Assembly (NCBI GenBank): GCA_016788705.1
Contig: JAEUSQ010000038.1
Span: 66,194-130,193 of the forward strand
Source of the DNA: Bacteroidetes Order II. bacterium
Lineage (GTDB): Bacteria; Bacteroidota; Rhodothermia; Rhodothermales; UBA2364
Length of the DNA: 64,000 nt
Reading direction: 5' to 3'
The notes under the pieces were generated by a model. The model saw nothing but the letters and a program-made list of their open reading frames with translations, ran no database searches and was not told the origin of the DNA. Positions 1 through 64,000 of the stretch are shown here, in pieces (position 1 is the first letter of the stretch; the number at the start of each line of letters is the position of its first letter). A program made the position numbers and the translations under genes.

Positions 1-1
1 C

Positions 2-322
2 GACCAACTTACAGAAGCCGCCTACGATTTGGGGGCCAGTACTTGGCGTACCTTTCGAACGGTAATGCTCCCCATTCTTTTTCCTGCGATTGTGGCCGGA
101 ACCCTCCTCAGTTTTGTTACGGCCTTGGGCGAGTTTGTCTCGTCCATCATGCTCTACATCATAGACAACCGCCCCATCAGTGTAGAAATACTGGCCCAAC
201 TACGGCAATACAATTTTGGCGGTGCGGCCGCATACAGCGTATTATTGATGATGCTGATTGGCCTCTCCACTTTGGCTACCCAATGGATTGGCCGGATAGG
301 CTCCCGTAAATCAAGCACTTAA
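2..322 (+). CDS. ABC transporter permease, C-terminal part (cut by window edge)
   Basis: The reading frame is open from the left edge to a TAA at 320-322, so the gene starts outside the window. The first visible residues (DQLTEAAYDLGAS) followed about 12 residues later by LP form the EAA loop that binding-protein-dependent permeases use to dock on their ATPase. Two hydrophobic segments follow (about residues 28-50 and 75-95 of the visible part), as in the last helices of a BPD-transporter inner-membrane domain. The tail most resembles Fe(III)/thiamine/polyamine-type permeases, but the substrate cannot be read from this fragment. The stop codon overlaps the stop of the convergent gene in the palindrome TTAA at 319-322. 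The partner genes must lie to the left. Confidence 0.85.
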   Translation, partial: DQLTEAAYDLGASTWRTFRTVMLPILFPAIVAGTLLSFVTALGEFVSSIMLYIIDNRPISVEILAQLRQYNFGGAAAYSVLLMMLIGLSTLATQWIGRIGSRKSST

Positions 323-1083
323 TCCAAACGTTTCACCGGATAAACCCGAACAGCGACATCTCCTGCACGGGCAATATGGTCGGGTGGCCGTCCTGCTACT
401 GCCAACCCATTCCACCCCAGCGGCACATGACTCCATTCGGCACATTGCGCATTTCCCACCAAATACGGTTTATGCCAGACACGCCCCTTGTATAAGTCCC
501 CAGTTTTCGCATTATGGGCAAAAAGCCAGTACCGATCCACCAAAAACGACTCCAACGAACCCGGATTAGCTTCCTTTAAGGGGCCATGAGGAGCATAAGC
601 AAACGAGGCGGTATGTATCTCTCCGTAACGTTTTGCCGCGTATTGCACCATATGATCCTGCCTTTTTGCGGTCATGTGGGCATCTTGATAAGGTAAGAAG
701 AAAAAATGTCTTGCCGCCCTTACGGCAATCGGCTGGTTACAATCCAACGATAAGAACCAAACACCAGGCAAACCAGAATTGTCGGTGACGTATGTACGCA
801 CATTCAGTTCCAAAAAATTAGAAACCCAAGGAATCGCTGGTAAAAATCGGGGGCGGATGCGTTGCATATAAAACGGAACCACCCCCACATACGCCTTTCC
901 ACCAAATGTATCAAGGTGTAATCCGGCTGGTAAACGGGCTTGTAATTCGATCGGATCATACGTCCAGTGCAGAAACAACAATTCTTCCCATCGTTGATAC
1001 ATGACTGGCTGTTCCTTTTCTGGTTGCTTTTTTTGTGCCTGAACGGCCTGAACAGTAGAAGGCATTTTAGTAGGGGATTTCAT
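319..1083 (-). CDS. YqjF/DUF2071 family protein
   Basis: This 254-residue protein matches the YqjF (DUF2071) family: an early QRWEELLFLHW motif, then ARLPAGLHLDTFGGKAYVGVVPF, a central VRTYVTDNSGLPGVWFLSLD block and a C-terminal HVPLGW segment are family hallmarks as I remember them. No biochemical function is firmly established. The first 27 residues are low-complexity (Q, K, E, P rich), so the true start may be the internal Met whose codon lies at 1000-1002, just before QRWEELLF. No signal peptide or membrane helix is evident, which suggests a cytoplasmic protein. It is transcribed divergently from the next gene and converges on the ABC permease with overlapping stop codons. Confidence 0.8.
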   Translation of the reverse strand: MKSPTKMPSTVQAVQAQKKQPEKEQPVMYQRWEELLFLHWTYDPIELQARLPAGLHLDTFGGKAYVGVVPFYMQRIRPRFLPAIPWVSNFLELNVRTYVTDNSGLPGVWFLSLDCNQPIAVRAARHFFFLPYQDAHMTAKRQDHMVQYAAKRYGEIHTASFAYAPHGPLKEANPGSLESFLVDRYWLFAHNAKTGDLYKGRVWHKPYLVGNAQCAEWSHVPLGWNGLAVAGRPPDHIARAGDVAVRVYPVKRLD

Positions 1084-1208
1084 TACATCAAAAGAAACGT
1101 AAAGCCCTTATTTTACGACATTTCCTCCACGGGCAGGTAGTATTCCCTACCAGTTTCCTTCAATCCTGCGAATTTAGCTTTCCCAAACCTTCTATACCCC
1201 TATTCATT

Positions 1209-3008
1209 ATGCTTCATACGTTCCATATTCCTGTAATGGGATTGGGTTTTACCCTCGAAACCCCCATCAAAGTGGCCCGTTTTGGTATTTCATCTGTAAT
1301 GTCCATCGTAGAAGACCAACTTGTCGAGGCCATGCGCCAGCATCATACCGAGCGCTTGGGGCTTCCATTCACGCCCATCCACCAAAACGAAACGGACGCC
1401 CGCGCCCGCCGCATCACGGCCTATCTGAACTTGGTTCACCAAATTGTGGAAGACCAAATGCAGGTCCTGCGTCAAGAATCTTTCGAGGAAGGAAACGAAA
1501 TTGTGAAGTATTTTGAATTATTGCCGGATGAATCTGCACTTAAACAGACCTATTACCACATGCAAACCCTCTCCGGCGAGGAGAAAAAAATTGCCCAAGA
1601 TGCCCTGCGGAAACAAATCCGACCAGGTGCTATTGATGTCAATATCATGGCGAAGGTGGACAAAAACAACTATGCCCGCAATGGCGAGATGCTACCCGCC
1701 GAATACTCGGATGCCCTTGCTTCGCTACGTGGATTTGCCCAGAGCACACTTGCCTCTTCGGTGGTTTTTTCTGCTGGCTACAACCCAAGATTATATAGCT
1801 ACTTAGACCAACATGCCGATTTTTATCCGGACGAAGCGGGTTACTTGAAAAAGCGCGTCATTCTGAAGGTGAGTGACTTCCGATCCGCCCTTACACAAGG
1901 AAAAATTTTGGCAAAAAAAGGGATCTGGATTTCTGAATATCGCATCGAATCGGGACTAAACTGTGGTGGCCATGCCTTTGCCACCGATGGCTTGCTTCTG
2001 GGGCCTATCCTCGAAGAGTTTAAGGCTAAAAAAGCAGACATGCTCACCGAACTCCATGCGATGTGTAACAAAGTGCTGACAGAAAAAGGCTTGCCCATCT
2101 TTACACACGTCCCCCAAACGGCGGTGACGGTCCAAGGTGGTATCGGAACCGCAGGCGAAGACACCTTCCTCCGCACCTATTACCAAGTGGACGGGACAGG
2201 TTGGGGATCCCCATTTCTCCTCGTTCCAGAGGCTACGACGATAGATGTTCCCACGTTGAACGCCCTCGCAACAGCCGAAAAAGAAGACTTTTATGTGAGT
2301 CATGCCTCGCCATTAGGGGTACCGTTCAATAATTTCCGAAAAACCACCTCTGCAAAACAACTTGAAGCCCGCATTGCCAAAGGCAAACCCGGTAGCCCAT
2401 GCTACAAACAATTTCTGGCAACCAATACCGAGTTTACCGAAAAGCCCATTTGCACCTCTTCGCGCCAGTATCTTCATGCCAAGTTTAAACAATTAGAAAA
2501 CCTAAACTTATCAGAAGATATGCTACAAGCAGAGAAGGCAAAACTCACCGAGAAAGATTGTCTTTGTGAAGGCTTGGGAGCAGGGACCTTGCTTAGAAAC
2601 GGTATAACCCCGGCTTATAATTTGGTAGCTTCTTTGGTTTGTCCGGGTCCCAACCTCGCCTACTTCAGCGGCACTTTCAGCCTCCGAGAAATGGTGGACC
2701 ATATCTATGGCCGTGCCCAAGCCCTCAATGCACGTGAACGCGCCCATATGTTTATCAATGAATTAGAACTCTATGTAGCGCATTTTCAACGCGAATTAGA
2801 GGCTTCCTTAGACGAACTGAATACCAAAAAAATCCGGTATTTTAACACTTTTAAAAACAACCTTTTTTCCGGCATTGCCTATTATCGGGATACCCTTACC
2901 GCCCACTTGCCGGACTCTGAAGAGCTGAAACAGGCTTTCCGAACCGCCCTCCAAGAGTTCGAGCAACAATTAGAATCCATCACCGTCGGAGAACCTGTTG
3001 CTGTCTAA
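1209..3008 (+). CDS. Large conserved protein with nitronate-monooxygenase-like barrel features
   Basis: This 599-residue protein has no signal peptide or membrane helix. I do not recognise an exact family, but its layout recalls FMN-binding TIM barrels of the nitronate monooxygenase (2-nitropropane dioxygenase) group. The N-terminus (IPVMGLGFTLETPIKVARFG, residues 7-26) resembles the first strand of those enzymes. Residues 246-261 (ESGLNCGGHAF) resemble their E-x-GGH motif. Residues 308-343 (VQGGIGTAG, then GWGSPFLLVPEAT) resemble the phosphate-binding GGI and GTxF-E segments. The protein is nearly twice the usual length, with an inserted helical region (about 55-175) and a C-terminal region of about 240 residues with a CLC pair near residue 450. 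The barrel assignment is inference. A terminator follows directly, so it is probably monocistronic in this direction. Confidence 0.55.
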   Translation: MLHTFHIPVMGLGFTLETPIKVARFGISSVMSIVEDQLVEAMRQHHTERLGLPFTPIHQNETDARARRITAYLNLVHQIVEDQMQVLRQESFEEGNEIVKYFELLPDESALKQTYYHMQTLSGEEKKIAQDALRKQIRPGAIDVNIMAKVDKNNYARNGEMLPAEYSDALASLRGFAQSTLASSVVFSAGYNPRLYSYLDQHADFYPDEAGYLKKRVILKVSDFRSALTQGKILAKKGIWISEYRIESGLNCGGHAFATDGLLLGPILEEFKAKKADMLTELHAMCNKVLTEKGLPIFTHVPQTAVTVQGGIGTAGEDTFLRTYYQVDGTGWGSPFLLVPEATTIDVPTLNALATAEKEDFYVSHASPLGVPFNNFRKTTSAKQLEARIAKGKPGSPCYKQFLATNTEFTEKPICTSSRQYLHAKFKQLENLNLSEDMLQAEKAKLTEKDCLCEGLGAGTLLRNGITPAYNLVASLVCPGPNLAYFSGTFSLREMVDHIYGRAQALNARERAHMFINELELYVAHFQRELEASLDELNTKKIRYFNTFKNNLFSGIAYYRDTLTAHLPDSEELKQAFRTALQEFEQQLESITVGEPVAV

Positions 3009-3020
3009 TAAATAACATGC

Positions 3021-3059
3021 ACGCAAAACCGTCCGTTATCTTCTTCGGGCGGTTTTTTT
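3021..3059 (+). terminator. Rho-independent terminator, copy 1 of a duplicated 39-bp element
   Basis: An 11-bp stem (AAAACCGTCCG / CGGGCGGTTTT, one T-G wobble) with a 10-nt loop is followed by a run of seven T. It lies 13 bp after the stop of the 599-residue gene. The same 39 bases occur again at 6202-6240. Confidence 0.85.
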
Positions 3060-3371
3060 GTTGGCTCACTTGATCTTCTTTTTTGGGCATAACCAGTTTC
3101 GAAAAGGTTGGTAGGTGTATTTAAACGCAATAACATAGCAAAATTTATAAGTGTACCCGCTCTTTATTGTCATCCTGACCGAGTACGCCCTTCCATTTTT
3201 TTAATGATCACTCCTTTATTTATCTTGCTATGCCTCCAAAGTAACGGAGGGAGGCATTTGTCCATTGCATTTTTACTATTTCTTAACATACATATAAATC
3301 GTTTATAGGCTTAGCTTAAAAAGCCTAACCACCTAATTAATCCTCTACCACTCTTTAAACATACTTTAAAG
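3060..3371. other. 312-bp intergenic region without a supported gene
   Basis: This AT-rich stretch lies between a terminator and the 931-residue secreted protein. A 66-codon ORF (3108-3308, +) has no recognisable domain and no ribosome binding site, so it is not called. The bases just before the next gene are AT-rich (CTTTAAACATACTTTAAAG) and may hold its promoter, but no exact TAnnTTTG or sigma-70 consensus is visible. Confidence 0.5.
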
Positions 3372-6167
3372 ATGAATAAAATTTCCTTTATATTTGTAAT
3401 CTTTTTAATCTCTTCATTTTCTACTATTTTATCACAAAACTTTGCTCCTGAAACCAAATGGCAAAAAATCCAGACGCCACACTTTAGCATCCTACACGAT
3501 GCACAAATAGAAAAAGAGGCCCAACGCGTGGCCAATACTTTAGAGCATATTTATGAGGCCAGCCATAAAAATATGACTATCCAACCCAAACCTATTGCAA
3601 TCGTTCTTTCTAACCGCTCAGTTTCTCCCAATGGCTTCGTTACCCTTGCTCCCCGGCGAAGTGAGTGGGAAACGACCCCCTACTGGCCCAACAATACCGA
3701 CCTCATAGGTGCTGGTGATTGGTTGGAATTGCTGGCCATACACGAATTTAGACACGTGGTACAAAACGATCAACTAAAAACAGGCTGGTTCGAGGTGGCC
3801 AATTGGCTTATGGGCGAGTCTGGGGTGTCTATTTTGTCTAACTTTATTTACCCAGCTTGGTTTTGGGAAGGGGATGCCGTTTCAATGGAAACGGCTTTAA
3901 GCGATTATGGACGCGGACGTAATCCCTCGTTTGGTCTCCACCTTCGCGCACAGGCGCTCGAAAACGTTCGTTACGCTTACCCTAAAGCCCAATATGGTTC
4001 TATTAAAGACCCCAGCATCAATTATTACGACCTAGGGTATTATATGTCCACCTATGTAAAACGGCATTATGGTGCAAAAGCGTGGGACAAAATTATCCGT
4101 TCCAACAGCCGTACCTTTTTACCATATGCTACTTTTACGATGAGTGCAAACCTTAGGAGACACACGAAATTAAGTGAACCAGCACTTTATCACGCCACCT
4201 ATAATGAGCTTGGTAAACTTTGGCGAGAGCAAGCCAATCAGACAAAAATCGTCGTTGGAACTCCGTTAACGGCCCCAGCCAAACATTTTACAAACTATCA
4301 AATGCCTAAAGTACAAACCAACGGCCATATCTGGGCGCTAAAATCGGGCGTTGGCCACACAAATACTTTTGTTGCAATTGACACGAATGGAAAAGAAGTT
4401 TCTTCAATTCCCGCCGAAGCCGCTGTAGGGATTCAGGGCTTTGACGTGCAAGGCGACCTATTGGTATGGAGCAGTAAAATCCCCGATATTCGATATACCC
4501 GTGTGGAAAATACCGTTATCAAACTTCGCGATCTTAAAACCAACGGGGTTCGAGACCTCACCACCAAAGGCTATTGGTTCACCCCAACGCTTTCTCGGGA
4601 TGGGAGCAAAGTGGCCGTTATCGAAACACTACCCAACTACCAACACAGCATTTGCGTCTTTGACGTTGCAACAGGGCAGGAATTACAACGAATCCCTATG
4701 CCCAACAACGAGCAACCCAGTAGATTGGTGTGGCTTCCCGACGGCAAGCGTCTTGCCTTGAATCATCAAACCACCAAAGGAAAAGCCCTCAGCCTTTTGG
4801 ACTTGACCTCCGGCAAAATGGAGGCGTTGATCCCACATAGTTTTACCAATACTTTGGCCGCTTCGTATTGGAATGGCTACGTACTCTACACTTCCCCTCT
4901 TAATGGCGTAGAAAATGTTTATGCCCTTCACCTCGAAACCAATAAAAGATTTCAAATAACTTCCGCAAAATTAGCCGCAGAGAATCCCACCGTTTCTGGA
5001 GATACCCTCATTTTTAGCAACTATACCCTCAATGGTTATCAGTTGTCCTCTCTCCCTCTTGACCCTGCCACTTGGACACCAGCCGAAGAAGTTAAAAACC
5101 ACTTTGTGGCCTACTACGAGCCACTCATTCAACAAGAACAGGGTAAAAGCATCATGACCGACTTGCCAACGACCATTTATCCAGTTACCGAGTATAAAAG
5201 AAGCCGTTCACATTTCCATTCTTGGCAGTTTGGAGGAAACAAAAATGAGGCTTCAGTTTCCTTAACCGGAAGTGATTTGGTGGGAAAACGGCATTCAGAA
5301 ATTGGTCTCCATGCAGACTTTCAAGCCGACGTGCTTGGAGGATTTGTCAAAACCACCCTAACCTCGCACCATCCTGCGATTACCCTTTCCGTGGGCCGCG
5401 ACCTTCGGAAGGAGAGCCAATTTTCCGCCAGTGGACTTGGCCAAATATTCACTTGGCAAGAAAATAAATTAGGGACCGAACTTACCTTTCCCTACAATCT
5501 AAGACGTGGTATCATGTCTCGCCGCCTAAACCTAAATGTAGGGATTGAAGCCATTAATGTGGTGAAAAAAGCCCCAAATAATGGCTGGGCCTTTCCGATA
5601 CATGTCTCTATTTCTTATCAGACCGCTGCACCAAAAGCCCAGAAGGATGTATTGTCACGCAATTCTAAAAGTTTTTCCATCCAAACCATACAAGCAAGAG
5701 TGGGCGAATTACAAGGGTACAAAGCCAACTTGTCAGGTGGATTGACTTTACCTGGCATTGGTAAGCATAGCGCCTTCAGGTTGTTAGGGTTCTATGCTGT
5801 GCGTAAAAACCGAGGTTATTCTTTACCCTTACTTAGTAGCCTTAATTGGTCGTCCACATCTGGATTTGAGACCTTGCCCTTTCGTTTTAATACCGAAGAT
5901 GAAGAACTTTCTCACGCCAATGTGCAATATATTTTCCCGGTATCTTACCCAGAATGGACGTTAGGAAGATTGTTCTACCTACAATCCTTAAAGGGACATC
6001 TTTTGGCAGGAATTACTGGAACCGCAAATCGGGAAGTAGGGGTTGGACTTAGCGGACTGGTCAATGTATTAAATTTCCCACGTGCAGCCACTTTAGGAGG
6101 ATATGTCATGTACAATCCTGAATCGAAAAAAATTAGATTTGCACCAACCTATCAAATCAGTCTTTAA
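3372..6167 (+). CDS. Secreted HExxH peptidase with TolB-like propeller and C-terminal beta-barrel
   Basis: This 931-residue protein starts with a signal peptide (about residues 1-21). A peptidase-like domain follows, with HEFRH at 124-128 and WFWEGDA at 163-169. His124, His128 and Glu166 fit the zinc ligands of a gluzincin, and Glu125 would be the catalytic base. Residues of about 300-600 contain TolB/PD40-type propeller repeats (for example TPTLSRDGSKVAV and RLVWLPDGKRLAL). The last 300 or so residues alternate polar and hydrophobic positions and end in a strand-like FAPTYQISL, which looks like an outer-membrane beta-barrel of the surface-antigen type. I infer a surface-exposed, membrane-anchored peptidase. 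The TolB-like and peptidase parts are seen directly; the barrel is an inference from residue pattern. No natural partner is adjacent. Confidence 0.65.
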   Translation: MNKISFIFVIFLISSFSTILSQNFAPETKWQKIQTPHFSILHDAQIEKEAQRVANTLEHIYEASHKNMTIQPKPIAIVLSNRSVSPNGFVTLAPRRSEWETTPYWPNNTDLIGAGDWLELLAIHEFRHVVQNDQLKTGWFEVANWLMGESGVSILSNFIYPAWFWEGDAVSMETALSDYGRGRNPSFGLHLRAQALENVRYAYPKAQYGSIKDPSINYYDLGYYMSTYVKRHYGAKAWDKIIRSNSRTFLPYATFTMSANLRRHTKLSEPALYHATYNELGKLWREQANQTKIVVGTPLTAPAKHFTNYQMPKVQTNGHIWALKSGVGHTNTFVAIDTNGKEVSSIPAEAAVGIQGFDVQGDLLVWSSKIPDIRYTRVENTVIKLRDLKTNGVRDLTTKGYWFTPTLSRDGSKVAVIETLPNYQHSICVFDVATGQELQRIPMPNNEQPSRLVWLPDGKRLALNHQTTKGKALSLLDLTSGKMEALIPHSFTNTLAASYWNGYVLYTSPLNGVENVYALHLETNKRFQITSAKLAAENPTVSGDTLIFSNYTLNGYQLSSLPLDPATWTPAEEVKNHFVAYYEPLIQQEQGKSIMTDLPTTIYPVTEYKRSRSHFHSWQFGGNKNEASVSLTGSDLVGKRHSEIGLHADFQADVLGGFVKTTLTSHHPAITLSVGRDLRKESQFSASGLGQIFTWQENKLGTELTFPYNLRRGIMSRRLNLNVGIEAINVVKKAPNNGWAFPIHVSISYQTAAPKAQKDVLSRNSKSFSIQTIQARVGELQGYKANLSGGLTLPGIGKHSAFRLLGFYAVRKNRGYSLPLLSSLNWSSTSGFETLPFRFNTEDEELSHANVQYIFPVSYPEWTLGRLFYLQSLKGHLLAGITGTANREVGVGLSGLVNVLNFPRAATLGGYVMYNPESKKIRFAPTYQISL

Positions 6168-6201
6168 GTCTGCATCGTGGGTCTTTCATAGACTTTTGTT
6201 G

Positions 6202-6240
6202 ACGCAAAACCGTCCGTTATCTTCTTCGGGCGGTTTTTTT
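6202..6240 (+). terminator. Rho-independent terminator, copy 2 of the duplicated 39-bp element
   Basis: This is identical base for base to 3021-3059: an 11-bp stem, 10-nt loop and T7 run, placed 35 bp after the stop of the 931-residue gene. Confidence 0.85.
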
Positions 6241-6285
6241 ATTTTGAATCCCAACGTCCACTTCTCGTTTACTGATTTTTTTAAC

Positions 6286-6293
6286 TATCTTTG
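6286..6293 (+). promoter_or_regulatory. Candidate Bacteroidota -7 promoter element (TATCTTTG)
   Basis: TATCTTTG matches the Bacteroidota -7 consensus TAnnTTTG exactly. It ends 7 bp before the ATG of the next small gene, so a transcript starting at the usual distance would be leaderless or nearly so. I see no convincing -33 TTTG at normal spacing, which lowers the confidence. Confidence 0.4.
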
Positions 6294-6300
6294 ACCAAAC

Positions 6301-6633
6301 ATGAATCTGCTCGCAAAAAACAAGCCTATGCTCTCCATACTGGTGGTTTTTCTGGCCTTGGTCATTGGTATAACCCTTTTGGCAACCTTTTTCGGGTTGT
6401 CCGCAAAGAAGAAGACACCTACACATACGCCCCTTGCTCCTCCAATGGGCGACAGTATCTCGATTGGCGAGTTAAAAATGCTGATCCGTGACGCCGTAGA
6501 AGAAAGCAATGCACCACTCCGAAACCGCATTCACCACTTGGAGCAGCATCTACAAAGCGAGGAACCACAGTTCTTGGACGATACAACCGATCCGGATCGG
6601 CAAAGGACTGCCTTACGAAAAACCAGCACCTAA
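6301..6633 (+). CDS. Small single-helix membrane protein (paralogue A)
   Basis: This 110-residue protein of unknown function has a short charged N-terminus, one membrane helix (about residues 11-33) and a basic stop-transfer segment KKKTPTH. A helical segment follows (about 52-87: ISIGELKMLIRDAVEE, then APLRNRIHHLEQHL), and then an acidic tail ending RKTST. The helical segment matches that of the gene at 6802, where APLQEEIRALEHRL replaces APLRNRIHHLEQHL, so the two look like paralogues. The predicted topology puts the helical part on one side of the inner membrane, where it could form a coiled coil. The gene is preceded by a TAnnTTTG element with almost no leader, and it lies in a run of three tiny membrane genes. 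No family is recognised. Confidence 0.6.
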   Translation: MNLLAKNKPMLSILVVFLALVIGITLLATFFGLSAKKKTPTHTPLAPPMGDSISIGELKMLIRDAVEESNAPLRNRIHHLEQHLQSEEPQFLDDTTDPDRQRTALRKTST

Positions 6634-6648
6634 TCAATCACTTTGCAA

Positions 6649-6765
6649 ATGGAATATATTGGCATCATCGTTGTTTTTTGCCTCATTTCGATGGGCATCG
6701 GCTACCTTCTTGGAAAATGGTACCTCAATCATTGGACGGATAAACAAGACCCCCCTTCCAAATAA
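6649..6765 (+). CDS. 38-residue single-helix membrane peptide
   Basis: ATG at 6649 and TAA at 6763-6765 enclose 38 codons. The peptide is MEYIGIIVVFCLISMGIGY, then LLGKWYLNHWTDKQDPPSK: one membrane helix (about residues 4-23) and a short polar tail. It begins 15 bp after the stop of the preceding membrane gene and ends 36 bp before the next one, in the same direction, so cotranscription is likely. The composition and position between two paralogous membrane proteins make a real gene plausible, but there is no homology evidence and no clear ribosome binding site. Confidence 0.45.
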   Translation: MEYIGIIVVFCLISMGIGYLLGKWYLNHWTDKQDPPSK

Positions 6766-6801
6766 TCTCAAACACTTTCACTAACCTAAAACACTTCCAC
6801 A

Positions 6802-7158
6802 ATGAACGATTTGATCGAAGGACTGATTGGTATTCTGGCATTGGCGATCGTTGCCGCCATTCCGATCTCCTTTTTTTTCTTCCGGTATCGCACACGCAAA
6901 TTGGAAGTAGAAGCGACACAGGCGACCAATACCGACGTAGCAGGTACATCCCTCTCCCATACCGAACTCACGGGGGTCATTCATCAAGCCGTTTTGGAAG
7001 CAGTAGCCCCCTTGCAGGAAGAAATCCGCGCCCTTGAGCACCGTTTAAATACCCCGCACCAAACATTCCAACCCGACTACCGCGACGGGCTTTTTGATGA
7101 TGCACTGCCCGATGAACCTATTCATGTACGTTCCCTCGGACGACAATCTTCCACTTGA
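6802..7158 (+). CDS. Small single-helix membrane protein (paralogue B)
   Basis: This 118-residue protein of unknown function has the same plan as the gene at 6301: an N-terminal membrane helix (about residues 7-28), a basic segment (RYRTRK), then a helical stretch (HTELTGVIHQAVLEAVAPL, then QEEIRALEHRL, about 52-82), an acidic linker and a C-terminus ending RSLGRQSST. The shared pattern EL..(V/L)I..AV.E...APL...I..LE..L argues for a local duplication. It ends 124 bp before the M1 peptidase gene, which has its own AT-rich upstream region. The proteins could be scaffolds or regulators in the envelope, but nothing in the sequence proves a role. Confidence 0.6.
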   Translation: MNDLIEGLIGILALAIVAAIPISFFFFRYRTRKLEVEATQATNTDVAGTSLSHTELTGVIHQAVLEAVAPLQEEIRALEHRLNTPHQTFQPDYRDGLFDDALPDEPIHVRSLGRQSST

Positions 7159-7282
7159 ACGTAACACTTCCCCTTCAAGCATAGTCTTTACCTTGTGCAA
7201 AACAGGTGCTATTCCGTTTTGTTAGGGAATTGTCCTTATATTGTACGCTCCCATAATTTTCCAATCCAAACCCAAACCCGTT

Positions 7283-9424
7283 ATGATTCACCGTTTCTGG
7301 CGCATTCTTCCGATCGTGTTGTTACTCGGCATGTCGGTTGCAAACGCCCAATATTGGTTACAACCCGGAGATGGCAAAACCAATAACTCGCAGTTCCGTC
7401 CGATACCGGACTGGCCCACCCCCAACGAATACCGCACTTCTTCCGGTGCACCCGGCCCCAAATACTGGCAACAAAAGGTGGACTATAAAATTGATGTCAC
7501 TTTAGACACCACCGCACACAAGCTAATCGGGAAAGAGCGTGTTACCTATAAAAACAATTCGCCGGATGTTTTACGGTTTATTTGGGTACAAATGGACCAA
7601 AACTTATCCTCTCTCAATAATAGCCGGAATGGAAAAGCAGCCAAATCTTTGCCCAGTTCCATTCCACCAGCTGCCCGCCGCTTCTTGAATGTGGATCCGT
7701 TTGATGGAGGGTACAATGTGACCCGTGTACAAGTAATGAATGCACAAGGAAAATTGGTCAATGCAGATTATTGGTTGAACGATACCATCATGAAAATCAA
7801 CCTGCCTGCCCCTCTCCAATCTGGCGGAACGGTGGTCTTTGATATTGACTGGAACCACATCGTACCCGATAATGGACGCGGGGCAAAAGAAAAAATTGCC
7901 GATGGCTGGTTGTATCTGAATGCCCAATGGTTCCCCCGTGTATCGGTGTATGACGACGTGAATGGCTGGCAAACCGATCAGTACCTCGGACGTGGCGAAT
8001 TCCATCTGGAATTTGGCGATTATGAAGTAAACATTACTGTGCCCTGGAACCATATTGTTGGCTCTACCGGTGTATTGCAAAATCCTGCCGAAGTCCTCAC
8101 TGCCGAGCAACAACGTCGTGTGGCCAAGGCACTAACCGTTACCGATCTCAAAAATGCAGACCCTGTTTTCATTGTCGGACCAAACGAGGTTAACAAGGCT
8201 GCCTTCCGCCCCAAATCCTCTGGGATGCTAACGTGGAAGTTTAAGGCACAAAACGTGCGCGACTTCTCTTGGGCTTCCTCCAAAACCTTTGTTTGGGATG
8301 CGGCGGGCTACAAATACCGCCCCACCGACAAAGCCATTCAATTAAATAGCTATTATCCGCGTGCTGCGATGCCCTTATGGGACAAAGCCTCCACCCGAGC
8401 AACATGGGAAACACTCTATACCTATGGCCGTATGTCGTTGGAATATCCATACCCACAAGCCTCCAATGTGAATGGACCTGTTGGTGGCATGGAGTATCCG
8501 ATGATCGCTTTTTGTGGCGGACGTCCTAACAAAGAAGGGAAGTTTAATGAATCTCAGGAACGTGCGTTGATTTCGGTGACCATCCACGAAGTGGGGCACA
8601 ACTGGTTCCCAATGATCATCTCCTCCGACGAGCGCAAATGGACTTGGCAAGACGAAGGGATCAACTCGTTTTATCAATATTACAGCGAAAACGATTATGC
8701 TGCACGCTATACCGGAACAAAGTATGGCGAACAGTTCAAAGAAGGGAAATATGACAATAACCGCAATTTGGCCAAAGGCATTGTGCCCTATATGCGCCAA
8801 AAAGACCAAGTACCCATCATGATCCACTCAGACTTGATCCACACGGGATTTGGCCCGAATGGTTATACCAAACCTGCGGCGGGCCTCTGGATCTTGCGCG
8901 AGCATGTATTAGGCCCCAAGGCCTTCGACGAAGCCTTTAAGGAATACTCCCAAAAATGGGCCTTTAAACATCCCTCGCCCTACGACTTCTTCCGGACGAT
9001 GGAAGACGGTGCAGGAGAAGACTTGGCGTGGTTCTGGCGCGGCTGGATGTATAGCACCTATGCAAATGATCAGGCCATTGCCGAAGTGAAGTCTCAGAAA
9101 GCAGCCGATTTGGTGGGCGACGAAAAACGCGGCAAAAACTATTGGCGGGTTACCATCGAGAACAAAGGCGGTATGCTGATGCCTGTGGTGATGGAAGTAA
9201 CCTACGATGATGGCTCCAAAGAACGTATGAAACTCCCCGTGGACATTTGGCGCTACAACGAGTTGAAGTTTGAAAAAGGCTTCTTTTCGGATAAGAATGT
9301 ATCCAAAGTGGTCTTAGATCCAGATGAAGTTTTCTCGGATGTAGACACCAAGAACAACACGTGGGATGCTTCTAAATTAGAACAACCGAAGCCTCAGGAA
9401 GCACCCGGAACTTCCGGTAATTGA
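7283..9424 (+). CDS. Secreted M1-family zinc metallopeptidase
   Basis: This 713-residue protein is a gluzincin of family M1. From the ATG at 7283 it carries a clean signal peptide (MIHRFWRILPIVLLLGMSVANA); a longer frame from a TTG at 7241 would add 14 residues before it and is less likely. The catalytic motif HEVGH sits at residues 435-439, followed by WTWQDEG with the third zinc ligand Glu. A GGMEYP motif, the substrate-N-terminus-binding GxMEN equivalent, lies upstream. N-terminal beta-sandwich and C-terminal Ig-like regions fit the usual order. It probably degrades peptides outside the cytoplasm, and whether it is periplasmic or surface-bound cannot be told. There is no sorting domain at the C-terminus. 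A second M1 enzyme lies at the right edge of the window. Confidence 0.9.
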   Translation: MIHRFWRILPIVLLLGMSVANAQYWLQPGDGKTNNSQFRPIPDWPTPNEYRTSSGAPGPKYWQQKVDYKIDVTLDTTAHKLIGKERVTYKNNSPDVLRFIWVQMDQNLSSLNNSRNGKAAKSLPSSIPPAARRFLNVDPFDGGYNVTRVQVMNAQGKLVNADYWLNDTIMKINLPAPLQSGGTVVFDIDWNHIVPDNGRGAKEKIADGWLYLNAQWFPRVSVYDDVNGWQTDQYLGRGEFHLEFGDYEVNITVPWNHIVGSTGVLQNPAEVLTAEQQRRVAKALTVTDLKNADPVFIVGPNEVNKAAFRPKSSGMLTWKFKAQNVRDFSWASSKTFVWDAAGYKYRPTDKAIQLNSYYPRAAMPLWDKASTRATWETLYTYGRMSLEYPYPQASNVNGPVGGMEYPMIAFCGGRPNKEGKFNESQERALISVTIHEVGHNWFPMIISSDERKWTWQDEGINSFYQYYSENDYAARYTGTKYGEQFKEGKYDNNRNLAKGIVPYMRQKDQVPIMIHSDLIHTGFGPNGYTKPAAGLWILREHVLGPKAFDEAFKEYSQKWAFKHPSPYDFFRTMEDGAGEDLAWFWRGWMYSTYANDQAIAEVKSQKAADLVGDEKRGKNYWRVTIENKGGMLMPVVMEVTYDDGSKERMKLPVDIWRYNELKFEKGFFSDKNVSKVVLDPDEVFSDVDTKNNTWDASKLEQPKPQEAPGTSGN

Positions 9425-9496
9425 TCCTTCTGACAACCAAATTATACCGGACTGCCTTATGGTGTTCCGGTATTTTTAAAAGACCATACACCCAAC

Positions 9497-9533
9497 AAAA
9501 AGCCAGCGTCTGCAACAAACGCTGGCTTTTTTT
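9497..9533. terminator. Bidirectional terminator between M1 peptidase and pckA
   Basis: The arms AAAAGCCAGCGT and ACGCTGGCTTTT pair over 12 bp with an intervening 9-nt loop, flanked by A-rich and T-rich tracts, so it can end transcription from both convergent genes. Confidence 0.85.
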
Positions 9534-9554
9534 ACTGCCTGCAACGGCAACCGT

Positions 9555-11138
9555 TTAAATCACCTTCGGTCCGGCATTTTTAATCGCGTCCGAACTGCCT
9601 TCTGCAAACTGTACAAAGTTCTTTTGGAACAGTTGTGCCAAATGATTGGCTTTTGCTTCGTAGGCGTCGCCATCTTGCCAGGTATTTTTCGGAATCAGTA
9701 CTTCGCTGGGTACATTAGGGCAAGTGGTTGGCACTTCAAAACCAAAGCGTGGATCTACCACCACTTCTACCTCGTCCAAATCGCCATTATGAATTGCATC
9801 AATGATGGCACGGGTAATTTTGAGCTTCATCCGTTCCCCTACGCCATAAGCGCCACCGCTCCAGCCAGTATTCACCAACCATGCCTTAGCTTGATGCTTA
9901 TTCATATTTTCGGCCAAGAGTTCGGCATATTTACTGGGATGCCACACCATAAAAGCGGCGCCAAAACACGCCGAAAAAGTAGCAGAAGGCTCTGTAACAC
10001 CCATTTCGGTTCCGGCTACTTTGGCCGTATAACCGCTGATAAAGTGGTACATCGCTTGTTCGGGCGAAAGGCGCGCAACGGGTGGCAAGACCCCGAAAGC
10101 ATCACACGTAAGGAAGATAATGTTCTTCGGATGACCGCCCATAGACGGCACTTTCGCATTCGGGATGTACTCAATCGGATAGGCCGCACGGGTATTTTCG
10201 GTGATACTGGTATCGGTATAATCTACGGCATGGGTATCCTGATCAAAAACCACATTTTCTAATACCGTACCAAATTTAATGGCCCCATAAATCTCCGGTT
10301 CTTTTTCTCTCGTCAGGTCTATGGCTTTTGCATAACATCCCCCTTCGATATTAAATATCCCGTCATCCGTCCAACAGTGCTCATCATCTCCAATTAGGTA
10401 GCGGTTTGGGTCTGCCGAAAGAGTTGTTTTTCCTGTCCCACTCAGGCCAAAAAACAACGACACATCGCCCTCTTTGCCCTCGTTTGCCGAGCAGTGCATG
10501 GAAAGAACGCCGCGTTCTGGCATGATGTAGTTCATGATGGTAAAGACCCCCTTTTTCATTTCACCCGCATACTCGGTACCTAGGATGACAAATTGTTTGC
10601 GCTCAAAGCAGAGGTCCACACTCGTCTTCGAGGTCATTCCATCGGTATATCGGTTTGCCCCAAAAGCACCTGCATTATAAATCACATAATCTGGCTCGCC
10701 AAAGTTTTCTAACTCCTCTTTTGTCGGACGAATCAGCATGTTGTTCATAAAGAGTGCATGGTAGGGACGGGTACAGATAATCCGGACTTTAATCCGGTAT
10801 TTAGGATCCCACCCAGCAAAGCCATCCATCACATATATGCGATCGCGGGTATTGAGGTAATCTATTGCCCGTTCATGGTTAATCTCGAAGGTGTGCTCAT
10901 CCATTCCAATGTTGATGCTTCCCCACCAAATATTTCCTTGGCTATTTGGATGCACCACAATCCGCTTGTCTTTAGGACTACGTCCGGTTTTTTGACCAGA
11001 GCGAATCATCAGCGCACCTGTGTCTGAAAATCCAGCTCCTTTTTCATATTGAAGGGCCTCTTCGTATAACACGGCGGGCGCAATATTACGAATCACATTT
11101 TGAACGGTTATTCCGTATTTTTTTAGGTCTAATGACAT
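9555..11138 (-). CDS. pckA: Phosphoenolpyruvate carboxykinase (ATP)
   Basis: This cytoplasmic enzyme converts oxaloacetate and ATP to phosphoenolpyruvate, CO2 and ADP, the first committed step of gluconeogenesis. The 527-residue length is usual for the ATP-dependent type. Visible features are [13 protein letters not shown] (46-58, substrate side), the P-loop GLSGTGKT (231-238), the metal-binding LIGDDEH segment (248-254), and [11 protein letters not shown] and [10 protein letters not shown] further on. No signal peptide is present. It lies 68 bp downstream of the tryptophanase gene on the same strand; between them is only a short TCCGGA inverted repeat (11164-11182) without a strong T-run, so cotranscription is possible. 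That would couple amino-acid-derived carbon to sugar synthesis. Start ATG at 11136-11138 has no Shine-Dalgarno. Confidence 0.96.
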
Positions 11139-11206
11139 GATAGTAGGGGTTTAATGTAACAAGTCCGGACTCTTCATCCGGAATATATTAATTGGTCTTT
11201 TCACCA

Positions 11207-12577
11207 TTAAAAGGTTTCAGGTTCAAATTGTGCGGTAAAATGTCGCAACATAGGTGGTTCCCAGGTAATTTTCATGCCGGGAAGTTGGTCTTTGTGACGA
11301 CTGATCTCCTCAAAGACCTCGATCACATAATCCATATGACTTTGGGTATAAACCCGCCTCGGAATGGCCAGCCGGACCAATTCCATGGCTGCGGGCCGTT
11401 CGGTGCCATCGGGCTGTTTGCCAAACATTACGGAACCAATTTCGCAAGCTCGGATCCCACCCATCTCGTATAAAGCCACCACCAACGATTGACCTGGATA
11501 AGAGGTCGGGGGGATGTGTGGAAGGAAAGAATTGGCATCCACATAAACCGCATGGCCACCCACTGGCCTAACAATGGGGATACCCATATCGGTTAAGGCT
11601 TGCCCGACATAGGCGGTAGAGACAATGCGATATTGCAAATAATCTTCTTGTATCACTTCTTCCAGACCAATGGCCATCACCTCCAGATCCCGCCCAGAGA
11701 GACCGCCATAGGTTGGGAAGCCTTCTGTGATAATCAATAAGTTACGGGCCCCCGCTGCCCATTGTTCGTCGTTCAGGGCCAACCACCCCCCCATATTCAC
11801 CAAAGCATCTTTTTTGGCGCTCATGGTCATACCGTCGGCATAGGAGAACATTTCCTGAACAATACTTTTTACGGAGCGATCGGCAAATCCTTCTTCGCGG
11901 AGTTTGATGAAATACGCATTCTCCGCAAACCGACACGCATCTATAAACAATGGTTTTCCATACTGCACGCAGATCGCCTTGGTCTCACGGATATTCTGCA
12001 TCGAAACAGGCTGGCCACCACCGGAGTTATTCGTAATGGTCAGCATCACCAGTGGGATGGATTCATGCTTCTCGGCCAAAAGTGCCGCTAATTTCGAGAC
12101 ATCTATATTGCCTTTAAAAGGATACGCGGATTGCGGATCTTTCCCTTCTTCAATCACCAAATCCAACCCAATCGCACCCGAAAACTCTACATTGGCCCGT
12201 GTGGTATCAAAATGGGTGTTGTTTGGAATGATCTTTCCTGATCCGCCAACAATCGAGAACAAAATTTTCTCGGCAGCTCGGCCTTGGTGTGTAGGAATGA
12301 TGTACTTGAAGGGCATCAATGTACGGACAGCCTCTTCAAAGCGATAATATGAGGGCGAACCCGCATAACTTTCATCACCCCGCATAATGCCCGACCACTG
12401 GGCTGCGCTCATGGCAGAGGTTCCGGAATCGGTAAGCAAATCAATCATGACATCTTCGGACTTTAAGCCGAATGCATTGTAGTGAACGTTGCGGATGGCT
12501 ATCGCCCGCTCAGCACGAGACGTCATCCGAATGGGTTCAACAGATTTGATTTTGAAGGGCTCAATAATGGTTTTCAT
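11207..12577 (-). CDS. tnaA: Tryptophanase (PLP-dependent beta-eliminating lyase)
   Basis: This 456-residue protein belongs to the tryptophanase/tyrosine phenol-lyase group, which splits the amino acid to indole or phenol plus pyruvate and ammonia. Landmarks are IDLLTDSGTSAMS (45-57), PTHQGR (95-100), RFAENAYFIK (216-225) and SAKKD (253-257), where Lys256 should hold PLP. Two sites separate the activities. In tyrosine phenol-lyase Thr124 and Arg381 contact the phenol ring, while tryptophanase has Asp and a hydrophobic residue there. Here HFDTTR gives Asp124 and IRACEIG gives Ile380, which favours tryptophanase. TPL is the alternative. I saw no tnaC-like leader peptide or adjacent tryptophan permease. 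The HDAC-family gene ends 31 bp upstream, so the two may share a transcript. Confidence 0.85.
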   Translation of the reverse strand: MKTIIEPFKIKSVEPIRMTSRAERAIAIRNVHYNAFGLKSEDVMIDLLTDSGTSAMSAAQWSGIMRGDESYAGSPSYYRFEEAVRTLMPFKYIIPTHQGRAAEKILFSIVGGSGKIIPNNTHFDTTRANVEFSGAIGLDLVIEEGKDPQSAYPFKGNIDVSKLAALLAEKHESIPLVMLTITNNSGGGQPVSMQNIRETKAICVQYGKPLFIDACRFAENAYFIKLREEGFADRSVKSIVQEMFSYADGMTMSAKKDALVNMGGWLALNDEQWAAGARNLLIITEGFPTYGGLSGRDLEVMAIGLEEVIQEDYLQYRIVSTAYVGQALTDMGIPIVRPVGGHAVYVDANSFLPHIPPTSYPGQSLVVALYEMGGIRACEIGSVMFGKQPDGTERPAAMELVRLAIPRRVYTQSHMDYVIEVFEEISRHKDQLPGMKITWEPPMLRHFTAQFEPETF

Positions 12578-12608
12578 AACAGGGGGTAGGGGACTTCATT
12601 TTTTGGGG

Positions 12609-13643
12609 TTATACGCGCCAAAAATGCGCAATACTTTTTATTAGTTCTTCGGCGTGCATTTCGCCGTCTTTATAGGAGCCAAAGGGGTCTTCCAGTCTCG
12701 CATCAGGGTTTTGCAGCAATGTAAGGGTATGGGCTACGCTCTGGGCCAAAGCGTTCACATGGTAGCCACCCTCTAATGTGGCAATCAGACGGCCATCGGC
12801 ATATTGGTCTGCCCACGCCATGATTTCCAAAATCATCGCATCAAACCCAGCAGTAGAAAGGTGCATATGGGCCATCGGATCCATCCAGTGCGCATCATAC
12901 CCAGCAGAAACAAAAATGGCTTCTGGCTTGAAACGGGCCACCAAAGGGGCAAAAACCTTACGAAACACACTCAAGTAGGTCTCGTCCCCCGCACCGGGCA
13001 ATAACGGCACATTCACCGTAAAGCCTTCACCCTCCTCACGCCCTGTTTCTTGAATAAATCCGGACTCCGGATAAAATGGCGGTGCGCCATGCACACTCAT
13101 AAACAAGATATTCGGATCGTCATAGAGCATCTCCTGCGTACCATTGCCATGATGTACATCAAAATCCAAGACCAAAACCCGTTCTAAGCCAAATTTCCGC
13201 TTTGCATATTTGGCTGCAATGGCTACGTTCCCGAAGAGGCAAAAACCCATCGCTGCGTGTGGGCGCGCATGGTGACCCGGCGGACGTTGCAAGGCCATGC
13301 CATTATCTGCACGACCCGATAAAACAGCATCAGTAATATTAAGCAAACCACCCACACCCCGCAGCGCCACCTCCAATGAATGTTGGGTACAATACGTATC
13401 GGGATCCAAATAACTTAGCCCTTGGTGTACCATATAATGCAAGTGGTCCACGTACCGCGTACTATGAACCACTTTAATGTGCTCCATATCTGCCTCCGAC
13501 GTCTCCAACCGGGTTAAACGTTCAGACAGCCCGGTCTCTTCCAGTACTTTCCAAACGCGCTCCAATCGGCCTTTGTGTTCGGGGTGTCCCGGCGTGGTGT
13601 GCTCCACATGCGAAGGGTCGAAGGTATAAACGGTTTTATTCAT
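12609..13643 (-). CDS. Histone deacetylase/acetoin-utilization family deacylase
   Basis: This 344-residue protein is a class II-like HDAC-family zinc hydrolase. It shows RPPGHHA (the tandem active-site histidines), DFDVHHGNGTQ (zinc ligands Asp and His), SAGYDAH (third ligand Asp) and a late LEGGY motif with its following residues. Bacterial members remove acyl groups from proteins, polyamines or small metabolites, and the substrate is not visible here. I start at the ATG at 13641-13643 (MNKTVYTFDPSHVEH), where family similarity begins; an in-frame upstream start at 13721 would add 26 residues with no family features. It is followed after 31 bp by tryptophanase and then pckA, a likely catabolic transcript unit. 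An acetylpolyamine role would fit the putrescine cassette at 41-47 kb, but that is speculation. Confidence 0.88.
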   Translation of the reverse strand: MNKTVYTFDPSHVEHTTPGHPEHKGRLERVWKVLEETGLSERLTRLETSEADMEHIKVVHSTRYVDHLHYMVHQGLSYLDPDTYCTQHSLEVALRGVGGLLNITDAVLSGRADNGMALQRPPGHHARPHAAMGFCLFGNVAIAAKYAKRKFGLERVLVLDFDVHHGNGTQEMLYDDPNILFMSVHGAPPFYPESGFIQETGREEGEGFTVNVPLLPGAGDETYLSVFRKVFAPLVARFKPEAIFVSAGYDAHWMDPMAHMHLSTAGFDAMILEIMAWADQYADGRLIATLEGGYHVNALAQSVAHTLTLLQNPDARLEDPFGSYKDGEMHAEELIKSIAHFWRV

Positions 13644-13804
13644 GGTTTCAATACAACGGTGTATAAAGCATTTGAAAAGTATGGGTGTATCGTTCTTAAA
13701 ATACGCCAACCCCAAAAACACGGTGTAAGGGAATTTTGCACACTGCCCCAGATTCCTTTCAGTTAAAGTGAATTATAAACGGAGGTTTGATAAATCCCAT
13801 AAAC

Positions 13805-13833
13805 AAAAAGGGCAGGCCATTTCTGACCCACCC
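13805..13833 (-). terminator. Terminator after the PorV-like gene
   Basis: Read on the minus strand, GGGTGGG and CCTGCCC pair over 7 bp with two wobble pairs and are followed by TTTTTG. It lies 24 bp past the end of the PorV-like gene and would end the three-gene surface operon. Confidence 0.6.
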
Positions 13834-13856
13834 TTATTTCGGATAAACCGCTACGA

Positions 13857-14879
13857 TTAGAACTTAAGACCAACCGTGATGGTTTGCGGAGCCGTAAAGT
13901 AATTGGTTGCGCGGTAGGCGTAATCCACACTCATTTGGAAGCCGCTTACGTCAATGTTCAGACCTGCACCAGCGCTAAGGCCCGTGTACATCGAATTGTC
14001 GTTGCCGCCTGTGATGCCTTGGTAGCCACCACGTACAAAGAGGAGATTACGGAAGCCCAACTCGACACCACCCGTATAAACATCCGGACCTAAACTCGTG
14101 GAACGGAAGTTCCCAACCAAGGTCGCAGAGGCACTACCAGCCAATGAGCGGGTATAGGTTGCACCAAAGTTCAGGGCTGCCGGCGACTCAAAGTCTTCTG
14201 CGGCAATCCGGAACGGAGTTTGGGCGGCATTCGCTGGTTGGTTCGTAATACGGTTAAAGCGGATCAGACCGTCTCCAGAGAAAGCAGATTTCGGACCGAA
14301 GTTCAAAAGTGCTACCCCAAAACGGAGGCCAGATTCACCCACGGTATAGGTCATCCCACCATCAATCGTGACACGAGATTGGCTCAGGTCGTCAATGCGC
14401 TCGTTAGAGGCTTTGAACGTAACCCCGGTCGCAATACGGTCGGTCAATTGACGTGAGTAAGAAACCCCAATCACCGAGGTTGCTGCCGAATACGTAACGC
14501 CGTCTTCAATTTCTGGCTTGGCTTCGGTCTGACGGGCAATGTCGCCAAAGTTCCAAGCCGTAAAGGTAAGGGCAAGGTTCCGTGTACCGAGGTTTTGGGC
14601 CACCCCAAAGGTGCTGATGCCAATATCGGCCACATAATTCATCCGGCTGAACAGCGCAGCCGTTCCGGTGTTGTCAGACAGCCCTGACGGGTTGCTGGCC
14701 ATGGCCTCTACGGGGTTCATCCCCTTAACGGCCGTGGTGGCCACCGAACCCAACCCGATGGTACGGGCGGTGGTCGGAACCATAAGGTGCATAGATCCTG
14801 TGGTTCCTTCTTCTTGTGCAAATGCTCCGTTAGACACAAGGAAGAGGAGCAGGAATGCACATATGAATTTCAATTTCAT
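13857..14879 (-). CDS. PorV/PorQ-like outer-membrane beta-barrel protein
   Basis: This 340-residue protein has a signal peptide (residues 1-21, ending AFA) and a body of alternating beta-strand segments closing with an aromatic C-terminus (TITVGLKF), typical of outer-membrane barrels. The N-terminal sequence TTARTIGLGSVATTAVKG, then EAMASNPSGLS is the FadL-like start of the PorV/PorQ family (UPF0164). PorV shuttles type IX cargo to the surface attachment complex; PorQ-like members have related roles, and this one could be either. A strong Shine-Dalgarno (AAGGAGAATC) precedes the ATG, unusual in this window. It is the last gene of a three-gene run with the large secreted protein (40 bp upstream) and the TonB-dependent receptor, which suggests it handles or anchors that partner. 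Confidence 0.75.
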   Translation of the reverse strand: MKLKFICAFLLLFLVSNGAFAQEEGTTGSMHLMVPTTARTIGLGSVATTAVKGMNPVEAMASNPSGLSDNTGTAALFSRMNYVADIGISTFGVAQNLGTRNLALTFTAWNFGDIARQTEAKPEIEDGVTYSAATSVIGVSYSRQLTDRIATGVTFKASNERIDDLSQSRVTIDGGMTYTVGESGLRFGVALLNFGPKSAFSGDGLIRFNRITNQPANAAQTPFRIAAEDFESPAALNFGATYTRSLAGSASATLVGNFRSTSLGPDVYTGGVELGFRNLLFVRGGYQGITGGNDNSMYTGLSAGAGLNIDVSGFQMSVDYAYRATNYFTAPQTITVGLKF

Positions 14880-14919
14880 ATTAGATTCTCCTTATAAATC
14901 GGTAAAACCGGGATAAAGA

Positions 14920-17900
14920 TTAGAAGGCCGACAATTGGATCTTCTTACGCACTACCCCAAACTTCAACACTTTTTCCCCAACATTCGGTACATCAACATG
15001 GATCAGGTACATACCGCTTGCCAGACGCAAACCGTTTTCGTTGGCCATATCCCAAGTCAGGTAGCCATTCGCCGAGTTATGCGAAAGGGTGCGCACGAGC
15101 GTTCCATCAAGGGTAAACACACGAATGGTACAATTATCCGGCAAGTCCGTAAAGCGTACTTCGTCTTTGATGTTTGAGGTTTCAAAAGCAGAAGCACCTT
15201 TGTATGGGTTCGGCGTGATACCAATACGATCCAAGCTAAAGTTAGTAGCGTCTCCAGTGAGGGTCTTTTTATCCGCCGTGGCAATTTTATGCACCACACC
15301 CGGTACGTTTGGCTTGGTAGAGTTGATACGGAATACCGTTCCTACTTCTGGCATTTCGCGGGCATAAGGCGCTGCCGTGCCACCATTCCAGTTTACCAAG
15401 ACCATACGCGCCATCACTTCGCGAGCAGAACTCCAAACACCACCAGCAGCAGCGTTTGCTATGGTTGCATTATATCCACCTTGTCCCGGTGTCATATCGG
15501 TAGGGTTCACCCAATAGATTGCGTCGGTATAGGGATCGTCTGCACCACCAGAGATCGTGTGGTCTGCTGCAGATAGATTGAAGATTTTGTCTTCTACACG
15601 ACCTGCAATACCAGCCGCCAAGCCGTTTGGTCCGTTTTCCAAAATAGATGGAATCATTCGAACGTCGTCTGCCGTGTTGGCAGGTGTACCGGAACCAATG
15701 TTCCAAATTTCGAATGGTACATCCATGACTGTATTGTTCGAGTTAAATTCTACGCCTTTTCCTCCAGCTGCCGTAAAGCGAATCTCGAAGTCAAAAGGTA
15801 CAATTTTACCCCAACTGGCACCATCACGGGTCGTACGAGCAGTAAATGCAGAGTAAGCAGCACGACTGCCGTTGTCTGCCGTATGAATCCCCCATCCCAG
15901 ACCAGCGCCAGTTGCTTTTTGTTGAACGGCGATTGCCGGACGGTCACGTGTACCCGATAGCGAACAAGTTCCATCTGCTTGGCCAGCAGGTCCCAGACAA
16001 GGGAAACCTGATGCGTTGAAGGCAAAAGCGCCCATTTCCGGTACAGCCAAAGGCCCACCAGCATTGGCAACCACTTGGAAAGACTTAAAGCCATTCGGAG
16101 CGCCATACACCGTAAACTGCAATCCATCAATGGTTGTGACAGGCACATTTTCTGGTGCATTCGTGCCCAAAGTAGCGACTGCCTTTTTACCATCAAAAAC
16201 GACCGTATTGTTTTTGGTTACATTGATGATGTCATATGTTTTATAGGTAGCACTACCAATGGTGTGGTTATAGAACTTCACTTGGTACTCGTCACCCGTA
16301 ATGGCCAATGGATCAACTACGGTTGCGGTTACATAACCATCTGTCGAAGAACCTACTGAAGTACTGGTTACGACATCTCCTGCTTTGGCCTGAAGTTTGG
16401 TACCACCATTTAATGCCTGTGCATCGGTGGGTACAAATTCAACACGCTTTTCAATACCCAAAAGAACTTTAGGTACCCCAGCCGGATTATAGGCATAGGC
16501 CTGTACACCAAAATAGGTGTTTTGGTAGTTTATAACACCATCCACAATATGGGAGGTCTTGAGACCAGAATCACTACCAGCTACAACCAAGGCAGACGCC
16601 AGCGGATCGTTTTCGTCCACATCATAAATCCGTTGGATTCCATTGTTTTTGTCATAGACCGCAATCACGGTTCCTTCTTGATCTACCTCGGTGGCATATT
16701 GCTTCACGATATAACCTTCGAGGTCATAGGCATACTTGGTTTCCTTATAACTGCCTAAATAGTTATCACTATTGGCAGGCCAAGACCAATTCAGGAAGAT
16801 CTGGCCGTCATTGGCAGAAACCGTAACATTAGGTGCATCTGGTGGGTTGGGAGCCACAAAGTTGTTGTTGAACAGGTCTTGTGCTTTGGTATCTGCCAGG
16901 CGCAATTTAGCCAAAGAACCTAAAGCCGTTTTAGCCCGTGCCCACACAATGCCATATACAATTTCTTGTACTTCACCCGGCTTCATCGTCCAAGGTCCGG
17001 TGGACATCACAAAGCGGCGGTCACCGTTCGGCGAACGACCACCTGCACCGTTGTTGTTCATTTCCGACCAACCCCTACCCGTTACAGGATCGCCCGTAAA
17101 CGCAAAGTTGCTATATGGTGGGTTACCACTCGAACCATCCCCCGTAGCCGACAAACGGCGTCCGTCTCGGCAACGACCCGTTTGGGCATAGCGATACTCC
17201 GTGCTACTGGCTGCTGGGTCACCGCATACTGGGCTACCGTTCAGGAAGTAATGGAAATAGGTCACACCCAAGCGCTTCCCATTCACCAAGGGTCCTTGGA
17301 AGAAGTCGTACCCTATGGCTGGTGGGGCAGCACCATAGCCATGATCACCACCATCATTTTCATCAGAATTATACACATAGCCCAAACTTAGGGTGGTATC
17401 CACCCCAAGGTAATCGTCCGAAGAGTCGCCCAAGTCCACATCCGACCACAACGAGAGCATCGTTTCGGTCAGGTTAGACTTCCCTTTATAGATAATCTTG
17501 GTACGGTAGAACGTCATGTTCCCCAAGTCACCAGCTTGGTTAAAGGCAAAAGCAGTGGTTTGAACTTCTACGCCAATTGGGTCGGTACTGGTGCGTTTGT
17601 GTGCGTTGCCCACATCGTTCATCACCCACCAAATCATTTGGTCCCCGATCATATCTGGACGGTCACCTTTTGTGATGTCGTAGTTGTTCGGATTGCCGTC
17701 TCCATCTTTGACAGGGGCACCAATTTGCCACGGCCACTCGGCGAGGTCGGAAGTAGCCACCCCTGTTTCATTCAACGTTGTAATGTCGGTGAGTGAAACT
17801 TTGTAGATCCGGTCATAGGTAGAACAATCTGCCGGCGGGTTTCCATTTGCGTCTAATGGTCCAGGCCAGAATTCCCAGGTTCCATAGGTAGCGGCCGCCA

Positions 17901-18186
17901 TACGGAGTTTATTGTCTCCCTCGGTGATCCCACTCAGCCAGATCCCTCCAGCAAAGATGGCTTCGGCTGCACCGCCTTTGGGAACGGTATAAACGTTGGG
18001 GTCTCCATTCCAGAACAAGCCCCCTACGTTCAGGATCCGCGCCCGAACGTTGTTGACGTCTAAGTATTTTTCGGCTTTCCCGTTAACACAGTTCCCTACG
18101 GTCTGGGCCTCGGCGCGGGGCGCAAAGAAGGCAAAGCAGAGAACAATAGCCAAGAAGGAAAGACCTTTATGGATGTAAGAATGCAT
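14920..18186 (-). CDS. Large secreted protein with Fn3-like region and C-terminal sorting-like domain
   Basis: This 1088-residue protein has a signal peptide (about residues 1-28, ending AEA). The N-terminal 440 residues are rich in Gly, Asn and aromatic residues, with no catalytic motif I recognise. A fibronectin-III-like stretch begins near residue 445 (PDAPNVTVSANDGQIFLNWSW). The last 95 or so residues (NPYKG, then RVFTLDGTLVRTL, then MYLIHVDVPNVGEKVLKFGVV) resemble a type IX secretion/FlgD-like sorting domain, which predicts export and surface attachment. The start has a strong Shine-Dalgarno (GAGGAGAATC). The gene lies between the TonB-dependent receptor and the PorV-like gene on the same strand, which suggests a receptor-associated surface protein. 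The substrate is unknown. Confidence 0.7.
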   Translation of the reverse strand: MHSYIHKGLSFLAIVLCFAFFAPRAEAQTVGNCVNGKAEKYLDVNNVRARILNVGGLFWNGDPNVYTVPKGGAAEAIFAGGIWLSGITEGDNKLRMAAATYGTWEFWPGPLDANGNPPADCSTYDRIYKVSLTDITTLNETGVATSDLAEWPWQIGAPVKDGDGNPNNYDITKGDRPDMIGDQMIWWVMNDVGNAHKRTSTDPIGVEVQTTAFAFNQAGDLGNMTFYRTKIIYKGKSNLTETMLSLWSDVDLGDSSDDYLGVDTTLSLGYVYNSDENDGGDHGYGAAPPAIGYDFFQGPLVNGKRLGVTYFHYFLNGSPVCGDPAASSTEYRYAQTGRCRDGRRLSATGDGSSGNPPYSNFAFTGDPVTGRGWSEMNNNGAGGRSPNGDRRFVMSTGPWTMKPGEVQEIVYGIVWARAKTALGSLAKLRLADTKAQDLFNNNFVAPNPPDAPNVTVSANDGQIFLNWSWPANSDNYLGSYKETKYAYDLEGYIVKQYATEVDQEGTVIAVYDKNNGIQRIYDVDENDPLASALVVAGSDSGLKTSHIVDGVINYQNTYFGVQAYAYNPAGVPKVLLGIEKRVEFVPTDAQALNGGTKLQAKAGDVVTSTSVGSSTDGYVTATVVDPLAITGDEYQVKFYNHTIGSATYKTYDIINVTKNNTVVFDGKKAVATLGTNAPENVPVTTIDGLQFTVYGAPNGFKSFQVVANAGGPLAVPEMGAFAFNASGFPCLGPAGQADGTCSLSGTRDRPAIAVQQKATGAGLGWGIHTADNGSRAAYSAFTARTTRDGASWGKIVPFDFEIRFTAAGGKGVEFNSNNTVMDVPFEIWNIGSGTPANTADDVRMIPSILENGPNGLAAGIAGRVEDKIFNLSAADHTISGGADDPYTDAIYWVNPTDMTPGQGGYNATIANAAAGGVWSSAREVMARMVLVNWNGGTAAPYAREMPEVGTVFRINSTKPNVPGVVHKIATADKKTLTGDATNFSLDRIGITPNPYKGASAFETSNIKDEVRFTDLPDNCTIRVFTLDGTLVRTLSHNSANGYLTWDMANENGLRLASGMYLIHVDVPNVGEKVLKFGVVRKKIQLSAF

Positions 18187-18224
18187 TTTTGATTCTCCTC
18201 AAAAGTTGTTTAATACCATCCTAA

Positions 18225-18244
18225 GCCCTGCCATAAAGCAGGGC
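18225..18244 (-). promoter_or_regulatory. Intercistronic stem-loop
   Basis: GCCCTGC (18225-18231) and GCAGGGC (18238-18244) pair perfectly around a 6-nt loop, 18 bp after the receptor's stop and before the next gene. No T-run follows, so it looks like an mRNA-stabilising or processing hairpin that could allow the genes to be expressed at different levels, not a full terminator. Confidence 0.55.
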
Positions 18245-18262
18245 CAGATGGCAAAGGGATCC

Positions 18263-21200
18263 TTAGAAGGTGAAGCGTAAACCGAGACGCATGGTGCGCG
18301 GCAAGCCGTATCCACCTCGGTTGTTGTTGCCAATCAAGGAATACTGGTCGCGACGGAGGCTACCCACTGGATACTTGGCAAGCCCATCCGGCTCAATCAA
18401 GAATCCGTCATAATCTGGCAAACCAGTTGCAGCATACACACCAAAGATATTTTCTTGGTTCAAGAGGTTTTGTACTTCCAGATAGGCCACCATTGCAGCT
18501 TTGCTCGTACCAAAGCTAAAACGGCGATCAATCTTAAGGTCAACACGGCTCGTTGGTGGCATTTCTCCGTTATTAATACCGCCTACCAAGAAGCCCGCTA
18601 CTTCCGGCCCCGGAGAGATGGCATCTACTGCACGGGTACGCATGGTGTAAGGACGTCCGGTTTTAAATACACCCAGTACGTTTACCCCAAAGTTTTCGAG
18701 GAGGTTCATCCCTGCGATTTCAGGGCCTTCCCCTTTACCCAGACGATAGTCTAAGGAAACGTTTACGGCATGACGGTTGTCAAAGTTCATCCGGCTAAGG
18801 AAGTTCGGATAGAATGGGTCTTCTCCACCTAACCAAGAAATATTACCGAAAGTTGCAGGATCCGATCCCGTTCCTTCTGCAAAGGAAAGCGTATAATTCA
18901 CGTTCATTTGGAAGCCCTTCATCCGGCGGAGTTCTACCTCGGCTTCGATCCCTTTGATGGAAGCAAAGTCCACGTTTTGACGTTGGTCATTGGCCGACCA
19001 TGGGTAGGTGAAGATCAGCTTACGGTTGCCCACTTGGCCTTTTTGCTGACGGATGAACCCGGTTAGCGTTGCGGCCATTTTCTCACCCAAACGTTGACGG
19101 AAACCAAGCGAGTACTCGATGGTACGCGGCGGTGCAAGGTCGGTGTTGCTGGCCAAACTTCCTGAGTTTTCCCGTTGGAGACGCAAGTAGCCATACGTAG
19201 AAAGATAGTTAGAACCTGGACGTTGCGAGGTGACACCATAGCTGGCGAAGAACAACGCTTGGTCGGTTACAGGGAAACTCATCCCAATACGCGGCATCAG
19301 GTTCAAGCGAGGTTTGTAGTCTTTAAACGCACCCGGAGTCATGTCTTCCGACTTAGAAACGTGCTTAGCACCAAAATCATTACGGAGTTGCACGAATGTT
19401 GTGGCTTCACCATTGGCCGTAAAGAAGTCACCATCAATACTGCGATAACCCACAATGGCTTGTTTGCTGTCGCCGTCTTTGTATAAGACACCAAAGTCTT
19501 CACCAATGTTAGAAGGACGATTCGCCACTTCGTTGGCGCGGATGATTTCCACCAACGCATACGGATCTTTCAGAACAAGCGCATTGTTGTCAAAAATATC
19601 GGCACGGAGACCGAGGTTCAACACCAAGTCTTTGTATTCAATTTTGTCTTGGATGAAACCACCAAAGAAGATCGGACGATAAGGTGCGGTATTGGCATAG
19701 CTCTTGTCCAATTTGGAATCTTTGGAAATGGCCACCAAGTTGGCAATGTCTTCGGAGTCGGTTTCTTCTGTACCAAGGTAGTTATACCCAAAGTAGGCGA
19801 TGTTCTTGTCTAAGGCGCCAAAGACCAAATCGTTCCAAGTGGCAACTTTACCTTGGTCTTTAAGGGTTACTTCTACGTTGCCATCATCATACAAGCGGGC
19901 CAAAGAACCGGGCGCTACGCTATACGAACGTTGGGTTTGTTGTTCATACTCGGCACCAAACTGAATCTGGTGGATACCCAACTGTGTGGTGGCTTCAGCC
20001 GAGAAGTGCGTTTTTTGGGTACGGCTCTTGGCATAGTTCGGCAAGAATGCACCCGGCATGCTATAAAAACCATTTACGCCAATACTCGCAAAAACACCAT
20101 CCTTGGCAATTTGATTAAATGCGATATCGGTCAAGGCTCCGCTTGTAAGCGTGGAAACGCTCGAACGATACTTGGCATTCATGGCGTTTGCAGCATTATC
20201 AATATCACCGTAGAACAACGCATCCTCTACTTTATTGCTGAAGTTTGGGTTGTAGGTGACGCTGTTGGCATCTACATAGTCAAACTGCAATTGATAGAAG
20301 GTATTGTTGGAGAGGCGGTGCGTAAGGGTAGCAAATCCTTGACGGTTGCTGCTCTCGTTTTTCGTAAAGAAGTTGTAGTTGGAAATCGCTGTTCCACCGC
20401 CACCAGTATTGCTGGCAGTTTGGGAACCACCTACACGAAGCCGAACGGCTTTGGTCACGTCAAAAGTAAAGTTCCCACGCAGGTTTAGTCGTTCAAAGTT
20501 GTCGCGGCTGGCAGCACGCTTTTCGTACTGATCAATCGGAAGGACTTCCCCTTTGCGCCACATTTCAACAACGGTTCCCCCAACTAAGTTCAATTTATTG
20601 TCGGCGCCAATATCTACTTTACGGACTTCGTTGCCCGCTTTATCAATAAATATCAAGTTGGTTCCGTCATATACAGGCAAGTGGGTTGCTGCATCCACCT
20701 TGATGCGGGTGCCGTCGGGCAAATCGCCTGGTAGGTCCACATACGATTTAACACCTGCACTATTCACCACGGCGAGTACTTGTGGGCTGTTTTGCCACTC
20801 GGCAACCAATGCTTCAGGAATAGCCGGGAATTTTTTCCATGAAGGGTTGGTATCCAATTGGTTGGTGTAGGATCCTGAAGCAAAGAAACTCAGTTTGCCT
20901 TTCACAAGGGGGCCACCCAAAGAAGCCTCTGCTAAGTTATAGCCATAAGGATCTAAGAACTCGGAAGATACGCCTTCCACGGTTCCAAAGAACTTTGTGG
21001 CGCCAGATTTGGTGGTGATGTTTACCACACCCGACATGGCATCTCCGTAGCGGGCCGAGATATTGCCCACCATCATTTCCTGTTCGGAAATAGCGCCTTG
21101 CGGAATGGCCAGATCACCTGTTCGGATACCATCCACGAAATAAACAATTTCACCACTCCGACCACCGCGGGCATTCGAGCCACCACGGTCGGTTGTGGAA

Positions 21201-21667
21201 ATACCCGCCTGAATGCCGAGGGCACCGTTTACACCACGAACCGGAAGGTTCTGGATGTCTTCACCACTAATCGTTTTTTCTGCCCCAACGGCATCCTTCG
21301 CGATCAATGGTTTTTCATAAACGATTTCAACGGATGTGACGGTTGAATTTTCCTCTACCAGAGCAAAATTCAGTTCAGTGGTACGTCCGGAACTAATCCG
21401 TACGCCCAATTCACTTTTGTTTTTGTAACCGACGAACGATGCTCTCACATTGTAGGAACCGACAGGTACCCCAATGATAAAGTAGTTTCCGTTTACGTCG
21501 CTTACCGCTCCCAACTGAGTGCCCTCCACCTGTACAGTGGCACCCGGGATTCCGGTTCCCGCAGCAGCGTCGGTGACGCGCCCGGAAATCTTACCCGTGT
21601 TTTGTGCCAACGCCAGGAAAGGAAGGCAAAGCAGTGTTAGCACTAGTGTACTCCATTTGCGAGACAT
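18263..21667 (-). CDS. TonB-dependent receptor with N-terminal carboxypeptidase-regulatory-like domain
   Basis: This 1134-residue outer-membrane transporter has a signal peptide (about 1-21), then a CarboxypepD_reg-like beta-sandwich (about 25-105: GKISGRVTDAAAGTGIPGAT). A plug domain follows (about 115-235: AKDAVGAEKTISGEDIQNLPVRG, split by me from GGSNARGGRSGEIVYFVDG and YGDAMSGVVNITTKSG). The remainder is a 22-strand-type barrel ending in a terminal Phe (RLGLRFTF). Such receptors import large ligands using TonB and the proton motive force. No SusD-like lipoprotein is adjacent; the partners are the 1088-residue secreted protein and a PorV-like barrel. A strong Shine-Dalgarno (GAGGAGG) precedes the ATG at 21665-21667. 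The upstream 630 bp hold two cre-like sites, so a LacI-type regulator may control it. The ligand is unknown. Confidence 0.92.
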   Translation of the reverse strand: MSRKWSTLVLTLLCLPFLALAQNTGKISGRVTDAAAGTGIPGATVQVEGTQLGAVSDVNGNYFIIGVPVGSYNVRASFVGYKNKSELGVRISSGRTTELNFALVEENSTVTSVEIVYEKPLIAKDAVGAEKTISGEDIQNLPVRGVNGALGIQAGISTTDRGGSNARGGRSGEIVYFVDGIRTGDLAIPQGAISEQEMMVGNISARYGDAMSGVVNITTKSGATKFFGTVEGVSSEFLDPYGYNLAEASLGGPLVKGKLSFFASGSYTNQLDTNPSWKKFPAIPEALVAEWQNSPQVLAVVNSAGVKSYVDLPGDLPDGTRIKVDAATHLPVYDGTNLIFIDKAGNEVRKVDIGADNKLNLVGGTVVEMWRKGEVLPIDQYEKRAASRDNFERLNLRGNFTFDVTKAVRLRVGGSQTASNTGGGGTAISNYNFFTKNESSNRQGFATLTHRLSNNTFYQLQFDYVDANSVTYNPNFSNKVEDALFYGDIDNAANAMNAKYRSSVSTLTSGALTDIAFNQIAKDGVFASIGVNGFYSMPGAFLPNYAKSRTQKTHFSAEATTQLGIHQIQFGAEYEQQTQRSYSVAPGSLARLYDDGNVEVTLKDQGKVATWNDLVFGALDKNIAYFGYNYLGTEETDSEDIANLVAISKDSKLDKSYANTAPYRPIFFGGFIQDKIEYKDLVLNLGLRADIFDNNALVLKDPYALVEIIRANEVANRPSNIGEDFGVLYKDGDSKQAIVGYRSIDGDFFTANGEATTFVQLRNDFGAKHVSKSEDMTPGAFKDYKPRLNLMPRIGMSFPVTDQALFFASYGVTSQRPGSNYLSTYGYLRLQRENSGSLASNTDLAPPRTIEYSLGFRQRLGEKMAATLTGFIRQQKGQVGNRKLIFTYPWSANDQRQNVDFASIKGIEAEVELRRMKGFQMNVNYTLSFAEGTGSDPATFGNISWLGGEDPFYPNFLSRMNFDNRHAVNVSLDYRLGKGEGPEIAGMNLLENFGVNVLGVFKTGRPYTMRTRAVDAISPGPEVAGFLVGGINNGEMPPTSRVDLKIDRRFSFGTSKAAMVAYLEVQNLLNQENIFGVYAATGLPDYDGFLIEPDGLAKYPVGSLRRDQYSLIGNNNRGGYGLPRTMRLGLRFTF

Positions 21668-22050
21668 ATGCTACCTCCTCCGTAATGGGTTGTTTGGTAA
21701 TGATTTGGGTTGTTGTTTGTTTGGCTGAATGCTAAAGTGAGTTTCACTTCAGGGTTGGCTGATAAAAAACCGTCTTGGAGCAGGGAGGGCTAATCCCGGG
21801 CCACGAGACGGCGGTTGGTTTCATGTTTATGGGCAGCGTGTGCTGTTTGGGTCGGAACGTATGTTGAGCAGCAGTAACCATTTACCATATACTACTTTTG
21901 TTTTTAGATCAATGGTGGGGTTCATGACACCTCAATATACGACGGCTTTTACCGAACTCAAATATAGCAACCCAATAAGATTAATGTCAAGAAAAACAAA
22001 TTCCCTTTCAAAATCAAGTCAATTTTACGTCCCCGCAACTTATTAAAGGC

Positions 22051-22064
22051 TGAAAGCGCTAACA
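22051..22064. promoter_or_regulatory. cre-like LacI-family operator, site 1
   Basis: TGAAAGCGCTAACA matches every position of the catabolite-responsive-element consensus TGNAARCGNWWWCA, the kind of near-palindrome bound by LacI/GalR-family repressors. It lies about 390 bp upstream of the receptor start. No LacI-family gene is in the window, so the regulator is unknown. Confidence 0.5.
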
Positions 22065-22224
22065 GCTTGTTTTTACTTAACAAATCGCTTGACTATTTTG
22101 AATTTCTACAATGCAAAAACATATCTATATCACACTATTTAAACTTAAATATTTTAATTTATTAATTTCTACTCATCGCCATATGGTCTCCCTCTCTGGG
22201 TGCAATTCTTAAATATTTTTTGAC

Positions 22225-22238
22225 TGAAAGCGTTATCT
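22225..22238. promoter_or_regulatory. cre-like LacI-family operator, site 2
   Basis: TGAAAGCGTTATCT fits the same consensus at 13 of 14 positions, and shares its first eight bases with the site at 22051, 174 bp away and in the same orientation. Paired sites at this distance could support repression by DNA looping. Confidence 0.45.
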
Positions 22239-22302
22239 GGATAAAAAAATCGGCCTTATCCAAAGAAACACAGACAGAAAGCCCATCCGATTCAGTCAAC
22301 GC

Positions 22303-22345
22303 CAACAGAAAAGGTTGTCCGAATAACGGACAACCTTTTCTGTTG
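22303..22345 (-). terminator. Strong terminator after serA
   Basis: A perfect 19-bp stem (22303-22321 with 22327-22345) closes a 5-nt loop, with AACCTTTTCTG in the descending arm on the minus strand. It lies 16 bp after the end of serA. The symmetry would make it act in either direction, isolating serA from the receptor control region. Confidence 0.8.
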
Positions 22346-22361
22346 TTTGGTGGCGCGTTCC

Positions 22362-23951
22362 TTATGGCACATAGACTACTTTAACATTTCGAACGCCATC
22401 TATGGCCTCAATTTGTGTTTTTACCACTTCTGTTATGGTATCGTCCACACATACTGCCGTGATGGCTTCCCCCCCTTTCCCCGAACGTCCAAGGGTAAAA
22501 GTGGCAATATTGATTTGGTTTTCTGCCAAAATACGCCCAACGGCAGCAACCATACCGGGACGGTCCACATTGGTATAAAATAAAATATGGCCCTCTGGCT
22601 TCACTTCGAGCGGGAACCCGTCTATTTGAACCATTCGCGGATCTTCCCCGACAAAAACCGTTCCTGCCAGTTTACGTATGCCCGAAGACGTATGGAAGGT
22701 AATTTCGAGCAATTCCGTAAAGTTTCCGGCATCGTCACTCCGCTGTTCTTCGAACACCACCCCCATTTCGTGGGCAATCACCGAAGCATTAATGTAGTTC
22801 ACGTAGCTATGCCATTTCGATAAAATGCCACGCATTACAGCCAACGAGAGCAATTCGGAATATCGTTTGGGGACGTCCCCCATACAGCGAACCACCACTT
22901 TTTGGAGCGAACCATCCATCAGTTGTCCGGTCACCTGACCCAGTTTTTCTGCCAGTTTCAGGAAAGACTGAACTTCGCTGCGGGCAGCCATACGAATAGC
23001 AAAGGAGTTCACCGACGTCCGGACGGAGCGCCCTTGTAGCGCTTCAATCAATTCAGCAGTGACTTCTTCCGCCACTTTAAATTGGGCTTCTTTGGTAGAG
23101 GCGGCAATATGAGGGGTTGCGACCACATTCGGATGTTCAATTAATGGGCGCAAATGGGGGCTTGGCGGCTCTGTGGAATACACATCTAAGGCCGCTCCAC
23201 CCACCTGACCCGACTCCAAGGCCGCAAGAAGGTCTGCTTCATTGATGATTTCGCCTCTTGCACAATTCACCACCAGAACGCCTTTTTTACACTTGGCAAA
23301 TGTTTCTCGGTTCAATAAACCATTGGTTTCCTCGGTCAATGGCGTATGTACCGTAATGATGTCGCTTTGGGCATATAATTCGTTTAAAGAAACCAAAGCA
23401 ATGCCCAAGCGTTCGGCAACCGCATAATTCAACATAGGGTCATACGCCAACACATTCATGCCAAACCCCCGCATTCGCTCTGCCACGGCCCTGCCAATTT
23501 TTCCGGCTCCGATTACACCAAGTGTTTTGCCAAAAATCTCGGTTCCATTAAACTTATTCCGCTCCCAAGCGCCGGATTTTAAGGAGGCATGGGCTTGTGG
23601 TAAGTGTCGTGCCAATGATTGCATCATGGCACAAGTATGTTCGGCCGTAGAGAGGGTATTTCCATCCGGCGAGTTCATCACCAGCACACCCCGTCGGGTA
23701 GCCGCGTCCAAGTCCACATTATCCACGCCCACTCCGGCACGGCCAATCACCTTCAGGTTGGTGGCGGCTTCGATCAACTCTGCCGTAATCTTGGTTCCAC
23801 TCCGGATGATCCAACCTTCGTATTCTGGCAAAATGGCTTTCAGTTCCTCTTTTGGAAGTTTAAGCCGGACGTCGGCCTGAATCCCTTTTGCTTCCAACAT
23901 CGTGGCACATGCTTGGTCCACGGCATCGGTGATAATCACTTTTTGTTTCAT
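22362..23951 (-). CDS. serA: D-3-phosphoglycerate dehydrogenase, long (ACT-containing) form
   Basis: This enzyme oxidises 3-phosphoglycerate to 3-phosphohydroxypyruvate with NAD, the first step of serine synthesis. The 529-residue length is that of the long form with an extra allosteric-substrate-binding domain and a C-terminal ACT domain. The Rossmann motif GVIGAGKIG is at 145-153 with the NAD-ribose-binding Asp171. The catalytic residues are Arg232 (NCARGEI), Glu261 (YSTEPP) and His281 (TPHIAAS). The ACT domain (about 455-529: HILFYTNVDRPGMVAAVG) probably binds serine for feedback inhibition. It is cytoplasmic. The next gene upstream in the genome (engB) ends 40 bp away on the same strand, so a shared transcript is possible. 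Confidence 0.95.
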   Translation of the reverse strand: MKQKVIITDAVDQACATMLEAKGIQADVRLKLPKEELKAILPEYEGWIIRSGTKITAELIEAATNLKVIGRAGVGVDNVDLDAATRRGVLVMNSPDGNTLSTAEHTCAMMQSLARHLPQAHASLKSGAWERNKFNGTEIFGKTLGVIGAGKIGRAVAERMRGFGMNVLAYDPMLNYAVAERLGIALVSLNELYAQSDIITVHTPLTEETNGLLNRETFAKCKKGVLVVNCARGEIINEADLLAALESGQVGGAALDVYSTEPPSPHLRPLIEHPNVVATPHIAASTKEAQFKVAEEVTAELIEALQGRSVRTSVNSFAIRMAARSEVQSFLKLAEKLGQVTGQLMDGSLQKVVVRCMGDVPKRYSELLSLAVMRGILSKWHSYVNYINASVIAHEMGVVFEEQRSDDAGNFTELLEITFHTSSGIRKLAGTVFVGEDPRMVQIDGFPLEVKPEGHILFYTNVDRPGMVAAVGRILAENQINIATFTLGRSGKGGEAITAVCVDDTITEVVKTQIEAIDGVRNVKVVYVP

Positions 23952-23991
23952 GAAATTGGCTTATTATCGTTATACATTTTTTGCTATCGCC

Positions 23992-24621
23992 CTAAATACA
24001 TAAGTTCAGGATTGCTTCTCGTCCTATTTTCTTTACAGACGAGCTTTCAATAATTTGAACCTCCAAGGCTTTTTCCACCAACACCCGGTCTATTTCGCGC
24101 CGTGTTGCGTGCCGCTCTTTTTGGTTGAGTTTATCCATTTTTGTTAGCACCACCACATATAATACAGGCAACCCCTTCATAAACTCCATCACCTCCTGAT
24201 CCAAGTCGGTAGGTGGGTGGCGGCTGTCTATTAGATGAAAGACCGTTTGCAGGTTTTCCCGCTGGTTCAAATATCGGGTGATGAGCTTCCCCCAAGACAG
24301 GCGATTGGTTTTGGAGGTCCGTGCATAACCAAACCCTGGTAGGTCCACCAAGTAATAGGATTGGTTGACCATATAATAATTGAGGGTTTGCGTTTTGCCG
24401 GGCGTACCACTGGTATGGGCAAGCCCTCGGCGTCCCAGCAGCATGTTGATCAGCGAACTTTTTCCGACATTGGAGCGCCCCATGAAGGCAAATTCGGCAA
24501 GGCCATCTTCGGGCAAGTCGTTCCAACCGGAAGCGCTTTTCACAAACTGTACCTCCAGATGTGCGTCGCGTTTGGCAACCCATTTTTCCGGTTGCGGAGC
24601 AAATTCCAGAGGTTTTTCCAT
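23992..24621 (-). CDS. engB: Ribosome-biogenesis GTPase EngB (YihA/YsxC)
   Basis: This 209-residue TRAFAC GTPase helps assemble the large ribosomal subunit. G-motifs are visible: G1 GRSNVGKS (48-55), G2 threonine in SGTPGKTQ (71-78), G3 DLPGFGYA (93-100), G4 TKMD (160-163) and G5 around ESSSVKK. I start at the ATG at 24619-24621 (MEKPLEF). A start 27 nt further upstream lies inside the stem of the sucD terminator (24641-24664), so it is unlikely. The gene is cytoplasmic and essential in many bacteria. serA follows 40 bp downstream in the same direction. Confidence 0.93.
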   Translation of the reverse strand: MEKPLEFAPQPEKWVAKRDAHLEVQFVKSASGWNDLPEDGLAEFAFMGRSNVGKSSLINMLLGRRGLAHTSGTPGKTQTLNYYMVNQSYYLVDLPGFGYARTSKTNRLSWGKLITRYLNQRENLQTVFHLIDSRHPPTDLDQEVMEFMKGLPVLYVVVLTKMDKLNQKERHATRREIDRVLVEKALEVQIIESSSVKKIGREAILNLCI

Positions 24622-24630
24622 GATAGGCAA

Positions 24631-24664
24631 TAAAAAAAGGGGGCGCATCGAATCCGATACGCCC
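24631..24664 (-). terminator. Terminator after sucD
   Basis: On the minus strand GGGCGTATCG and CGATGCGCCC pair over 10 bp (one wobble) around a GATT loop, followed by CCTTTTTTTATT. It lies 10 bp past sucD and directly before engB, separating the two. Confidence 0.85.
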
Positions 24665-24673
24665 TAAAAACAA

Positions 24674-25543
24674 TTAAACCTTTAGTGCAGCGGCCACGGT
24701 CTCTCCAATGAGTGCCGGATTTTCCACAATCGTAGCACCCGCCGCTTTCAAAATAGCAAACTTTTCGTCGGCGGTACCTTTTCCACCCGATATAATGGCC
24801 CCTGCATGACCCATTCGGCGTCCTGGAGGAGCTGTTTTTCCGGCGATAAATGCAAACACAGGCTTGGTCATCGTCTTGATGAAATCGGCTGCTTCTTCCT
24901 CTGCGGTTCCACCAATTTCCCCGATCATCACCACCGCCTCGGTCTCGCCATCGGCCTCAAACAATTCAAGTGCATCACGGAAGCGGGTTCCAATAATAGG
25001 ATCCCCTCCAATACCAACTGCGGTAGATTGCCCCAAGCCGCGACGAGTGAGTTGGTCAACAGCTTCGTAGGTAAGCGTCCCAGAGCGCGAAACCACCCCA
25101 ACCGATCCGGGCGTAAAGATCATACCCGGCATAATCCCTACTTTTGCTTGATTAGGCGTAAGAACGCCTGGACAATTCGGCCCTACAAACCGCGCCCCAA
25201 CTTTTGCACCGTAATGATAAACGGGCAACATGTCCTTGACCGGAATCCCTTCGGTGATACAAATCACCAATTTAATGCCCGCATCAAAGGCTTCCAGAAT
25301 GGCATCTGCGGCAAATGCAGGCGGGACAAATATGATGGACGTATTGGCGTCTTCGGCTTCTACGGCTTTTTGCACCGTATCAAACACTGGGCGATCTAAG
25401 TGTTTGGTGCCGCCTTTGCCGGGCGTTACGCCCCCAATGACGTTTGTTCCATACTCAATCATCTGCTCGGCATGAAACGTGCCTTCCTTTCCGGTGAAAC
25501 CTTGAACCACAAGGCGGGTATTCCGATCTACAAGGATACTCAT
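24674..25543 (-). CDS. sucD: Succinyl-CoA synthetase alpha subunit
   Basis: This TCA-cycle subunit binds CoA and carries the phosphorylated histidine in the interconversion of succinyl-CoA and succinate with nucleotide synthesis. At 289 residues it is full length. The CoA-binding N-terminus shows [14 protein letters not shown] (12-25), and GGVTPGKGG lies at 37-45. The active-site His246 is in [14 protein letters not shown] (241-254). Glu208 in IGEIGG is also conserved. The beta subunit gene sucC is not adjacent on either side, unlike the common sucCD operon, so it must lie elsewhere. A strong terminator follows the gene. Start ATG at 25541-25543 has no Shine-Dalgarno. Confidence 0.95.
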
Positions 25544-25728
25544 ACAGTTTTGGGCTTATAGGGTTGTGATTTTATTGATGTTCGCTATGGTTGAAATTGT
25601 TGAATAGAGGAAACTAAGCCACAGCGCCGGAAAGAAACATGAAGCAGATCGGCATTTCATGCGAAAGTTTGTGGAATTGCTTCAATGATACCACTGCCTT
25701 GCTCCATTCGGCGCGAGACATGGGTTCT

Positions 25729-26805
25729 TTACGGTATGAACAAGACAGCCTCTCCTTCCTTGAGGATGCGGAAGCCCTGCGGCCCTAAGTCTTGTGCCTC
25801 GATCGCGGCGCTCAGTGCCAAAAGTGGATCATCCAATCCCTCATCAGCCATCTCGAACGTTCCGTAGTGCATGGGGATGGAGGTTTTTATGCCCAATTCG
25901 CAGTGCATTTGGACCGCTTGGGCCGGGGAGACATGGACTGGCGACATAAACCACTCCGGACGATACGCCCCGATGGGGAGGATGCCCACATCAAAGCCCT
26001 CTGGAAACTGTTTTTGAATCTGCTGCACAAAGGGACCATATCCCGTATCGCCCGCAAAATAGAGCCGTTTTTCTTGAACCGTTAACACAAAACCGGCCCA
26101 AAGCGTTTTATTACGATCAGAAAGCCCGCGTCCGGAAAAATGTTGTGCGGGCACACATGTTAGATGCATCACATTAGACAAGTTTTGCGTATCCCACCAA
26201 TCCATTTCCTGTACCTTCCGAATATTTTGGGACGCCAAAAATGCAGCATTGCCCAATGTCGTCACAATTTTACAGCCAAAACGATTTTGCAGCCGCCCTA
26301 AGGTCTTAGGATCGCAATGGTCGTAATGATTATGGGTCAGGAGTACTAGGTCTATTGGGGGCAAGTCCTCAAAGCGAATCCCCGGTGGACGCACCCGCTC
26401 CGGCCCCAACCAAGAAATAGGACTTACCCGTCGGGCATACACCGGATCTGTCAGGATATTGAGGCCCTCCCATTGTATCAGCATCGTGGCATGATTGATG
26501 AAGGTAATCCGTAGCCCGTTGCCTATACGGTTTGGGGGTTTCTCCCCAGAGGGCTGTTCTGAATAAGCAGGCCAGTACCCCACATTTTCGCGGTTTATAC
26601 GCCACTTTAGCACATCCCAAAGCCCTTTCTGAGGCACATCGCCCAGATTCTGGAAGTGCGTGCCATCAAAATGATCACTCTTGGGGCCGATATAACCCGG
26701 AGCAGAAAAAGTGAGATCTGCCACCCAAGCAGCAAAACCACCCAGTCCAAGAACTCCGGCAAGTCCTTTTATTGTTTTGCGCATAAAAGCTCTGCGGTCC
26801 ATCAT
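25729..26805 (-). CDS. Metallo-beta-lactamase-fold hydrolase with Tat-type signal (NAPE-PLD/UlaG-like)
   Basis: This protein of about 358 residues has an N-terminus MMDRRAFMRKTIKGLAG followed by a hydrophobic stretch, which fits a twin-arginine export signal (RRAFMRK). The zinc site THNHYDHCD is the HxHxDH motif, and further ligands appear in PAQHFSGRG, FAGDTGYG and the late PMHYGTFE. The order INHATMLIQWEG, then NILTDPVYARRVSP is typical of the family that includes mammalian NAPE-phospholipase D and bacterial UlaG-like lactonases. The substrate cannot be deduced. I start at the MM pair (codons 26800-26805). An upstream start at 26856 adds 17 residues (MVQPFGKNKVLGANKKK) that do not suit an export signal. 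It is divergent from the BlaI-like repressor gene. Confidence 0.85.
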   Translation of the reverse strand: MMDRRAFMRKTIKGLAGVLGLGGFAAWVADLTFSAPGYIGPKSDHFDGTHFQNLGDVPQKGLWDVLKWRINRENVGYWPAYSEQPSGEKPPNRIGNGLRITFINHATMLIQWEGLNILTDPVYARRVSPISWLGPERVRPPGIRFEDLPPIDLVLLTHNHYDHCDPKTLGRLQNRFGCKIVTTLGNAAFLASQNIRKVQEMDWWDTQNLSNVMHLTCVPAQHFSGRGLSDRNKTLWAGFVLTVQEKRLYFAGDTGYGPFVQQIQKQFPEGFDVGILPIGAYRPEWFMSPVHVSPAQAVQMHCELGIKTSIPMHYGTFEMADEGLDDPLLALSAAIEAQDLGPQGFRILKEGEAVLFIP

Positions 26806-26920
26806 TTTTTTCTTGTTTGCACCCAGTACCTTATTCTTGCCAAAAGGTTGCACCACTTCCCGCTTAGGCCCAACTATTCCATCCTTTTAGATGAGCAAGA
26901 AACTTTTTTGCATTCTATAC

Positions 26921-26949
26921 TTGCATCTCTCCTACAAGTGTAGTATTTT
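26921..26949 (+). promoter_or_regulatory. Candidate promoter of the blaI-like gene
   Basis: TTGCAT (26921-26926), a 17-bp spacer and TATTTT (26944-26949) form a plausible sigma-70-like promoter. The first operator palindrome sits inside the spacer and the second just after the -10, where a bound repressor would block transcription. Confidence 0.4.
26932..26943. promoter_or_regulatory. BlaI/MecI-type operator 1
   Basis: CTACAAGTGTAG is a perfect palindrome (CTACA-AG-TGTAG) carrying the TACA/TGTA half-sites recognised by BlaI/MecI-family repressors. It lies 30 bp before the start codon of the repressor gene, so autorepression is the natural reading. Confidence 0.7.
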
Positions 26950-26953
26950 AAAA

Positions 26954-26965
26954 CTACAAACGTAG
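26954..26965. promoter_or_regulatory. BlaI/MecI-type operator 2
   Basis: CTACAAACGTAG (CTAC-AAAC-GTAG) repeats the operator 22 bp downstream, centre to centre, about two helical turns, so both sites face the same side of the DNA. It ends 7 bp before the repressor's ATG. Confidence 0.65.
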
Positions 26966-26972
26966 TAACAAC

Positions 26973-27362
26973 ATGAAAAGACGTATTCTTCAATCTTTAG
27001 GCGAGGCCGAGTGGGAGGTACTCCAAGCCATATGGCAATTGGGCGAGGCTACCGTAAGCCAAGTTCATGAGCGCATCCGAAGTCAACGAGAAGTTGCTTA
27101 TACCACCATTATGACGCTGATGAAACGGCTTACTGAAAAAGGCTACTTATCCTATACGACTCGTGGCCAAGCTTATGTTTACCATGCGAATATAGAACCA
27201 GACACCTTTAAAGACGCCATGGTCTCTGAGGTGGTGGAAAAGATATTTAATGGTTCGCCCTTGGCCTTGGCGCAAACCCTTTTTAAACAAGAAACCTTTT
27301 CAGAAGCGGATCGGGCTGAAATAGAATCTCTCCTCGCCCAAATCCGCAAAAACGAATCATGA
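26973..27362 (+). CDS. BlaI/MecI/CopY-family winged-helix repressor
   Basis: This 129-residue repressor has a winged-helix N-terminus (LGEAEWEVLQAIWQLGEATV at 9-28) with recognition helix region YTTIMTLMKRLTEKGYL (42-58) and the wing YTTRGQAYVY (61-70). A C-terminal dimerisation helix pair follows (about 80-129). Length and layout match BlaI and MecI, which are cleaved when a membrane metalloprotease partner senses its signal. Two matching operators lie directly upstream. The stop codon overlaps the ATG of the M56 protease gene by 4 nt (ATGA), so the two are translationally coupled. A beta-lactamase gene is not present nearby; the target is likely the operon itself and unknown genes. Confidence 0.92.
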   Translation: MKRRILQSLGEAEWEVLQAIWQLGEATVSQVHERIRSQREVAYTTIMTLMKRLTEKGYLSYTTRGQAYVYHANIEPDTFKDAMVSEVVEKIFNGSPLALAQTLFKQETFSEADRAEIESLLAQIRKNES

Positions 27363-28261
27363 CGGAGGCCCTTCAGATGAATGCCGACTTAGTAATAACA
27401 TTGCTGTATAAACTTTGGATGCCCATGCTGGCCTGGACATTTGCGGCATGGAGCTTATGGTTCTTTGTCCAGAAGCATGGAACCCGCCATCCGGTCTTTC
27501 GCTACCATGTTTTGCGCGTCCTCATTCTGCTGTTACCGATTGGCCTGCTTGCTGTCGCCTGGATCCCTTCTCCGTTTTCTAAAAATGATCTAGCAAATAA
27601 GATAGAGGCCACATCGCCTCCTGCGAACATAGCGCCCACTTTGCCCGCACCTTTTCTACCCAATCCTGTACCACCGTCTATCCCCCAACCAGATATTCAA
27701 AATCCTCCGATCAATTTCTCCTGGCGTTTGGTACTGGATTGGGGCATATTGTGCCTAACCGCTTTTGCCGTCATTTTTGGTTTAATGCGATTTGTACAGC
27801 TATTTAGAGAGCATTATGCCTTATCTCGTTTCAAGGAAGAAGTATTTCACCTTCCTCCCGACATAGAAAAGGCCGTCATACATTCTTTGGAACTCCCTCA
27901 AAACATCGTACTTACCCACACCAAGTCCATAGAAACACCCCTGACTTTTGGATGGCCAGAAGCCTACATTGTGCTTCCGACCACGTTGATCACCGATGAA
28001 GAGGCCCGACGATTGGCCATCCTGCATGAATTGTGTCACATCCGACATCACGACTTTCTACAACAATACCTCTTGCGCGGATTGGATGCCGTATTCGCCA
28101 TTAATCCGATGATGCGCTACCTTATCCTCCAATTAGAAGCAGAGCGCGAACTGATTCGTGACGAAGAAGTGGTACGCCACCCAGATGTTTCGTCTTATGC
28201 CTATGCCTCGAACCTGTACAAACTCGCCACAACCCAAGACCCCTTATTCATCACATCCTAA
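27359..28261 (+). CDS. BlaR1-like M56 membrane metallopeptidase, N-terminal part ending at an in-frame stop
   Basis: This 300-residue product has two N-terminal membrane helices (about 13-37 and 50-70), a Pro-rich loop (about 85-120) and a third helix (about 123-145). The M56 peptidase domain follows, with HELCH at 223-227 and LEAERELIRDEEVV (about 259-272) supplying the third zinc ligand. In BlaR1 and relatives a fourth helix and an external sensor follow. Here TAA at 28259-28261 stops the frame, but the same frame continues without another stop as the 381-codon ORF at 28274, which starts with exactly that missing part. So this looks like one sensor gene split by a nonsense codon, or a protein evolved into two pieces. 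It overlaps the repressor gene by 4 nt. Confidence 0.85.
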   Translation: MTEALQMNADLVITLLYKLWMPMLAWTFAAWSLWFFVQKHGTRHPVFRYHVLRVLILLLPIGLLAVAWIPSPFSKNDLANKIEATSPPANIAPTLPAPFLPNPVPPSIPQPDIQNPPINFSWRLVLDWGILCLTAFAVIFGLMRFVQLFREHYALSRFKEEVFHLPPDIEKAVIHSLELPQNIVLTHTKSIETPLTFGWPEAYIVLPTTLITDEEARRLAILHELCHIRHHDFLQQYLLRGLDAVFAINPMMRYLILQLEAERELIRDEEVVRHPDVSSYAYASNLYKLATTQDPLFITS

Positions 28262-28273
28262 GCCCAATACTCC

Positions 28274-29419
28274 ATGAGATGCCCCTCGCTTGCCATTTAT
28301 GCCTTCTCTCCGGCTCAAAACCTCAAAACCCGCCTTCAAAACTTGGCAACCAACCGGGCGTATTCTCCACGTGAAAAACGAAACACCATCCTGCTGCTAA
28401 CCATCACAAGCCTCATCATATTAGCTGGTTTGATTGGTTTCTTTGGTGATCCAACTGAAGCGCCCATCTCCCTTCAAAAAGCAAAAAGCACCTTTTTGCC
28501 CCCAGACCCTTATGCTTCAGTTATGGTTTTTACCAACTTAACCTGCTGGGTAGATAAAAAGCAAGTATGCGACCACCCAACAACGTTTAATGTAGAAAAA
28601 ATTGGGGTAATCTACTTGGTTGATATAGGCTTGGTCACCTTTTCGTTACAACCTTTTGCCGATGCAAAACCTATTGGAACGGTGAAAGGAAAAGAACTCA
28701 TACTCAATCTGTCCAATACACCTCTACACTTGACCTCACAATTTGATATTTTGGTAAAAGCCCAAGGGAAACCCATTTTGGTTTATGGAAAACAAGACAT
28801 AGGCTATGAAATAGAAAGACTATTAGGTCTAGCTCCCGAATACAAAAATGTATCATATAGGAGTACAGCTACGAGTTTCGAGGGGGATCAATACACCTTT
28901 TCAATAAGCAACATCAATCGGTACGAAACCTTATATGCAACCAGACCAAAGCCAGGCTTAACCTTTTCTCGTCCAACAATCCAATTGGAAAACCTAGTAA
29001 TACCACCACCCATGTTCTTAAGCCATACGCAATCCATAAACAATCGTTCTTTGGACACAATCCATACAAAAGATCATGACATATTATCCTTGATGGGTCT
29101 GGAAACCTATGGATTATTCCAATTCTCTTTACATCCTTTTAAAAATGCAACACAATCTGCACAAGTGGAAGGCAACAGGTTGCGCGTCCAGACGGCTGTG
29201 GGCTTACTCCAAATCACCACTTCCGAAAATATCCTATTAACAGAGACCGGAACCATCTGGTTTACGCTTATTCCATCCACTTCTTATCGTAAAGACGAAA
29301 TTCACCGTGAGCAAGCGGCTTGTCGGGAACAGCTAAAGGAAGCCCCAACATTTGCCGAACAGAACTGTCGGATAGGCGGCTTCAGAATGCCCGTCTATTT
29401 CGAGAGGAGGGAATTCTAA
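28274..29419 (+). CDS. Membrane-anchored sensor part of the M56 system (in frame after the stop)
   Basis: This 381-residue ORF lies in the same frame as the M56 gene, 12 nt after its TAA. It begins with a linker (FSPAQNLKTRLQNLATNRAY, 11-30) like the one before the fourth helix of BlaR1-type proteins, then one membrane helix (about 37-57) and an external domain. The external part holds two similar halves: GLVTFSLQPFADA (119-131) with KGKELILNL (138-146), and GLFQFSLHPFKNA (280-292) with EGNRLRVQT (299-307). It does not resemble the penicillin-binding sensor of BlaR1, so the signal is probably not a beta-lactam. Whether it is translated alone from this ATG, by readthrough, or not at all is open. 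It ends 8 bp from the convergent SDR gene. Confidence 0.6.
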   Translation: MRCPSLAIYAFSPAQNLKTRLQNLATNRAYSPREKRNTILLLTITSLIILAGLIGFFGDPTEAPISLQKAKSTFLPPDPYASVMVFTNLTCWVDKKQVCDHPTTFNVEKIGVIYLVDIGLVTFSLQPFADAKPIGTVKGKELILNLSNTPLHLTSQFDILVKAQGKPILVYGKQDIGYEIERLLGLAPEYKNVSYRSTATSFEGDQYTFSISNINRYETLYATRPKPGLTFSRPTIQLENLVIPPPMFLSHTQSINNRSLDTIHTKDHDILSLMGLETYGLFQFSLHPFKNATQSAQVEGNRLRVQTAVGLLQITTSENILLTETGTIWFTLIPSTSYRKDEIHREQAACREQLKEAPTFAEQNCRIGGFRMPVYFERREF

Positions 29420-29427
29420 GCCAGTGC

Positions 29428-30291
29428 TTAGGCCCATTCCACCCCTGCAAGGACTTCTGTCTTGGACCAGAGCGCCTCGCCGAGCACTTCGTCGTAGCTG
29501 AGGGCAGACGATTTTACGGCTTTTCGGTTGCTGAAATAGCGCCCAGAGATGCCAACTACCTCCGGCGAAGAGGCCAGATATACTTGTGTGGCCGCTCCTT
29601 TTTCCACCGAAATGGCGGATAGTTTTTTGGCAAACCGCCACGCCCCAACAAAAAGTTTACCCATAGCGCCCGATGCATTGTTATCGCCAAAATCGGAGGC
29701 CACAAATCCTGGATGCAAACAGTTGATGGTAACGCCGCTGTTTTCTAAACGACGAGCAGCAGCATAGGTAAACATGATGTTCATCAATTTGCTATTACAA
29801 TACTGCCCCCAGCCGCTATATGCTTGCCTCATCTGCAAGTCCGACAAATTAATTTTGCCCGGTCGGTGCGCATCTGATGCCACATTTACCACACGCGCAC
29901 CTGGCGTTTGCATCAGGAGGTCCAACAACGCGTGTGTCAACAAGAAATAATTCAGGTGATTCAGCGCAATCGTTTGCTCCACCCCATCCGGACTTTCTTC
30001 ATACTTTAGGAACATGGCACCGGCATTATTCAGCAATACATCCAAACGGTCGAAGCGCGACTTATAGGTATCCGCCAGTTGCCGAACGGCCGTCATCGAG
30101 GACAAATCTGCCAGCAAATAATGGAGTGCCTCATTTCCCGTGGCCTGCCTCACTTCCGAGACCACCCTCTGGCACTTGGCCTCGTTCCGTCCAACCAGTA
30201 CCACTTGTGCACCCATCGCCGCCAGTTGTTTAACAGACTCGGCGCCGATGCCCGCCGAAGCGCCCGTAACTAAAATTGTTTTGCCTTTCAT
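29428..30291 (-). CDS. Short-chain dehydrogenase/reductase
   Basis: This 287-residue SDR has the cofactor motif TGASAGIG (9-16), the structural NNAG (88-91), the catalytic Tyr164 and Lys168 in YCNSK, and the catalytic Ser near 139 (NVASD). The sequence NHLNYFLLTHALLDLL (111-126) and HPGFVASDF resemble the retinol-dehydrogenase/WW-domain-oxidoreductase subgroup. The Arg after the first strand (VGRNEAK, residue 35) suggests NADPH. The natural substrate is unknown. It is cytoplasmic with no signal peptide. It is convergent with the M56 sensor ORF, 8 bp apart, and divergent from fbaB. No Shine-Dalgarno is seen. Confidence 0.88.
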   Translation of the reverse strand: MKGKTILVTGASAGIGAESVKQLAAMGAQVVLVGRNEAKCQRVVSEVRQATGNEALHYLLADLSSMTAVRQLADTYKSRFDRLDVLLNNAGAMFLKYEESPDGVEQTIALNHLNYFLLTHALLDLLMQTPGARVVNVASDAHRPGKINLSDLQMRQAYSGWGQYCNSKLMNIMFTYAAARRLENSGVTINCLHPGFVASDFGDNNASGAMGKLFVGAWRFAKKLSAISVEKGAATQVYLASSPEVVGISGRYFSNRKAVKSSALSYDEVLGEALWSKTEVLAGVEWA

Positions 30292-30495
30292 TTAGGAAAG
30301 AATCTGAGGATTAAGGAAATAAAAGAATGGAACGACCAGGGCGCCGTAAGGTTGCTCCGTTTGTCGCCCGACACTGTCGTTTCAACCGGAATCGCTTTTC
30401 TTCCCGTTTAATTCGTTTTGATAAACCCCCAATCGCTTCGCTTTTTAATTAGCTTTATCCGTTACCATTTTCCAATTCACCAGAATGAACCATCC

Positions 30496-31572
30496 ATGAG
30501 TTTAGTCCCTGCAAATACGGAATCTATTCTGGCAGATAAAGCCGAATATTATTTGGGATTTAATGCCCCGAAAATTAGTAAAGAACAACTCCATTTGCCA
30601 GGCAGCGATTTTGTTGACCGCGTTTTTGGCATTAGTGACCGGACACCCCAAGTACTGCGCTCCATTCAAGCCATGTTCGGAACAGGTCGGCTTGCCAATA
30701 CGGGCTATCTGTCCATTTTGCCCGTAGATCAGGGAATTGAGCACTCCGCAGGTGCTTCTTTTGCCAAAAACCCGATCTACTTTGATCCCGAAAACATCGT
30801 TAAATTGGCCATCGAAGGCGGTTGTAATGCCGTATGCTCCACCTATGGCGGTCTTGGCTCGGTAGCACGAAAATACGCGCATAAAATCCCGATGATGCTC
30901 AAAATCAACCACAACGAATTATTGACCTATCCCAATAAATTTGACCAAGTAATGTTTGCGCAGGTCAAGAATGCATGGGACATGGGCTGTGTTTCGATTG
31001 GCGCAACGGTCTATTTTGGATCAGACCAATCCACACGTCAGTTAATGGAAGTCTCTGAAGCCTTTGCCTATGCGCATGAACTGGGCATGGCTACCGTCTT
31101 GTGGTGTTATACCCGCAACAACGCCTTTAAAGTAAATGGCGTAAACTACGAAACAGGCGCCGACCTGACGGGCCAAGCCAACCACCTTGGCGCAACCATT
31201 GAGGCCGATATTGTTAAGCAAAAACAACCAGACTGTAATGGTGGTTTTAAAGCCCTCAATTCTGGCAACTCCAGCTATGGCAAATTAGACGAGCGGATGT
31301 ACACCGAGCTTGCAAGCGATCATCCGATTGACTTGACGCGCTATCAGGTGGCCAATGGCTACATGGGCCGCATCGGCCTCATCAACTCCGGCGGCGGCTC
31401 TGGCTCCAATGACTTGCAAGAGGCCGTTATTACCGCTGTTGTTAACAAACGTGCTGGCGGAATGGGACTTATTTCCGGCAGAAAAGCCTTCCAACGCCCC
31501 ATGAATGAGGGGGTCGGGATACTGAATGCCATTCAAGATGTCTTCTTAGACGAATCCGTAAGCATTGCATAA
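30496..31572 (+). CDS. fbaB: Class I fructose-bisphosphate aldolase (DhnA/FbaB type)
   Basis: This 358-residue protein matches E. coli FbaB, which cleaves fructose 1,6-bisphosphate to two triose phosphates through a Schiff base with lysine, without metal. Typical stretches are [37 protein letters not shown], and a late GRKAFQRP, which belongs to the phosphate-binding end of the barrel. I start at the ATG at 30496 (MSLVPANTE), because the family begins there; the frame opens 78 nt earlier with a stretch that looks non-coding. Together with pfkA at 57 kb and pckA at 10 kb it covers sugar breakdown and synthesis. A clear terminator follows. There is no Shine-Dalgarno. Confidence 0.94.
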
Positions 31573-31595
31573 GTACGGATATCTTCAACGCTTTG

Positions 31596-31625
31596 GCCCC
31601 CGTTCCTTGTTGGCGGGGGCTTTTA
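31596..31625 (+). terminator. Terminator after fbaB
   Basis: GCCCCCG (31596-31602) pairs with CGGGGGC (31614-31620), followed by TTTTA, 23 bp after the fbaB stop. Confidence 0.8.
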
Positions 31626-31832
31626 TGTTATCCTCTCCCATTGACGACGCAACAAGCCCTATTTTATCGTATCTTCTAGTATTACACACAGAAGGGCCCT
31701 ATTCCTGACAGCGTAACCATGTTTACTTCCTTTGTTCATAGGCTGCTTTCAATAGATGATTTTGTTACGTAGCCTGATGCCATATTTTCGTCAATGCGAA
31801 CCTAAAACCAACGAATGAAAGAAGGTACCGGA

Positions 31833-33152
31833 ATGTCTCGTGTCTCGTTTCACACCCTTGGCTGCAAACTGAATTATGCCGAAACCAGCACCATTGCCCG
31901 CGACTTTAAGGCGCAAGGCTACAAGACCGTGCCCTTCGAAACAGCCGCCGACGTAACGGTGATCAACACCTGTACCGTCACCGAGCAGGCCGAGGCCAAG
32001 TGCCGTAATGCCATTCGTCGGGCACTACGCGCCAATCCCGACACTTTTGTGATTGTTACGGGTTGTTATGCACAACTCAGACCAGAAGAAATTGCCCAAA
32101 TTCCCGGAGTGGATGTGGTGCTCGGCGCACAGGAAAAATTCCAAATTTTCTCCCTCCTTAAAACCTTCGAGAAGCAGCCACAAACACAAGTGGCAGTCTC
32201 TTGTATAGATGATGTCGTGGCCTTTGGGCCGTCATACTCTTCCGGTGAACGTACCCGCGCTTTCCTGAAGGTACAAGACGGATGTGACTATACTTGTTCT
32301 TTTTGCACCATCCCACAAGCACGTGGAAAGAGCCGATCGGCACCAATCCCCGAAACGCTCCGTTCCGCCCGCGAAGTCATTGAAAAAGGATATAAGGAAA
32401 TTGTCCTTTCTGGTATCAATATTGGGTTGTACGGACAAGAACATGGAACCGACCTACTCGCTTTACTGTACGAGTTAGACCAACTCGAAGGAGTGGAACG
32501 CTTCCGTATCTCCTCTATCGAACCCAATTTGCTCACGGACGACATCCTGCGGTTTGTTGCCGAGTCTAACAAATTTCAGCCCCACTTCCATATCCCGCTA
32601 CAAAGTGGCGACAACGAGGTTTTGGGGAAAATGCGCCGACGATACCGCCGCGAACTGTATGCAGAGCGTGTGCAGCGTATCCATCACCTCATGCCCGATG
32701 CCTGTATCGGAGTGGATGTCATTGTGGGATTTCCGGCAGAGACCGAGACCCATTTCGAGCAGACCTACCAGTTCCTGCACGAGTTGCCCGTCTCGTATTT
32801 CCATGTATTTACCTATTCGGAACGACCCAACACGACTGCCGTGGAACAGTTGACGCGCATGGGAACACCAGTACCTGCAAAAGAACGCGAACGCAGAAGC
32901 AAAATGTTGCGTATTTTATCCGCCAAGAAGCGATTGGCCTTTCATCAGGCAAATACGGGAACCACACGTCCAGTGCTTTGGGAGGACGAAGAAAAAGGCG
33001 GACTTATGTTTGGCTTCACCGATAACTATGTTAAAGTCCAGACGCCGTATGATCCTGACAAGGCCGGAGCTATCGAAATAGTAACCTTGGGGACTTTGGC
33101 CGAAGACGGAACGGTGAAACGGGGAGAAAATGCTTTTATCTCAATTCTTTGA
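31833..33152 (+). CDS. mtaB: tRNA N6-threonylcarbamoyladenosine methylthiotransferase MtaB-like
   Basis: This radical-SAM enzyme of about 439 residues would add a methylthio group to t6A37 of tRNA. The N-terminal MTTase domain begins FHTLGCKLNYAET, with NTCTVT and TGCYAQ supplying the second iron-sulfur cluster cysteines. The radical SAM motif CDYTCSFCTIP is near residue 152. A TRAM-like C-terminal part follows (TTRPVLWEDEE, then GFTDNYVKV). TLGCKLNYAE-type N-termini mark MtaB within the MiaB/RimO/MtaB set. I start at the ATG at 31833 (MSRVSF); an ATG 18 nt earlier (31815) is equally open. The gene is apparently monocistronic. Confidence 0.9.
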   Translation: MSRVSFHTLGCKLNYAETSTIARDFKAQGYKTVPFETAADVTVINTCTVTEQAEAKCRNAIRRALRANPDTFVIVTGCYAQLRPEEIAQIPGVDVVLGAQEKFQIFSLLKTFEKQPQTQVAVSCIDDVVAFGPSYSSGERTRAFLKVQDGCDYTCSFCTIPQARGKSRSAPIPETLRSAREVIEKGYKEIVLSGINIGLYGQEHGTDLLALLYELDQLEGVERFRISSIEPNLLTDDILRFVAESNKFQPHFHIPLQSGDNEVLGKMRRRYRRELYAERVQRIHHLMPDACIGVDVIVGFPAETETHFEQTYQFLHELPVSYFHVFTYSERPNTTAVEQLTRMGTPVPAKERERRSKMLRILSAKKRLAFHQANTGTTRPVLWEDEEKGGLMFGFTDNYVKVQTPYDPDKAGAIEIVTLGTLAEDGTVKRGENAFISIL

Positions 33153-33217
33153 CCAAGTCGGCAATAAAAAGGCTATCCAAGGCCTCAAAAATATCTATTT
33201 TTTTTTGAAGTTATTTT

Positions 33218-33246
33218 TTGGCGCGATTTTTAGTCTATACTATAAT
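33218..33246 (+). promoter_or_regulatory. Sigma-70-like promoter
   Basis: TTGGCG (33218-33223), a 17-bp spacer and a perfect TATAAT (33241-33246) form a promoter for the next gene, whose first in-frame ATG is at 33299. Confidence 0.6.
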
Positions 33247-33298
33247 ATAGAACCATAGACCCACCACCCAACGGAAAAGAAAGGGAGCTTTTCCGGTT

Positions 33299-35647
33299 AT
33301 GGTTGTTTATCAAACGCCCGTCATCGCCACTTATGTAGGTTGGGGCAAAAACACGCGCTTCATGGAAACCAATTCCCTTTCCGACCCTTCGCAGGTACAC
33401 TATTTGGTCGTCGTGCATGGCATGGGCGAACCACGCGAAGGAGCCACTGTTCTGCCCGTCATCAATCGCATGGCCGAGATTCGGGCAAAGGAAATGTACC
33501 CCAACCTTGATCTTAAGTTGGGGATTAAAGAAAACACCATTTCACTGGGGCGGATGCTCCCCTCTGGTGGGCGTCAAAAATGGGTAGAATTCAAAGGCAT
33601 TCCCATCAAAACCACATCCAATGATCAAGACGTCTGTGCCCCTGCTTCAGGAACCCCCACAGCAACTTTTTTAGGAGAACCTTCCGACTGTGGCACCAAT
33701 ATCCGGTTCGTGGATCTTTTCTGGGGCGATGTCACCACCCAACTTTTTCCAAAAGCCGCCGAACCCGTTAACCTGTGGACACGGGCCTTAATCAACCGCG
33801 TGGAACAACGTTGGAATGCGCAACGGCGCGACAAAGTGTCTCATTCTGGCCTTTACCAAGCCAATGTAGAGATTCAACTGAAGGTGCTCTTAGATAACCT
33901 GCGTAAAACCTTGATTCCCATACAGCAGGTACTTTCGCTTCGGTTCCGGTTTTTATCCGAACTTATTTTTGATAAGTTTTTAGGTGATGTTCAGCTTTAT
34001 GCCGAATACATGACCTGCCGAGAAGATGCAATCAAGCGTTTTCACGCCAAAATGAGCGAGGTACACCGTGCGCATGATATGACGGAAATGGAACGCAAAC
34101 TTATGGGTGGTGAACCCCGTAAACCTGTTTACCACGTAATTGCACACAGCCTTGGCACCGTCATGTCGTTGGATGCCTTGGTTGACGGAGCCGCAACCGA
34201 AGCGTCTTGGTTCCCTTTCGTCAAAAATTATGTAACCTTAGGCTCCCCTATAGATAAGTTTCTGATGCTGTGGCCAGAAAATTACCACCACCTAGACAAC
34301 CTCAATCATCCGAAATGGAAGGGCTTGGTCTGGTCCGAACGTGCGTCACAGGTTCAAAAAATTAGACACTTTAATTATTGTGACGAGCAAGACCCCGTAG
34401 GCCATAACTTAGACTTTTTGGAAAAAAAACCCGTAATCAGACATTTGTTCGAAACTGTCGAAGACAAAGTATTTGTCCGGTATCCAGTTCCCGGAAAGGC
34501 CCATGTAGATTATTGGACAGATGCCGAGTTGTTCCGGCATATCTTGCATGTTACCATAGATGACAAGCCCATTACCGACCCCAAACCACGCAAAAAACAG
34601 AATTTCCGGAAAACCATGCTGGACATGATGGCCTTCGATCAGCAAGCGGAGGCGAATCAGGCCACGACCAAAAACAATGAAGCCGCCCCTGTTCAGTGGT
34701 ACATTCCGAAAATCTATAAAGAAGTGACCAAAATCTCTTATGTCTTGCTTCCCTTGATTTTTTGGACGGTTTTGAGCGCCCTACTGTTGTTTTTTGGCCT
34801 TGGAACCTCTTTTGCCAAAGAAGGCGCTGGAAAATTATTCGACGATTCGGAGTTGGTCTCCAGAACCCTGCTGGCCTTTACTTTTCTTGGGGGGTATGGC
34901 CTCTCAGAATTGCTTGCTACCTTAACCGGAAAATCTTTTCAGGAGTGGATTCGTTCCACGAAGCGGCCCGCTTTATGGGCTACCATTGGAATAACGGCTA
35001 TTACACCTGTCATTTTTACGGGCATTATCACCATCGGAACTTGGGCCATGCTCCTCATAGGCATTCTGATCGGTATCCTTTGGCTATACTTCCGCGTAAT
35101 GGAGCTAATGATTCAGTGGAGGCAAATGACGGTCATGCTTACCGATGCCACCAATAAAAATGCACCAGAGTTGGAAGACCGCATGACCAAACGGGTTATC
35201 TTACGCATCCGAATTGCAGTCTGGGGGCTCTTGTTTCCGGTCTTGTTTCTTTTTTTCGGATCAGAGTGGTTCGACCATGTGGTGGATTTGCGCATTTTTA
35301 CGACATCCCCCCTCCCAATGCTGACCAATTTGTATCACCAACTTTCGCACGGGTTGGCAGACTTGTTTTTTCCAATTGCGATGTTTGTGGGTCCTAATCC
35401 GGATTACACCCGTTACCACAATGTGGTCGTCACAAGTTTTGTCTTGCTTTCGATGACAGGTTCTTTGGTATATGTATATCGGGCCTTGAAATACTTTATT
35501 GAACGAAGAAAAACGATCAAGATGAAGCAGGATATGCATGATAGGGCGGCTTTATTCGCCCCTGAAATGTTACCAGACGCCCGTTCAGAGGCCGCGCTTG
35601 GTAATAGTAATTCTGCCAAAGTCTCGCAGACGTCAACGCCTCAATAA
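33299..35647 (+). CDS. Membrane-anchored alpha/beta-hydrolase-like protein of unknown role
   Basis: This 782-residue protein combines an N-terminal alpha/beta-hydrolase fold with a C-terminal membrane region. The oxyanion-side motif YLVVVHGMGEP is near residues 35-45. The nucleophile elbow HSLGT (in VIAHSLGTVMSLDAL) is near residue 282 with the catalytic Ser. A downstream GSPIDK is also lipase-like. From about residue 475 there are several hydrophobic segments (for example YVLLPLIFWTVLSALLLFFG and later ones), suggesting six or so membrane helices. It could be a lipase/esterase attached to the inner membrane with its catalytic part in the cytoplasm, because there is no signal peptide. The start may instead be the ATG at 33362. 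It has its own promoter and terminator. Confidence 0.65.
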   Translation: MVVYQTPVIATYVGWGKNTRFMETNSLSDPSQVHYLVVVHGMGEPREGATVLPVINRMAEIRAKEMYPNLDLKLGIKENTISLGRMLPSGGRQKWVEFKGIPIKTTSNDQDVCAPASGTPTATFLGEPSDCGTNIRFVDLFWGDVTTQLFPKAAEPVNLWTRALINRVEQRWNAQRRDKVSHSGLYQANVEIQLKVLLDNLRKTLIPIQQVLSLRFRFLSELIFDKFLGDVQLYAEYMTCREDAIKRFHAKMSEVHRAHDMTEMERKLMGGEPRKPVYHVIAHSLGTVMSLDALVDGAATEASWFPFVKNYVTLGSPIDKFLMLWPENYHHLDNLNHPKWKGLVWSERASQVQKIRHFNYCDEQDPVGHNLDFLEKKPVIRHLFETVEDKVFVRYPVPGKAHVDYWTDAELFRHILHVTIDDKPITDPKPRKKQNFRKTMLDMMAFDQQAEANQATTKNNEAAPVQWYIPKIYKEVTKISYVLLPLIFWTVLSALLLFFGLGTSFAKEGAGKLFDDSELVSRTLLAFTFLGGYGLSELLATLTGKSFQEWIRSTKRPALWATIGITAITPVIFTGIITIGTWAMLLIGILIGILWLYFRVMELMIQWRQMTVMLTDATNKNAPELEDRMTKRVILRIRIAVWGLLFPVLFLFFGSEWFDHVVDLRIFTTSPLPMLTNLYHQLSHGLADLFFPIAMFVGPNPDYTRYHNVVVTSFVLLSMTGSLVYVYRALKYFIERRKTIKMKQDMHDRAALFAPEMLPDARSEAALGNSNSAKVSQTSTPQ

Positions 35648-35672
35648 ACCCGTCGCCCACGACTGAATCCCT

Positions 35673-35702
35673 ATCCGTTGGAATATTCTGGCGGATTTTT
35701 TT
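35673..35702 (+). terminator. Terminator after the alpha/beta-hydrolase gene
   Basis: ATCCG (35673-35677) pairs with CGGAT (35692-35696), extended by T-G wobbles, followed by seven T. It is 25 bp past the stop. Confidence 0.6.
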
Positions 35703-35791
35703 ATCCCCAACTTCGGAGGGTATAAAAAACCTTTTCTCGTTTACCTTCTGCCATGTCCCTCCTTTGGGTACAAGGCATATGGAGTGCTGTT

Positions 35792-36382
35792 CTATGTTTT
35801 ATGTTTTTGCAAAGTACGCTTTCGTTGCATCTGACGCGGACCGTACCAGAGCCAAAAACCAGTGATACTAAATACCAACAAGGCCAAGCCCATGATACTG
35901 GTGTACAAAAGTTTAATAATCCCACCTTGGGTCTCTAAATAACGATCCAATATAGAGGCGTCATGAATGTGCTCTACCAAGTCGGCATTTCTGCGTTCAA
36001 TGAGCAGCACTTTTCCGGTTGCCCCGTCTAATTGAATGCCCCAATAATGATCTGCAAAGACAAATTTGACGCTTCCCTTGTCTTGTCGGACGTCAATTCG
36101 GTCTAACTGTGTAGAAAGTTCGGGCGAAACTTTTTCGTGTAAGGTCCGATTTGCCACGGCCTGCAATTCATGTAAAGGTTTCCATTCCCGCAACTCCGTT
36201 GTGGTTCCTTTTTGGGTAGGCGCCAGTAACCATCCATTACTGTTCTTTTTCCACCCCAGCAACAAGCCAGAGACGGCAATCACCATAAAAAAAACAAAGA
36301 GAAAAATACCAGTTATCCGATGAATCGTCCGAAAAGTACGGAGCGTTTGGGCTTGTTTTTTTCGTTTTTCGATACCTTGCAT
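35792..36382 (-). CDS. PepSY-domain membrane protein
   Basis: This 196-residue protein has an N-terminal cytoplasmic segment RTFRTIHRITG, then a membrane helix (about 24-44) and a PepSY-like external domain (about 70-150, with VKFVFADHYWGIQLDGATGKVL). A second helix follows (about 157-180), ending in a GFWLWYGPRQMQRKR tail. This matches the PepSY-associated TM family, small relatives of iron-uptake PiuB-like membrane proteins. The role is unknown; iron or flavin-linked redox functions are reported in relatives. It starts 6 bp after the CCA-adding enzyme gene ends on the same strand, so the two are probably cotranscribed although functionally unrelated. Confidence 0.85.
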   Translation of the reverse strand: MQGIEKRKKQAQTLRTFRTIHRITGIFLFVFFMVIAVSGLLLGWKKNSNGWLLAPTQKGTTTELREWKPLHELQAVANRTLHEKVSPELSTQLDRIDVRQDKGSVKFVFADHYWGIQLDGATGKVLLIERRNADLVEHIHDASILDRYLETQGGIIKLLYTSIMGLALLVFSITGFWLWYGPRQMQRKRTLQKHKT

Positions 36383-36388
36383 GGAAGA

Positions 36389-37831
36389 TTAGGTTACCGT
36401 TTTTAAAAGTTCATCTTTTACAGTCAGCATATACGCAAAAGCGGCTTCATGCTCATTCGGAATCCGTCCTTCGAGAATAGCCTCTTCTATGGCCTTTTTG
36501 ATGATCCCTACTTCTTTGCCTGGTTTTAGTCCCAGAACCGCCATAATTTCATTGCCCTTTACGGGCGGTTGAAAATGACGAAGGCGGTCTTTCTCCTCAA
36601 CAATGCGCATTTTTTCTTCCACCAAATCAAAATGGGCCAAATAACGCACTACACGTTGCGGATTTTTGGTGGTAATGTCTGCCCTAACAAGTGCCATCAA
36701 GTCTTCAAGGTCCTCCCCTGCATCAAATAAGAGACGCCGCACCGCCGAATCGGTCACCACTTCATCCACCAAAGCCACCGGACGATGATGTAGCGAGACT
36801 AATTTTTGCACATAACGCATCCGATCGTCCACGGGTAAACGCAGTTGTTTGAAAATACCCGGGACCATCCGCCCGCCACGGTCTTCGTGGCCGTGAAACG
36901 TCCAGCCAATGCCTTGTACATACCGTTTACTTTTCGGCTTCCCGATATCGTGTAATAATGCCGCCCAGCGAAGCCAACGGGTTTCTTCCGCAGGACGCCC
37001 AGCGAGCGATTCAGCAAGGTTGTCTAAGACCTGCAGGGTATGAAAAAAGTTGTCTTTGTGCTTATGGCCTTCCATGTTTTCTACACCCGCCAAGGAAGTA
37101 AGGGCAGGAAATACATGAGCCAATATCCCTGTTTCGTACAGAATCCGCAAGCCAATAGAGGGCACAGGACACACCATGATCTTTTGTAGTTCGTCCGTAA
37201 CCCGCTCCATGCTGATAATCCGGATACGTTCAGCCATTTTTTTCATGGCGACCAAAGCCTCTGAATGGATGGTAAACCCGAGTTGGGTAGCAAAACGGGC
37301 AGCACGCATCATTCGCAATGGATCATCAGAAAAAGTAACCTCCGGGTCTAAAGGCGTCCGTATGAGTTGTTCAGCCAAGTCTTTTTGGCCGCCAAAAGGA
37401 TCCAGTAGTGTACCAAAAGTATTCACATTCAACGAAACAGCCAAGGCATTAATCGTAAAATCACGACGATTCTGATCTTCCTCCAAGGTTCCCTCTTCAA
37501 CAACGGGCTTGCGGGAATCTCGTGAATAACTCTCGCTACGCGCACCCACGAATTCCAAGGCCAAAGAATGGCCTCCGGAGAGATACAGGTGTACACCTGC
37601 GGTTCCAAAATTTTTGTGTACATGTGCCATACCCACCCCATAGGCATCTGCCACGGCCTGTGCCAACCGAATACCGCTTCCAGCGCCAACCGTCACAAAG
37701 TCTAAATCTTTTGTTGGCCGTTGCAAGAGCCAATCACGCACGCCACCACCCACCATATAGGCAGGCAGGGCCATTTCGTCTGCAAGTGTACCAATCCGGC
37801 GAAGAATGTCTGAATATGGAAGCCTGTTCAA
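36389..37831 (-). CDS. cca: CCA-adding tRNA nucleotidyltransferase with HD domain
   Basis: This 480-residue protein belongs to the class II CCA-adding/poly(A) polymerase family. MVGGGVRDWLL (26-36) and the metal-binding DLDF (42-45) are the nucleotidyltransferase signature, with RRDFTINAL (about 122-130) and later DPLRMMRAARFA as further family blocks. An HD domain follows (HTLQVLDNLAE, then LLHDIGKP around 290). It would build or repair the CCA end of tRNAs. That fits the tRNA-Pro gene at 52,019, which does not encode CCA. A poly(A) polymerase is the alternative. PepSY protein follows at 6 bp. Confidence 0.9.
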   Translation of the reverse strand: MNRLPYSDILRRIGTLADEMALPAYMVGGGVRDWLLQRPTKDLDFVTVGAGSGIRLAQAVADAYGVGMAHVHKNFGTAGVHLYLSGGHSLALEFVGARSESYSRDSRKPVVEEGTLEEDQNRRDFTINALAVSLNVNTFGTLLDPFGGQKDLAEQLIRTPLDPEVTFSDDPLRMMRAARFATQLGFTIHSEALVAMKKMAERIRIISMERVTDELQKIMVCPVPSIGLRILYETGILAHVFPALTSLAGVENMEGHKHKDNFFHTLQVLDNLAESLAGRPAEETRWLRWAALLHDIGKPKSKRYVQGIGWTFHGHEDRGGRMVPGIFKQLRLPVDDRMRYVQKLVSLHHRPVALVDEVVTDSAVRRLLFDAGEDLEDLMALVRADITTKNPQRVVRYLAHFDLVEEKMRIVEEKDRLRHFQPPVKGNEIMAVLGLKPGKEVGIIKKAIEEAILEGRIPNEHEAAFAYMLTVKDELLKTVT

Positions 37832-38048
37832 GGGTTGTATCTCCTAAACCAAAAGAGCAAATGGACAAATGGGGGTACCTGTTCGGCATCACAGACGTTG
37901 AAGATACAAGATTTGATGTGGATGTATTTCAAAAAACGGATCAGGATGCTGCTGTTTCCTTTTTATAAACAGGTTTTCCCCACGTAAAACCTCCCTGTGC
38001 GGTTACCAAAAGATCAGATGTCCCGCTTATCAGCTTCAAGCAAAACCG

Positions 38049-38942
38049 TCATTCTGTATGACCTGCCCCTTTGGAAAAATGCCTATTCAAGGCTTCCCGT
38101 ACCACCGTCACGGGCATTTCGGCTTGTGTCCATTGACTGTATGCCGCCGCCGCTTGCCCAATAAACATTTCAAGCCCGCCAATGGTCTTGCCTCCAGCAT
38201 CGGCTACATCCCTCAGAAAACGGGTTTGGATCGGGTTATAAATAAGGTCGTAGGCGGTATGGTGTACCCCAAAATCCTTCACATCAGCCCAAACAGACTC
38301 TTCCACACGAGGGTACATTCCTTTTGGCGTAGCGTTAACCAATAGGTGTGCCGCCCGAATGGCAGGCCCAGCTACAGGCCATTCAGCAATAGATATTTTC
38401 TCGTTAGGATCATAAGGCCGCATGGCAGCAACCAATCCTTGTGCTTTTTCTGGTGAGCGGACGACCAACCGGATGTTGCTTAGGTCTAGATGCATCAATA
38501 AACCATAGAGCACCGCCCGTGTTGCACCTCCTGCCCCAAAAACCACTGCTTCTTTTCCGGCAAATGCTGCAACATGGGGCCATAGCGGCGCCAAAAACCC
38601 AACCACATCGGTGTTATCTCCATAAAGGAATGGGCGACCTTCTTCATCCACTTTACACACAATGGTATTCACTGCACCTATGGCTTGCGCCGCCTCGGAG
38701 CATTGATCCATCAGCCTAAAAGCGGCTTCTTTATGCGGAAGCGTAACATTAGCCCCCGAAAACCCCAATGCCAGAAGCCCGCGAATGGCTGCTGCGAGGT
38801 GCTCCGGCTGAACAGGTGATGCCAAATAAGTCCTGTTTAGGCCCTGCTCCCGAAAAGCAGCATTGTGAATGAGTGGAGAAAGAGAGTGATGAATCGGCCA
38901 GCCAAGTACCGCAATCGGCTTTGTATGCACATTCGGAAACAT
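38049..38942 (-). CDS. aroE: Shikimate dehydrogenase
   Basis: This 297-residue enzyme reduces 3-dehydroshikimate to shikimate with NADPH. Visible family features are HHSLSPLIHN (18-27, shikimate binding), NVTLPHKE (64-71, with the catalytic Lys), a DNTDVVGF block near 109, the Rossmann motif VFGAGGATRAV (about 132-142), NATPKGMYP and a late GLEMFIGQAA. It is cytoplasmic. The neighbouring genes (CCA-adding enzyme and TPR protein) lie on the same strand but are separated by more than 110 bp and are functionally unrelated. There is no Shine-Dalgarno. Confidence 0.94.
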   Translation of the reverse strand: MFPNVHTKPIAVLGWPIHHSLSPLIHNAAFREQGLNRTYLASPVQPEHLAAAIRGLLALGFSGANVTLPHKEAAFRLMDQCSEAAQAIGAVNTIVCKVDEEGRPFLYGDNTDVVGFLAPLWPHVAAFAGKEAVVFGAGGATRAVLYGLLMHLDLSNIRLVVRSPEKAQGLVAAMRPYDPNEKISIAEWPVAGPAIRAAHLLVNATPKGMYPRVEESVWADVKDFGVHHTAYDLIYNPIQTRFLRDVADAGGKTIGGLEMFIGQAAAAYSQWTQAEMPVTVVREALNRHFSKGAGHTE

Positions 38943-39057
38943 AATGAACGTCTCTTAGGCTATGATTGAAGGAGCAAACAAGGCCAAAATAAGTACTCGA
39001 CCACACCTTTCATGTACCCGGACACCGTTTTCCGTCATTATCTTCGGTTAAGCGTTT

Positions 39058-39990
39058 TCATCGGTGGCGTAACAAATGCGGATTCAGCTTAGCGGCCTGT
39101 TGCCAATAGGTCGAAAAGGCATCTAGGTCACCCTTCTGACGATAGGCCAAGGCAAGGTTATATAAGGTGGCTGCATCCTTTGGCTCCACATTCAACGCCA
39201 TTTGATAACAAACAATGGCTTCATCGAACCGAGAAAGCCTTGCGAGTACATTACCCCGATTATACCAAGCAGCCGTAAATTTTTCTTGCACAACGGTGGC
39301 AAAATCATACGAGCTAAGGGCCTCTTTGAGACGCCCCATCCGCGACAACACAATCCCCCGATTATACCACGTAAGGTAAGCGTAAGGATTGATGTTCAGT
39401 TGCTGCTCGTAGCAATAAAGGGCACAGGCGTCTTTTTCCAACATTTCGTAGCAGAACCCTAATTCATGCCAGGCTTCCTCGTGCTCCGGCTGGTATTTCA
39501 CACAGGCCCTCAGATGACGAATGGCCTCCTCGTAGCGGTTCATTTTCTCCAGCAACCACCCCAAACGGAAGTGCGCCTCTGCATGGAAAGCATCGGCAGC
39601 AATCGCGGTTTCATAGGTAACAACGGCTTCCGCTGGAAAACCAGTTTGTTCATAGGTTTGGCCAATTTGAACCATCGAATCGGCATCAAGTGGGTTGTAA
39701 ATAAGGTGTTGCCGGAAGGCATCCCGTGCATCGGCGGGACGCTGGAGTGCATTCAATGCCAATCCTTTTAAAAACCAGCCCGATGTGGAGGCCGGGTACA
39801 AGGCCAGTAATCGCGAGATCGCACCGAGGGCTTCATGTGGGTTTTTATGTTCCAGATACCAAATTGCGATGTGTGCCAAAAGTTCGGGGTCAATGACTGA
39901 CTCCGGATTTTGGCCATAGGTCGTTAATAAAGACGCAGTATGGGCTGACTCGGTCGAGAACTCCGGCGATTCAAATTCAAAATCGAACAT
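39058..39990 (-). CDS. TPR-repeat protein
   Basis: This 310-residue protein without a signal peptide is built almost wholly of tetratricopeptide repeats from about residue 38 to 305. Typical repeats are WYNRGIVLSRMGRLKEALSS, then WYNRGNVLARLSRFDEAIVC, and AHFRLGWLLEKMNRYEEAIR. The N-terminal 35 residues are acidic and Ser-rich. Such proteins act as adaptors, and the partner is not visible. Its last codons carry GTTAAGCGTTTTCA-like bases (about 39047-39061), a weak cre-like match that I do not call as a site. It is divergent from the small membrane protein gene at 40292. Confidence 0.88.
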   Translation of the reverse strand: MFDFEFESPEFSTESAHTASLLTTYGQNPESVIDPELLAHIAIWYLEHKNPHEALGAISRLLALYPASTSGWFLKGLALNALQRPADARDAFRQHLIYNPLDADSMVQIGQTYEQTGFPAEAVVTYETAIAADAFHAEAHFRLGWLLEKMNRYEEAIRHLRACVKYQPEHEEAWHELGFCYEMLEKDACALYCYEQQLNINPYAYLTWYNRGIVLSRMGRLKEALSSYDFATVVQEKFTAAWYNRGNVLARLSRFDEAIVCYQMALNVEPKDAATLYNLALAYRQKGDLDAFSTYWQQAAKLNPHLLRHR

Positions 39991-40291
39991 AGATGGTGGT
40001 GGTTGCTCAGAATATTTCGGAGAATGATTTTCCGAACTTAACTTGGAGTATCCTGTCTTAAAAAGGGTTTATTCAACGTCTCAGATTGATACTCAGCCTC
40101 GATCAATACGATAATTTGGTGAATTCACATGTGTGCAAGCGCTTTGCAGTGAGGTAAAACGATAAAATCCACACCCCCTTAATATAACGCACTGCGTCAT
40201 TATTGTATTTCCTTTCCTTTTTATTGTAATTTCGGGATTACCAAACCAGTCAGATAGTTTACTAACTTTGTAACCAAACAAAACGAATCAC
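39991..40291. other. 301-bp divergent promoter region
   Basis: This AT-rich region lies between the divergent TPR and small-membrane-protein genes. It contains ACGCA-C-TGCGT (40187-40197), a short perfect inverted repeat, and a TAACTTTG element (annotated). No gene is seen. Confidence 0.5.
40263..40270 (+). promoter_or_regulatory. Candidate Bacteroidota -7 element (TAACTTTG)
   Basis: This is an exact TAnnTTTG match, 21 bp before the GTG and 69 bp before the first ATG of the next gene. No clear -33 TTTG is found at the usual spacing. Confidence 0.4.
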
Positions 40292-40909
40292 GTGGGAACT
40301 TACCAACTGTTGATCTTCCGGATCGCCAGCCGTTTCAATATGGCTTATTCTCCTCTTGGCAAATTTATTCGGAAGCATACAAACGACACTTACCGTGCCG
40401 AGAACCTTTTCATCCTTGCTGCTGCCACGCTGATTATCGCCCTCATGCTGGCCAACCAATTTGCTTGGGCGTTTATTCGGGAAGAGGTTTTGGCAAATCC
40501 GCAAGGCGATGTAGCCATTACCTATTGGCTTGTACAACTTTCTTTTATTGTTACGTTCCTTTTTGGTTGTGTAGTTGGGTTTAAGCCTGCCGCCACCATA
40601 ACTTGTACGTCCTCCTCAGTAAACATCCAAAGTGGTGATTTGCGGACAGCCATCGGTTACGACGAAATTCAGCAAGTAAAGATCATTTCAGCCGACCTCT
40701 TCCACAGCCACTACCGCCGCTATCAGGCCACCATGCCTGTCATCAATGGCACAGAACAACAATATGCGCTGTTGGTAACCGAACATCATCCAGTGGTTCT
40801 TGGACTCTCCGGCACCGATCTTGAGGCTTTTGTTCAGCATGTAGAAGCACAACGTGTTCCCGTATCTCAAGACTTTTCCATCGAGAATCGTTTTGCATTT
40901 GCTGCTTAA
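40292..40909 (+). CDS. Small membrane protein of unknown function
   Basis: The frame runs from a GTG at 40292 (205 residues); an ATG at 40340 (MAYSPLGKFIRK) would give 189 residues and may be the real start. There are two membrane helices, about residues 41-63 and 80-103, followed by a soluble domain of about 100 residues that resembles a small PH-like beta domain (SSVNIQSGDLRTAIGYDEIQ, then VLGLSGTDLEAFVQHVE). This layout fits proteins with a bacterial PH-type domain, but I cannot name the family. The gene has its own -7 element and a strong terminator, so it is probably monocistronic. Confidence 0.7.
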   Translation: MGTYQLLIFRIASRFNMAYSPLGKFIRKHTNDTYRAENLFILAAATLIIALMLANQFAWAFIREEVLANPQGDVAITYWLVQLSFIVTFLFGCVVGFKPAATITCTSSSVNIQSGDLRTAIGYDEIQQVKIISADLFHSHYRRYQATMPVINGTEQQYALLVTEHHPVVLGLSGTDLEAFVQHVEAQRVPVSQDFSIENRFAFAA

Positions 40910-40927
40910 TTACGATAAAACGGCTCT

Positions 40928-40960
40928 AAAGCCCGATTTTTTAAACGATCGGGCTTTTTT
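40928..40960 (+). terminator. Terminator after the small membrane protein gene
   Basis: AAAGCCCGAT (40928-40937) pairs perfectly with ATCGGGCTTT (40948-40957), with a 10-nt loop and a T6 run. Confidence 0.85.
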
Positions 40961-41474
40961 ATTGCTTTTTTACGATTGTTTTTTAACTTTTGTACATCGT
41001 AAATTTGTGGTGTAAGACTCATTGCATATCCCATCATTATGTTGTTTGCTAAAGGGCTACGAGGAAACTTGGGCCCTTTTGCCGTATAAGGAGACAGGAT
41101 TGTCCGAAATTGCGCTGCTAATCATCCGGTTTATCCCATATCATCCACCTTAACGAATAGGCTACCAAAACCTTTTTCCTTGCCAAGTAATGGGCAGATT
41201 GTGCCCCGGAGCAGGATATACTTTGAAAACAGGTAGTTATTTGAGAAGAAGCCGATCCCGGCGAAAACCCTCTCTGAGATTACGTTTATTTCAATAATAG
41301 GAGCATTTCATTATCAAATTGACATAGATCCGCCTACTGTGTTTAAAAAGATGCACCTTCACCTTCTCTTCGCTATTGTTTGCCCCCTGTATAATGACTT
41401 ATCTTGGAAACGTTTACAAAAATCGGCACCCTATACGTCCGGTTCACTCATCTTAGCATTTTGGAGGTCATACC
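40961..41474 (+). other. Long leader region of the ydcS gene with a possible attenuator
   Basis: The 514 bp between a terminator and ydcS hold no clear gene. TAAATTTG at 41000-41007 is an exact -7 match, with TTG at 40976-40978 upstream. About 45 bp later AAAGGGC (41051-41057) pairs with GCCCTTT (41073-41079) and ends in TTTT, resembling a small terminator. A 16-codon ORF (ATG 41039 to TAA 41087) spans this hairpin. The rest shows no riboswitch that I recognise. The region could encode a small RNA or be a long regulated leader. Confidence 0.4.
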
Positions 41475-42674
41475 ATGCGCAAACTATTTCCGTTTTTATC
41501 CATTCCACTGGGCCTATTGCTGGGCATGATGCTCTCGGCCTGTGGCGGCGACAGTAGCGAAAAGAACAATACCCCTACGGGCAGCAACAATGCCAAAGCA
41601 TTGGAAAGCATTGGAAAAGGCGAAGGCAAAGTCTCGATCATTGCGTGGGCGGGATATATTGAACGTGGCGAAACGGATAAAAACTACGACTGGGTAACGT
41701 CTTTCGAGAAAGAATCTGGCTGCAAAGTAGAAGTTAAAACGGCGGCCACCTCCGACGAAATGGTGACACTCATGAACCAAGGCGGATTTGATATTGTAAC
41801 CGCTTCTGGTGACGCCTCGATGCGACTCATCCGAGGCGGCATGGTTCAACCCATCAACATCAACCTGATAAAAGATTGGGGAACGGTGGATAGTCGCCTG
41901 CAAAATGCTTCTTGGCATACCGTAGATGGTGTTCACTACGGCGTTCCTTATCAATGGGGATCCAATGTTTTGATGTATAATACCAAGGTTTTCAAAACAG
42001 CGCCTACCAGCTGGGATATCGTTTTTAAAGAAATGAACCTGCCAGACGGAAAGTCTAATAAAGGTCGTGTACAAGCATTTGACGGACCTATTTATATTGC
42101 AGATGCCGCTTTGTATCTGAAACACCATCAACCTGAACTCGGCATTCAAGACCCATACGAGCTGACACAAGCCCAGTTTGATGCCGCTATTGCTTTGCTG
42201 AAAGGGCAACGTGCTTTGGTCAACAAGTATTGGCACGATGCAATGGTACAAATGGATGACTTCAAAACCGAAGGTGTTGTGGCAACTGGCTCTTGGCCGT
42301 TCCAAGTAAATGGCCTGACCGCCGCCAAAGCCGCAGTAGGAAGCGTAATCCCCGTAGAAGGTGCAACCGGATGGGCCGATACCAGCATGATGCACGCCAA
42401 AGCCCCCAATCCGAATTGTGCCTATAAGTGGTTGAATCATTCGCTAAACAAAAAACTACAAGGCGACTTGGCCGCATGGTTTGGCTCTGTTCCTGCTGTT
42501 CCCGATGCCTGTAACAACAATACATTACTTGGTGCGGAAGGGTGTAAAACCAATGGCATTCAGAACTTCGATAAAATCCACTTCTGGAAAACACCCGATT
42601 GTCCGAACGGCAAATGTGTTCCTTATAGCGAGTGGACAAAGCAGTATTTAGCAGTTATGGCCAGTAAGTCATAG
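41475..42674 (+). CDS. ydcS: YdcS-like polyamine-type ABC substrate-binding lipoprotein
   Basis: This 399-residue lipoprotein has a signal ending LLGMMLSAC, with the lipidated Cys23. The body strikingly resembles E. coli YdcS as I remember it: IIAWAGYIERGETDKNYDWV, then TAATSDEMVTLM, DIVTASGDASMRL and NLPDGKSNKGRVQA, then DGPIYIADAAL, all in family order. YdcS belongs to the PotD-like group of binding proteins and is linked to putrescine uptake (in E. coli it is also reported as a polyhydroxybutyrate synthase). A good Shine-Dalgarno (GGAGG, 8 nt before ATG) precedes it, rare in this window. It heads the cassette with patD and the transporter genes, and has its own terminator, so binding protein may be made in excess. 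Confidence 0.9.
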   Translation: MRKLFPFLSIPLGLLLGMMLSACGGDSSEKNNTPTGSNNAKALESIGKGEGKVSIIAWAGYIERGETDKNYDWVTSFEKESGCKVEVKTAATSDEMVTLMNQGGFDIVTASGDASMRLIRGGMVQPININLIKDWGTVDSRLQNASWHTVDGVHYGVPYQWGSNVLMYNTKVFKTAPTSWDIVFKEMNLPDGKSNKGRVQAFDGPIYIADAALYLKHHQPELGIQDPYELTQAQFDAAIALLKGQRALVNKYWHDAMVQMDDFKTEGVVATGSWPFQVNGLTAAKAAVGSVIPVEGATGWADTSMMHAKAPNPNCAYKWLNHSLNKKLQGDLAAWFGSVPAVPDACNNNTLLGAEGCKTNGIQNFDKIHFWKTPDCPNGKCVPYSEWTKQYLAVMASKS

Positions 42675-42692
42675 TCATACCACCATAGTAAA

Positions 42693-42727
42693 CCGGGTAG
42701 ATGATCATAAAGTTTACCCGGCTTTTG
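42693..42727 (+). terminator. Terminator/attenuator between ydcS and patD
   Basis: CCGGGTA (42693-42699) pairs with TACCCGG (42715-42721), followed by CTTTTG, 18 bp after the ydcS stop. Confidence 0.65.
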
Positions 42728-42765
42728 CTTAAAGCCAACCTTCATTTATCAATCAGTTTAAAGAA

Positions 42766-44208
42766 ATGCAACATACATTATGGATCAATGGTGCATGGGC
42801 AGATGCCAAAGACGGAAGCCTGATGACCATTACCAATCCTGCCACGGGCGCGGAAATCGCCCAAGTGGTTAATGCTGGTACAAAGGATGTAGATAGGGCC
42901 GTGCAAGCAGCAAAAACGGCATTTGAGGATGGAAGATGGTCTAAAAAGCCTCCGCGCGATCGGTCGTATGCGCTGTGGAAATTGGCAGACTTGATCGAAC
43001 AACACGCCGAGCGTTTGGCCAAGGCCGAGAGCGAGAACACCGGAAAGCCCTACAGTTTTGTGAGCTTGGGCGCAGATTTACCGTTTGCCATAGACAACTT
43101 GCGGTTTTTTGCCGCTGCTGCTCGCGATGTACACGGCTCTCATGCGGGTGAATTTACCGACGGATTTACGTCCATGTTTCGCCGTGAACCGGTGGGCGTG
43201 GTTGCACAAATTGCCCCTTGGAACTATCCGCTGATGATGGCCATCTGGAAATTGGGGCCAGCACTGGCCGCCGGATGCACGACCATTCTAAAACCCGCAC
43301 CGGGAACACCACTTTCTACCCTACTCTTGGCGGAGTTGATCGCCGAGGCTGGTGTTCCGGAAGGAGTAGTGAATATCCTTACAGGTGGCAACGAGGCCGG
43401 ACAAGCACTTGTGGAACATCCCGATGTGCGCATGGTGAGCCTGACAGGTTCTACAGGAACCGGAAAAAAGGTCATGAAAACCGCCGCAGATACCCTAAAA
43501 CGGGTACATTTGGAATTGGGTGGGAAAGCACCCCTCCTCGTGTTTGACGATGCCGATGTAGAATCCTTTGCCAGCAAAGCGACCATCGGTGCAACCTTTA
43601 ATACGGGTCAAGATTGCACGGCTGCTACGCGGATTTATGTGGCCGAAGATCGGATGAAGGACGTACAAGAAGCCGTGGTGGAAGCCATGCGTAGCGTGGT
43701 GATTGGAATGCCTTTCGACGATGAAACCCAAATGGGGCCACTAATCTCTTCGGCACAACGCGAACGGGTGCAGGGCTTTGTAGAACGGGCCAAAGCAACA
43801 GGAGCAAAGGTTCTTACAGGAGGCGGTGCGCCAAAAGACTTGGGAAATGGCTTCTTCTTTGAACCAACGGTGATTGTAGAGGCCGACCAAAAGTCCGAAA
43901 TCATCCAATCCGAGGTATTTGGGCCAGTTCTCACGATCAATACGTTCAAAAATGAGGAAGAAGCGGTGCGCTTGGCCAATGATGTGAACTTTGGCTTGGC
44001 GGCCTCGGTCTTTACGAAGGATGTGGCACGCGCCATGCGGGTTGTCCGCGATCTGGAGTATGGAACGGTATGGGTGAATGACCACATCCCACTCACTTCC
44101 GAAACCCCACACGGCGGGTTTAAGCAATCTGGGTTTGGAAAAGACCTTTCTGCAGAAGCCGTGTCGGATTATCAGGTCACAAAACACGTTATGATTGCCA
44201 ATAGTTAA
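42766..44208 (+). CDS. patD: Gamma-aminobutyraldehyde dehydrogenase-like aldehyde dehydrogenase
   Basis: This 480-residue ALDH has the catalytic Cys284 in GQDCTAATRIY and the general base Glu250 in LELGGKAPL, plus the cofactor motifs APWNYPL and LTGSTGTGK. It resembles E. coli PatD (YdcW), which oxidises 4-aminobutanal, formed from putrescine, to GABA. Shared stretches include SMFRREPVGVVAQIAPWNYP and LVFDDADVE, as well as the GGKAP-to-DCTAA spacing. The position next to a ydcS-like gene and before ydcTUV-like genes supports a polyamine-catabolic role. In E. coli patD follows ydcV; here it lies second. Other amino-aldehyde or betaine-aldehyde substrates remain possible. Confidence 0.88.
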   Translation: MQHTLWINGAWADAKDGSLMTITNPATGAEIAQVVNAGTKDVDRAVQAAKTAFEDGRWSKKPPRDRSYALWKLADLIEQHAERLAKAESENTGKPYSFVSLGADLPFAIDNLRFFAAAARDVHGSHAGEFTDGFTSMFRREPVGVVAQIAPWNYPLMMAIWKLGPALAAGCTTILKPAPGTPLSTLLLAELIAEAGVPEGVVNILTGGNEAGQALVEHPDVRMVSLTGSTGTGKKVMKTAADTLKRVHLELGGKAPLLVFDDADVESFASKATIGATFNTGQDCTAATRIYVAEDRMKDVQEAVVEAMRSVVIGMPFDDETQMGPLISSAQRERVQGFVERAKATGAKVLTGGGAPKDLGNGFFFEPTVIVEADQKSEIIQSEVFGPVLTINTFKNEEEAVRLANDVNFGLAASVFTKDVARAMRVVRDLEYGTVWVNDHIPLTSETPHGGFKQSGFGKDLSAEAVSDYQVTKHVMIANS

Positions 44209-44215
44209 GAAGTCG

Positions 44216-44247
44216 GGCGGGTTGCAGATAGGTAGCCCGCCTTTTTT
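44216..44247 (+). terminator. Terminator/attenuator between patD and the transporter genes
   Basis: GGCGGGTT (44216-44223) pairs with AGCCCGCC (44234-44241), one wobble, followed by TTTTTT, directly after the patD stop and before ydcT. Confidence 0.75.
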
Positions 44248-44262
44248 AGCCTCCCAACCTCC

Positions 44263-45276
44263 ATGAATCCAGCCATTTCTTTCGAGCAAGTCTCCCGACA
44301 TTTTGGCACCGTAAAAGCAGTGGACGAAGCCAGTTTTCAAGTTTCCGATGGTGCTTTTTTTACCATGCTGGGGCCTTCGGGATCGGGCAAAACCACTTGC
44401 CTACGGATGATCGCCGGCTTTGACCTCCCCACCTCCGGCATCATTCGGGTGTTTGGACAAGAAGTCACAAACCTGCCGCCCTACGAACGGGACGTAAACA
44501 CCGTCTTTCAGGACTATGCCCTCTTCCCTCATATGACCGTAGCGCAAAATGTGGAATATGGGTTGATGATCCGCAAAGTCCAGAAAGCCGAGCGCCAAAA
44601 ACGGGTACAAGAGATGTTGGATTTGGTGCATCTGCCAGAGGTAGGAAGCCGAAAACCCAATCAGCTTTCCGGCGGGCAACGCCAGCGCATCGCATTGGCA
44701 CGCGCCCTTATCAATCGTCCTAAAATCTTGCTCTTAGACGAGCCACTGGGCGCGTTAGACCTAAAATTGCGACAACAAATGCAGGTGGAGCTAAAAGCCA
44801 TCCAACAAGAAGTGGGTATTACTTTTGTTTTTGTAACACACGACCAAGAAGAGGCAATGGCGCTGAGCGACCAAATTGCTGTATTTAATCAAGGTAAAAT
44901 TGAGCAAATTGGTTCACCACAAGACCTGTACGAGCATCCACAAACGGCATTTGTCGCCAATTTTGTCGGAACTTCCAACCTGATTTCGGATGAAATTGCG
45001 CACAAACTTACAGGAGAATACGGCACGTTCTCGGTTCGTCCAGAAAAGATGCACCTCCTCCAAGAACAAGTTCCCGTACCCGCCAACCATTATCGGCTAC
45101 AAGGTGTGGTAGCAGATGTGGTATATCTTGGCATTTTCACCCGTTTCACCGTCCGAACCCCCGAAGGTTTATTGCTCCAAGTGATTGACCAGAACCGAGA
45201 AGCCCAAGACGAGCGCAAAGGGGATACCGTGCAGGTGATTTGGGCAAAAGAAGCCCTCAACAAATTATCCGATTAA
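44263..45276 (+). CDS. ydcT: Polyamine-type ABC transporter ATPase (YdcT-like)
   Basis: This 337-residue ATPase has Walker A GPSGSGKT (37-44), Q-loop FQDYALFPHM (82-91), the signature LSGGQ (135-139), Walker B LLLDEP (156-161) and the H-loop VTHDQEEA. The C-terminal regulatory TOBE-like domain (from about 240) includes FSVRPEKMHL. The stretch NLPPYERDVNTVFQDYALFP is that of PotA/YdcT-type ATPases. It powers import by YdcU and YdcV of whatever YdcS binds, probably putrescine or a related polyamine. The ATPase stop and the YdcU start are 4 bp apart, so translation is probably coupled. No Shine-Dalgarno precedes it. Confidence 0.92.
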   Translation: MNPAISFEQVSRHFGTVKAVDEASFQVSDGAFFTMLGPSGSGKTTCLRMIAGFDLPTSGIIRVFGQEVTNLPPYERDVNTVFQDYALFPHMTVAQNVEYGLMIRKVQKAERQKRVQEMLDLVHLPEVGSRKPNQLSGGQRQRIALARALINRPKILLLDEPLGALDLKLRQQMQVELKAIQQEVGITFVFVTHDQEEAMALSDQIAVFNQGKIEQIGSPQDLYEHPQTAFVANFVGTSNLISDEIAHKLTGEYGTFSVRPEKMHLLQEQVPVPANHYRLQGVVADVVYLGIFTRFTVRTPEGLLLQVIDQNREAQDERKGDTVQVIWAKEALNKLSD

Positions 45277-45280
45277 GCCT

Positions 45281-46186
45281 ATGATCCGACGTTTTTCTAC
45301 TTATTTATACAATCATCCTGCTGTATTACTAGCCTTATTACTGGGACCACCTTTGGGCTGGATGCTGGTGATTTATCTCGGATCCTTGGCCGCGCTTTTG
45401 TTCCAGTCGTTTTATCATTTGGATGGCTTTACCGGGCAAGTAGTGCGCGAGCTGTCGTTTCTTACCTACCGCGATTTATTCTCGGCGGCGCATATGACCA
45501 TTGTATTAAAAACGATGGTTATGGCACTTTCGGTAACGATGGGTTCGGTTCTTATTGCTTTCCCGCTGGCCTATTACAGCGTTCGCTACGCGGGTAAACG
45601 TCTCAAGGTGTTGCTCTATTTTGCGGTTGTTTTGCCATTGTGGTCTTCCTATATCATTCGGGTGTATGCCTGGAAGCTCATGCTCGCCAAAGAAGGCATT
45701 GTTTCTTGGTTTTTTGCCCAATTAGGGCTTTCTGGCGTGTTGGAGTGGCTACTTTCCATGCCCGTTGTGGGCGGCTCCTCGCTATCCGTATCCAATTTTG
45801 GCTTATTTCTGGTCTTTACCTACATCTGGTTGCCCTATATGATTTTGCCCATTCAATCGTCATTGGAGCGCATTCCACATTCTTTGTTGGATGCCTCAGG
45901 GGATTTGGGGGCGCGGCCTTTGCAAACTTTTCGCCGGATTGTCTTGCCCTTGGCATCACCGGGCGTGGTGGCCGGAAGCATCTTTACCTTCTCGCTTACA
46001 CTGGGCGATTATATCATTCCCTCCATCATCGGAGACTCCACCCCTTTCATCGGGATGGCGGTCTATAGTTATCAAGGAACAGCCGGAAACTTGCCCCTTG
46101 CGGCAGCCTTTACCGTACTCCCGATGGTGATTATGGTCTTTTATCTCTTGGGCGCACGAAAGGCTGGTGCGTTTGATGCACTCTAA
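45281..46186 (+). CDS. ydcU: Polyamine-type ABC transporter permease (YdcU-like)
   Basis: This 301-residue inner-membrane permease has six or so helices, from an N-terminal helix at about 13-40 to a last one at about 273-293. The EAA-type loop is [19 protein letters not shown], followed by [12 protein letters not shown], where the ATPase docks. The ending [11 protein letters not shown] matches the C-terminus of E. coli YdcU as I recall it (ending RLGAFDAL). It pairs with the permease YdcV downstream. The start follows 4 bp after the ATPase stop. It overlaps no other gene. Confidence 0.92.
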
Positions 46187-46206
46187 ATATCAAATGGCAT
46201 AAGCGC

Positions 46207-47004
46207 ATGAAAAACAAAAATTTGGGCCTTGCAATTGCCATGTGGGCAGTAGTGGCCTTCTTGCACATTCCCTTTTTTGTGGTGATGTTGTATGCCTTCA
46301 CCACCGATTCTTCCACCTTCACATTCCCCCCACCCGGATTAACCCTCAAGTGGTTTGGCGTGGCGTGGAGCCGTGCCGATATGTGGGCCGCCTTGAGCCT
46401 CTCGGCACGAGTCGCAGCCATTTCAACCTTGGTTGCCCTCGTTTTGGGTACGCTGGCAGCCGCAGCGGTGTACCGCAGCCGCTTCTTTGGACGAGAAGCC
46501 ATCTCGTTCCTACTCGTCTTACCGATTGCCCTGCCCGGCATCGTGACGGGTATTGCCCTCAGGGCAGCGATGGGCGAGGCGGGCATGACCTTCAACTTCT
46601 GGACGATCGTTATTGGACACGCCACGTTTTGCGTGGTGGTGGTGTATAATAATGTCTTGGCAAGATTCCGGCGCTCCAATCCGTCGTTGGTAGAAGCCTC
46701 GATGGACTTGGGCGCGGATGGCTGGCAAACGTTTCGATATGTGGTTTTTCCGAATATCTCTTCCGCTTTGGTAGCCGGCGGGATGCTGGCCTTCGCCCTC
46801 TCGTTCGACGAGGTGATTGTCACTACGTTCACCGCCGGACAACAAGCCACCTTGCCCATTTGGATTTTTAGCCAACTCACCAAACCCCGAGACCGACCTG
46901 TAACCAATGTGGTGGCCTTTTTTGTGGTGATCGTTACCACCCTTCCCATTTTATGGGCGCTGTTCCAAAACCGAAAGTTCGAGGAGCAAACCCAAAGTGA
47001 TTGA
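46207..47004 (+). CDS. ydcV: Polyamine-type ABC transporter permease (YdcV-like)
   Basis: This 265-residue permease has six predicted helices, a [15 protein letters not shown] segment after the first helix typical of PotC/YdcV, and the EAA loop [19 protein letters not shown]. Long stretches such as [20 protein letters not shown] and [16 protein letters not shown] agree with E. coli YdcV as I remember it. It starts 20 bp after ydcU and closes the cassette. A 307-codon ORF on the opposite strand is only the antisense shadow of this gene. No convincing terminator follows within 60 bp. Confidence 0.92.
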
Positions 47005-47340
47005 GGTTTGAGGAGATAGAAATGCGAATAGACACTAAAAATGAGCGTTATCACTCACCTGCACTTACCGCACAGGCCTCATGTGTTTATACAAGAAGCA
47101 AGGAAGTGCAAAAGGTAATATTTGGTTCTTCGTCCGCTCTGAAAAATATTTTTTATCTTTGAATCGTATTACACCACCCATATCAACGTCTAAATTAAGC
47201 AAACAGCGCTTATACATCTTCGCCGCGCACCCATGCAACGCTATTAATCAAGATACTTTGGGGACAAACGGTTTCGCACTCGCCATGATTTGGGCAACCG
47301 CCGCACTGGTTCGTGGTGACGGAGTCAGTGGTAAAGTTTC
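47005..47340. other. 336-bp region after ydcV without a supported gene
   Basis: TATCTTTG at 47154-47161 matches TAnnTTTG on the plus strand, but no well-supported ORF follows; an 87-codon plus-strand frame (47081-47344) overlaps the end of the convergent gene and has no recognisable features. No hairpin stands out apart from weak TGAG/CTCA arms near 47042-47057. Confidence 0.45.
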
Positions 47341-48438
47341 TTAGTTCTTCTCCGGCCTAATCACCTCGTATCGTCCTTCATGATTGATTCGGTAGCGGGT
47401 CTTTTCACCGGGCGCGGTCAAGTTCGCCTCGAAAGTATTGGCGGTGGTTTGCATCGAAAGGCGGTACGTTTTCCCTTCTTGTCGTAAGGTAGCCGGAACA
47501 CCTAAGGCTACGGCAGTCGTCCCAAATTTTCCAGTTTTCGCCATTTTTAGCTGCTGGCGGTAATAAACTTCTCGGAGGGTCTTTCGGAAGGGTTCGTCTG
47601 ATGGCAGGACGAAAGGCGTATCTTTGGATTCAGAAAATTGGACATACCCCCACCGTTCTGGAAAGTGCATATTCACCAAACCTTGCGGCGACCATACCCA
47701 GTTGTCCTCGTGTAGTGGCTTGCCGTCCGGGGCTTTCATCTTTTCATAGGCCGTTCCGTTCCATGTCGTTTGCCACTCCACCCGCGAGAAGTTCATGCGC
47801 CAAACATCGCCCAGTTGAGGCTTTAACGGATCCACACCAAATCGGAGCGATTTGAACGGAATCGCCATTTCAAGCGTCCAACCTTGGTCTGTGTCCGATC
47901 CATCATTCAATGTTCCGTTTAAGGCAACCCCCGTTCTGAGGTCGCGTACATCCCAAGCAATCAACGAGGGGCCACCATCCCGATAGGGCCGCACCAAAAA
48001 CAAGTCAAAGATTTGTTTGCGTGCATTTACTTCTACTTCAAAGTAGGCGTGCGTATCGCCATCATGGTCTATAAATACCTCAAAATCGTTTTCGTGAAAG
48101 GTAATCATGTCGTGCTGTTCATAAGTCGCCCAGAGGTGGGGTTCCTCCATTTCGGCAGCAATATAGAGGAATTCGTCGTCCCAGAGCATTTTTGCACGGG
48201 TTTTAAAGCGTGGTTTGGGTTTGTCTTCCCCTTCAATATCCGCAAAGTCCACGGTCCATGAAGTCTCTTGCCATGCAGCTTCGTCTAAGCGCCCATCTAT
48301 CGTTAGTGGCCACTTGATTTTCGCCGCCACATAGGTTTGTGGCATTTTCTGAAAGCGGGAAAAGGGTACCTCTTTCCACGGGTATTGCGCCCATCCAAAG
48401 AAGGGAGTTCCAAACAATAGCATCAAAACGTATTTCAT
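47341..48438 (-). CDS. Secreted protein with CBM9-like domain
   Basis: This 365-residue protein starts, by my choice, at the ATG at 48436-48438 (MKYVLMLLFGTPFFGWAQ, a signal peptide). An upstream start would add 13 unlikely residues. A carbohydrate-binding-module-9-like domain follows: WPLTIDGRLDEAAWQETSW (36-54 or so), then LWDDEFLYIAAEMEEPHLWA, NDFEVFIDHDGD and WRMNFSRVEW near its end. These domains bind sugars or occur in surface-glycan proteins of Bacteroidota. No catalytic motif is visible, and the last 90 residues are unassigned. It converges with the ydcV side. Confidence 0.75.
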   Translation of the reverse strand: MKYVLMLLFGTPFFGWAQYPWKEVPFSRFQKMPQTYVAAKIKWPLTIDGRLDEAAWQETSWTVDFADIEGEDKPKPRFKTRAKMLWDDEFLYIAAEMEEPHLWATYEQHDMITFHENDFEVFIDHDGDTHAYFEVEVNARKQIFDLFLVRPYRDGGPSLIAWDVRDLRTGVALNGTLNDGSDTDQGWTLEMAIPFKSLRFGVDPLKPQLGDVWRMNFSRVEWQTTWNGTAYEKMKAPDGKPLHEDNWVWSPQGLVNMHFPERWGYVQFSESKDTPFVLPSDEPFRKTLREVYYRQQLKMAKTGKFGTTAVALGVPATLRQEGKTYRLSMQTTANTFEANLTAPGEKTRYRINHEGRYEVIRPEKN

Positions 48439-48631
48439 GAATATTGGTTTATGAAGTGAGTCTCTAAGATATTTCAAAAAGTACTATTTTCCAATGACTT
48501 TGGTGTAATGGAGTCCCCTACAATTCCCAAAGAGGACTTCTTACGGGATATCTCCCATAAAATCTGCTTCCTAATAACACCTTTAAAAGCGATTTTGCAC
48601 CCAATTTGATTTCCACTCAACCCTTGTTATC

Positions 48632-49825
48632 ATGGAAAAGAAGCATATTGTGATAGTCGGAACCAACTTTGCCGGCTATACCGCAGCCATCGAGTTAAAA
48701 GAATTGGTGGGGAATAACCACCGCGTAACGGTAGTCGCTAATACGCATAATTTCCTGTTTTTTCCTTCACTTATTTGGTTTCCCTTCGGACTGCGTGACG
48801 AAAAGGACATCACTTTTGACGTTCGGCCTATTTATGCGCGTCATCATATTAACTTTATTGAGGCGCAAGTTACCCACTTCGATCTCGAGAAGAGTCAGAT
48901 ATTTACCAAAGACGGGCAAACCATTGGATATGATTATGTAGTCATTGCTACTGGCCCGAAAGTGGACACCGAATATATTCCGGGGTTGAAGGAATATTCC
49001 CACTCCATTGTGGGGCTTCCGCCCGCCATGCGCACCCGCGAGGGTTGGAATAAGTTCTTGGCAGATCCTGGCCCTGTGGTAATTGGATCGGCTCCGGGTG
49101 CAGGATGTTTTGGCGCGGCATATGAATTTCTCTTCAACACCCGCTACCAGATTGCCAAGCACCACCTCAAAAAACAAGCGCCGCTCACCTATGTAACAGC
49201 TGAGCCCTTTTTAGCACACTTCGGTATCAATGGTTTTGGGAATGCCCAAAAAATGTGTGAGTGGATGTTCAAAATGTACCACATCAACGCTCACCTAAAC
49301 ACCGCCATTACCGAAGTCCGGCCCGATGGCGTGGTCTTAGACAACGGCGAAGTATTGCCGTCTAAATTCACGATGATTATGCCACGTTTTCTGGGGGTGG
49401 ATGCCGTCCGTAATACACCCAACTTGACCAACGCCAATGGGTTTATAGAGGTGGACGATAGCTATGCCCATCCACTCTATCCGAATGTGTATGCTGCTGG
49501 GGTAGCCGTGGATGTTAAGCCGCCCGCCCAAACGGAAATCCCATGTGCTGTACCTAAAACAGGATGGCCCTCCGAACAAATGGCCAAAACAGCCGTCAAA
49601 AACATTGTGGCAGACATCAAAGGCTTGCCCAAGTTGCACCAGAGATTCGATGACATGGCCGCTTATTGCATCATGGATACCGGAAATATGGGCATGATGA
49701 TTGTCGGCGATCATATGCTCTCGCCCCGCGAACACGAGTTTATTATCCCCGGTCCTGAAGCACACTGGGCCAAAATCGCTTTCGAGAAATACTTTATGTA
49801 CTCCCGCCGCCACGGACACGTCTGA
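48632..49825 (+). CDS. Sulfide:quinone-oxidoreductase-like flavoprotein
   Basis: This 397-residue FAD-dependent oxidoreductase begins with IVIVGTNFAGYTAAIEL (6-22), the dinucleotide-binding motif. The second cofactor region is VVIATGPKVD (103-112), and VYAAGVAVDV near 287 is the FAD C-terminal motif. APGAGCFGAAYEF (154-166) places Cys159 where sulfide:quinone oxidoreductases have one redox cysteine (GASCFGxAYEF). A second late Cys346 (AAYCIMDTG) may correspond to the partner cysteine. Cys305 in IPCAVPKTG is also conserved-looking. So it probably oxidises sulfide or a related sulfur compound and reduces quinone at the membrane surface; a different NADH- or thiol-linked relative is possible. 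It is followed by a bidirectional terminator. Confidence 0.8.
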   Translation: MEKKHIVIVGTNFAGYTAAIELKELVGNNHRVTVVANTHNFLFFPSLIWFPFGLRDEKDITFDVRPIYARHHINFIEAQVTHFDLEKSQIFTKDGQTIGYDYVVIATGPKVDTEYIPGLKEYSHSIVGLPPAMRTREGWNKFLADPGPVVIGSAPGAGCFGAAYEFLFNTRYQIAKHHLKKQAPLTYVTAEPFLAHFGINGFGNAQKMCEWMFKMYHINAHLNTAITEVRPDGVVLDNGEVLPSKFTMIMPRFLGVDAVRNTPNLTNANGFIEVDDSYAHPLYPNVYAAGVAVDVKPPAQTEIPCAVPKTGWPSEQMAKTAVKNIVADIKGLPKLHQRFDDMAAYCIMDTGNMGMMIVGDHMLSPREHEFIIPGPEAHWAKIAFEKYFMYSRRHGHV

Positions 49826-49845
49826 GGCACACCGCCCACAATCGC

Positions 49846-49880
49846 AAAAACCGGAGAACACCCTTAGTCCTCCGGTTTTT
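49846..49880. terminator. Bidirectional terminator between SQR-like gene and recJ
   Basis: AAAAACCGGAG (49846-49856) pairs perfectly with CTCCGGTTTTT (49870-49880), giving A- and T-rich flanks for both convergent genes. Confidence 0.85.
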
Positions 49881-49908
49881 TGTTGTAAAGATCTTGCCGA
49901 AAAGCCGT

Positions 49909-51645
49909 TTATCCGGCTAGTTTAAGGTCTTTTGCCCGTAACTGAAAGGAGGTTTGGCCCATAAAATTATTTTCGTCTATGGTGAAGAGCATGTCCAACG
50001 GCCTCCCATATTGCAAACTCTCGCGGACGGTCGGATAGAGGGCATGAAGACCGAAGCCAATCACATCGAACGTAGGTGATGCTTGTCCATTATGGCCTTG
50101 TTGTACCTGAAACTTAAGGTGGCCGTCTCGCCCCACCAAAGTGGGTTGCGATTTTACTTGTACCCCCGTTCCCATGAAGACCGGTTGCCGGTTTTGTGGG
50201 CCAAAAGGTCCAAATTGCTCCAAGATCTGTTTAAACCGAGGTGTAATGTCCTGAAGAGCCAGCGGCGCATCCACCACAATTTCTGCCTTCAGTTGATTCG
50301 GCTGGATGGTTTGGCTTACCACTTCGTTTAGCTGCTCGGTGAAGGCTTCCAAATGGGCAACGGGCAGGGTGAGTCCGGCAGCAAAGGCATGACCACCAAA
50401 TTTAGCAAGCAAGTGGTCGCACGACCGAATGGCATCGTAAATATTATATCCAGGAACACTTCTCGCAGACCCTTTGGCCATGCCATTGGCGGTGGTAAGC
50501 AAGACAGTTGGCCGATAAAAACGCTCTACCAAACGGCTGGCCACAATACCAATAACGCCCAGATGCCATCCGGGATGGTGTAGTACAATGGCGTGTTGCA
50601 TACAAGTAGAGGCACGACTTTCCATCAACTGTACGGCTTCTTCAAACGTCTTCGAGTCCATCAACCGTCGTTCACCATTCAACTTTTCGAGGCGTTGGGC
50701 TTGTTTTAGGGCGCGGTCTGGATTGGTGGCAATCATCAACTCCACCGCTTCCGCCGCATCGCCCATTCGTCCGGCTGCATTGATGCGTGGCCCAATACCA
50801 AATACAATCTGTGATGTTGAACAACTGGCTAAATCTTGCCCCCCTTGCAAGGCCAGCATCCGCAATCCAATACGCGGATTGGTTTGGATTCGGCGTAATC
50901 CTTCGTACATTAACAAGCGGTTTTCTCCCAGAATCGGGACAATATCCGAAGCAATGGCAAGGGCTACCAGATCTAAATATTCCCATGCATCTTCGGGAGG
51001 ACTTCCCAACTTGGAAAGGGTTGCCTGTATGAGTTTGAACCCAACCCCGCATCCCGTTAGTTCCTTAAACGGATATGGGCAGTCAGGCCGTTTTGGATCT
51101 AACACTGCCAGTGCATCTGGAATGGCCTCTTCGGCATTATGATGGTCGCAAACCACCAGATCAATGCCTTTTTCGCGGCAATAATCGGCGGCGGCATGGC
51201 CTGTTATGCCACAATCCAAGGCAATCATGAGGGTTGCTCCCCGGAAAGCGGCAAAGTCAATCCCACGACAACATAGGCCATATCCATCGGTGTAACGATC
51301 GGGAATAAAAAACTCGGCATCGAGGCCGTGTTGGCGCAGAAAACTCACCATAAGCGCCGTTGCCGTTGTCCCGTCCACATCATAATCGCCATATACCACC
51401 ACTTTTTCCCCTTGCAAGATGGCTTTTTGCAGCCGCTCTGCCGCCACATCCATGTCTAACATCAGGAAAGGGTCGTGCAAATCGTCCAAGGAAGGGCGGA
51501 AAAATCGCCGGGCTTCCTCATAAGTTTCAATTCCCCGTAGCGAGAGCGCCATCCCCAGCGCAGGTGGTAAATCATTCAGTTGGGCACACAACGCAGCAAT
51601 TACATGAGGATGCTCTGGTCGGGGTAACAACCAGCGGTATTTCAT
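49909..51645 (-). CDS. recJ: Single-stranded-DNA exonuclease RecJ
   Basis: This 578-residue protein has the length of E. coli RecJ (577). The DHH phosphoesterase core shows VYGDYDVDGTTA (about 84-95), IALDCGITGH, VVCDHHNAEE and a GIGPRINAAGRMGDA block; the DHHA1 region has KFGGHAFAAG. These bind the manganese ions. RecJ trims 5' ends in recombinational and mismatch repair. It has no signal peptide. A minus-strand terminator about 90 bp upstream isolates it from upstream readthrough. Start ATG at 51643-51645 has no Shine-Dalgarno. Confidence 0.95.
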   Translation of the reverse strand: MKYRWLLPRPEHPHVIAALCAQLNDLPPALGMALSLRGIETYEEARRFFRPSLDDLHDPFLMLDMDVAAERLQKAILQGEKVVVYGDYDVDGTTATALMVSFLRQHGLDAEFFIPDRYTDGYGLCCRGIDFAAFRGATLMIALDCGITGHAAADYCREKGIDLVVCDHHNAEEAIPDALAVLDPKRPDCPYPFKELTGCGVGFKLIQATLSKLGSPPEDAWEYLDLVALAIASDIVPILGENRLLMYEGLRRIQTNPRIGLRMLALQGGQDLASCSTSQIVFGIGPRINAAGRMGDAAEAVELMIATNPDRALKQAQRLEKLNGERRLMDSKTFEEAVQLMESRASTCMQHAIVLHHPGWHLGVIGIVASRLVERFYRPTVLLTTANGMAKGSARSVPGYNIYDAIRSCDHLLAKFGGHAFAAGLTLPVAHLEAFTEQLNEVVSQTIQPNQLKAEIVVDAPLALQDITPRFKQILEQFGPFGPQNRQPVFMGTGVQVKSQPTLVGRDGHLKFQVQQGHNGQASPTFDVIGFGLHALYPTVRESLQYGRPLDMLFTIDENNFMGQTSFQLRAKDLKLAG

Positions 51646-52018
51646 TGTTGTAATGTATTTATGCTATTAAATTTCTGGCACTTAGATAAGGTAATTCGTA
51701 TCGCGCGTTTGCGCTCGCGCGTGCCTGATAGCATATAAAAACCCCGGGTACAAGAAACCCGGAAGGACTTGGTAGGTCGGTTTGAGGAAACTTAAGAGAG
51801 AGAATCAGGAAATCATGCGTTTTATTGAACGTTGTGCAAAATACGTTTTACCTTATGGTTAAGAATGTAAGACGAAAAGCGCATAATTGCAAGAAGTTCA
51901 TGAAGTGATGTTGCGATTATTGCGAAAAAAACCGAAGATTGGGTAAAGAGGTTTTTTTTTAAAAAACAAATGATTGCAAGGCTAAAAATCTGTCATTATT
52001 TTGATAGCCCCAAATCTA
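51646..52018. other. 373-bp intergenic region upstream of recJ and tRNA-Pro
   Basis: A GC-rich self-complementary stretch (CGCGCG at 51702-51707 and again at 51716-51721) and a minus-strand terminator (annotated) are seen. The rest is AT-rich with A- and T-runs near 51950-51970 and would hold promoters for recJ and the tRNA. A 14-codon plus-strand ORF at 51813 has no support. No known RNA family is recognised. Confidence 0.5.
51737..51762 (-). terminator. Minus-strand terminator upstream of recJ
   Basis: CCGGGT (51744-51749) pairs with ACCCGG (51757-51762), and the minus strand then runs into TTTTTA. It would end transcription coming from the cyclophilin/trehalase side before recJ. Confidence 0.55.
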
Positions 52019-52092
<74 letters not shown>

Positions 52093-52093
52093 C

Positions 52094-52125
52094 AAAGCCT
52101 GATTCTTCGGAGTCAGGCTTTTTTT
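52094..52125. terminator. Terminator after tRNA-Pro with a cUUCGg tetraloop
   Basis: AAAGCCTGATTC pairs with GAGTCAGGCTTT (one wobble) around the ultra-stable TTCG tetraloop, followed by T-rich sequence. Its end overlaps the last bases of the convergent cyclophilin gene (stop at 52124-52126). Confidence 0.9.
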
Positions 52126-52966
52126 AATGTACCTTAATGCCATCCTTTGGGAACTCCGCCAGCATTTTAACGGCCATGCGTGCTTTCTGGATTTGCCTCG
52201 GACGGTCCAAGAGCGCAGGTTCTGATCCGGCTTCTCCTAAGGTGCGTGGGGTTTCCAATTGGGCAAGGCGATCTATGGTGGACAATCCCGAAACCACTTC
52301 ACCAAAACAGGAGAATTGAAGGTCTAACCAAGGAGCACCTCCGGCACGCGAATAGTGGCGTCTGGCTTCTTGTGAAAAGCGAAACTCTTTAAGCCCCGTT
52401 AGTTCCCGCACCTGCGCTTCTTGATCGTCTAAGATCATTTTTGGAATTGGTTCTCCGCCTTGAACAATATAGAACTGACTACCGGAGGACTTTCCGGGTA
52501 CTTCTGCCGATTGCAGGGCACACACCTCACCCCGTTTGTGGAAGGAATACGGTAAAATTTCCGAATCAATCACATAGCCTGGACCGCCCAGCCCATCATC
52601 CGCCGGGTTGTTGTTCTTGGAGTTAGGATCACCTCCCTGAATCATCAGGCCACTCATCACACGATGGAAAAACAAGCCATCATAAAAGCCGGATGTGGCC
52701 AGTTTAATAAAGTTATCGCGGTGTTTGGGCGTTTCTTCGTACAGGCGAACCACCATCTTGCCAAGTGGTGTCGTAATCTCGGCGTAGTGGTGTGGGTCTG
52801 TTGCGGTGGTATCGCTCAGGGTTGGCAGCGGGTTCTTTGATGCCGGAGACTGTTTTTCTATAGCTTCGGTGGATGCTTGGTGTTTTTGACAAGCCGGAAT
52901 CACCAAGAGTGTGGCTACGACTAAGGCCCAAAAGAGTGGGTTGCCAGATAAATGGTGCATCCACAT
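52124..52966 (-). CDS. Cyclophilin-type peptidylprolyl isomerase lipoprotein
   Basis: This 280-residue protein has a lipoprotein signal ([12 protein letters not shown], lipidated Cys near residue 26) and a Ser/Thr/Pro-rich linker to about residue 60. A cyclophilin domain follows: [20 protein letters not shown], then [21 protein letters not shown] (the catalytic Arg in FHRV) and [10 protein letters not shown] loop insertion at about 170-215 is longer than in minimal cyclophilins. It likely speeds prolyl isomerisation of periplasmic proteins. The trehalase gene ends 63 bp upstream on the same strand, so cotranscription is possible. Its stop codon lies in the tRNA terminator, so convergent expression is tightly packed. 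Confidence 0.92.
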
Positions 52967-53029
52967 GCGCTATCGAATGGTTGATGAACAAAACTAAAAC
53001 AGTTAGCAGTTGGGTTGTTTCCGGAAAGC

Positions 53030-54622
53030 TCAATCTGCCAAAAAGGCCCGTAGAACCCCGTTAGACCAGCCAAATCCGTCTTGTAAAGGATATTCTCCCC
53101 CGCCTGCTGCCAGATCGGCTTCCATTACATTGTATTTCTCGACCATCTTTCCAGTAGTACGATATACCCGATTGTTGAGGGCAATCCAACGATTACGAAT
53201 TTCTCGCGCCAGTTTTTTTAGTCCATAATTTTTAAATCCTACATAAGCCGTCCACTGATGGGGAGCCCAGCCATTCGGAGCGTCCCATTGTTGGCCAGAC
53301 CGAGTTCCGGTTGTGCTGAGGCCTCCGGTATGTAAAAGTTCTTGTTCAATTTTTTTGGCCACTCCAGCGGCTTGTTCGTTGGTAGCCATTTTCAAAAAGA
53401 GCGGGAAGGTAGCGGCCAAGGTTACTTGAGTGGTTTGGCGGCCTGCAACAAAATCGTAATCATAGAAATACGCTTCGGTCTCGTTCCACGTCAGTTTAAG
53501 CAACGCGCTTTTTCGGGCTTCTGCTTTGGTACGATAAAAAGCAGCTTTTTCCGCATTCCCACTTCGGGTATGGGCGCGGCTAAGGGTTTGCTCTAATTGG
53601 TACAACAGGGCATTGAGGTCCACAGGAATAATTTCGGTGGTATGGATACTGGCAAGGGATTTGCCGTCTCGAAGCCAGCGAGAGGAAAAATCCCAACCAG
53701 ACTCTGCTGCTGCCCGAATATCGCGATATACCTGAGAGGGGATACGTTGGGGGATACGTTGGGCCAATACAACGTCTTCTCGGTAGGACTCGGGCCGCGG
53801 CTTAACACTGTCATCCCAATAACGATTTAAGATATTTCCATCTGGGGTACGCACGACACGCCGATACGCATGGTTGGACTCGGAAAGGCGATCGGCACCC
53901 GCCATCCAAAATGTATATTCCTTTTCCAATTCGGGAAGGTATTGCTCATAGACTTCCAACCCCTTGCCTTCGGCCAATATCCCCACAATCAAGGAAAAAA
54001 AGGGAGGTTGGCTTCGGGTGGTATAGTAGGTACGGTTACCATTCGGGATATGACCGACGGTCTGAATCAAAAAAGCAAAATTATCGGTCATGTCTTGGAT
54101 TATATCCCATTTTTCATCGGCCTTCAAGCCGAGAATGGTAAAATAGCTATCCCAATAATATACTTCTCCAAACCTACCACCCGGCACAACATATGGACGA
54201 GGTAAGGGGATCAGGGACGAGAAGGGCGCGGCTTCATCGGGTTGTCTGGTTAATACGGGCCAAAGTTCGGAAATGTGTTGCTGAACCGCCTGGGTGGTGT
54301 CACTCCTAAAACCGGAAGCGAAAGTTGGAGGTAAATCGAAATGGGTCGTGACAAAAGTCTTTAGGTCAAACCCAAGTTGCTCTTTCTCTGTCAGATAGCG
54401 CGCTACAATCTCTTTTGGATCGGATTTTGGGGTGCAGTCCACAAAGGTTTTTCCATCCGGAAAAATACGGGCCATTTGGACGGCTTCGAAAAGTACCCCA
54501 TACCAGACATCTGGGCTCGGATTGAGTTTGATTTGTTTGAAGTTGTATTCGCGGGTGTTCACAGGGTTACAGGCAGAAAAGGCCATTAGCATCACCAACA
54601 AGAGGATAAACCTTGAACGCAT
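53030..54622 (-). CDS. treA: Trehalase, GH37 (predicted lipoprotein)
   Basis: This enzyme of about 530 residues hydrolyses trehalose to two glucose. Both family signatures are present: PGGRFGEVYYWDSYF (signature 1) and QWDAPNGWAP (signature 2), and the middle stretch RDVRAAAESGWDFSSRW-like appears here as YRDIRAAAESGWDFSSRW. I start at the ATG at 54620-54622 (MRSRFILLLVMLMAFSAC), which gives a lipoprotein signal with a lipidated Cys, so the enzyme acts in the periplasm or on the outer membrane. An upstream in-frame start would add 11 residues. A 12-bp tandem duplication (53738-53761) inserts a QRIPQRIP repeat in the middle. The cyclophilin gene follows 63 bp downstream. Confidence 0.95.
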   Translation of the reverse strand: MRSRFILLLVMLMAFSACNPVNTREYNFKQIKLNPSPDVWYGVLFEAVQMARIFPDGKTFVDCTPKSDPKEIVARYLTEKEQLGFDLKTFVTTHFDLPPTFASGFRSDTTQAVQQHISELWPVLTRQPDEAAPFSSLIPLPRPYVVPGGRFGEVYYWDSYFTILGLKADEKWDIIQDMTDNFAFLIQTVGHIPNGNRTYYTTRSQPPFFSLIVGILAEGKGLEVYEQYLPELEKEYTFWMAGADRLSESNHAYRRVVRTPDGNILNRYWDDSVKPRPESYREDVVLAQRIPQRIPSQVYRDIRAAAESGWDFSSRWLRDGKSLASIHTTEIIPVDLNALLYQLEQTLSRAHTRSGNAEKAAFYRTKAEARKSALLKLTWNETEAYFYDYDFVAGRQTTQVTLAATFPLFLKMATNEQAAGVAKKIEQELLHTGGLSTTGTRSGQQWDAPNGWAPHQWTAYVGFKNYGLKKLAREIRNRWIALNNRVYRTTGKMVEKYNVMEADLAAGGGEYPLQDGFGWSNGVLRAFLAD

Positions 54623-54807
54623 ACCAGAGGCAATAGGAAGTTTGCAAAAAAGCAATATAGGAATTTTTTAAAGCGGATACCTGCCGCAAATCGGACATGT
54701 ACACGGGGGCTTCCTGTCATCAAGCCAAAACTTTTTAGGCCAGAAGGGAAACGGAACGCCGGGATAGGCGTTTGTGTGTTTCCCAAATCACCAAAACGTA
54801 TAAACGA

Positions 54808-55359
54808 ATGGAACAAGTATCCTTAGCAGATGAAATAGGACGTAAACTTTTGTCGGAACGAAAGGTTTTTTTATGGGGCGGCGTGGACGACGGCTCGGCG
54901 GAGTATGTGGTGGAACGGTTGCTATATTTAGACCTGATGGACCCAGGCAAGGAGATAACCTTTTATATCAACAGTCCAGGTGGATACGTAACCTCTGGTA
55001 TGGCCATCTACGACACCATGCGCGGGCTACGCTCCCCCGTTTCTACGGTCTGCATGGGGCTGGCCGCCTCGATGGGGTCTATTTTACTCTCTGCCGGAAC
55101 CAAGGGTCGTCGCTTTATCTTACCACATGGCCGAGTGATGATTCATCAGCCAAGTGGAGGTGCACAAGGCGCAACTTCCGATATTACAATCCAGGCGCGC
55201 GAAATCATAAAAACCAAAAAATTGGGCGCACAAATTTTAGCGGATAACTGCCAACAGGATTTCGAGAAAGTAATGCAAGACTTTGATCGAGACTATTGGA
55301 TGGATGCCCAAGAATCGGTTGCTTATGGCATTGTAGATGGTGTAACAGAAAGTTTCTAA
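54808..55359 (+). CDS. clpP: ATP-dependent Clp protease proteolytic subunit
   Basis: This 183-residue serine peptidase shows GLAASMGS with catalytic Ser88, RVMIHQPSGGAQG with His113, and FDRDYWMDAQE with Asp162, plus the oxyanion GGYV at 58-61. I begin at the ATG at 54808 (MEQVSLADE); an upstream frame start at 54772 adds 12 unlike residues. ClpP forms tetradecamers fed by Clp ATPases. No clpX is adjacent, although many bacteria keep clpX beside it. No Shine-Dalgarno is seen. Other ClpP copies may exist elsewhere. Confidence 0.94.
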   Translation: MEQVSLADEIGRKLLSERKVFLWGGVDDGSAEYVVERLLYLDLMDPGKEITFYINSPGGYVTSGMAIYDTMRGLRSPVSTVCMGLAASMGSILLSAGTKGRRFILPHGRVMIHQPSGGAQGATSDITIQAREIIKTKKLGAQILADNCQQDFEKVMQDFDRDYWMDAQESVAYGIVDGVTESF

Positions 55360-55575
55360 ACCCAGTTTGATAACAAAGCCATTCTCGGTATAGAGGTGGC
55401 TTTAGTTTATGAAGCGTCTTGCAACAAAAAAGCAAATGGTCCCAAGGCGAGAACGCTGTATGAAGGCAGGGTGGTAAAGAGAAGATGGCGATGGCGGAAA
55501 ACGCTAAAGCGCCCTTAACACCAAATTTTCCTTTACGACCCTACCCACATACCCTATTTTACGGTATTCACCTTT

Positions 55576-56451
55576 TTGCTCCGAATGTTTATGGTACTTC
55601 GACCTTTTACTGAAGGGATCAAAAATGCTGCCCAGCGGCCTAAACTGATTTTGCTTTTGTGGCTAATGGGGCTGGTTATAGCGGCCTTTATGGCCATTCC
55701 GGCTACATTTGCTTTAGAAGCGTTTGCACACGTCTTGCCCGAAGGCAACCCAGATATTTGGAAGACCCCGGCACATCAGACGGCCTTTTGGGAGTTGCTC
55801 ATTCGAGTACGCTCCGCATTTGGCACTACGCTCCTGAACCTATTGTGGGTGCTGCCTTTGGTTTGGATATGGAAAGTTGCGTATGCCGTTGGATTGTACC
55901 ATGCCTTTCGGACTGAAACACCTGGAACGTTTCGGGAAGGAGTGGCCCGCTACTGGTCTAAGGGAATGGCCCTTTCTCTTCGGTTCGTAGTACTCTCGAT
56001 TGGTATTCAGGTTGTTTTGATCACTTTGTTTATGGTATTGGGGCTGATGATGCAGGGGGAACGTGTCTTGTTCTGGCTCTTCGCGGTCATCTGGCCCACG
56101 CTTGCGATATCGGCTTATGCCTTGATCGCTTTATTCCAAGACTACGCACGGGTAGCAGTGGTATTGGCACATGTTTCACCAAAGGCAGCGTTTCGGAGTG
56201 GACTACGCTTCCCGTTTCGCTACGGCAATGCAAGCAAACTCTTTTTGCTCTGGTTTGCGGTCACATTGTTTGTTGGCATCTTGCCAAATGTGATAGAGTT
56301 GCGTTTCGGATTTACCAGCCCCGTAGCCTCATGGATCGTTTTTTTGCTAACCCAAATACTTTTGTTCATTAGGGCGGCTGCTATTGTAGCGTGGCATAGC
56401 AGCAATGTTGTTTTTTATACCGCAGCACGTTTTTACGACGAAGCCGAATAA
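55576..56451 (+). CDS. Polytopic membrane protein of unknown function
   Basis: This 291-residue protein has six or so membrane helices (about 24-48, 83-105, 130-155, 163-185, 220-240, 255-280) without a signal peptide. The N-terminus MVLRPFTEGIKNAAQRPKLILLLWL has the look of families with GlpM/DUF4013-like or DUF975-like architecture, but I do not assign one. No catalytic or transport motif is visible. It follows clpP by 216 bp of featureless sequence. Confidence 0.7.
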   Translation: MLRMFMVLRPFTEGIKNAAQRPKLILLLWLMGLVIAAFMAIPATFALEAFAHVLPEGNPDIWKTPAHQTAFWELLIRVRSAFGTTLLNLLWVLPLVWIWKVAYAVGLYHAFRTETPGTFREGVARYWSKGMALSLRFVVLSIGIQVVLITLFMVLGLMMQGERVLFWLFAVIWPTLAISAYALIALFQDYARVAVVLAHVSPKAAFRSGLRFPFRYGNASKLFLLWFAVTLFVGILPNVIELRFGFTSPVASWIVFLLTQILLFIRAAAIVAWHSSNVVFYTAARFYDEAE

Positions 56452-56617
56452 ATTAAACAATATCCAGACAGATGACCTTATCCCCAAAGCCTATGAAACA
56501 CCAAAAACATCCCAGAAGAAAGTGTCTTTTGCCAATTTCCGGCTTTGTTGTCGCAAACTTGCATCACAATTCGCAACCCTTTCGCACAACAAAGACCAAA
56601 ATGAAGGCTATTTTATA

Positions 56618-57076
56618 ATGCTTAATTCGTTTGTGCCCACTGAAGCATTTAATCCTATGTTTAATTTTAATGAAGCCAGTGCTTATCCTCACCCGGAAGA
56701 ATTTAAGGTCATGAGGCCAGAATACACCGAGTCGGAAGAAGAAGGACTTTGGCTTGCCGTTATCAACATAAGTCCTTTCCGGGTTTCAGGAAAGAGTCTT
56801 ACCAAAGCCGGATCTCGGCGTGCGGCACTCTACGAAGCTGACAAAACCTATCGTTCATATCATCCCTCTTACACTGTGCAAAATCCATACCCAGAAGAGT
56901 TTGTTGATACCGAGGGCAAACCTTGGAAACGACTCCCGACCAATTTGCGCCTGAAATATCAGGCTGATTACGAATTCACCCTTGAAGATGGTGATACCGA
57001 CTATGCGAGCATAGAAGATATGCTCGCATGGGATGTCCGCTACCAGGAAGAAGGGCAGGAAGGCGGCGACGAATAG
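56618..57076 (+). CDS. Small conserved-looking protein of unknown function
   Basis: From the ATG at 56618 (MLNSFVPTEAFNPMF) this frame gives 152 residues, acidic overall, with aromatic-rich stretches (EEGLWLAVINISPFRVSGKSL; DKTYRSYHPSYTVQNPYPE). An upstream frame start at 56405 overlaps the membrane protein gene and looks non-coding. No signal peptide or membrane helix is present and I recognise no family. The 3' end is 50 bp before pfkA on the same strand, so the two may share a transcript. Confidence 0.55.
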   Translation: MLNSFVPTEAFNPMFNFNEASAYPHPEEFKVMRPEYTESEEEGLWLAVINISPFRVSGKSLTKAGSRRAALYEADKTYRSYHPSYTVQNPYPEEFVDTEGKPWKRLPTNLRLKYQADYEFTLEDGDTDYASIEDMLAWDVRYQEEGQEGGDE

Positions 57077-57126
57077 CTTGCCCCATATCCGTTTTTCTTC
57101 TATCTGTTATTCACCCCAACTGCATT

Positions 57127-58110
57127 ATGGAAGGAATACAACGAATTGGTGTCTATACCAGTGGTGGTGATGCCCCTGGTATGAATGCTTGTGTGCGTGC
57201 TGTAGTACGTACGGCCCACGCCCACGATTTGGAGGTCGTCGGCATTAGACGTGGCTACGAAGGCATGATTGATTCGGATTTTGTCGAAATGACCACGCGC
57301 TCCGTTTCAAATATTCTCCAGAAAGGGGGGACTGTCTTGAAAAGTGCCCGCTCAGACCGGTTCAGAACGCCGGAAGGACGTGCGCTTGCTGCCGCAAACC
57401 TAGATGAAATGGGCATCAATGCACTGGTTGCAATTGGTGGCGATGGCTCTATGCGTGGAGCAACACTGCTCAATCAAGAACATGGCATTTCTGTGGTCGG
57501 TTGTCCGGGCACCATTGACAATGACTTGTACGGAACCGACGAAACCATCGGGTACGACACGGCCATGAATACGGCCATCGAAAACATTGACCGTATCCGG
57601 GACACTGCCGACGCCCACAATCGGTTGTTTCTGGTAGAGGTCATGGGGAGAGATGCCGGTTTTATTGCCCTTAATTGTGGAATTGGTGGAGGGGCAGAGC
57701 TGGTCTTGATACCAGAAAACCAGACCGATTTGAAGGAGGTAAAGAAACAAATCTTTGGCCTTATGTCTTCACATGCTCGGTCTTCCATTGTGGTGGTGGC
57801 AGAAGGTGACCAATTGGGAGGAGCACAACGCATTGCCGATGCCTTAAAAAATGATGCCAAATTTGATTTCATAGACCTACGGGTATGCATTTTGGGACAT
57901 ACACAACGGGGCGGATCACCCACAGCACGAGACCGCGTCTTAGCCAGTCGCTTCGGAGTTTCAGCCGTAGAAGCCTTGATTGAAGGCCACACAAATGTGA
58001 TGGTAGGCCTGATTGGCGGTGAAATCAAAATGACCCCTATGAAGAATGTATGGAGTCGCTCCAAGTCTATTGACTATGAGTTGATTAACCTAACCAAAAT
58101 GCTGAGTTAA
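57127..58110 (+). CDS. pfkA: ATP-dependent 6-phosphofructokinase
   Basis: This 327-residue enzyme phosphorylates fructose 6-phosphate. GVYTSGGDAPGMNA (8-21) and GGDGS (104-108, Gly after Asp, which favours ATP over pyrophosphate) form the nucleotide site. PGTIDNDL (127-134) contains the catalytic Asp, EVMGRDAGF lies in the substrate site and LGHTQRGGSPTARDR (late) is conserved. I start at ATG 57127 (MEGIQRIG); the frame opens 99 nt earlier inside the preceding gene. It is cytoplasmic and followed by a strong terminator. Together with fbaB and pckA it shows normal glycolysis and gluconeogenesis. Confidence 0.95.
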   Translation: MEGIQRIGVYTSGGDAPGMNACVRAVVRTAHAHDLEVVGIRRGYEGMIDSDFVEMTTRSVSNILQKGGTVLKSARSDRFRTPEGRALAAANLDEMGINALVAIGGDGSMRGATLLNQEHGISVVGCPGTIDNDLYGTDETIGYDTAMNTAIENIDRIRDTADAHNRLFLVEVMGRDAGFIALNCGIGGGAELVLIPENQTDLKEVKKQIFGLMSSHARSSIVVVAEGDQLGGAQRIADALKNDAKFDFIDLRVCILGHTQRGGSPTARDRVLASRFGVSAVEALIEGHTNVMVGLIGGEIKMTPMKNVWSRSKSIDYELINLTKMLS

Positions 58111-58116
58111 TCCGAT

Positions 58117-58149
58117 AGGCAGCCTGATTTTTCCTGGCTGCCTTTTTTT
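58117..58149 (+). terminator. Terminator after pfkA
   Basis: AGGCAGCC (58117-58124) pairs with GGCTGCCT (58136-58143) and runs into TTTTTT ending at 58149, 7 bp after the pfkA stop. The T-run reaches the TTG that would be the first codon of the next ORF, so that codon is not a likely start. Confidence 0.85.
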
Positions 58150-58168
58150 GGCCCAATCCCCTACACAC

Positions 58169-58843
58169 TTGTTCTCCACCCTTAAAACCCTGTTTTTCTT
58201 ACCCATTCCAGGCGGGCTAAAGGGTCGTGCCGAATTACTTTATTGGCTTTTACAGTTCAGAAAACAAGGTGGCTTAGACAATACCCACTACGAACCCTTT
58301 TTCACTACCTTTTTTGGCTTCTCACGATCCGATTTTGCGGGTAAAAAACTTCTTGACATCGGATGCGGACCACGGGGATCTTTGGAGTGGGCTACAAGTG
58401 CCACCGAGCGGGTGGGCTTGGATCCTTTGGCCGAAGTCTATCGCTTGCTCGGTATAGATCAACACAAGATGGTCTATAAAGCAGCGGGGTCGGAGCAGAT
58501 TCCTTTTTCAGATAACTACTTTGATGTGGTTTCTTCTTTTAACTCATTAGACCACGTAGCCGACTTGAATGCCACCATCGCCGAAATTAAACGGGTACTG
58601 GCACCAAGCGGTTACTTCATGTTGATAACGGATATTGGGCACAAACCCACTATCACAGAACCCCGGTCGTTTGGCTTTGAGATTGTGGAAGCATTTTCAC
58701 CAGAACTTTCGCCTATTCGAATACATAAATTCGAGAAAAGTGTAAAAGGAGCAATATATGAAAGCCTCCGCAAAGCCATTCCATACGATGAAGACAATCC
58801 CACCCCACGTTATGGTATATTGACCGCGTTGTTTAGGAAATAA
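58169..58843 (+). CDS. SAM-dependent class I methyltransferase
   Basis: The frame opens at a TTG (58148) lying in the upstream terminator. I take the TTG at 58169, giving about 224 residues, but the start is uncertain. The protein has motif I LLDIGCGPRGSLEWA, an acidic end of the second strand in RVGLDPLAEVY, and the motif DVVSSFNSLDHVADL in a Methyltransf_11-type fold. Such enzymes methylate small molecules, quinones or proteins, and the substrate is not visible. No signal peptide is present. It lies between pfkA and a secreted protein on the same strand, with 80 bp after it. Confidence 0.8.
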   Translation: MFSTLKTLFFLPIPGGLKGRAELLYWLLQFRKQGGLDNTHYEPFFTTFFGFSRSDFAGKKLLDIGCGPRGSLEWATSATERVGLDPLAEVYRLLGIDQHKMVYKAAGSEQIPFSDNYFDVVSSFNSLDHVADLNATIAEIKRVLAPSGYFMLITDIGHKPTITEPRSFGFEIVEAFSPELSPIRIHKFEKSVKGAIYESLRKAIPYDEDNPTPRYGILTALFRK

Positions 58844-58923
58844 GTTGGTGAACTTTCCGTCGCGTGAATCGTTTGAACGTCTGTACATGGTCTCTTCTAT
58901 TACTCCTTAATCCCCAATTGGTT

Positions 58924-59598
58924 ATGGCAAAAAATACGTTTCGATTCGTATGGGCGCTTTTATGCATCATGTTTGTCATGACTGAATCAGTTTATGCACA
59001 AAATTATGCAATCCGTATTGCGAAGTTGAAGTATGACGGTGGTGGAGATTGGTACGGAAATGAGACCTCACTCCCTTTGTTGTTGCGGTTTGTACGCGAG
59101 CAAACCCTTTTAGATATTGCACCAAAAGAAGATATTGTTGATCTGGATAGTGATAAAATTTTTCTATACCCCTATCTGTATGCTACAGGACATGGCAACC
59201 TTTCCTTTTCAGCAAGGCAAGTAGAGCGCCTGCGAAGGTATCTCCAGAATGGGGGGTTTTTTCATGCCGACGATAATTATGGCATGATGCAGCACATCAA
59301 ACGCGAGATGAAGAAGGTTTTTCCCGATCAAGACTGGGTGGAGTTGCCACATTCGCACCCGATTTTTAAGACCCAGTATGCCTTTTCTGCTGGCCTTCCC
59401 AAAATACACGAACATGATGGCAAACCACCTCAGGCTTTCGGATTGTTCCACGATGGGCGCTTGGTCTTTCTCTTTACATACGAAAGTGACTTAGGTGATG
59501 GTTGGGAAGCACCAGAAGTACATAACGATCCTCCAGAAAAGCGTATGGCCGCCTTGCAAATGGGGGCCAATATTCTTACCTATGTTCTTACCCACTAA
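58924..59598 (+). CDS. DUF4159 secreted protein
   Basis: This 224-residue protein starts at the ATG at 58924 (MAKNTFRFVWALLCIMFVMTESVYAQ, signal peptide); an upstream start adds 20 unlikely residues. The core IRIAKLKYDGGGDWYGN, then LYATGHGNLSFSARQVERLRRYLQNGGF is the DUF4159 family, which resembles a glutamine-amidotransferase-like fold. The middle HADDNYG and late EVHNDPP segments are typical. The function is unknown; in Bacteroidota it accompanies secretion or proteolysis genes (from memory). No operon partner is certain. Confidence 0.88.
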   Translation: MAKNTFRFVWALLCIMFVMTESVYAQNYAIRIAKLKYDGGGDWYGNETSLPLLLRFVREQTLLDIAPKEDIVDLDSDKIFLYPYLYATGHGNLSFSARQVERLRRYLQNGGFFHADDNYGMMQHIKREMKKVFPDQDWVELPHSHPIFKTQYAFSAGLPKIHEHDGKPPQAFGLFHDGRLVFLFTYESDLGDGWEAPEVHNDPPEKRMAALQMGANILTYVLTH

Positions 59599-59980
59599 AA
59601 GCCAGAGCCAATCTTGAATCTTCCGTACCCCATAAGAGGCATATTGTCCCATCGGAAAAGGTACTTTTTGCCTGCTCCTCCATCAGGTTCATGATTTTGT
59701 TTTTATGTCCTCTAACTTCAATAGAATAGAATTTTCACCTCCTTAATACTGATTCATCATCAAGATAAACTTGGTGTTGTCCATGCAAACGCAACCGTAA
59801 TCATAGATCGCCTCTATTATACCGCTTTGGTCTTTAATCCCAACCACTAACCCTAAGTGAACAAGGTTTTTACTGGTTATTATCGTTCCCATATGCTGGC
59901 TAAGTTTATACAAAAAGAGTTTCAATTTTGTAATTTAAGGCCATTGACCTATTTTCACCCCCCATCACAAGGGGAAATAC
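59599..59980. other. 382-bp region with a probable transposase remnant
   Basis: This gap between the DUF4159 gene and the MFS gene has no functional gene. A minus-strand stretch (59743-59925, annotated) resembles a transposase N-terminus, and the remaining bases show no pattern that I recognise. Confidence 0.5.
59743..59925 (-). pseudogene. Remnant of an IS1634-type (DUF4277) transposase N-terminus
   Basis: A 60-codon minus-strand ORF reads KNLVHLGLVVGIKDQSGIIE and then AIYDYG, which closely recalls the KNLDHLGLVAGIIDELGIVE start of IS1634-type transposases. The typical next part with the DDE region is absent, and after 60 codons the frame ends. No inverted repeats are seen. It is thus a truncated relic; chance resemblance is possible. 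It shows past insertion near an accessory-type gene. Confidence 0.4.
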
Positions 59981-61219
59981 ATGAACCAAACCCAAAAATC
60001 CGATTATTTTGTACTCTTCGCCCTCTGGCTGATGGTTTTTTCTTCGTCAAGTCAAATGATGATCATCGCTCCTATTCTGCCCGATATTGGACGGGAATTG
60101 GAGATTGACCCTGCCTTACAAGGTACGCTCATCACGTCGTTTGTTCTTTCTTTGGCCGTGTTAGCCCTCTTCATTGGCCCCGTTTCCGACAAAGTGGGGC
60201 GACGTCGCGTGATCCTCATGGGTTGTGGGGCACTGTCGCTCACCCTTTTGCTACACGCTTTAGCCTTTGATTATTTTTCATTTTTAACGGTACGCATTTT
60301 GGCAGGGATGAGTGGTGGGCTTTTAAGCGGATCTGCCGTTTCGTATGTTGGAGACTATTTCCCTTATGAACGTCGAGGCTGGGCCAATGGAGTTGTTATG
60401 AGTGGTATTGCGATCGGACAAGTACTGGGCATTCCACTTGGCGTTACCTTAGCTGGATTATGGGGATACAAGGCCCCTTTCGTTTTTTTTGCCTTGCCAA
60501 TGTCACTTGCGTTTCTATTCACGTATTTCAAAGTGCCCCAGCCGCAAGTCGCTCGTTCCGATAACCCCTTAGACCTACAACATATTGTGGGAGGATATAG
60601 ACAGCTTTTACAACAAAAACCCATCCAAATCGCAGTTGTCACGTATTTTCTCCAGTTTTTTAGCTTGATGTTGTTTATCGTTTTTCTGCCTACCTGGTTG
60701 GAAAAGGTTTTGGGGTTGAACAAATACCATATCGCCTCCATGTATTTTGCTGGCGGGATTGCTAATGTAACGATGGGGCCACAAATGGGGAAATGGTCCG
60801 ATAAAATTGGGCGAAAACCCTTAATTATTGCATCAAGTTTGGGGATGGCCCTATTAATGGCCCTAACCACCCTTGTGTTGACTAACCTCTGGTTGGGCTA
60901 TATCTTATATTTTTTAGCCATGACCTTTGTGGCCATGCGTATGACACCCTTACAAGCGTTACTTACTGCGATGGTGTCTGGAGACCGCCGTGGAACCCTG
61001 TTGAGCTTAACAGTGGGCGTTGGACAACTGGGAAGTGGCCTTGGCAGCGCCTTGGCAGGTGCCTTGTATGGTACATTTGGTTTTCTGGGAAATTCTCTGC
61101 TGGCAGCCTCCGCTACCTTGTTGATGGGCTTGGTGGTTTGGAAGTTTTTACCCGAACCTCAACAACCGGCCTCTTTACCCGTTGCAGAATCCGGTGTGAT
61201 ACCGGAACAATCAAATTAA
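59981..61219 (+). CDS. MFS transporter
   Basis: This 412-residue protein has 12 predicted membrane helices. The motif A-like loop between helices 2 and 3 is GPVSDKVGRRRVILMG, and its second-half equivalent is GKWSDKIGRKPLIIASS. These mark the major facilitator superfamily, DHA1-like. The N-terminus MNQTQKSDYFVLFALWLMVFSSSS lacks a signal peptide. The substrate is unknown; drug or metabolite efflux is the usual guess. It has a Shine-Dalgarno-like AAGGGGA before the ATG. The amidase gene starts 13 bp after the stop, so the pair is likely cotranscribed. Confidence 0.9.
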   Translation: MNQTQKSDYFVLFALWLMVFSSSSQMMIIAPILPDIGRELEIDPALQGTLITSFVLSLAVLALFIGPVSDKVGRRRVILMGCGALSLTLLLHALAFDYFSFLTVRILAGMSGGLLSGSAVSYVGDYFPYERRGWANGVVMSGIAIGQVLGIPLGVTLAGLWGYKAPFVFFALPMSLAFLFTYFKVPQPQVARSDNPLDLQHIVGGYRQLLQQKPIQIAVVTYFLQFFSLMLFIVFLPTWLEKVLGLNKYHIASMYFAGGIANVTMGPQMGKWSDKIGRKPLIIASSLGMALLMALTTLVLTNLWLGYILYFLAMTFVAMRMTPLQALLTAMVSGDRRGTLLSLTVGVGQLGSGLGSALAGALYGTFGFLGNSLLAASATLLMGLVVWKFLPEPQQPASLPVAESGVIPEQSN

Positions 61220-61232
61220 CCCCTCTTTACGT

Positions 61233-63179
61233 ATGAGACGAATCGGACTATGGCTCCTTATTTGGCTTACCACTTCCCTTAACGGGGTGTTGGCACAAGC
61301 CGTTCACGAACTAACGGAAACGCTGATTCCTCTTAAAGCCCCTCTGCTAAAGTCCGAAAGCGGGGCTATTCAGTTTATTCGGGAAAGTGGTCCCATTCAA
61401 ATCCCGTTTAATGGCGTTTTATTAGATGGCTTTGCGGCGCAACCCACGCTTACGGCCACCATCCGATTTTGGGAAAATGACCAATGGAGCCTTCCGGAAC
61501 CTTTATTGATCTGGTTTCCGATGAACGGAAACGCCTTTACGATGGCCTATAATGGAGCCAAAGAAAGGCAAAAAACACGGTTTCAGGTTACTATACAAGC
61601 AACACCTGGAACGTTCGTATTTCTTCGGTCGGCAGGCGTCTTCCTAAACGAAGCCGATGAAGAACGACTCCTTGCTGGAACCACCCAAGCGGCAATTGTG
61701 GTGCCTGCAGGTCGCTTTAAAGCGCCACGCCTCATCCGCCGTTCAGAATGGAATGCCCGTGCCTTTGCGTGTACCAATCCCGATCCACAACCTTATTACA
61801 CCTATCTGACGTTACACCATACGGCATGGCCAGTGGCCCAAAGCGACGCCGCTTCCTATAAGAACATGAAGGACATTCAGGATTTTCACATCACCGGGCG
61901 TGGATGGTGCGACATTGGGTATCAATTCCTCATGGATCAGCGTGGAAACTTGTTTCAGGGACGCCCATTTATGAATGAGCAACTTACCCTCAAAGATGCC
62001 CCACAGTTGGTGATCGGCTCGCATGTGGGCAATGGCAATACAGGCAATATCGGGCTTTCGTTAATGGGCTGCTTTCATCCACCAGAAAACACCAGTTCAC
62101 TTTCTTGTCTTGATAAACCCGGGAGTGCGCTCTTAGACTCCGTTGTCACATGGTTTACCTTCATGGCAGATACCTACAAGGTAAATCCAGACAACTTTCG
62201 CGGGCATCGCGATTTTAACAGCACGTCTTGTCCTGGTGACAACAACTATGTCTTACTGAATGAGATCCGGACACGGGTAAAAGCCAATCTTGCCAAGCCT
62301 CCAGCAGCCGTTTTTGCAGGTGTACGCGCCCAATTGACCGAAAACAGCCGTATGGAAGCCCAAATTTTATGGTCGGTTTCTTCCGAACAAGCCGGAACGA
62401 CCTACCGCGTTCTTCGGAAAGATAGCGACGGTACAACTACCCAAGTAGGAATCGTTGCTGCCAATAGCGCAGAAGCGTATCAGTTTAAGGACGATATCAA
62501 CTCTTGCTCGGAGGCGGTAACGTATTCGGTTGTTGCCGCCGGAATTGGCACAACCGATGCCACCGGAACCACCCCTTCTATTCCCCGCCCGGTCATTGCG
62601 GAGGGAGAGGTCTCGGCTCGTGTCACCCCTGGCGGCTTGGTGGATGTGGACTGGGGCTTTTCCAAAGATACGGGACTACACGAAGTGGAAATCCTGCGGG
62701 TGGTACCCGGCGGTGAAAGCCCAATCACGGACCCCGCTTTTTCCGCAACGCCCATTCACCGCGCAGCCAGCAAGCCCTTAGATAGTTTTATAGATCGAAC
62801 ATTTGCACCCATTCAGGGGCTTCGCTACCGATTGGATGCCTTAGACAAAAACGGTTGTCGCCAAACCCTCGCCGAGCGGGAAGCAACTTTTGAATTTGCA
62901 GATCGTCCTTTATTGGCTCCAGCCTACCCCAACCCATTTAATCCGTCCACTACGTTCCGCTTTTTTATCAAAGACCCGGCAGACGTGACGTTATCCATTT
63001 TCGACCTACAAGGCCGCAAAATCGCCACCCTTATTTCTGGCAGTTTCCCCGCAAACAGTTGGAACCGCGCCATTTGGGAGGCCCATAGTGCCGCTGTAGG
63101 CCATTACTTTGCTGTGTTATCCGTCACAACCAACGGTAAAACCGTACGAAAAACCCAAAAAGTCACCTTAATCAAATAG
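61233..63179 (+). CDS. Secreted N-acetylmuramoyl-L-alanine amidase with type IX-like sorting domain
   Basis: This 648-residue protein has a signal peptide (about 1-21, ending VLAQ). After an N-terminal beta-region, a PGRP/amidase_2 domain runs from about 165 to 350: LIRRSEWNAR, then LHHTAWPV (zinc His), RGWCDIGYQFLMD, and GHRDFNSTSCPGDNNY with the later His and Cys zinc ligands. Fn3-like material follows. The final 85 residues begin PAYPNPFNPSTTFRF, the classic type A sorting domain start, and end TQKVTLIK. So it should cross by the type IX system and be attached or released at the surface. It may cut peptidoglycan of other bacteria. It lies 13 bp after the MFS gene. Confidence 0.9.
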   Translation: MRRIGLWLLIWLTTSLNGVLAQAVHELTETLIPLKAPLLKSESGAIQFIRESGPIQIPFNGVLLDGFAAQPTLTATIRFWENDQWSLPEPLLIWFPMNGNAFTMAYNGAKERQKTRFQVTIQATPGTFVFLRSAGVFLNEADEERLLAGTTQAAIVVPAGRFKAPRLIRRSEWNARAFACTNPDPQPYYTYLTLHHTAWPVAQSDAASYKNMKDIQDFHITGRGWCDIGYQFLMDQRGNLFQGRPFMNEQLTLKDAPQLVIGSHVGNGNTGNIGLSLMGCFHPPENTSSLSCLDKPGSALLDSVVTWFTFMADTYKVNPDNFRGHRDFNSTSCPGDNNYVLLNEIRTRVKANLAKPPAAVFAGVRAQLTENSRMEAQILWSVSSEQAGTTYRVLRKDSDGTTTQVGIVAANSAEAYQFKDDINSCSEAVTYSVVAAGIGTTDATGTTPSIPRPVIAEGEVSARVTPGGLVDVDWGFSKDTGLHEVEILRVVPGGESPITDPAFSATPIHRAASKPLDSFIDRTFAPIQGLRYRLDALDKNGCRQTLAEREATFEFADRPLLAPAYPNPFNPSTTFRFFIKDPADVTLSIFDLQGRKIATLISGSFPANSWNRAIWEAHSAAVGHYFAVLSVTTNGKTVRKTQKVTLIK

Positions 63180-63198
63180 CCTCGGCGTTGCTTCTGGG

Positions 63199-64000
63199 TT
63201 AATTTGCTACTTCACGGACATTGACATAAAACAAATCCGTCCGCACTTGTACAGCGCTTTTCGGGGCATTGGTCAACGTTTTCCATTGGTTGGTCGCCAT
63301 AAGCCGCCGCACCTTGCCATTTACCATCAATTCTACGGGCATCCGGAAATACTTCACATCGGTCACCCAGCGGTATTGCAGATCTTTTCCGTGATACTTT
63401 AGCTCCAACGTCGGGATTTGAGGATAACGCAGGTATTGATTAAAAATCGGGGTTAGATTTTGTTTAAACTGCTCATTAAAAAAGGCAATCACCTGTTCTG
63501 CATGAATGTTCTGGTATTTAAAACGACGGTTGTACTCGCGCCACAAATTCCACCAACGGACGTCGTTACGGAGTACATGGCGTAAGGTATTAAAAACCAA
63601 CGTTCCTTTAAAATACATATCTCCACCCGCACCCGGTTTTGAGACGCCATACGGCCCAATAACAGGCTCCTTGTGGGCTACTTTCGGCGCATAGCCATTC
63701 ACATAACGCATTGCATCCTCATAATTCCACATGCACTCCACATAAACGGCCTCGGCATATGTATCCAACGCCTCGTGAATCCACATATCGGCACGGTCTG
63801 CTGCGGAAACACTGTTTCCAAACCACTCGTGGCCGCTCTCGTGAATAATGATAAAGTCGAATCGAGGAGAAATACCCACACCCGTCCAGTCCCGTTCCAG
63901 ATATCCATTGGCAAAACGATTCCCATACGTCACAGCGGATTGATGCTCCATTCCAGAATACGGCACTTCGATCAGTTTAAAGCCATCTTTGGGGAATGGA
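63199..64000 (-). CDS. M1-family metallopeptidase, C-terminal part (cut by window edge)
   Basis: The frame is open to the right edge, so the N-terminus lies outside. Visible are YSGMEHQSAVTYG (the GxMEN-like substrate site), HESGHEWFGN (HExxH zinc site) and MWIHEALDTYAEAV with the third zinc Glu. About 267 residues remain to the stop, with a helical C-terminal part and an ending VRTDLFYVNVREVAN. It would cleave peptides from their N-terminus, and similar enzymes are often periplasmic. It is a separate gene from the M1 enzyme at 7283: the zinc motifs differ (HEVGH there, HESGH here). It converges with the amidase gene, 19 bp apart. Confidence 0.92.
   Translation of the reverse strand, partial: PFPKDGFKLIEVPYSGMEHQSAVTYGNRFANGYLERDWTGVGISPRFDFIIIHESGHEWFGNSVSAADRADMWIHEALDTYAEAVYVECMWNYEDAMRYVNGYAPKVAHKEPVIGPYGVSKPGAGGDMYFKGTLVFNTLRHVLRNDVRWWNLWREYNRRFKYQNIHAEQVIAFFNEQFKQNLTPIFNQYLRYPQIPTLELKYHGKDLQYRWVTDVKYFRMPVELMVNGKVRRLMATNQWKTLTNAPKSAVQVRTDLFYVNVREVAN

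Follow-up and report, generated by a model that had tools for sequence, protein, structure and literature searches.

We identified a two-gene M56 receptor in the window, the whole 64,000-nucleotide stretch of DNA that was analysed, in an operon that reads from its sequence as blaI, a protease subunit and a one-helix sensor subunit. The best explanation of the locus is a single fission, preceding diversification of the genus, that turned an ancestral one-chain M56 receptor into two genes. We give this explanation as a whole, including the mechanism proposed below, a probability of roughly 0.82; the gene fission itself, as an old and single event kept by selection, is well supported by the genome comparisons. 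A limited literature search found no report of a BlaR1/M56 gene fission.

The first open reading frame (ORF), at 27359-28261 (+), encodes a membrane M56 metalloprotease subunit of 300 residues. It has a BlaR1 profile match and is matched by the Pfam model Peptidase_M56 (PF05569) over residues 131-292 (E=1.8e-19). The Pfam match halts at model position 269 of 296, against 294-296 in unbroken relatives, so that the domain model itself is cut at the break. The HELCH zinc and catalytic motif (H223, E224 and H227; 28025-28039, +) contains the HExxH shared without exception by the genus and unbroken relatives, and ELIRD (28148-28162, +) contains the third zinc ligand E264 and D268, 37 residues past H227. 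The gluzincin core of peptidase family M56 (HExxH, with E...D about 37 residues on) is present, and the E...D motif and its spacing are those of BlaR1 (PMC3356374). All five of these residues, as well as the helix-8 Tyr282, are invariant among the aligned members of the genus and unbroken relatives. The NCBIfam model blaR1_generic scored 51.7 bits on the protease part; its cut-off is 400.

The last codon of the protease ORF is the TAA at 28259-28261 (+), and the M56 frame continues beyond it for 385 further codons to the TAA at 29417-29419. Counted from its first ATG (28274), the second ORF has 381 codons, and the joined frame has 686 codons plus the terminal stop. The initial annotation had described this arrangement, and the ORF coordinates confirm its stop, its 381-codon reopening in the same frame and its joined length.

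The second ORF (28274-29419, +) encodes a sensor subunit of 381 residues with a cytoplasmic N-terminus, an equivalent of BlaR1 helix 9, one transmembrane helix and a predicted periplasmic domain. The N-terminus reads M-R/Q-C/Y-P-S/T-L-A-I-Y in the three species in which we found the split. Its PSLAIY (28283-28300, +) corresponds to the strand on the P-side of the autocleavage site in BlaR1, with P4, L6, A7, I8 and Y9 invariant. The LKTR motif (28322-28333, +) carries Arg20, the equivalent of BlaR1 Arg294, and its L, K and R are invariant in nine aligned receptors. The transmembrane helix, equivalent to TM4, occupies residues 39-57 (28388-28444, +; hydropathy 2.62). Profile self-comparison revealed two copies of an unnamed domain in the external part, at about residues 108-175 and 268-336. 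The limits of both are approximate: copy 1, GLVTFSLQPFADAKPIGTVKGKEL..., lies at 28595-28798 (+) and also matches unbroken receptors, and copy 2, GLFQFSLHPFKNATQSAQVEGNRL..., lies at 29075-29281 (+). Four cysteines of the sensor are invariant (C91, C99, C350 and C365), consistent with an exported location.

A profile of the three sensor ORFs aligned with unbroken M56 receptors from another family of the class over residues 3-174 (E=1.3e-7), a span that takes in helix 9, the transmembrane helix and the first sensor repeat. In a separate profile comparison, the sensor repeats aligned with a long unbroken paralogue from the same genus (E=6.6e-8). Judged from these alignments, the second ORF supplies the C-terminal half that the M56 frame lacks, and the earlier reading of it as linker, fourth helix and external sensor agrees with the alignment from residue 3 through helix 4. 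The external part matched no Pfam or NCBIfam model, and nothing in its sequence points to a penicillin-binding sensor domain. Structure predictions for the sensor alone and for the read-through joined frame, made from two-sequence alignments, were poor, each with a mean pLDDT of 33.

Two copies of the unnamed repeat domain (pattern GL..FS..PF..A...G.V.GN.L) are present in the sensor subunit and two in a fused paralogue of the genus. M56 receptors from another family in the class have a single copy of this repeat, located between TM4 and TonB_C. Loci with the unnamed repeat beyond the window include L065 (a minus-strand M56 receptor, 841-2847) and L071 (262-3042).

Orthologues of the protease turned up in two congeners, G001 (75% identity) and G002 (45%), when 60 related genomes were searched. 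In each, the M56 frame spans about 300 codons and a distinct sensor ORF comes next, 79% (G001) or 48-49% (G002) identical to the focal sensor. The neighbourhood is identical in all three genomes and consists of a succinyl-CoA-ligase-like gene, a divergent MBL-fold gene, blaI, the protease, the sensor and a convergent SDR-like gene, some of the neighbours being named by eye from sequence. Between the focal species and G001, dN/dS (NG86) is 0.07 for blaI, 0.31 for the protease and 0.26 for the sensor, and both halves evidently evolve under purifying selection. A genuine split into two subunits, one of the readings offered in the initial annotation, is supported by its fixation in all three sequenced species of the genus and by selection on both halves. 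The split lineage consists of three species only and represents one evolutionary event.

The two ORFs could also be independent, with the protease acting alone and the second ORF repurposed. Sensor-less M56 proteins do exist, such as the BlaR homologue of Mycobacterium tuberculosis (PMC9834060). However, the second ORF retains helix 9 with the active-site Arg, helix 4 and the sensor, the operon and gene order are the same in all three species, and conservation of the sensor matches that of the protease (79 vs 75% and 48 vs 45%). We regard independence of the two ORFs as unlikely.

The junction between the halves reads ACA TCC TAA GCC CAA TAC TCC ATG in the focal genome, ACC TCC TAT ACC TAA TAT CCT ATG in G001 and AAT GCT TAG CCC AAC AAA CAG ATG in G002. 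The separating stops are thus TAA, TAA and TAG, respectively. The stop of G002 has the same position as the focal stop; in G001, TAT stands opposite the focal TAA, and the stop follows two codons downstream, at the position of the focal CAA. All three species keep an in-frame ATG after the stop and maintain the frame through the spacer, which is 12 nt in the focal genome (28262-28273, +), 6 nt in G001 and 12 nt in G002. Since the stop falls within the same few codons in both other species, the focal stop is not due to chance.

The common frame of the ORFs in all three species and the lack of a second stop in the two to four spacer codons would also be expected from programmed or leaky readthrough of the stop, which would produce some full-length receptor besides the two parts. 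Against this, the identity of the stop, its position and the next bases (GCC, TAT and CCC) all vary, a conserved ATG follows the stop in every species, and retention of the frame over 6-12 nt is expected by inheritance alone. We rejected frame retention as proof of readthrough, because a spacer of this length seldom gains indels. Readthrough has no positive support and is improbable as the explanation of the locus, though it may occur at a low rate. A recent nonsense mutation, which would leave the strain with signalling lost and the repressor bound, or a sequencing error at the TAA, both considered in the initial annotation, would agree with the continuity of unbroken relatives at the break point but can be dismissed, because G001 and G002 as close relatives have two genes with the same break, the three species have differing stops, the stop was exchanged and shifted in G001 while the split and the downstream ATG were kept, and both halves are under purifying selection.

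The reading of a single old gene fission agrees with the distribution of the split. Every further M56 match in the surveys of the order and the phylum was unbroken, save for frames truncated by contig ends. The 114 genomes of the order gave 47 M56 matches, and of these only the three from the genus have frames near 300 aa; the others have 460-1,093 aa, save two shorter ones at contig ends. About 110 M56 matches were found in 247 genomes of the phylum, and frames of about 300 aa were again confined to the genus, one frame cut by a contig end aside. A maximum-likelihood tree built from 39 M56 domains placed the three split receptors in one clade (100/99 support) among unbroken receptors. The focal genome itself also has three unbroken M56 paralogues, of 967, 623 and 593 codons. 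On these genome surveys and this tree, the split is derived and rare.

An unusual domain combination was observed in genome G074 (L055, 1653-3344), where an unbroken M56 receptor has TonB_C and an ExbD-like domain after TM4. This receptor adjoins a blaI-like gene.

In Staphylococcus aureus BlaR1, the autocleavage loop comprises residues 271-289, with the scissile bond at Ser283-Phe284 (PMC9834060). A profile of joined and unbroken sequences matched S. aureus BlaR1 (8exs, residues 41-299; E=9.9e-17); in this match the helix-8 YA motif falls on Tyr261 of BlaR1 and the LKxR motif on Arg294. With Tyr282 and Arg325 (joined numbering) as the respective anchors, the equivalent of the autocleavage loop lies at 28232-28318 (+), is lengthened by 10-14 codons and holds both the stop and the start. 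The distance from Tyr to Arg is 43 here, compared with 29-33 in the unbroken receptors measured. The anchors support a fission point inside the autocleavage-loop equivalent. The break had previously been placed between the protease and the fourth helix, which is correct and can now be narrowed to this loop, upstream of the Arg-bearing helix.

The genetic cut is about nine residues ahead of the Ser283-Phe284 equivalent, and the strand expected on the P-side of the scissile bond remains with the sensor subunit. At the aligned P1' position the three species have A, T and A. Of 25 unbroken receptors, 18 have a bulky residue there and seven do not. The small P1' residue in the genus, with apparent loss of the bulky one, is suggestive only, given that the register could be shifted by one residue (with Tyr preceding and Phe/Val following) and that the three species are one event. 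As proof of a dead cleavage site it was rejected, both for that register and for the seven unbroken receptors with the same feature.

The system resembles BlaR1/MecR1 and BlaI/MecI of S. aureus in having an M56 gluzincin with membrane helices, HExxH and an E...D 37 residues on, a helix-8 Tyr, a helix-9 Arg and a BlaI-family repressor partner. It probably functions like BlaR1/BlaI. Autocleaved BlaR1 likewise consists of two polypeptides, cut in the same loop (PMC9834060), but in the present system the cut is encoded in the genes, the linker has 10-14 additional codons, a penicillin-binding sensor domain is unmatched, and the protease, TM4 and sensor are distributed over two ORFs in three species instead of forming one polypeptide. 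Because of its two chains and the lack of a matched penicillin-binding sensor, the receptor would be classified outside the BlaR1 β-lactam receptors as defined.

The single-chain M56 receptors of related Bacteroidota (M56, TM4, TonB_C and other domains) have the same order of parts, and those from one family of the class show profile homology over helix 9, TM4 and the first sensor repeat. In several of them blaI adjoins, as it does here. They differ in being unbroken, with roughly 455 to 1,185 codons and varied C-terminal domains. The M. tuberculosis BlaR homologue is, as here, a protease without a covalent sensor (PMC9834060); an adjacent sensor subunit is not described for it in that paper, whereas here the sensor is the next gene.

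In our working model, which we consider likely, the receptor is genetically pre-cut where BlaR1 cuts itself, and the sensor completes and plugs the protease. The ribosome would terminate at the stop and restart 6-12 nt downstream at the conserved ATG, and the protease and sensor subunits would assemble in the membrane like autocleaved BlaR1. BlaR1 Arg294 enters the protease active site and pairs with Asp246 (PMC9834060). The sensor subunit would contribute helix 9, its Arg20 would be the partner of protease Asp268, and the protease active site would be complete only in the two-subunit complex. BlaI is blocked by the BlaR1 loop, whether cleaved or uncleaved (PMC9834060), and the C-terminal part of Bacillus licheniformis BlaR1 has been described as an inhibitory propeptide (PMC3356374). 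We infer a plug mechanism in which the N-terminal strand of the sensor (SLAIY) would lie substrate-like in the protease cleft and hold it shut. A periplasmic signal on the sensor would then shift helix 4 and pull the plug, and the protease would cut BlaI. Cleavage of BlaI would free the tandem operators described below, with self-induction of the operon and possibly of the divergent neighbour too. That the free sensor N-terminus is a removable, non-cleavable plug, with signalling by plug withdrawal and zero self-cleavage, is a tentative and rather doubtful extension of the model.

Whether autocleavage of BlaR1 contributes to the signal or is incidental to it has been disputed (PMC3356374), and BlaR1 structures from 2023 suggest that it is spontaneous and merely tunes the response (PMC9834060). 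A lineage in which the cut is fixed in the genes, in the same loop, is a natural experiment on the role of autocleavage. A sensor-less M56 protease can also have its sensor on a separate polypeptide, and "short" M56 genes elsewhere therefore merit a check for an adjoining one-helix partner.

The repressor gene (26973-27362, +) encodes a BlaI/MecI-family protein of 129 residues (Pfam Penicillinase_R, E=6.3e-32) that matches MecI/BlaI structures with E values of about 1e-11 to 1e-10, and its stop overlaps the M56 start (ATGA). The position equivalent to Asn101-Phe102 is Thr-Leu, which is kept in the genus. The BlaR1/MecR1 trait of a neighbouring BlaI/MecI repressor and operator is present, as Penicillinase_R and tandem inverted repeats. 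Two BlaI-type operators, neither assigned to a strand, precede the gene with position and spacing kept in all three species: operator 1, CTACAAGTGTAG (26932-26943), with the inverted repeat CTACR-NN-YGTAG, and operator 2, CTACAAACGTAG (26954-26965), which is separated by 10 nt from operator 1 and by 7 nt from the blaI ATG. In a pattern search, the tandem arrangement of CTACRNNYGTAG was found only here among 25 such sites in the three genomes. Sites matching CTACRNNYGTAG are rare in these genomes, with 6-11 compared with 23-25 for the reversed control pattern. Conserved tandem BlaI-type repeats just upstream of blaI point to autoregulation of the operon through these putative operators. A scan for sigma-70-type promoters and terminators gave no more than shuffled sequence.

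The divergent gene (25729-26856, -) encodes an MBL-fold hydrolase with a twin-arginine-like start (MDRRAFMRK). Its closest solved structure is N-acyl-phosphatidylethanolamine phospholipase D (NAPE-PLD; E=2.6e-60). The MBL-fold gene and the BlaI operators share one intergenic region in all three species, as in a bla divergon.
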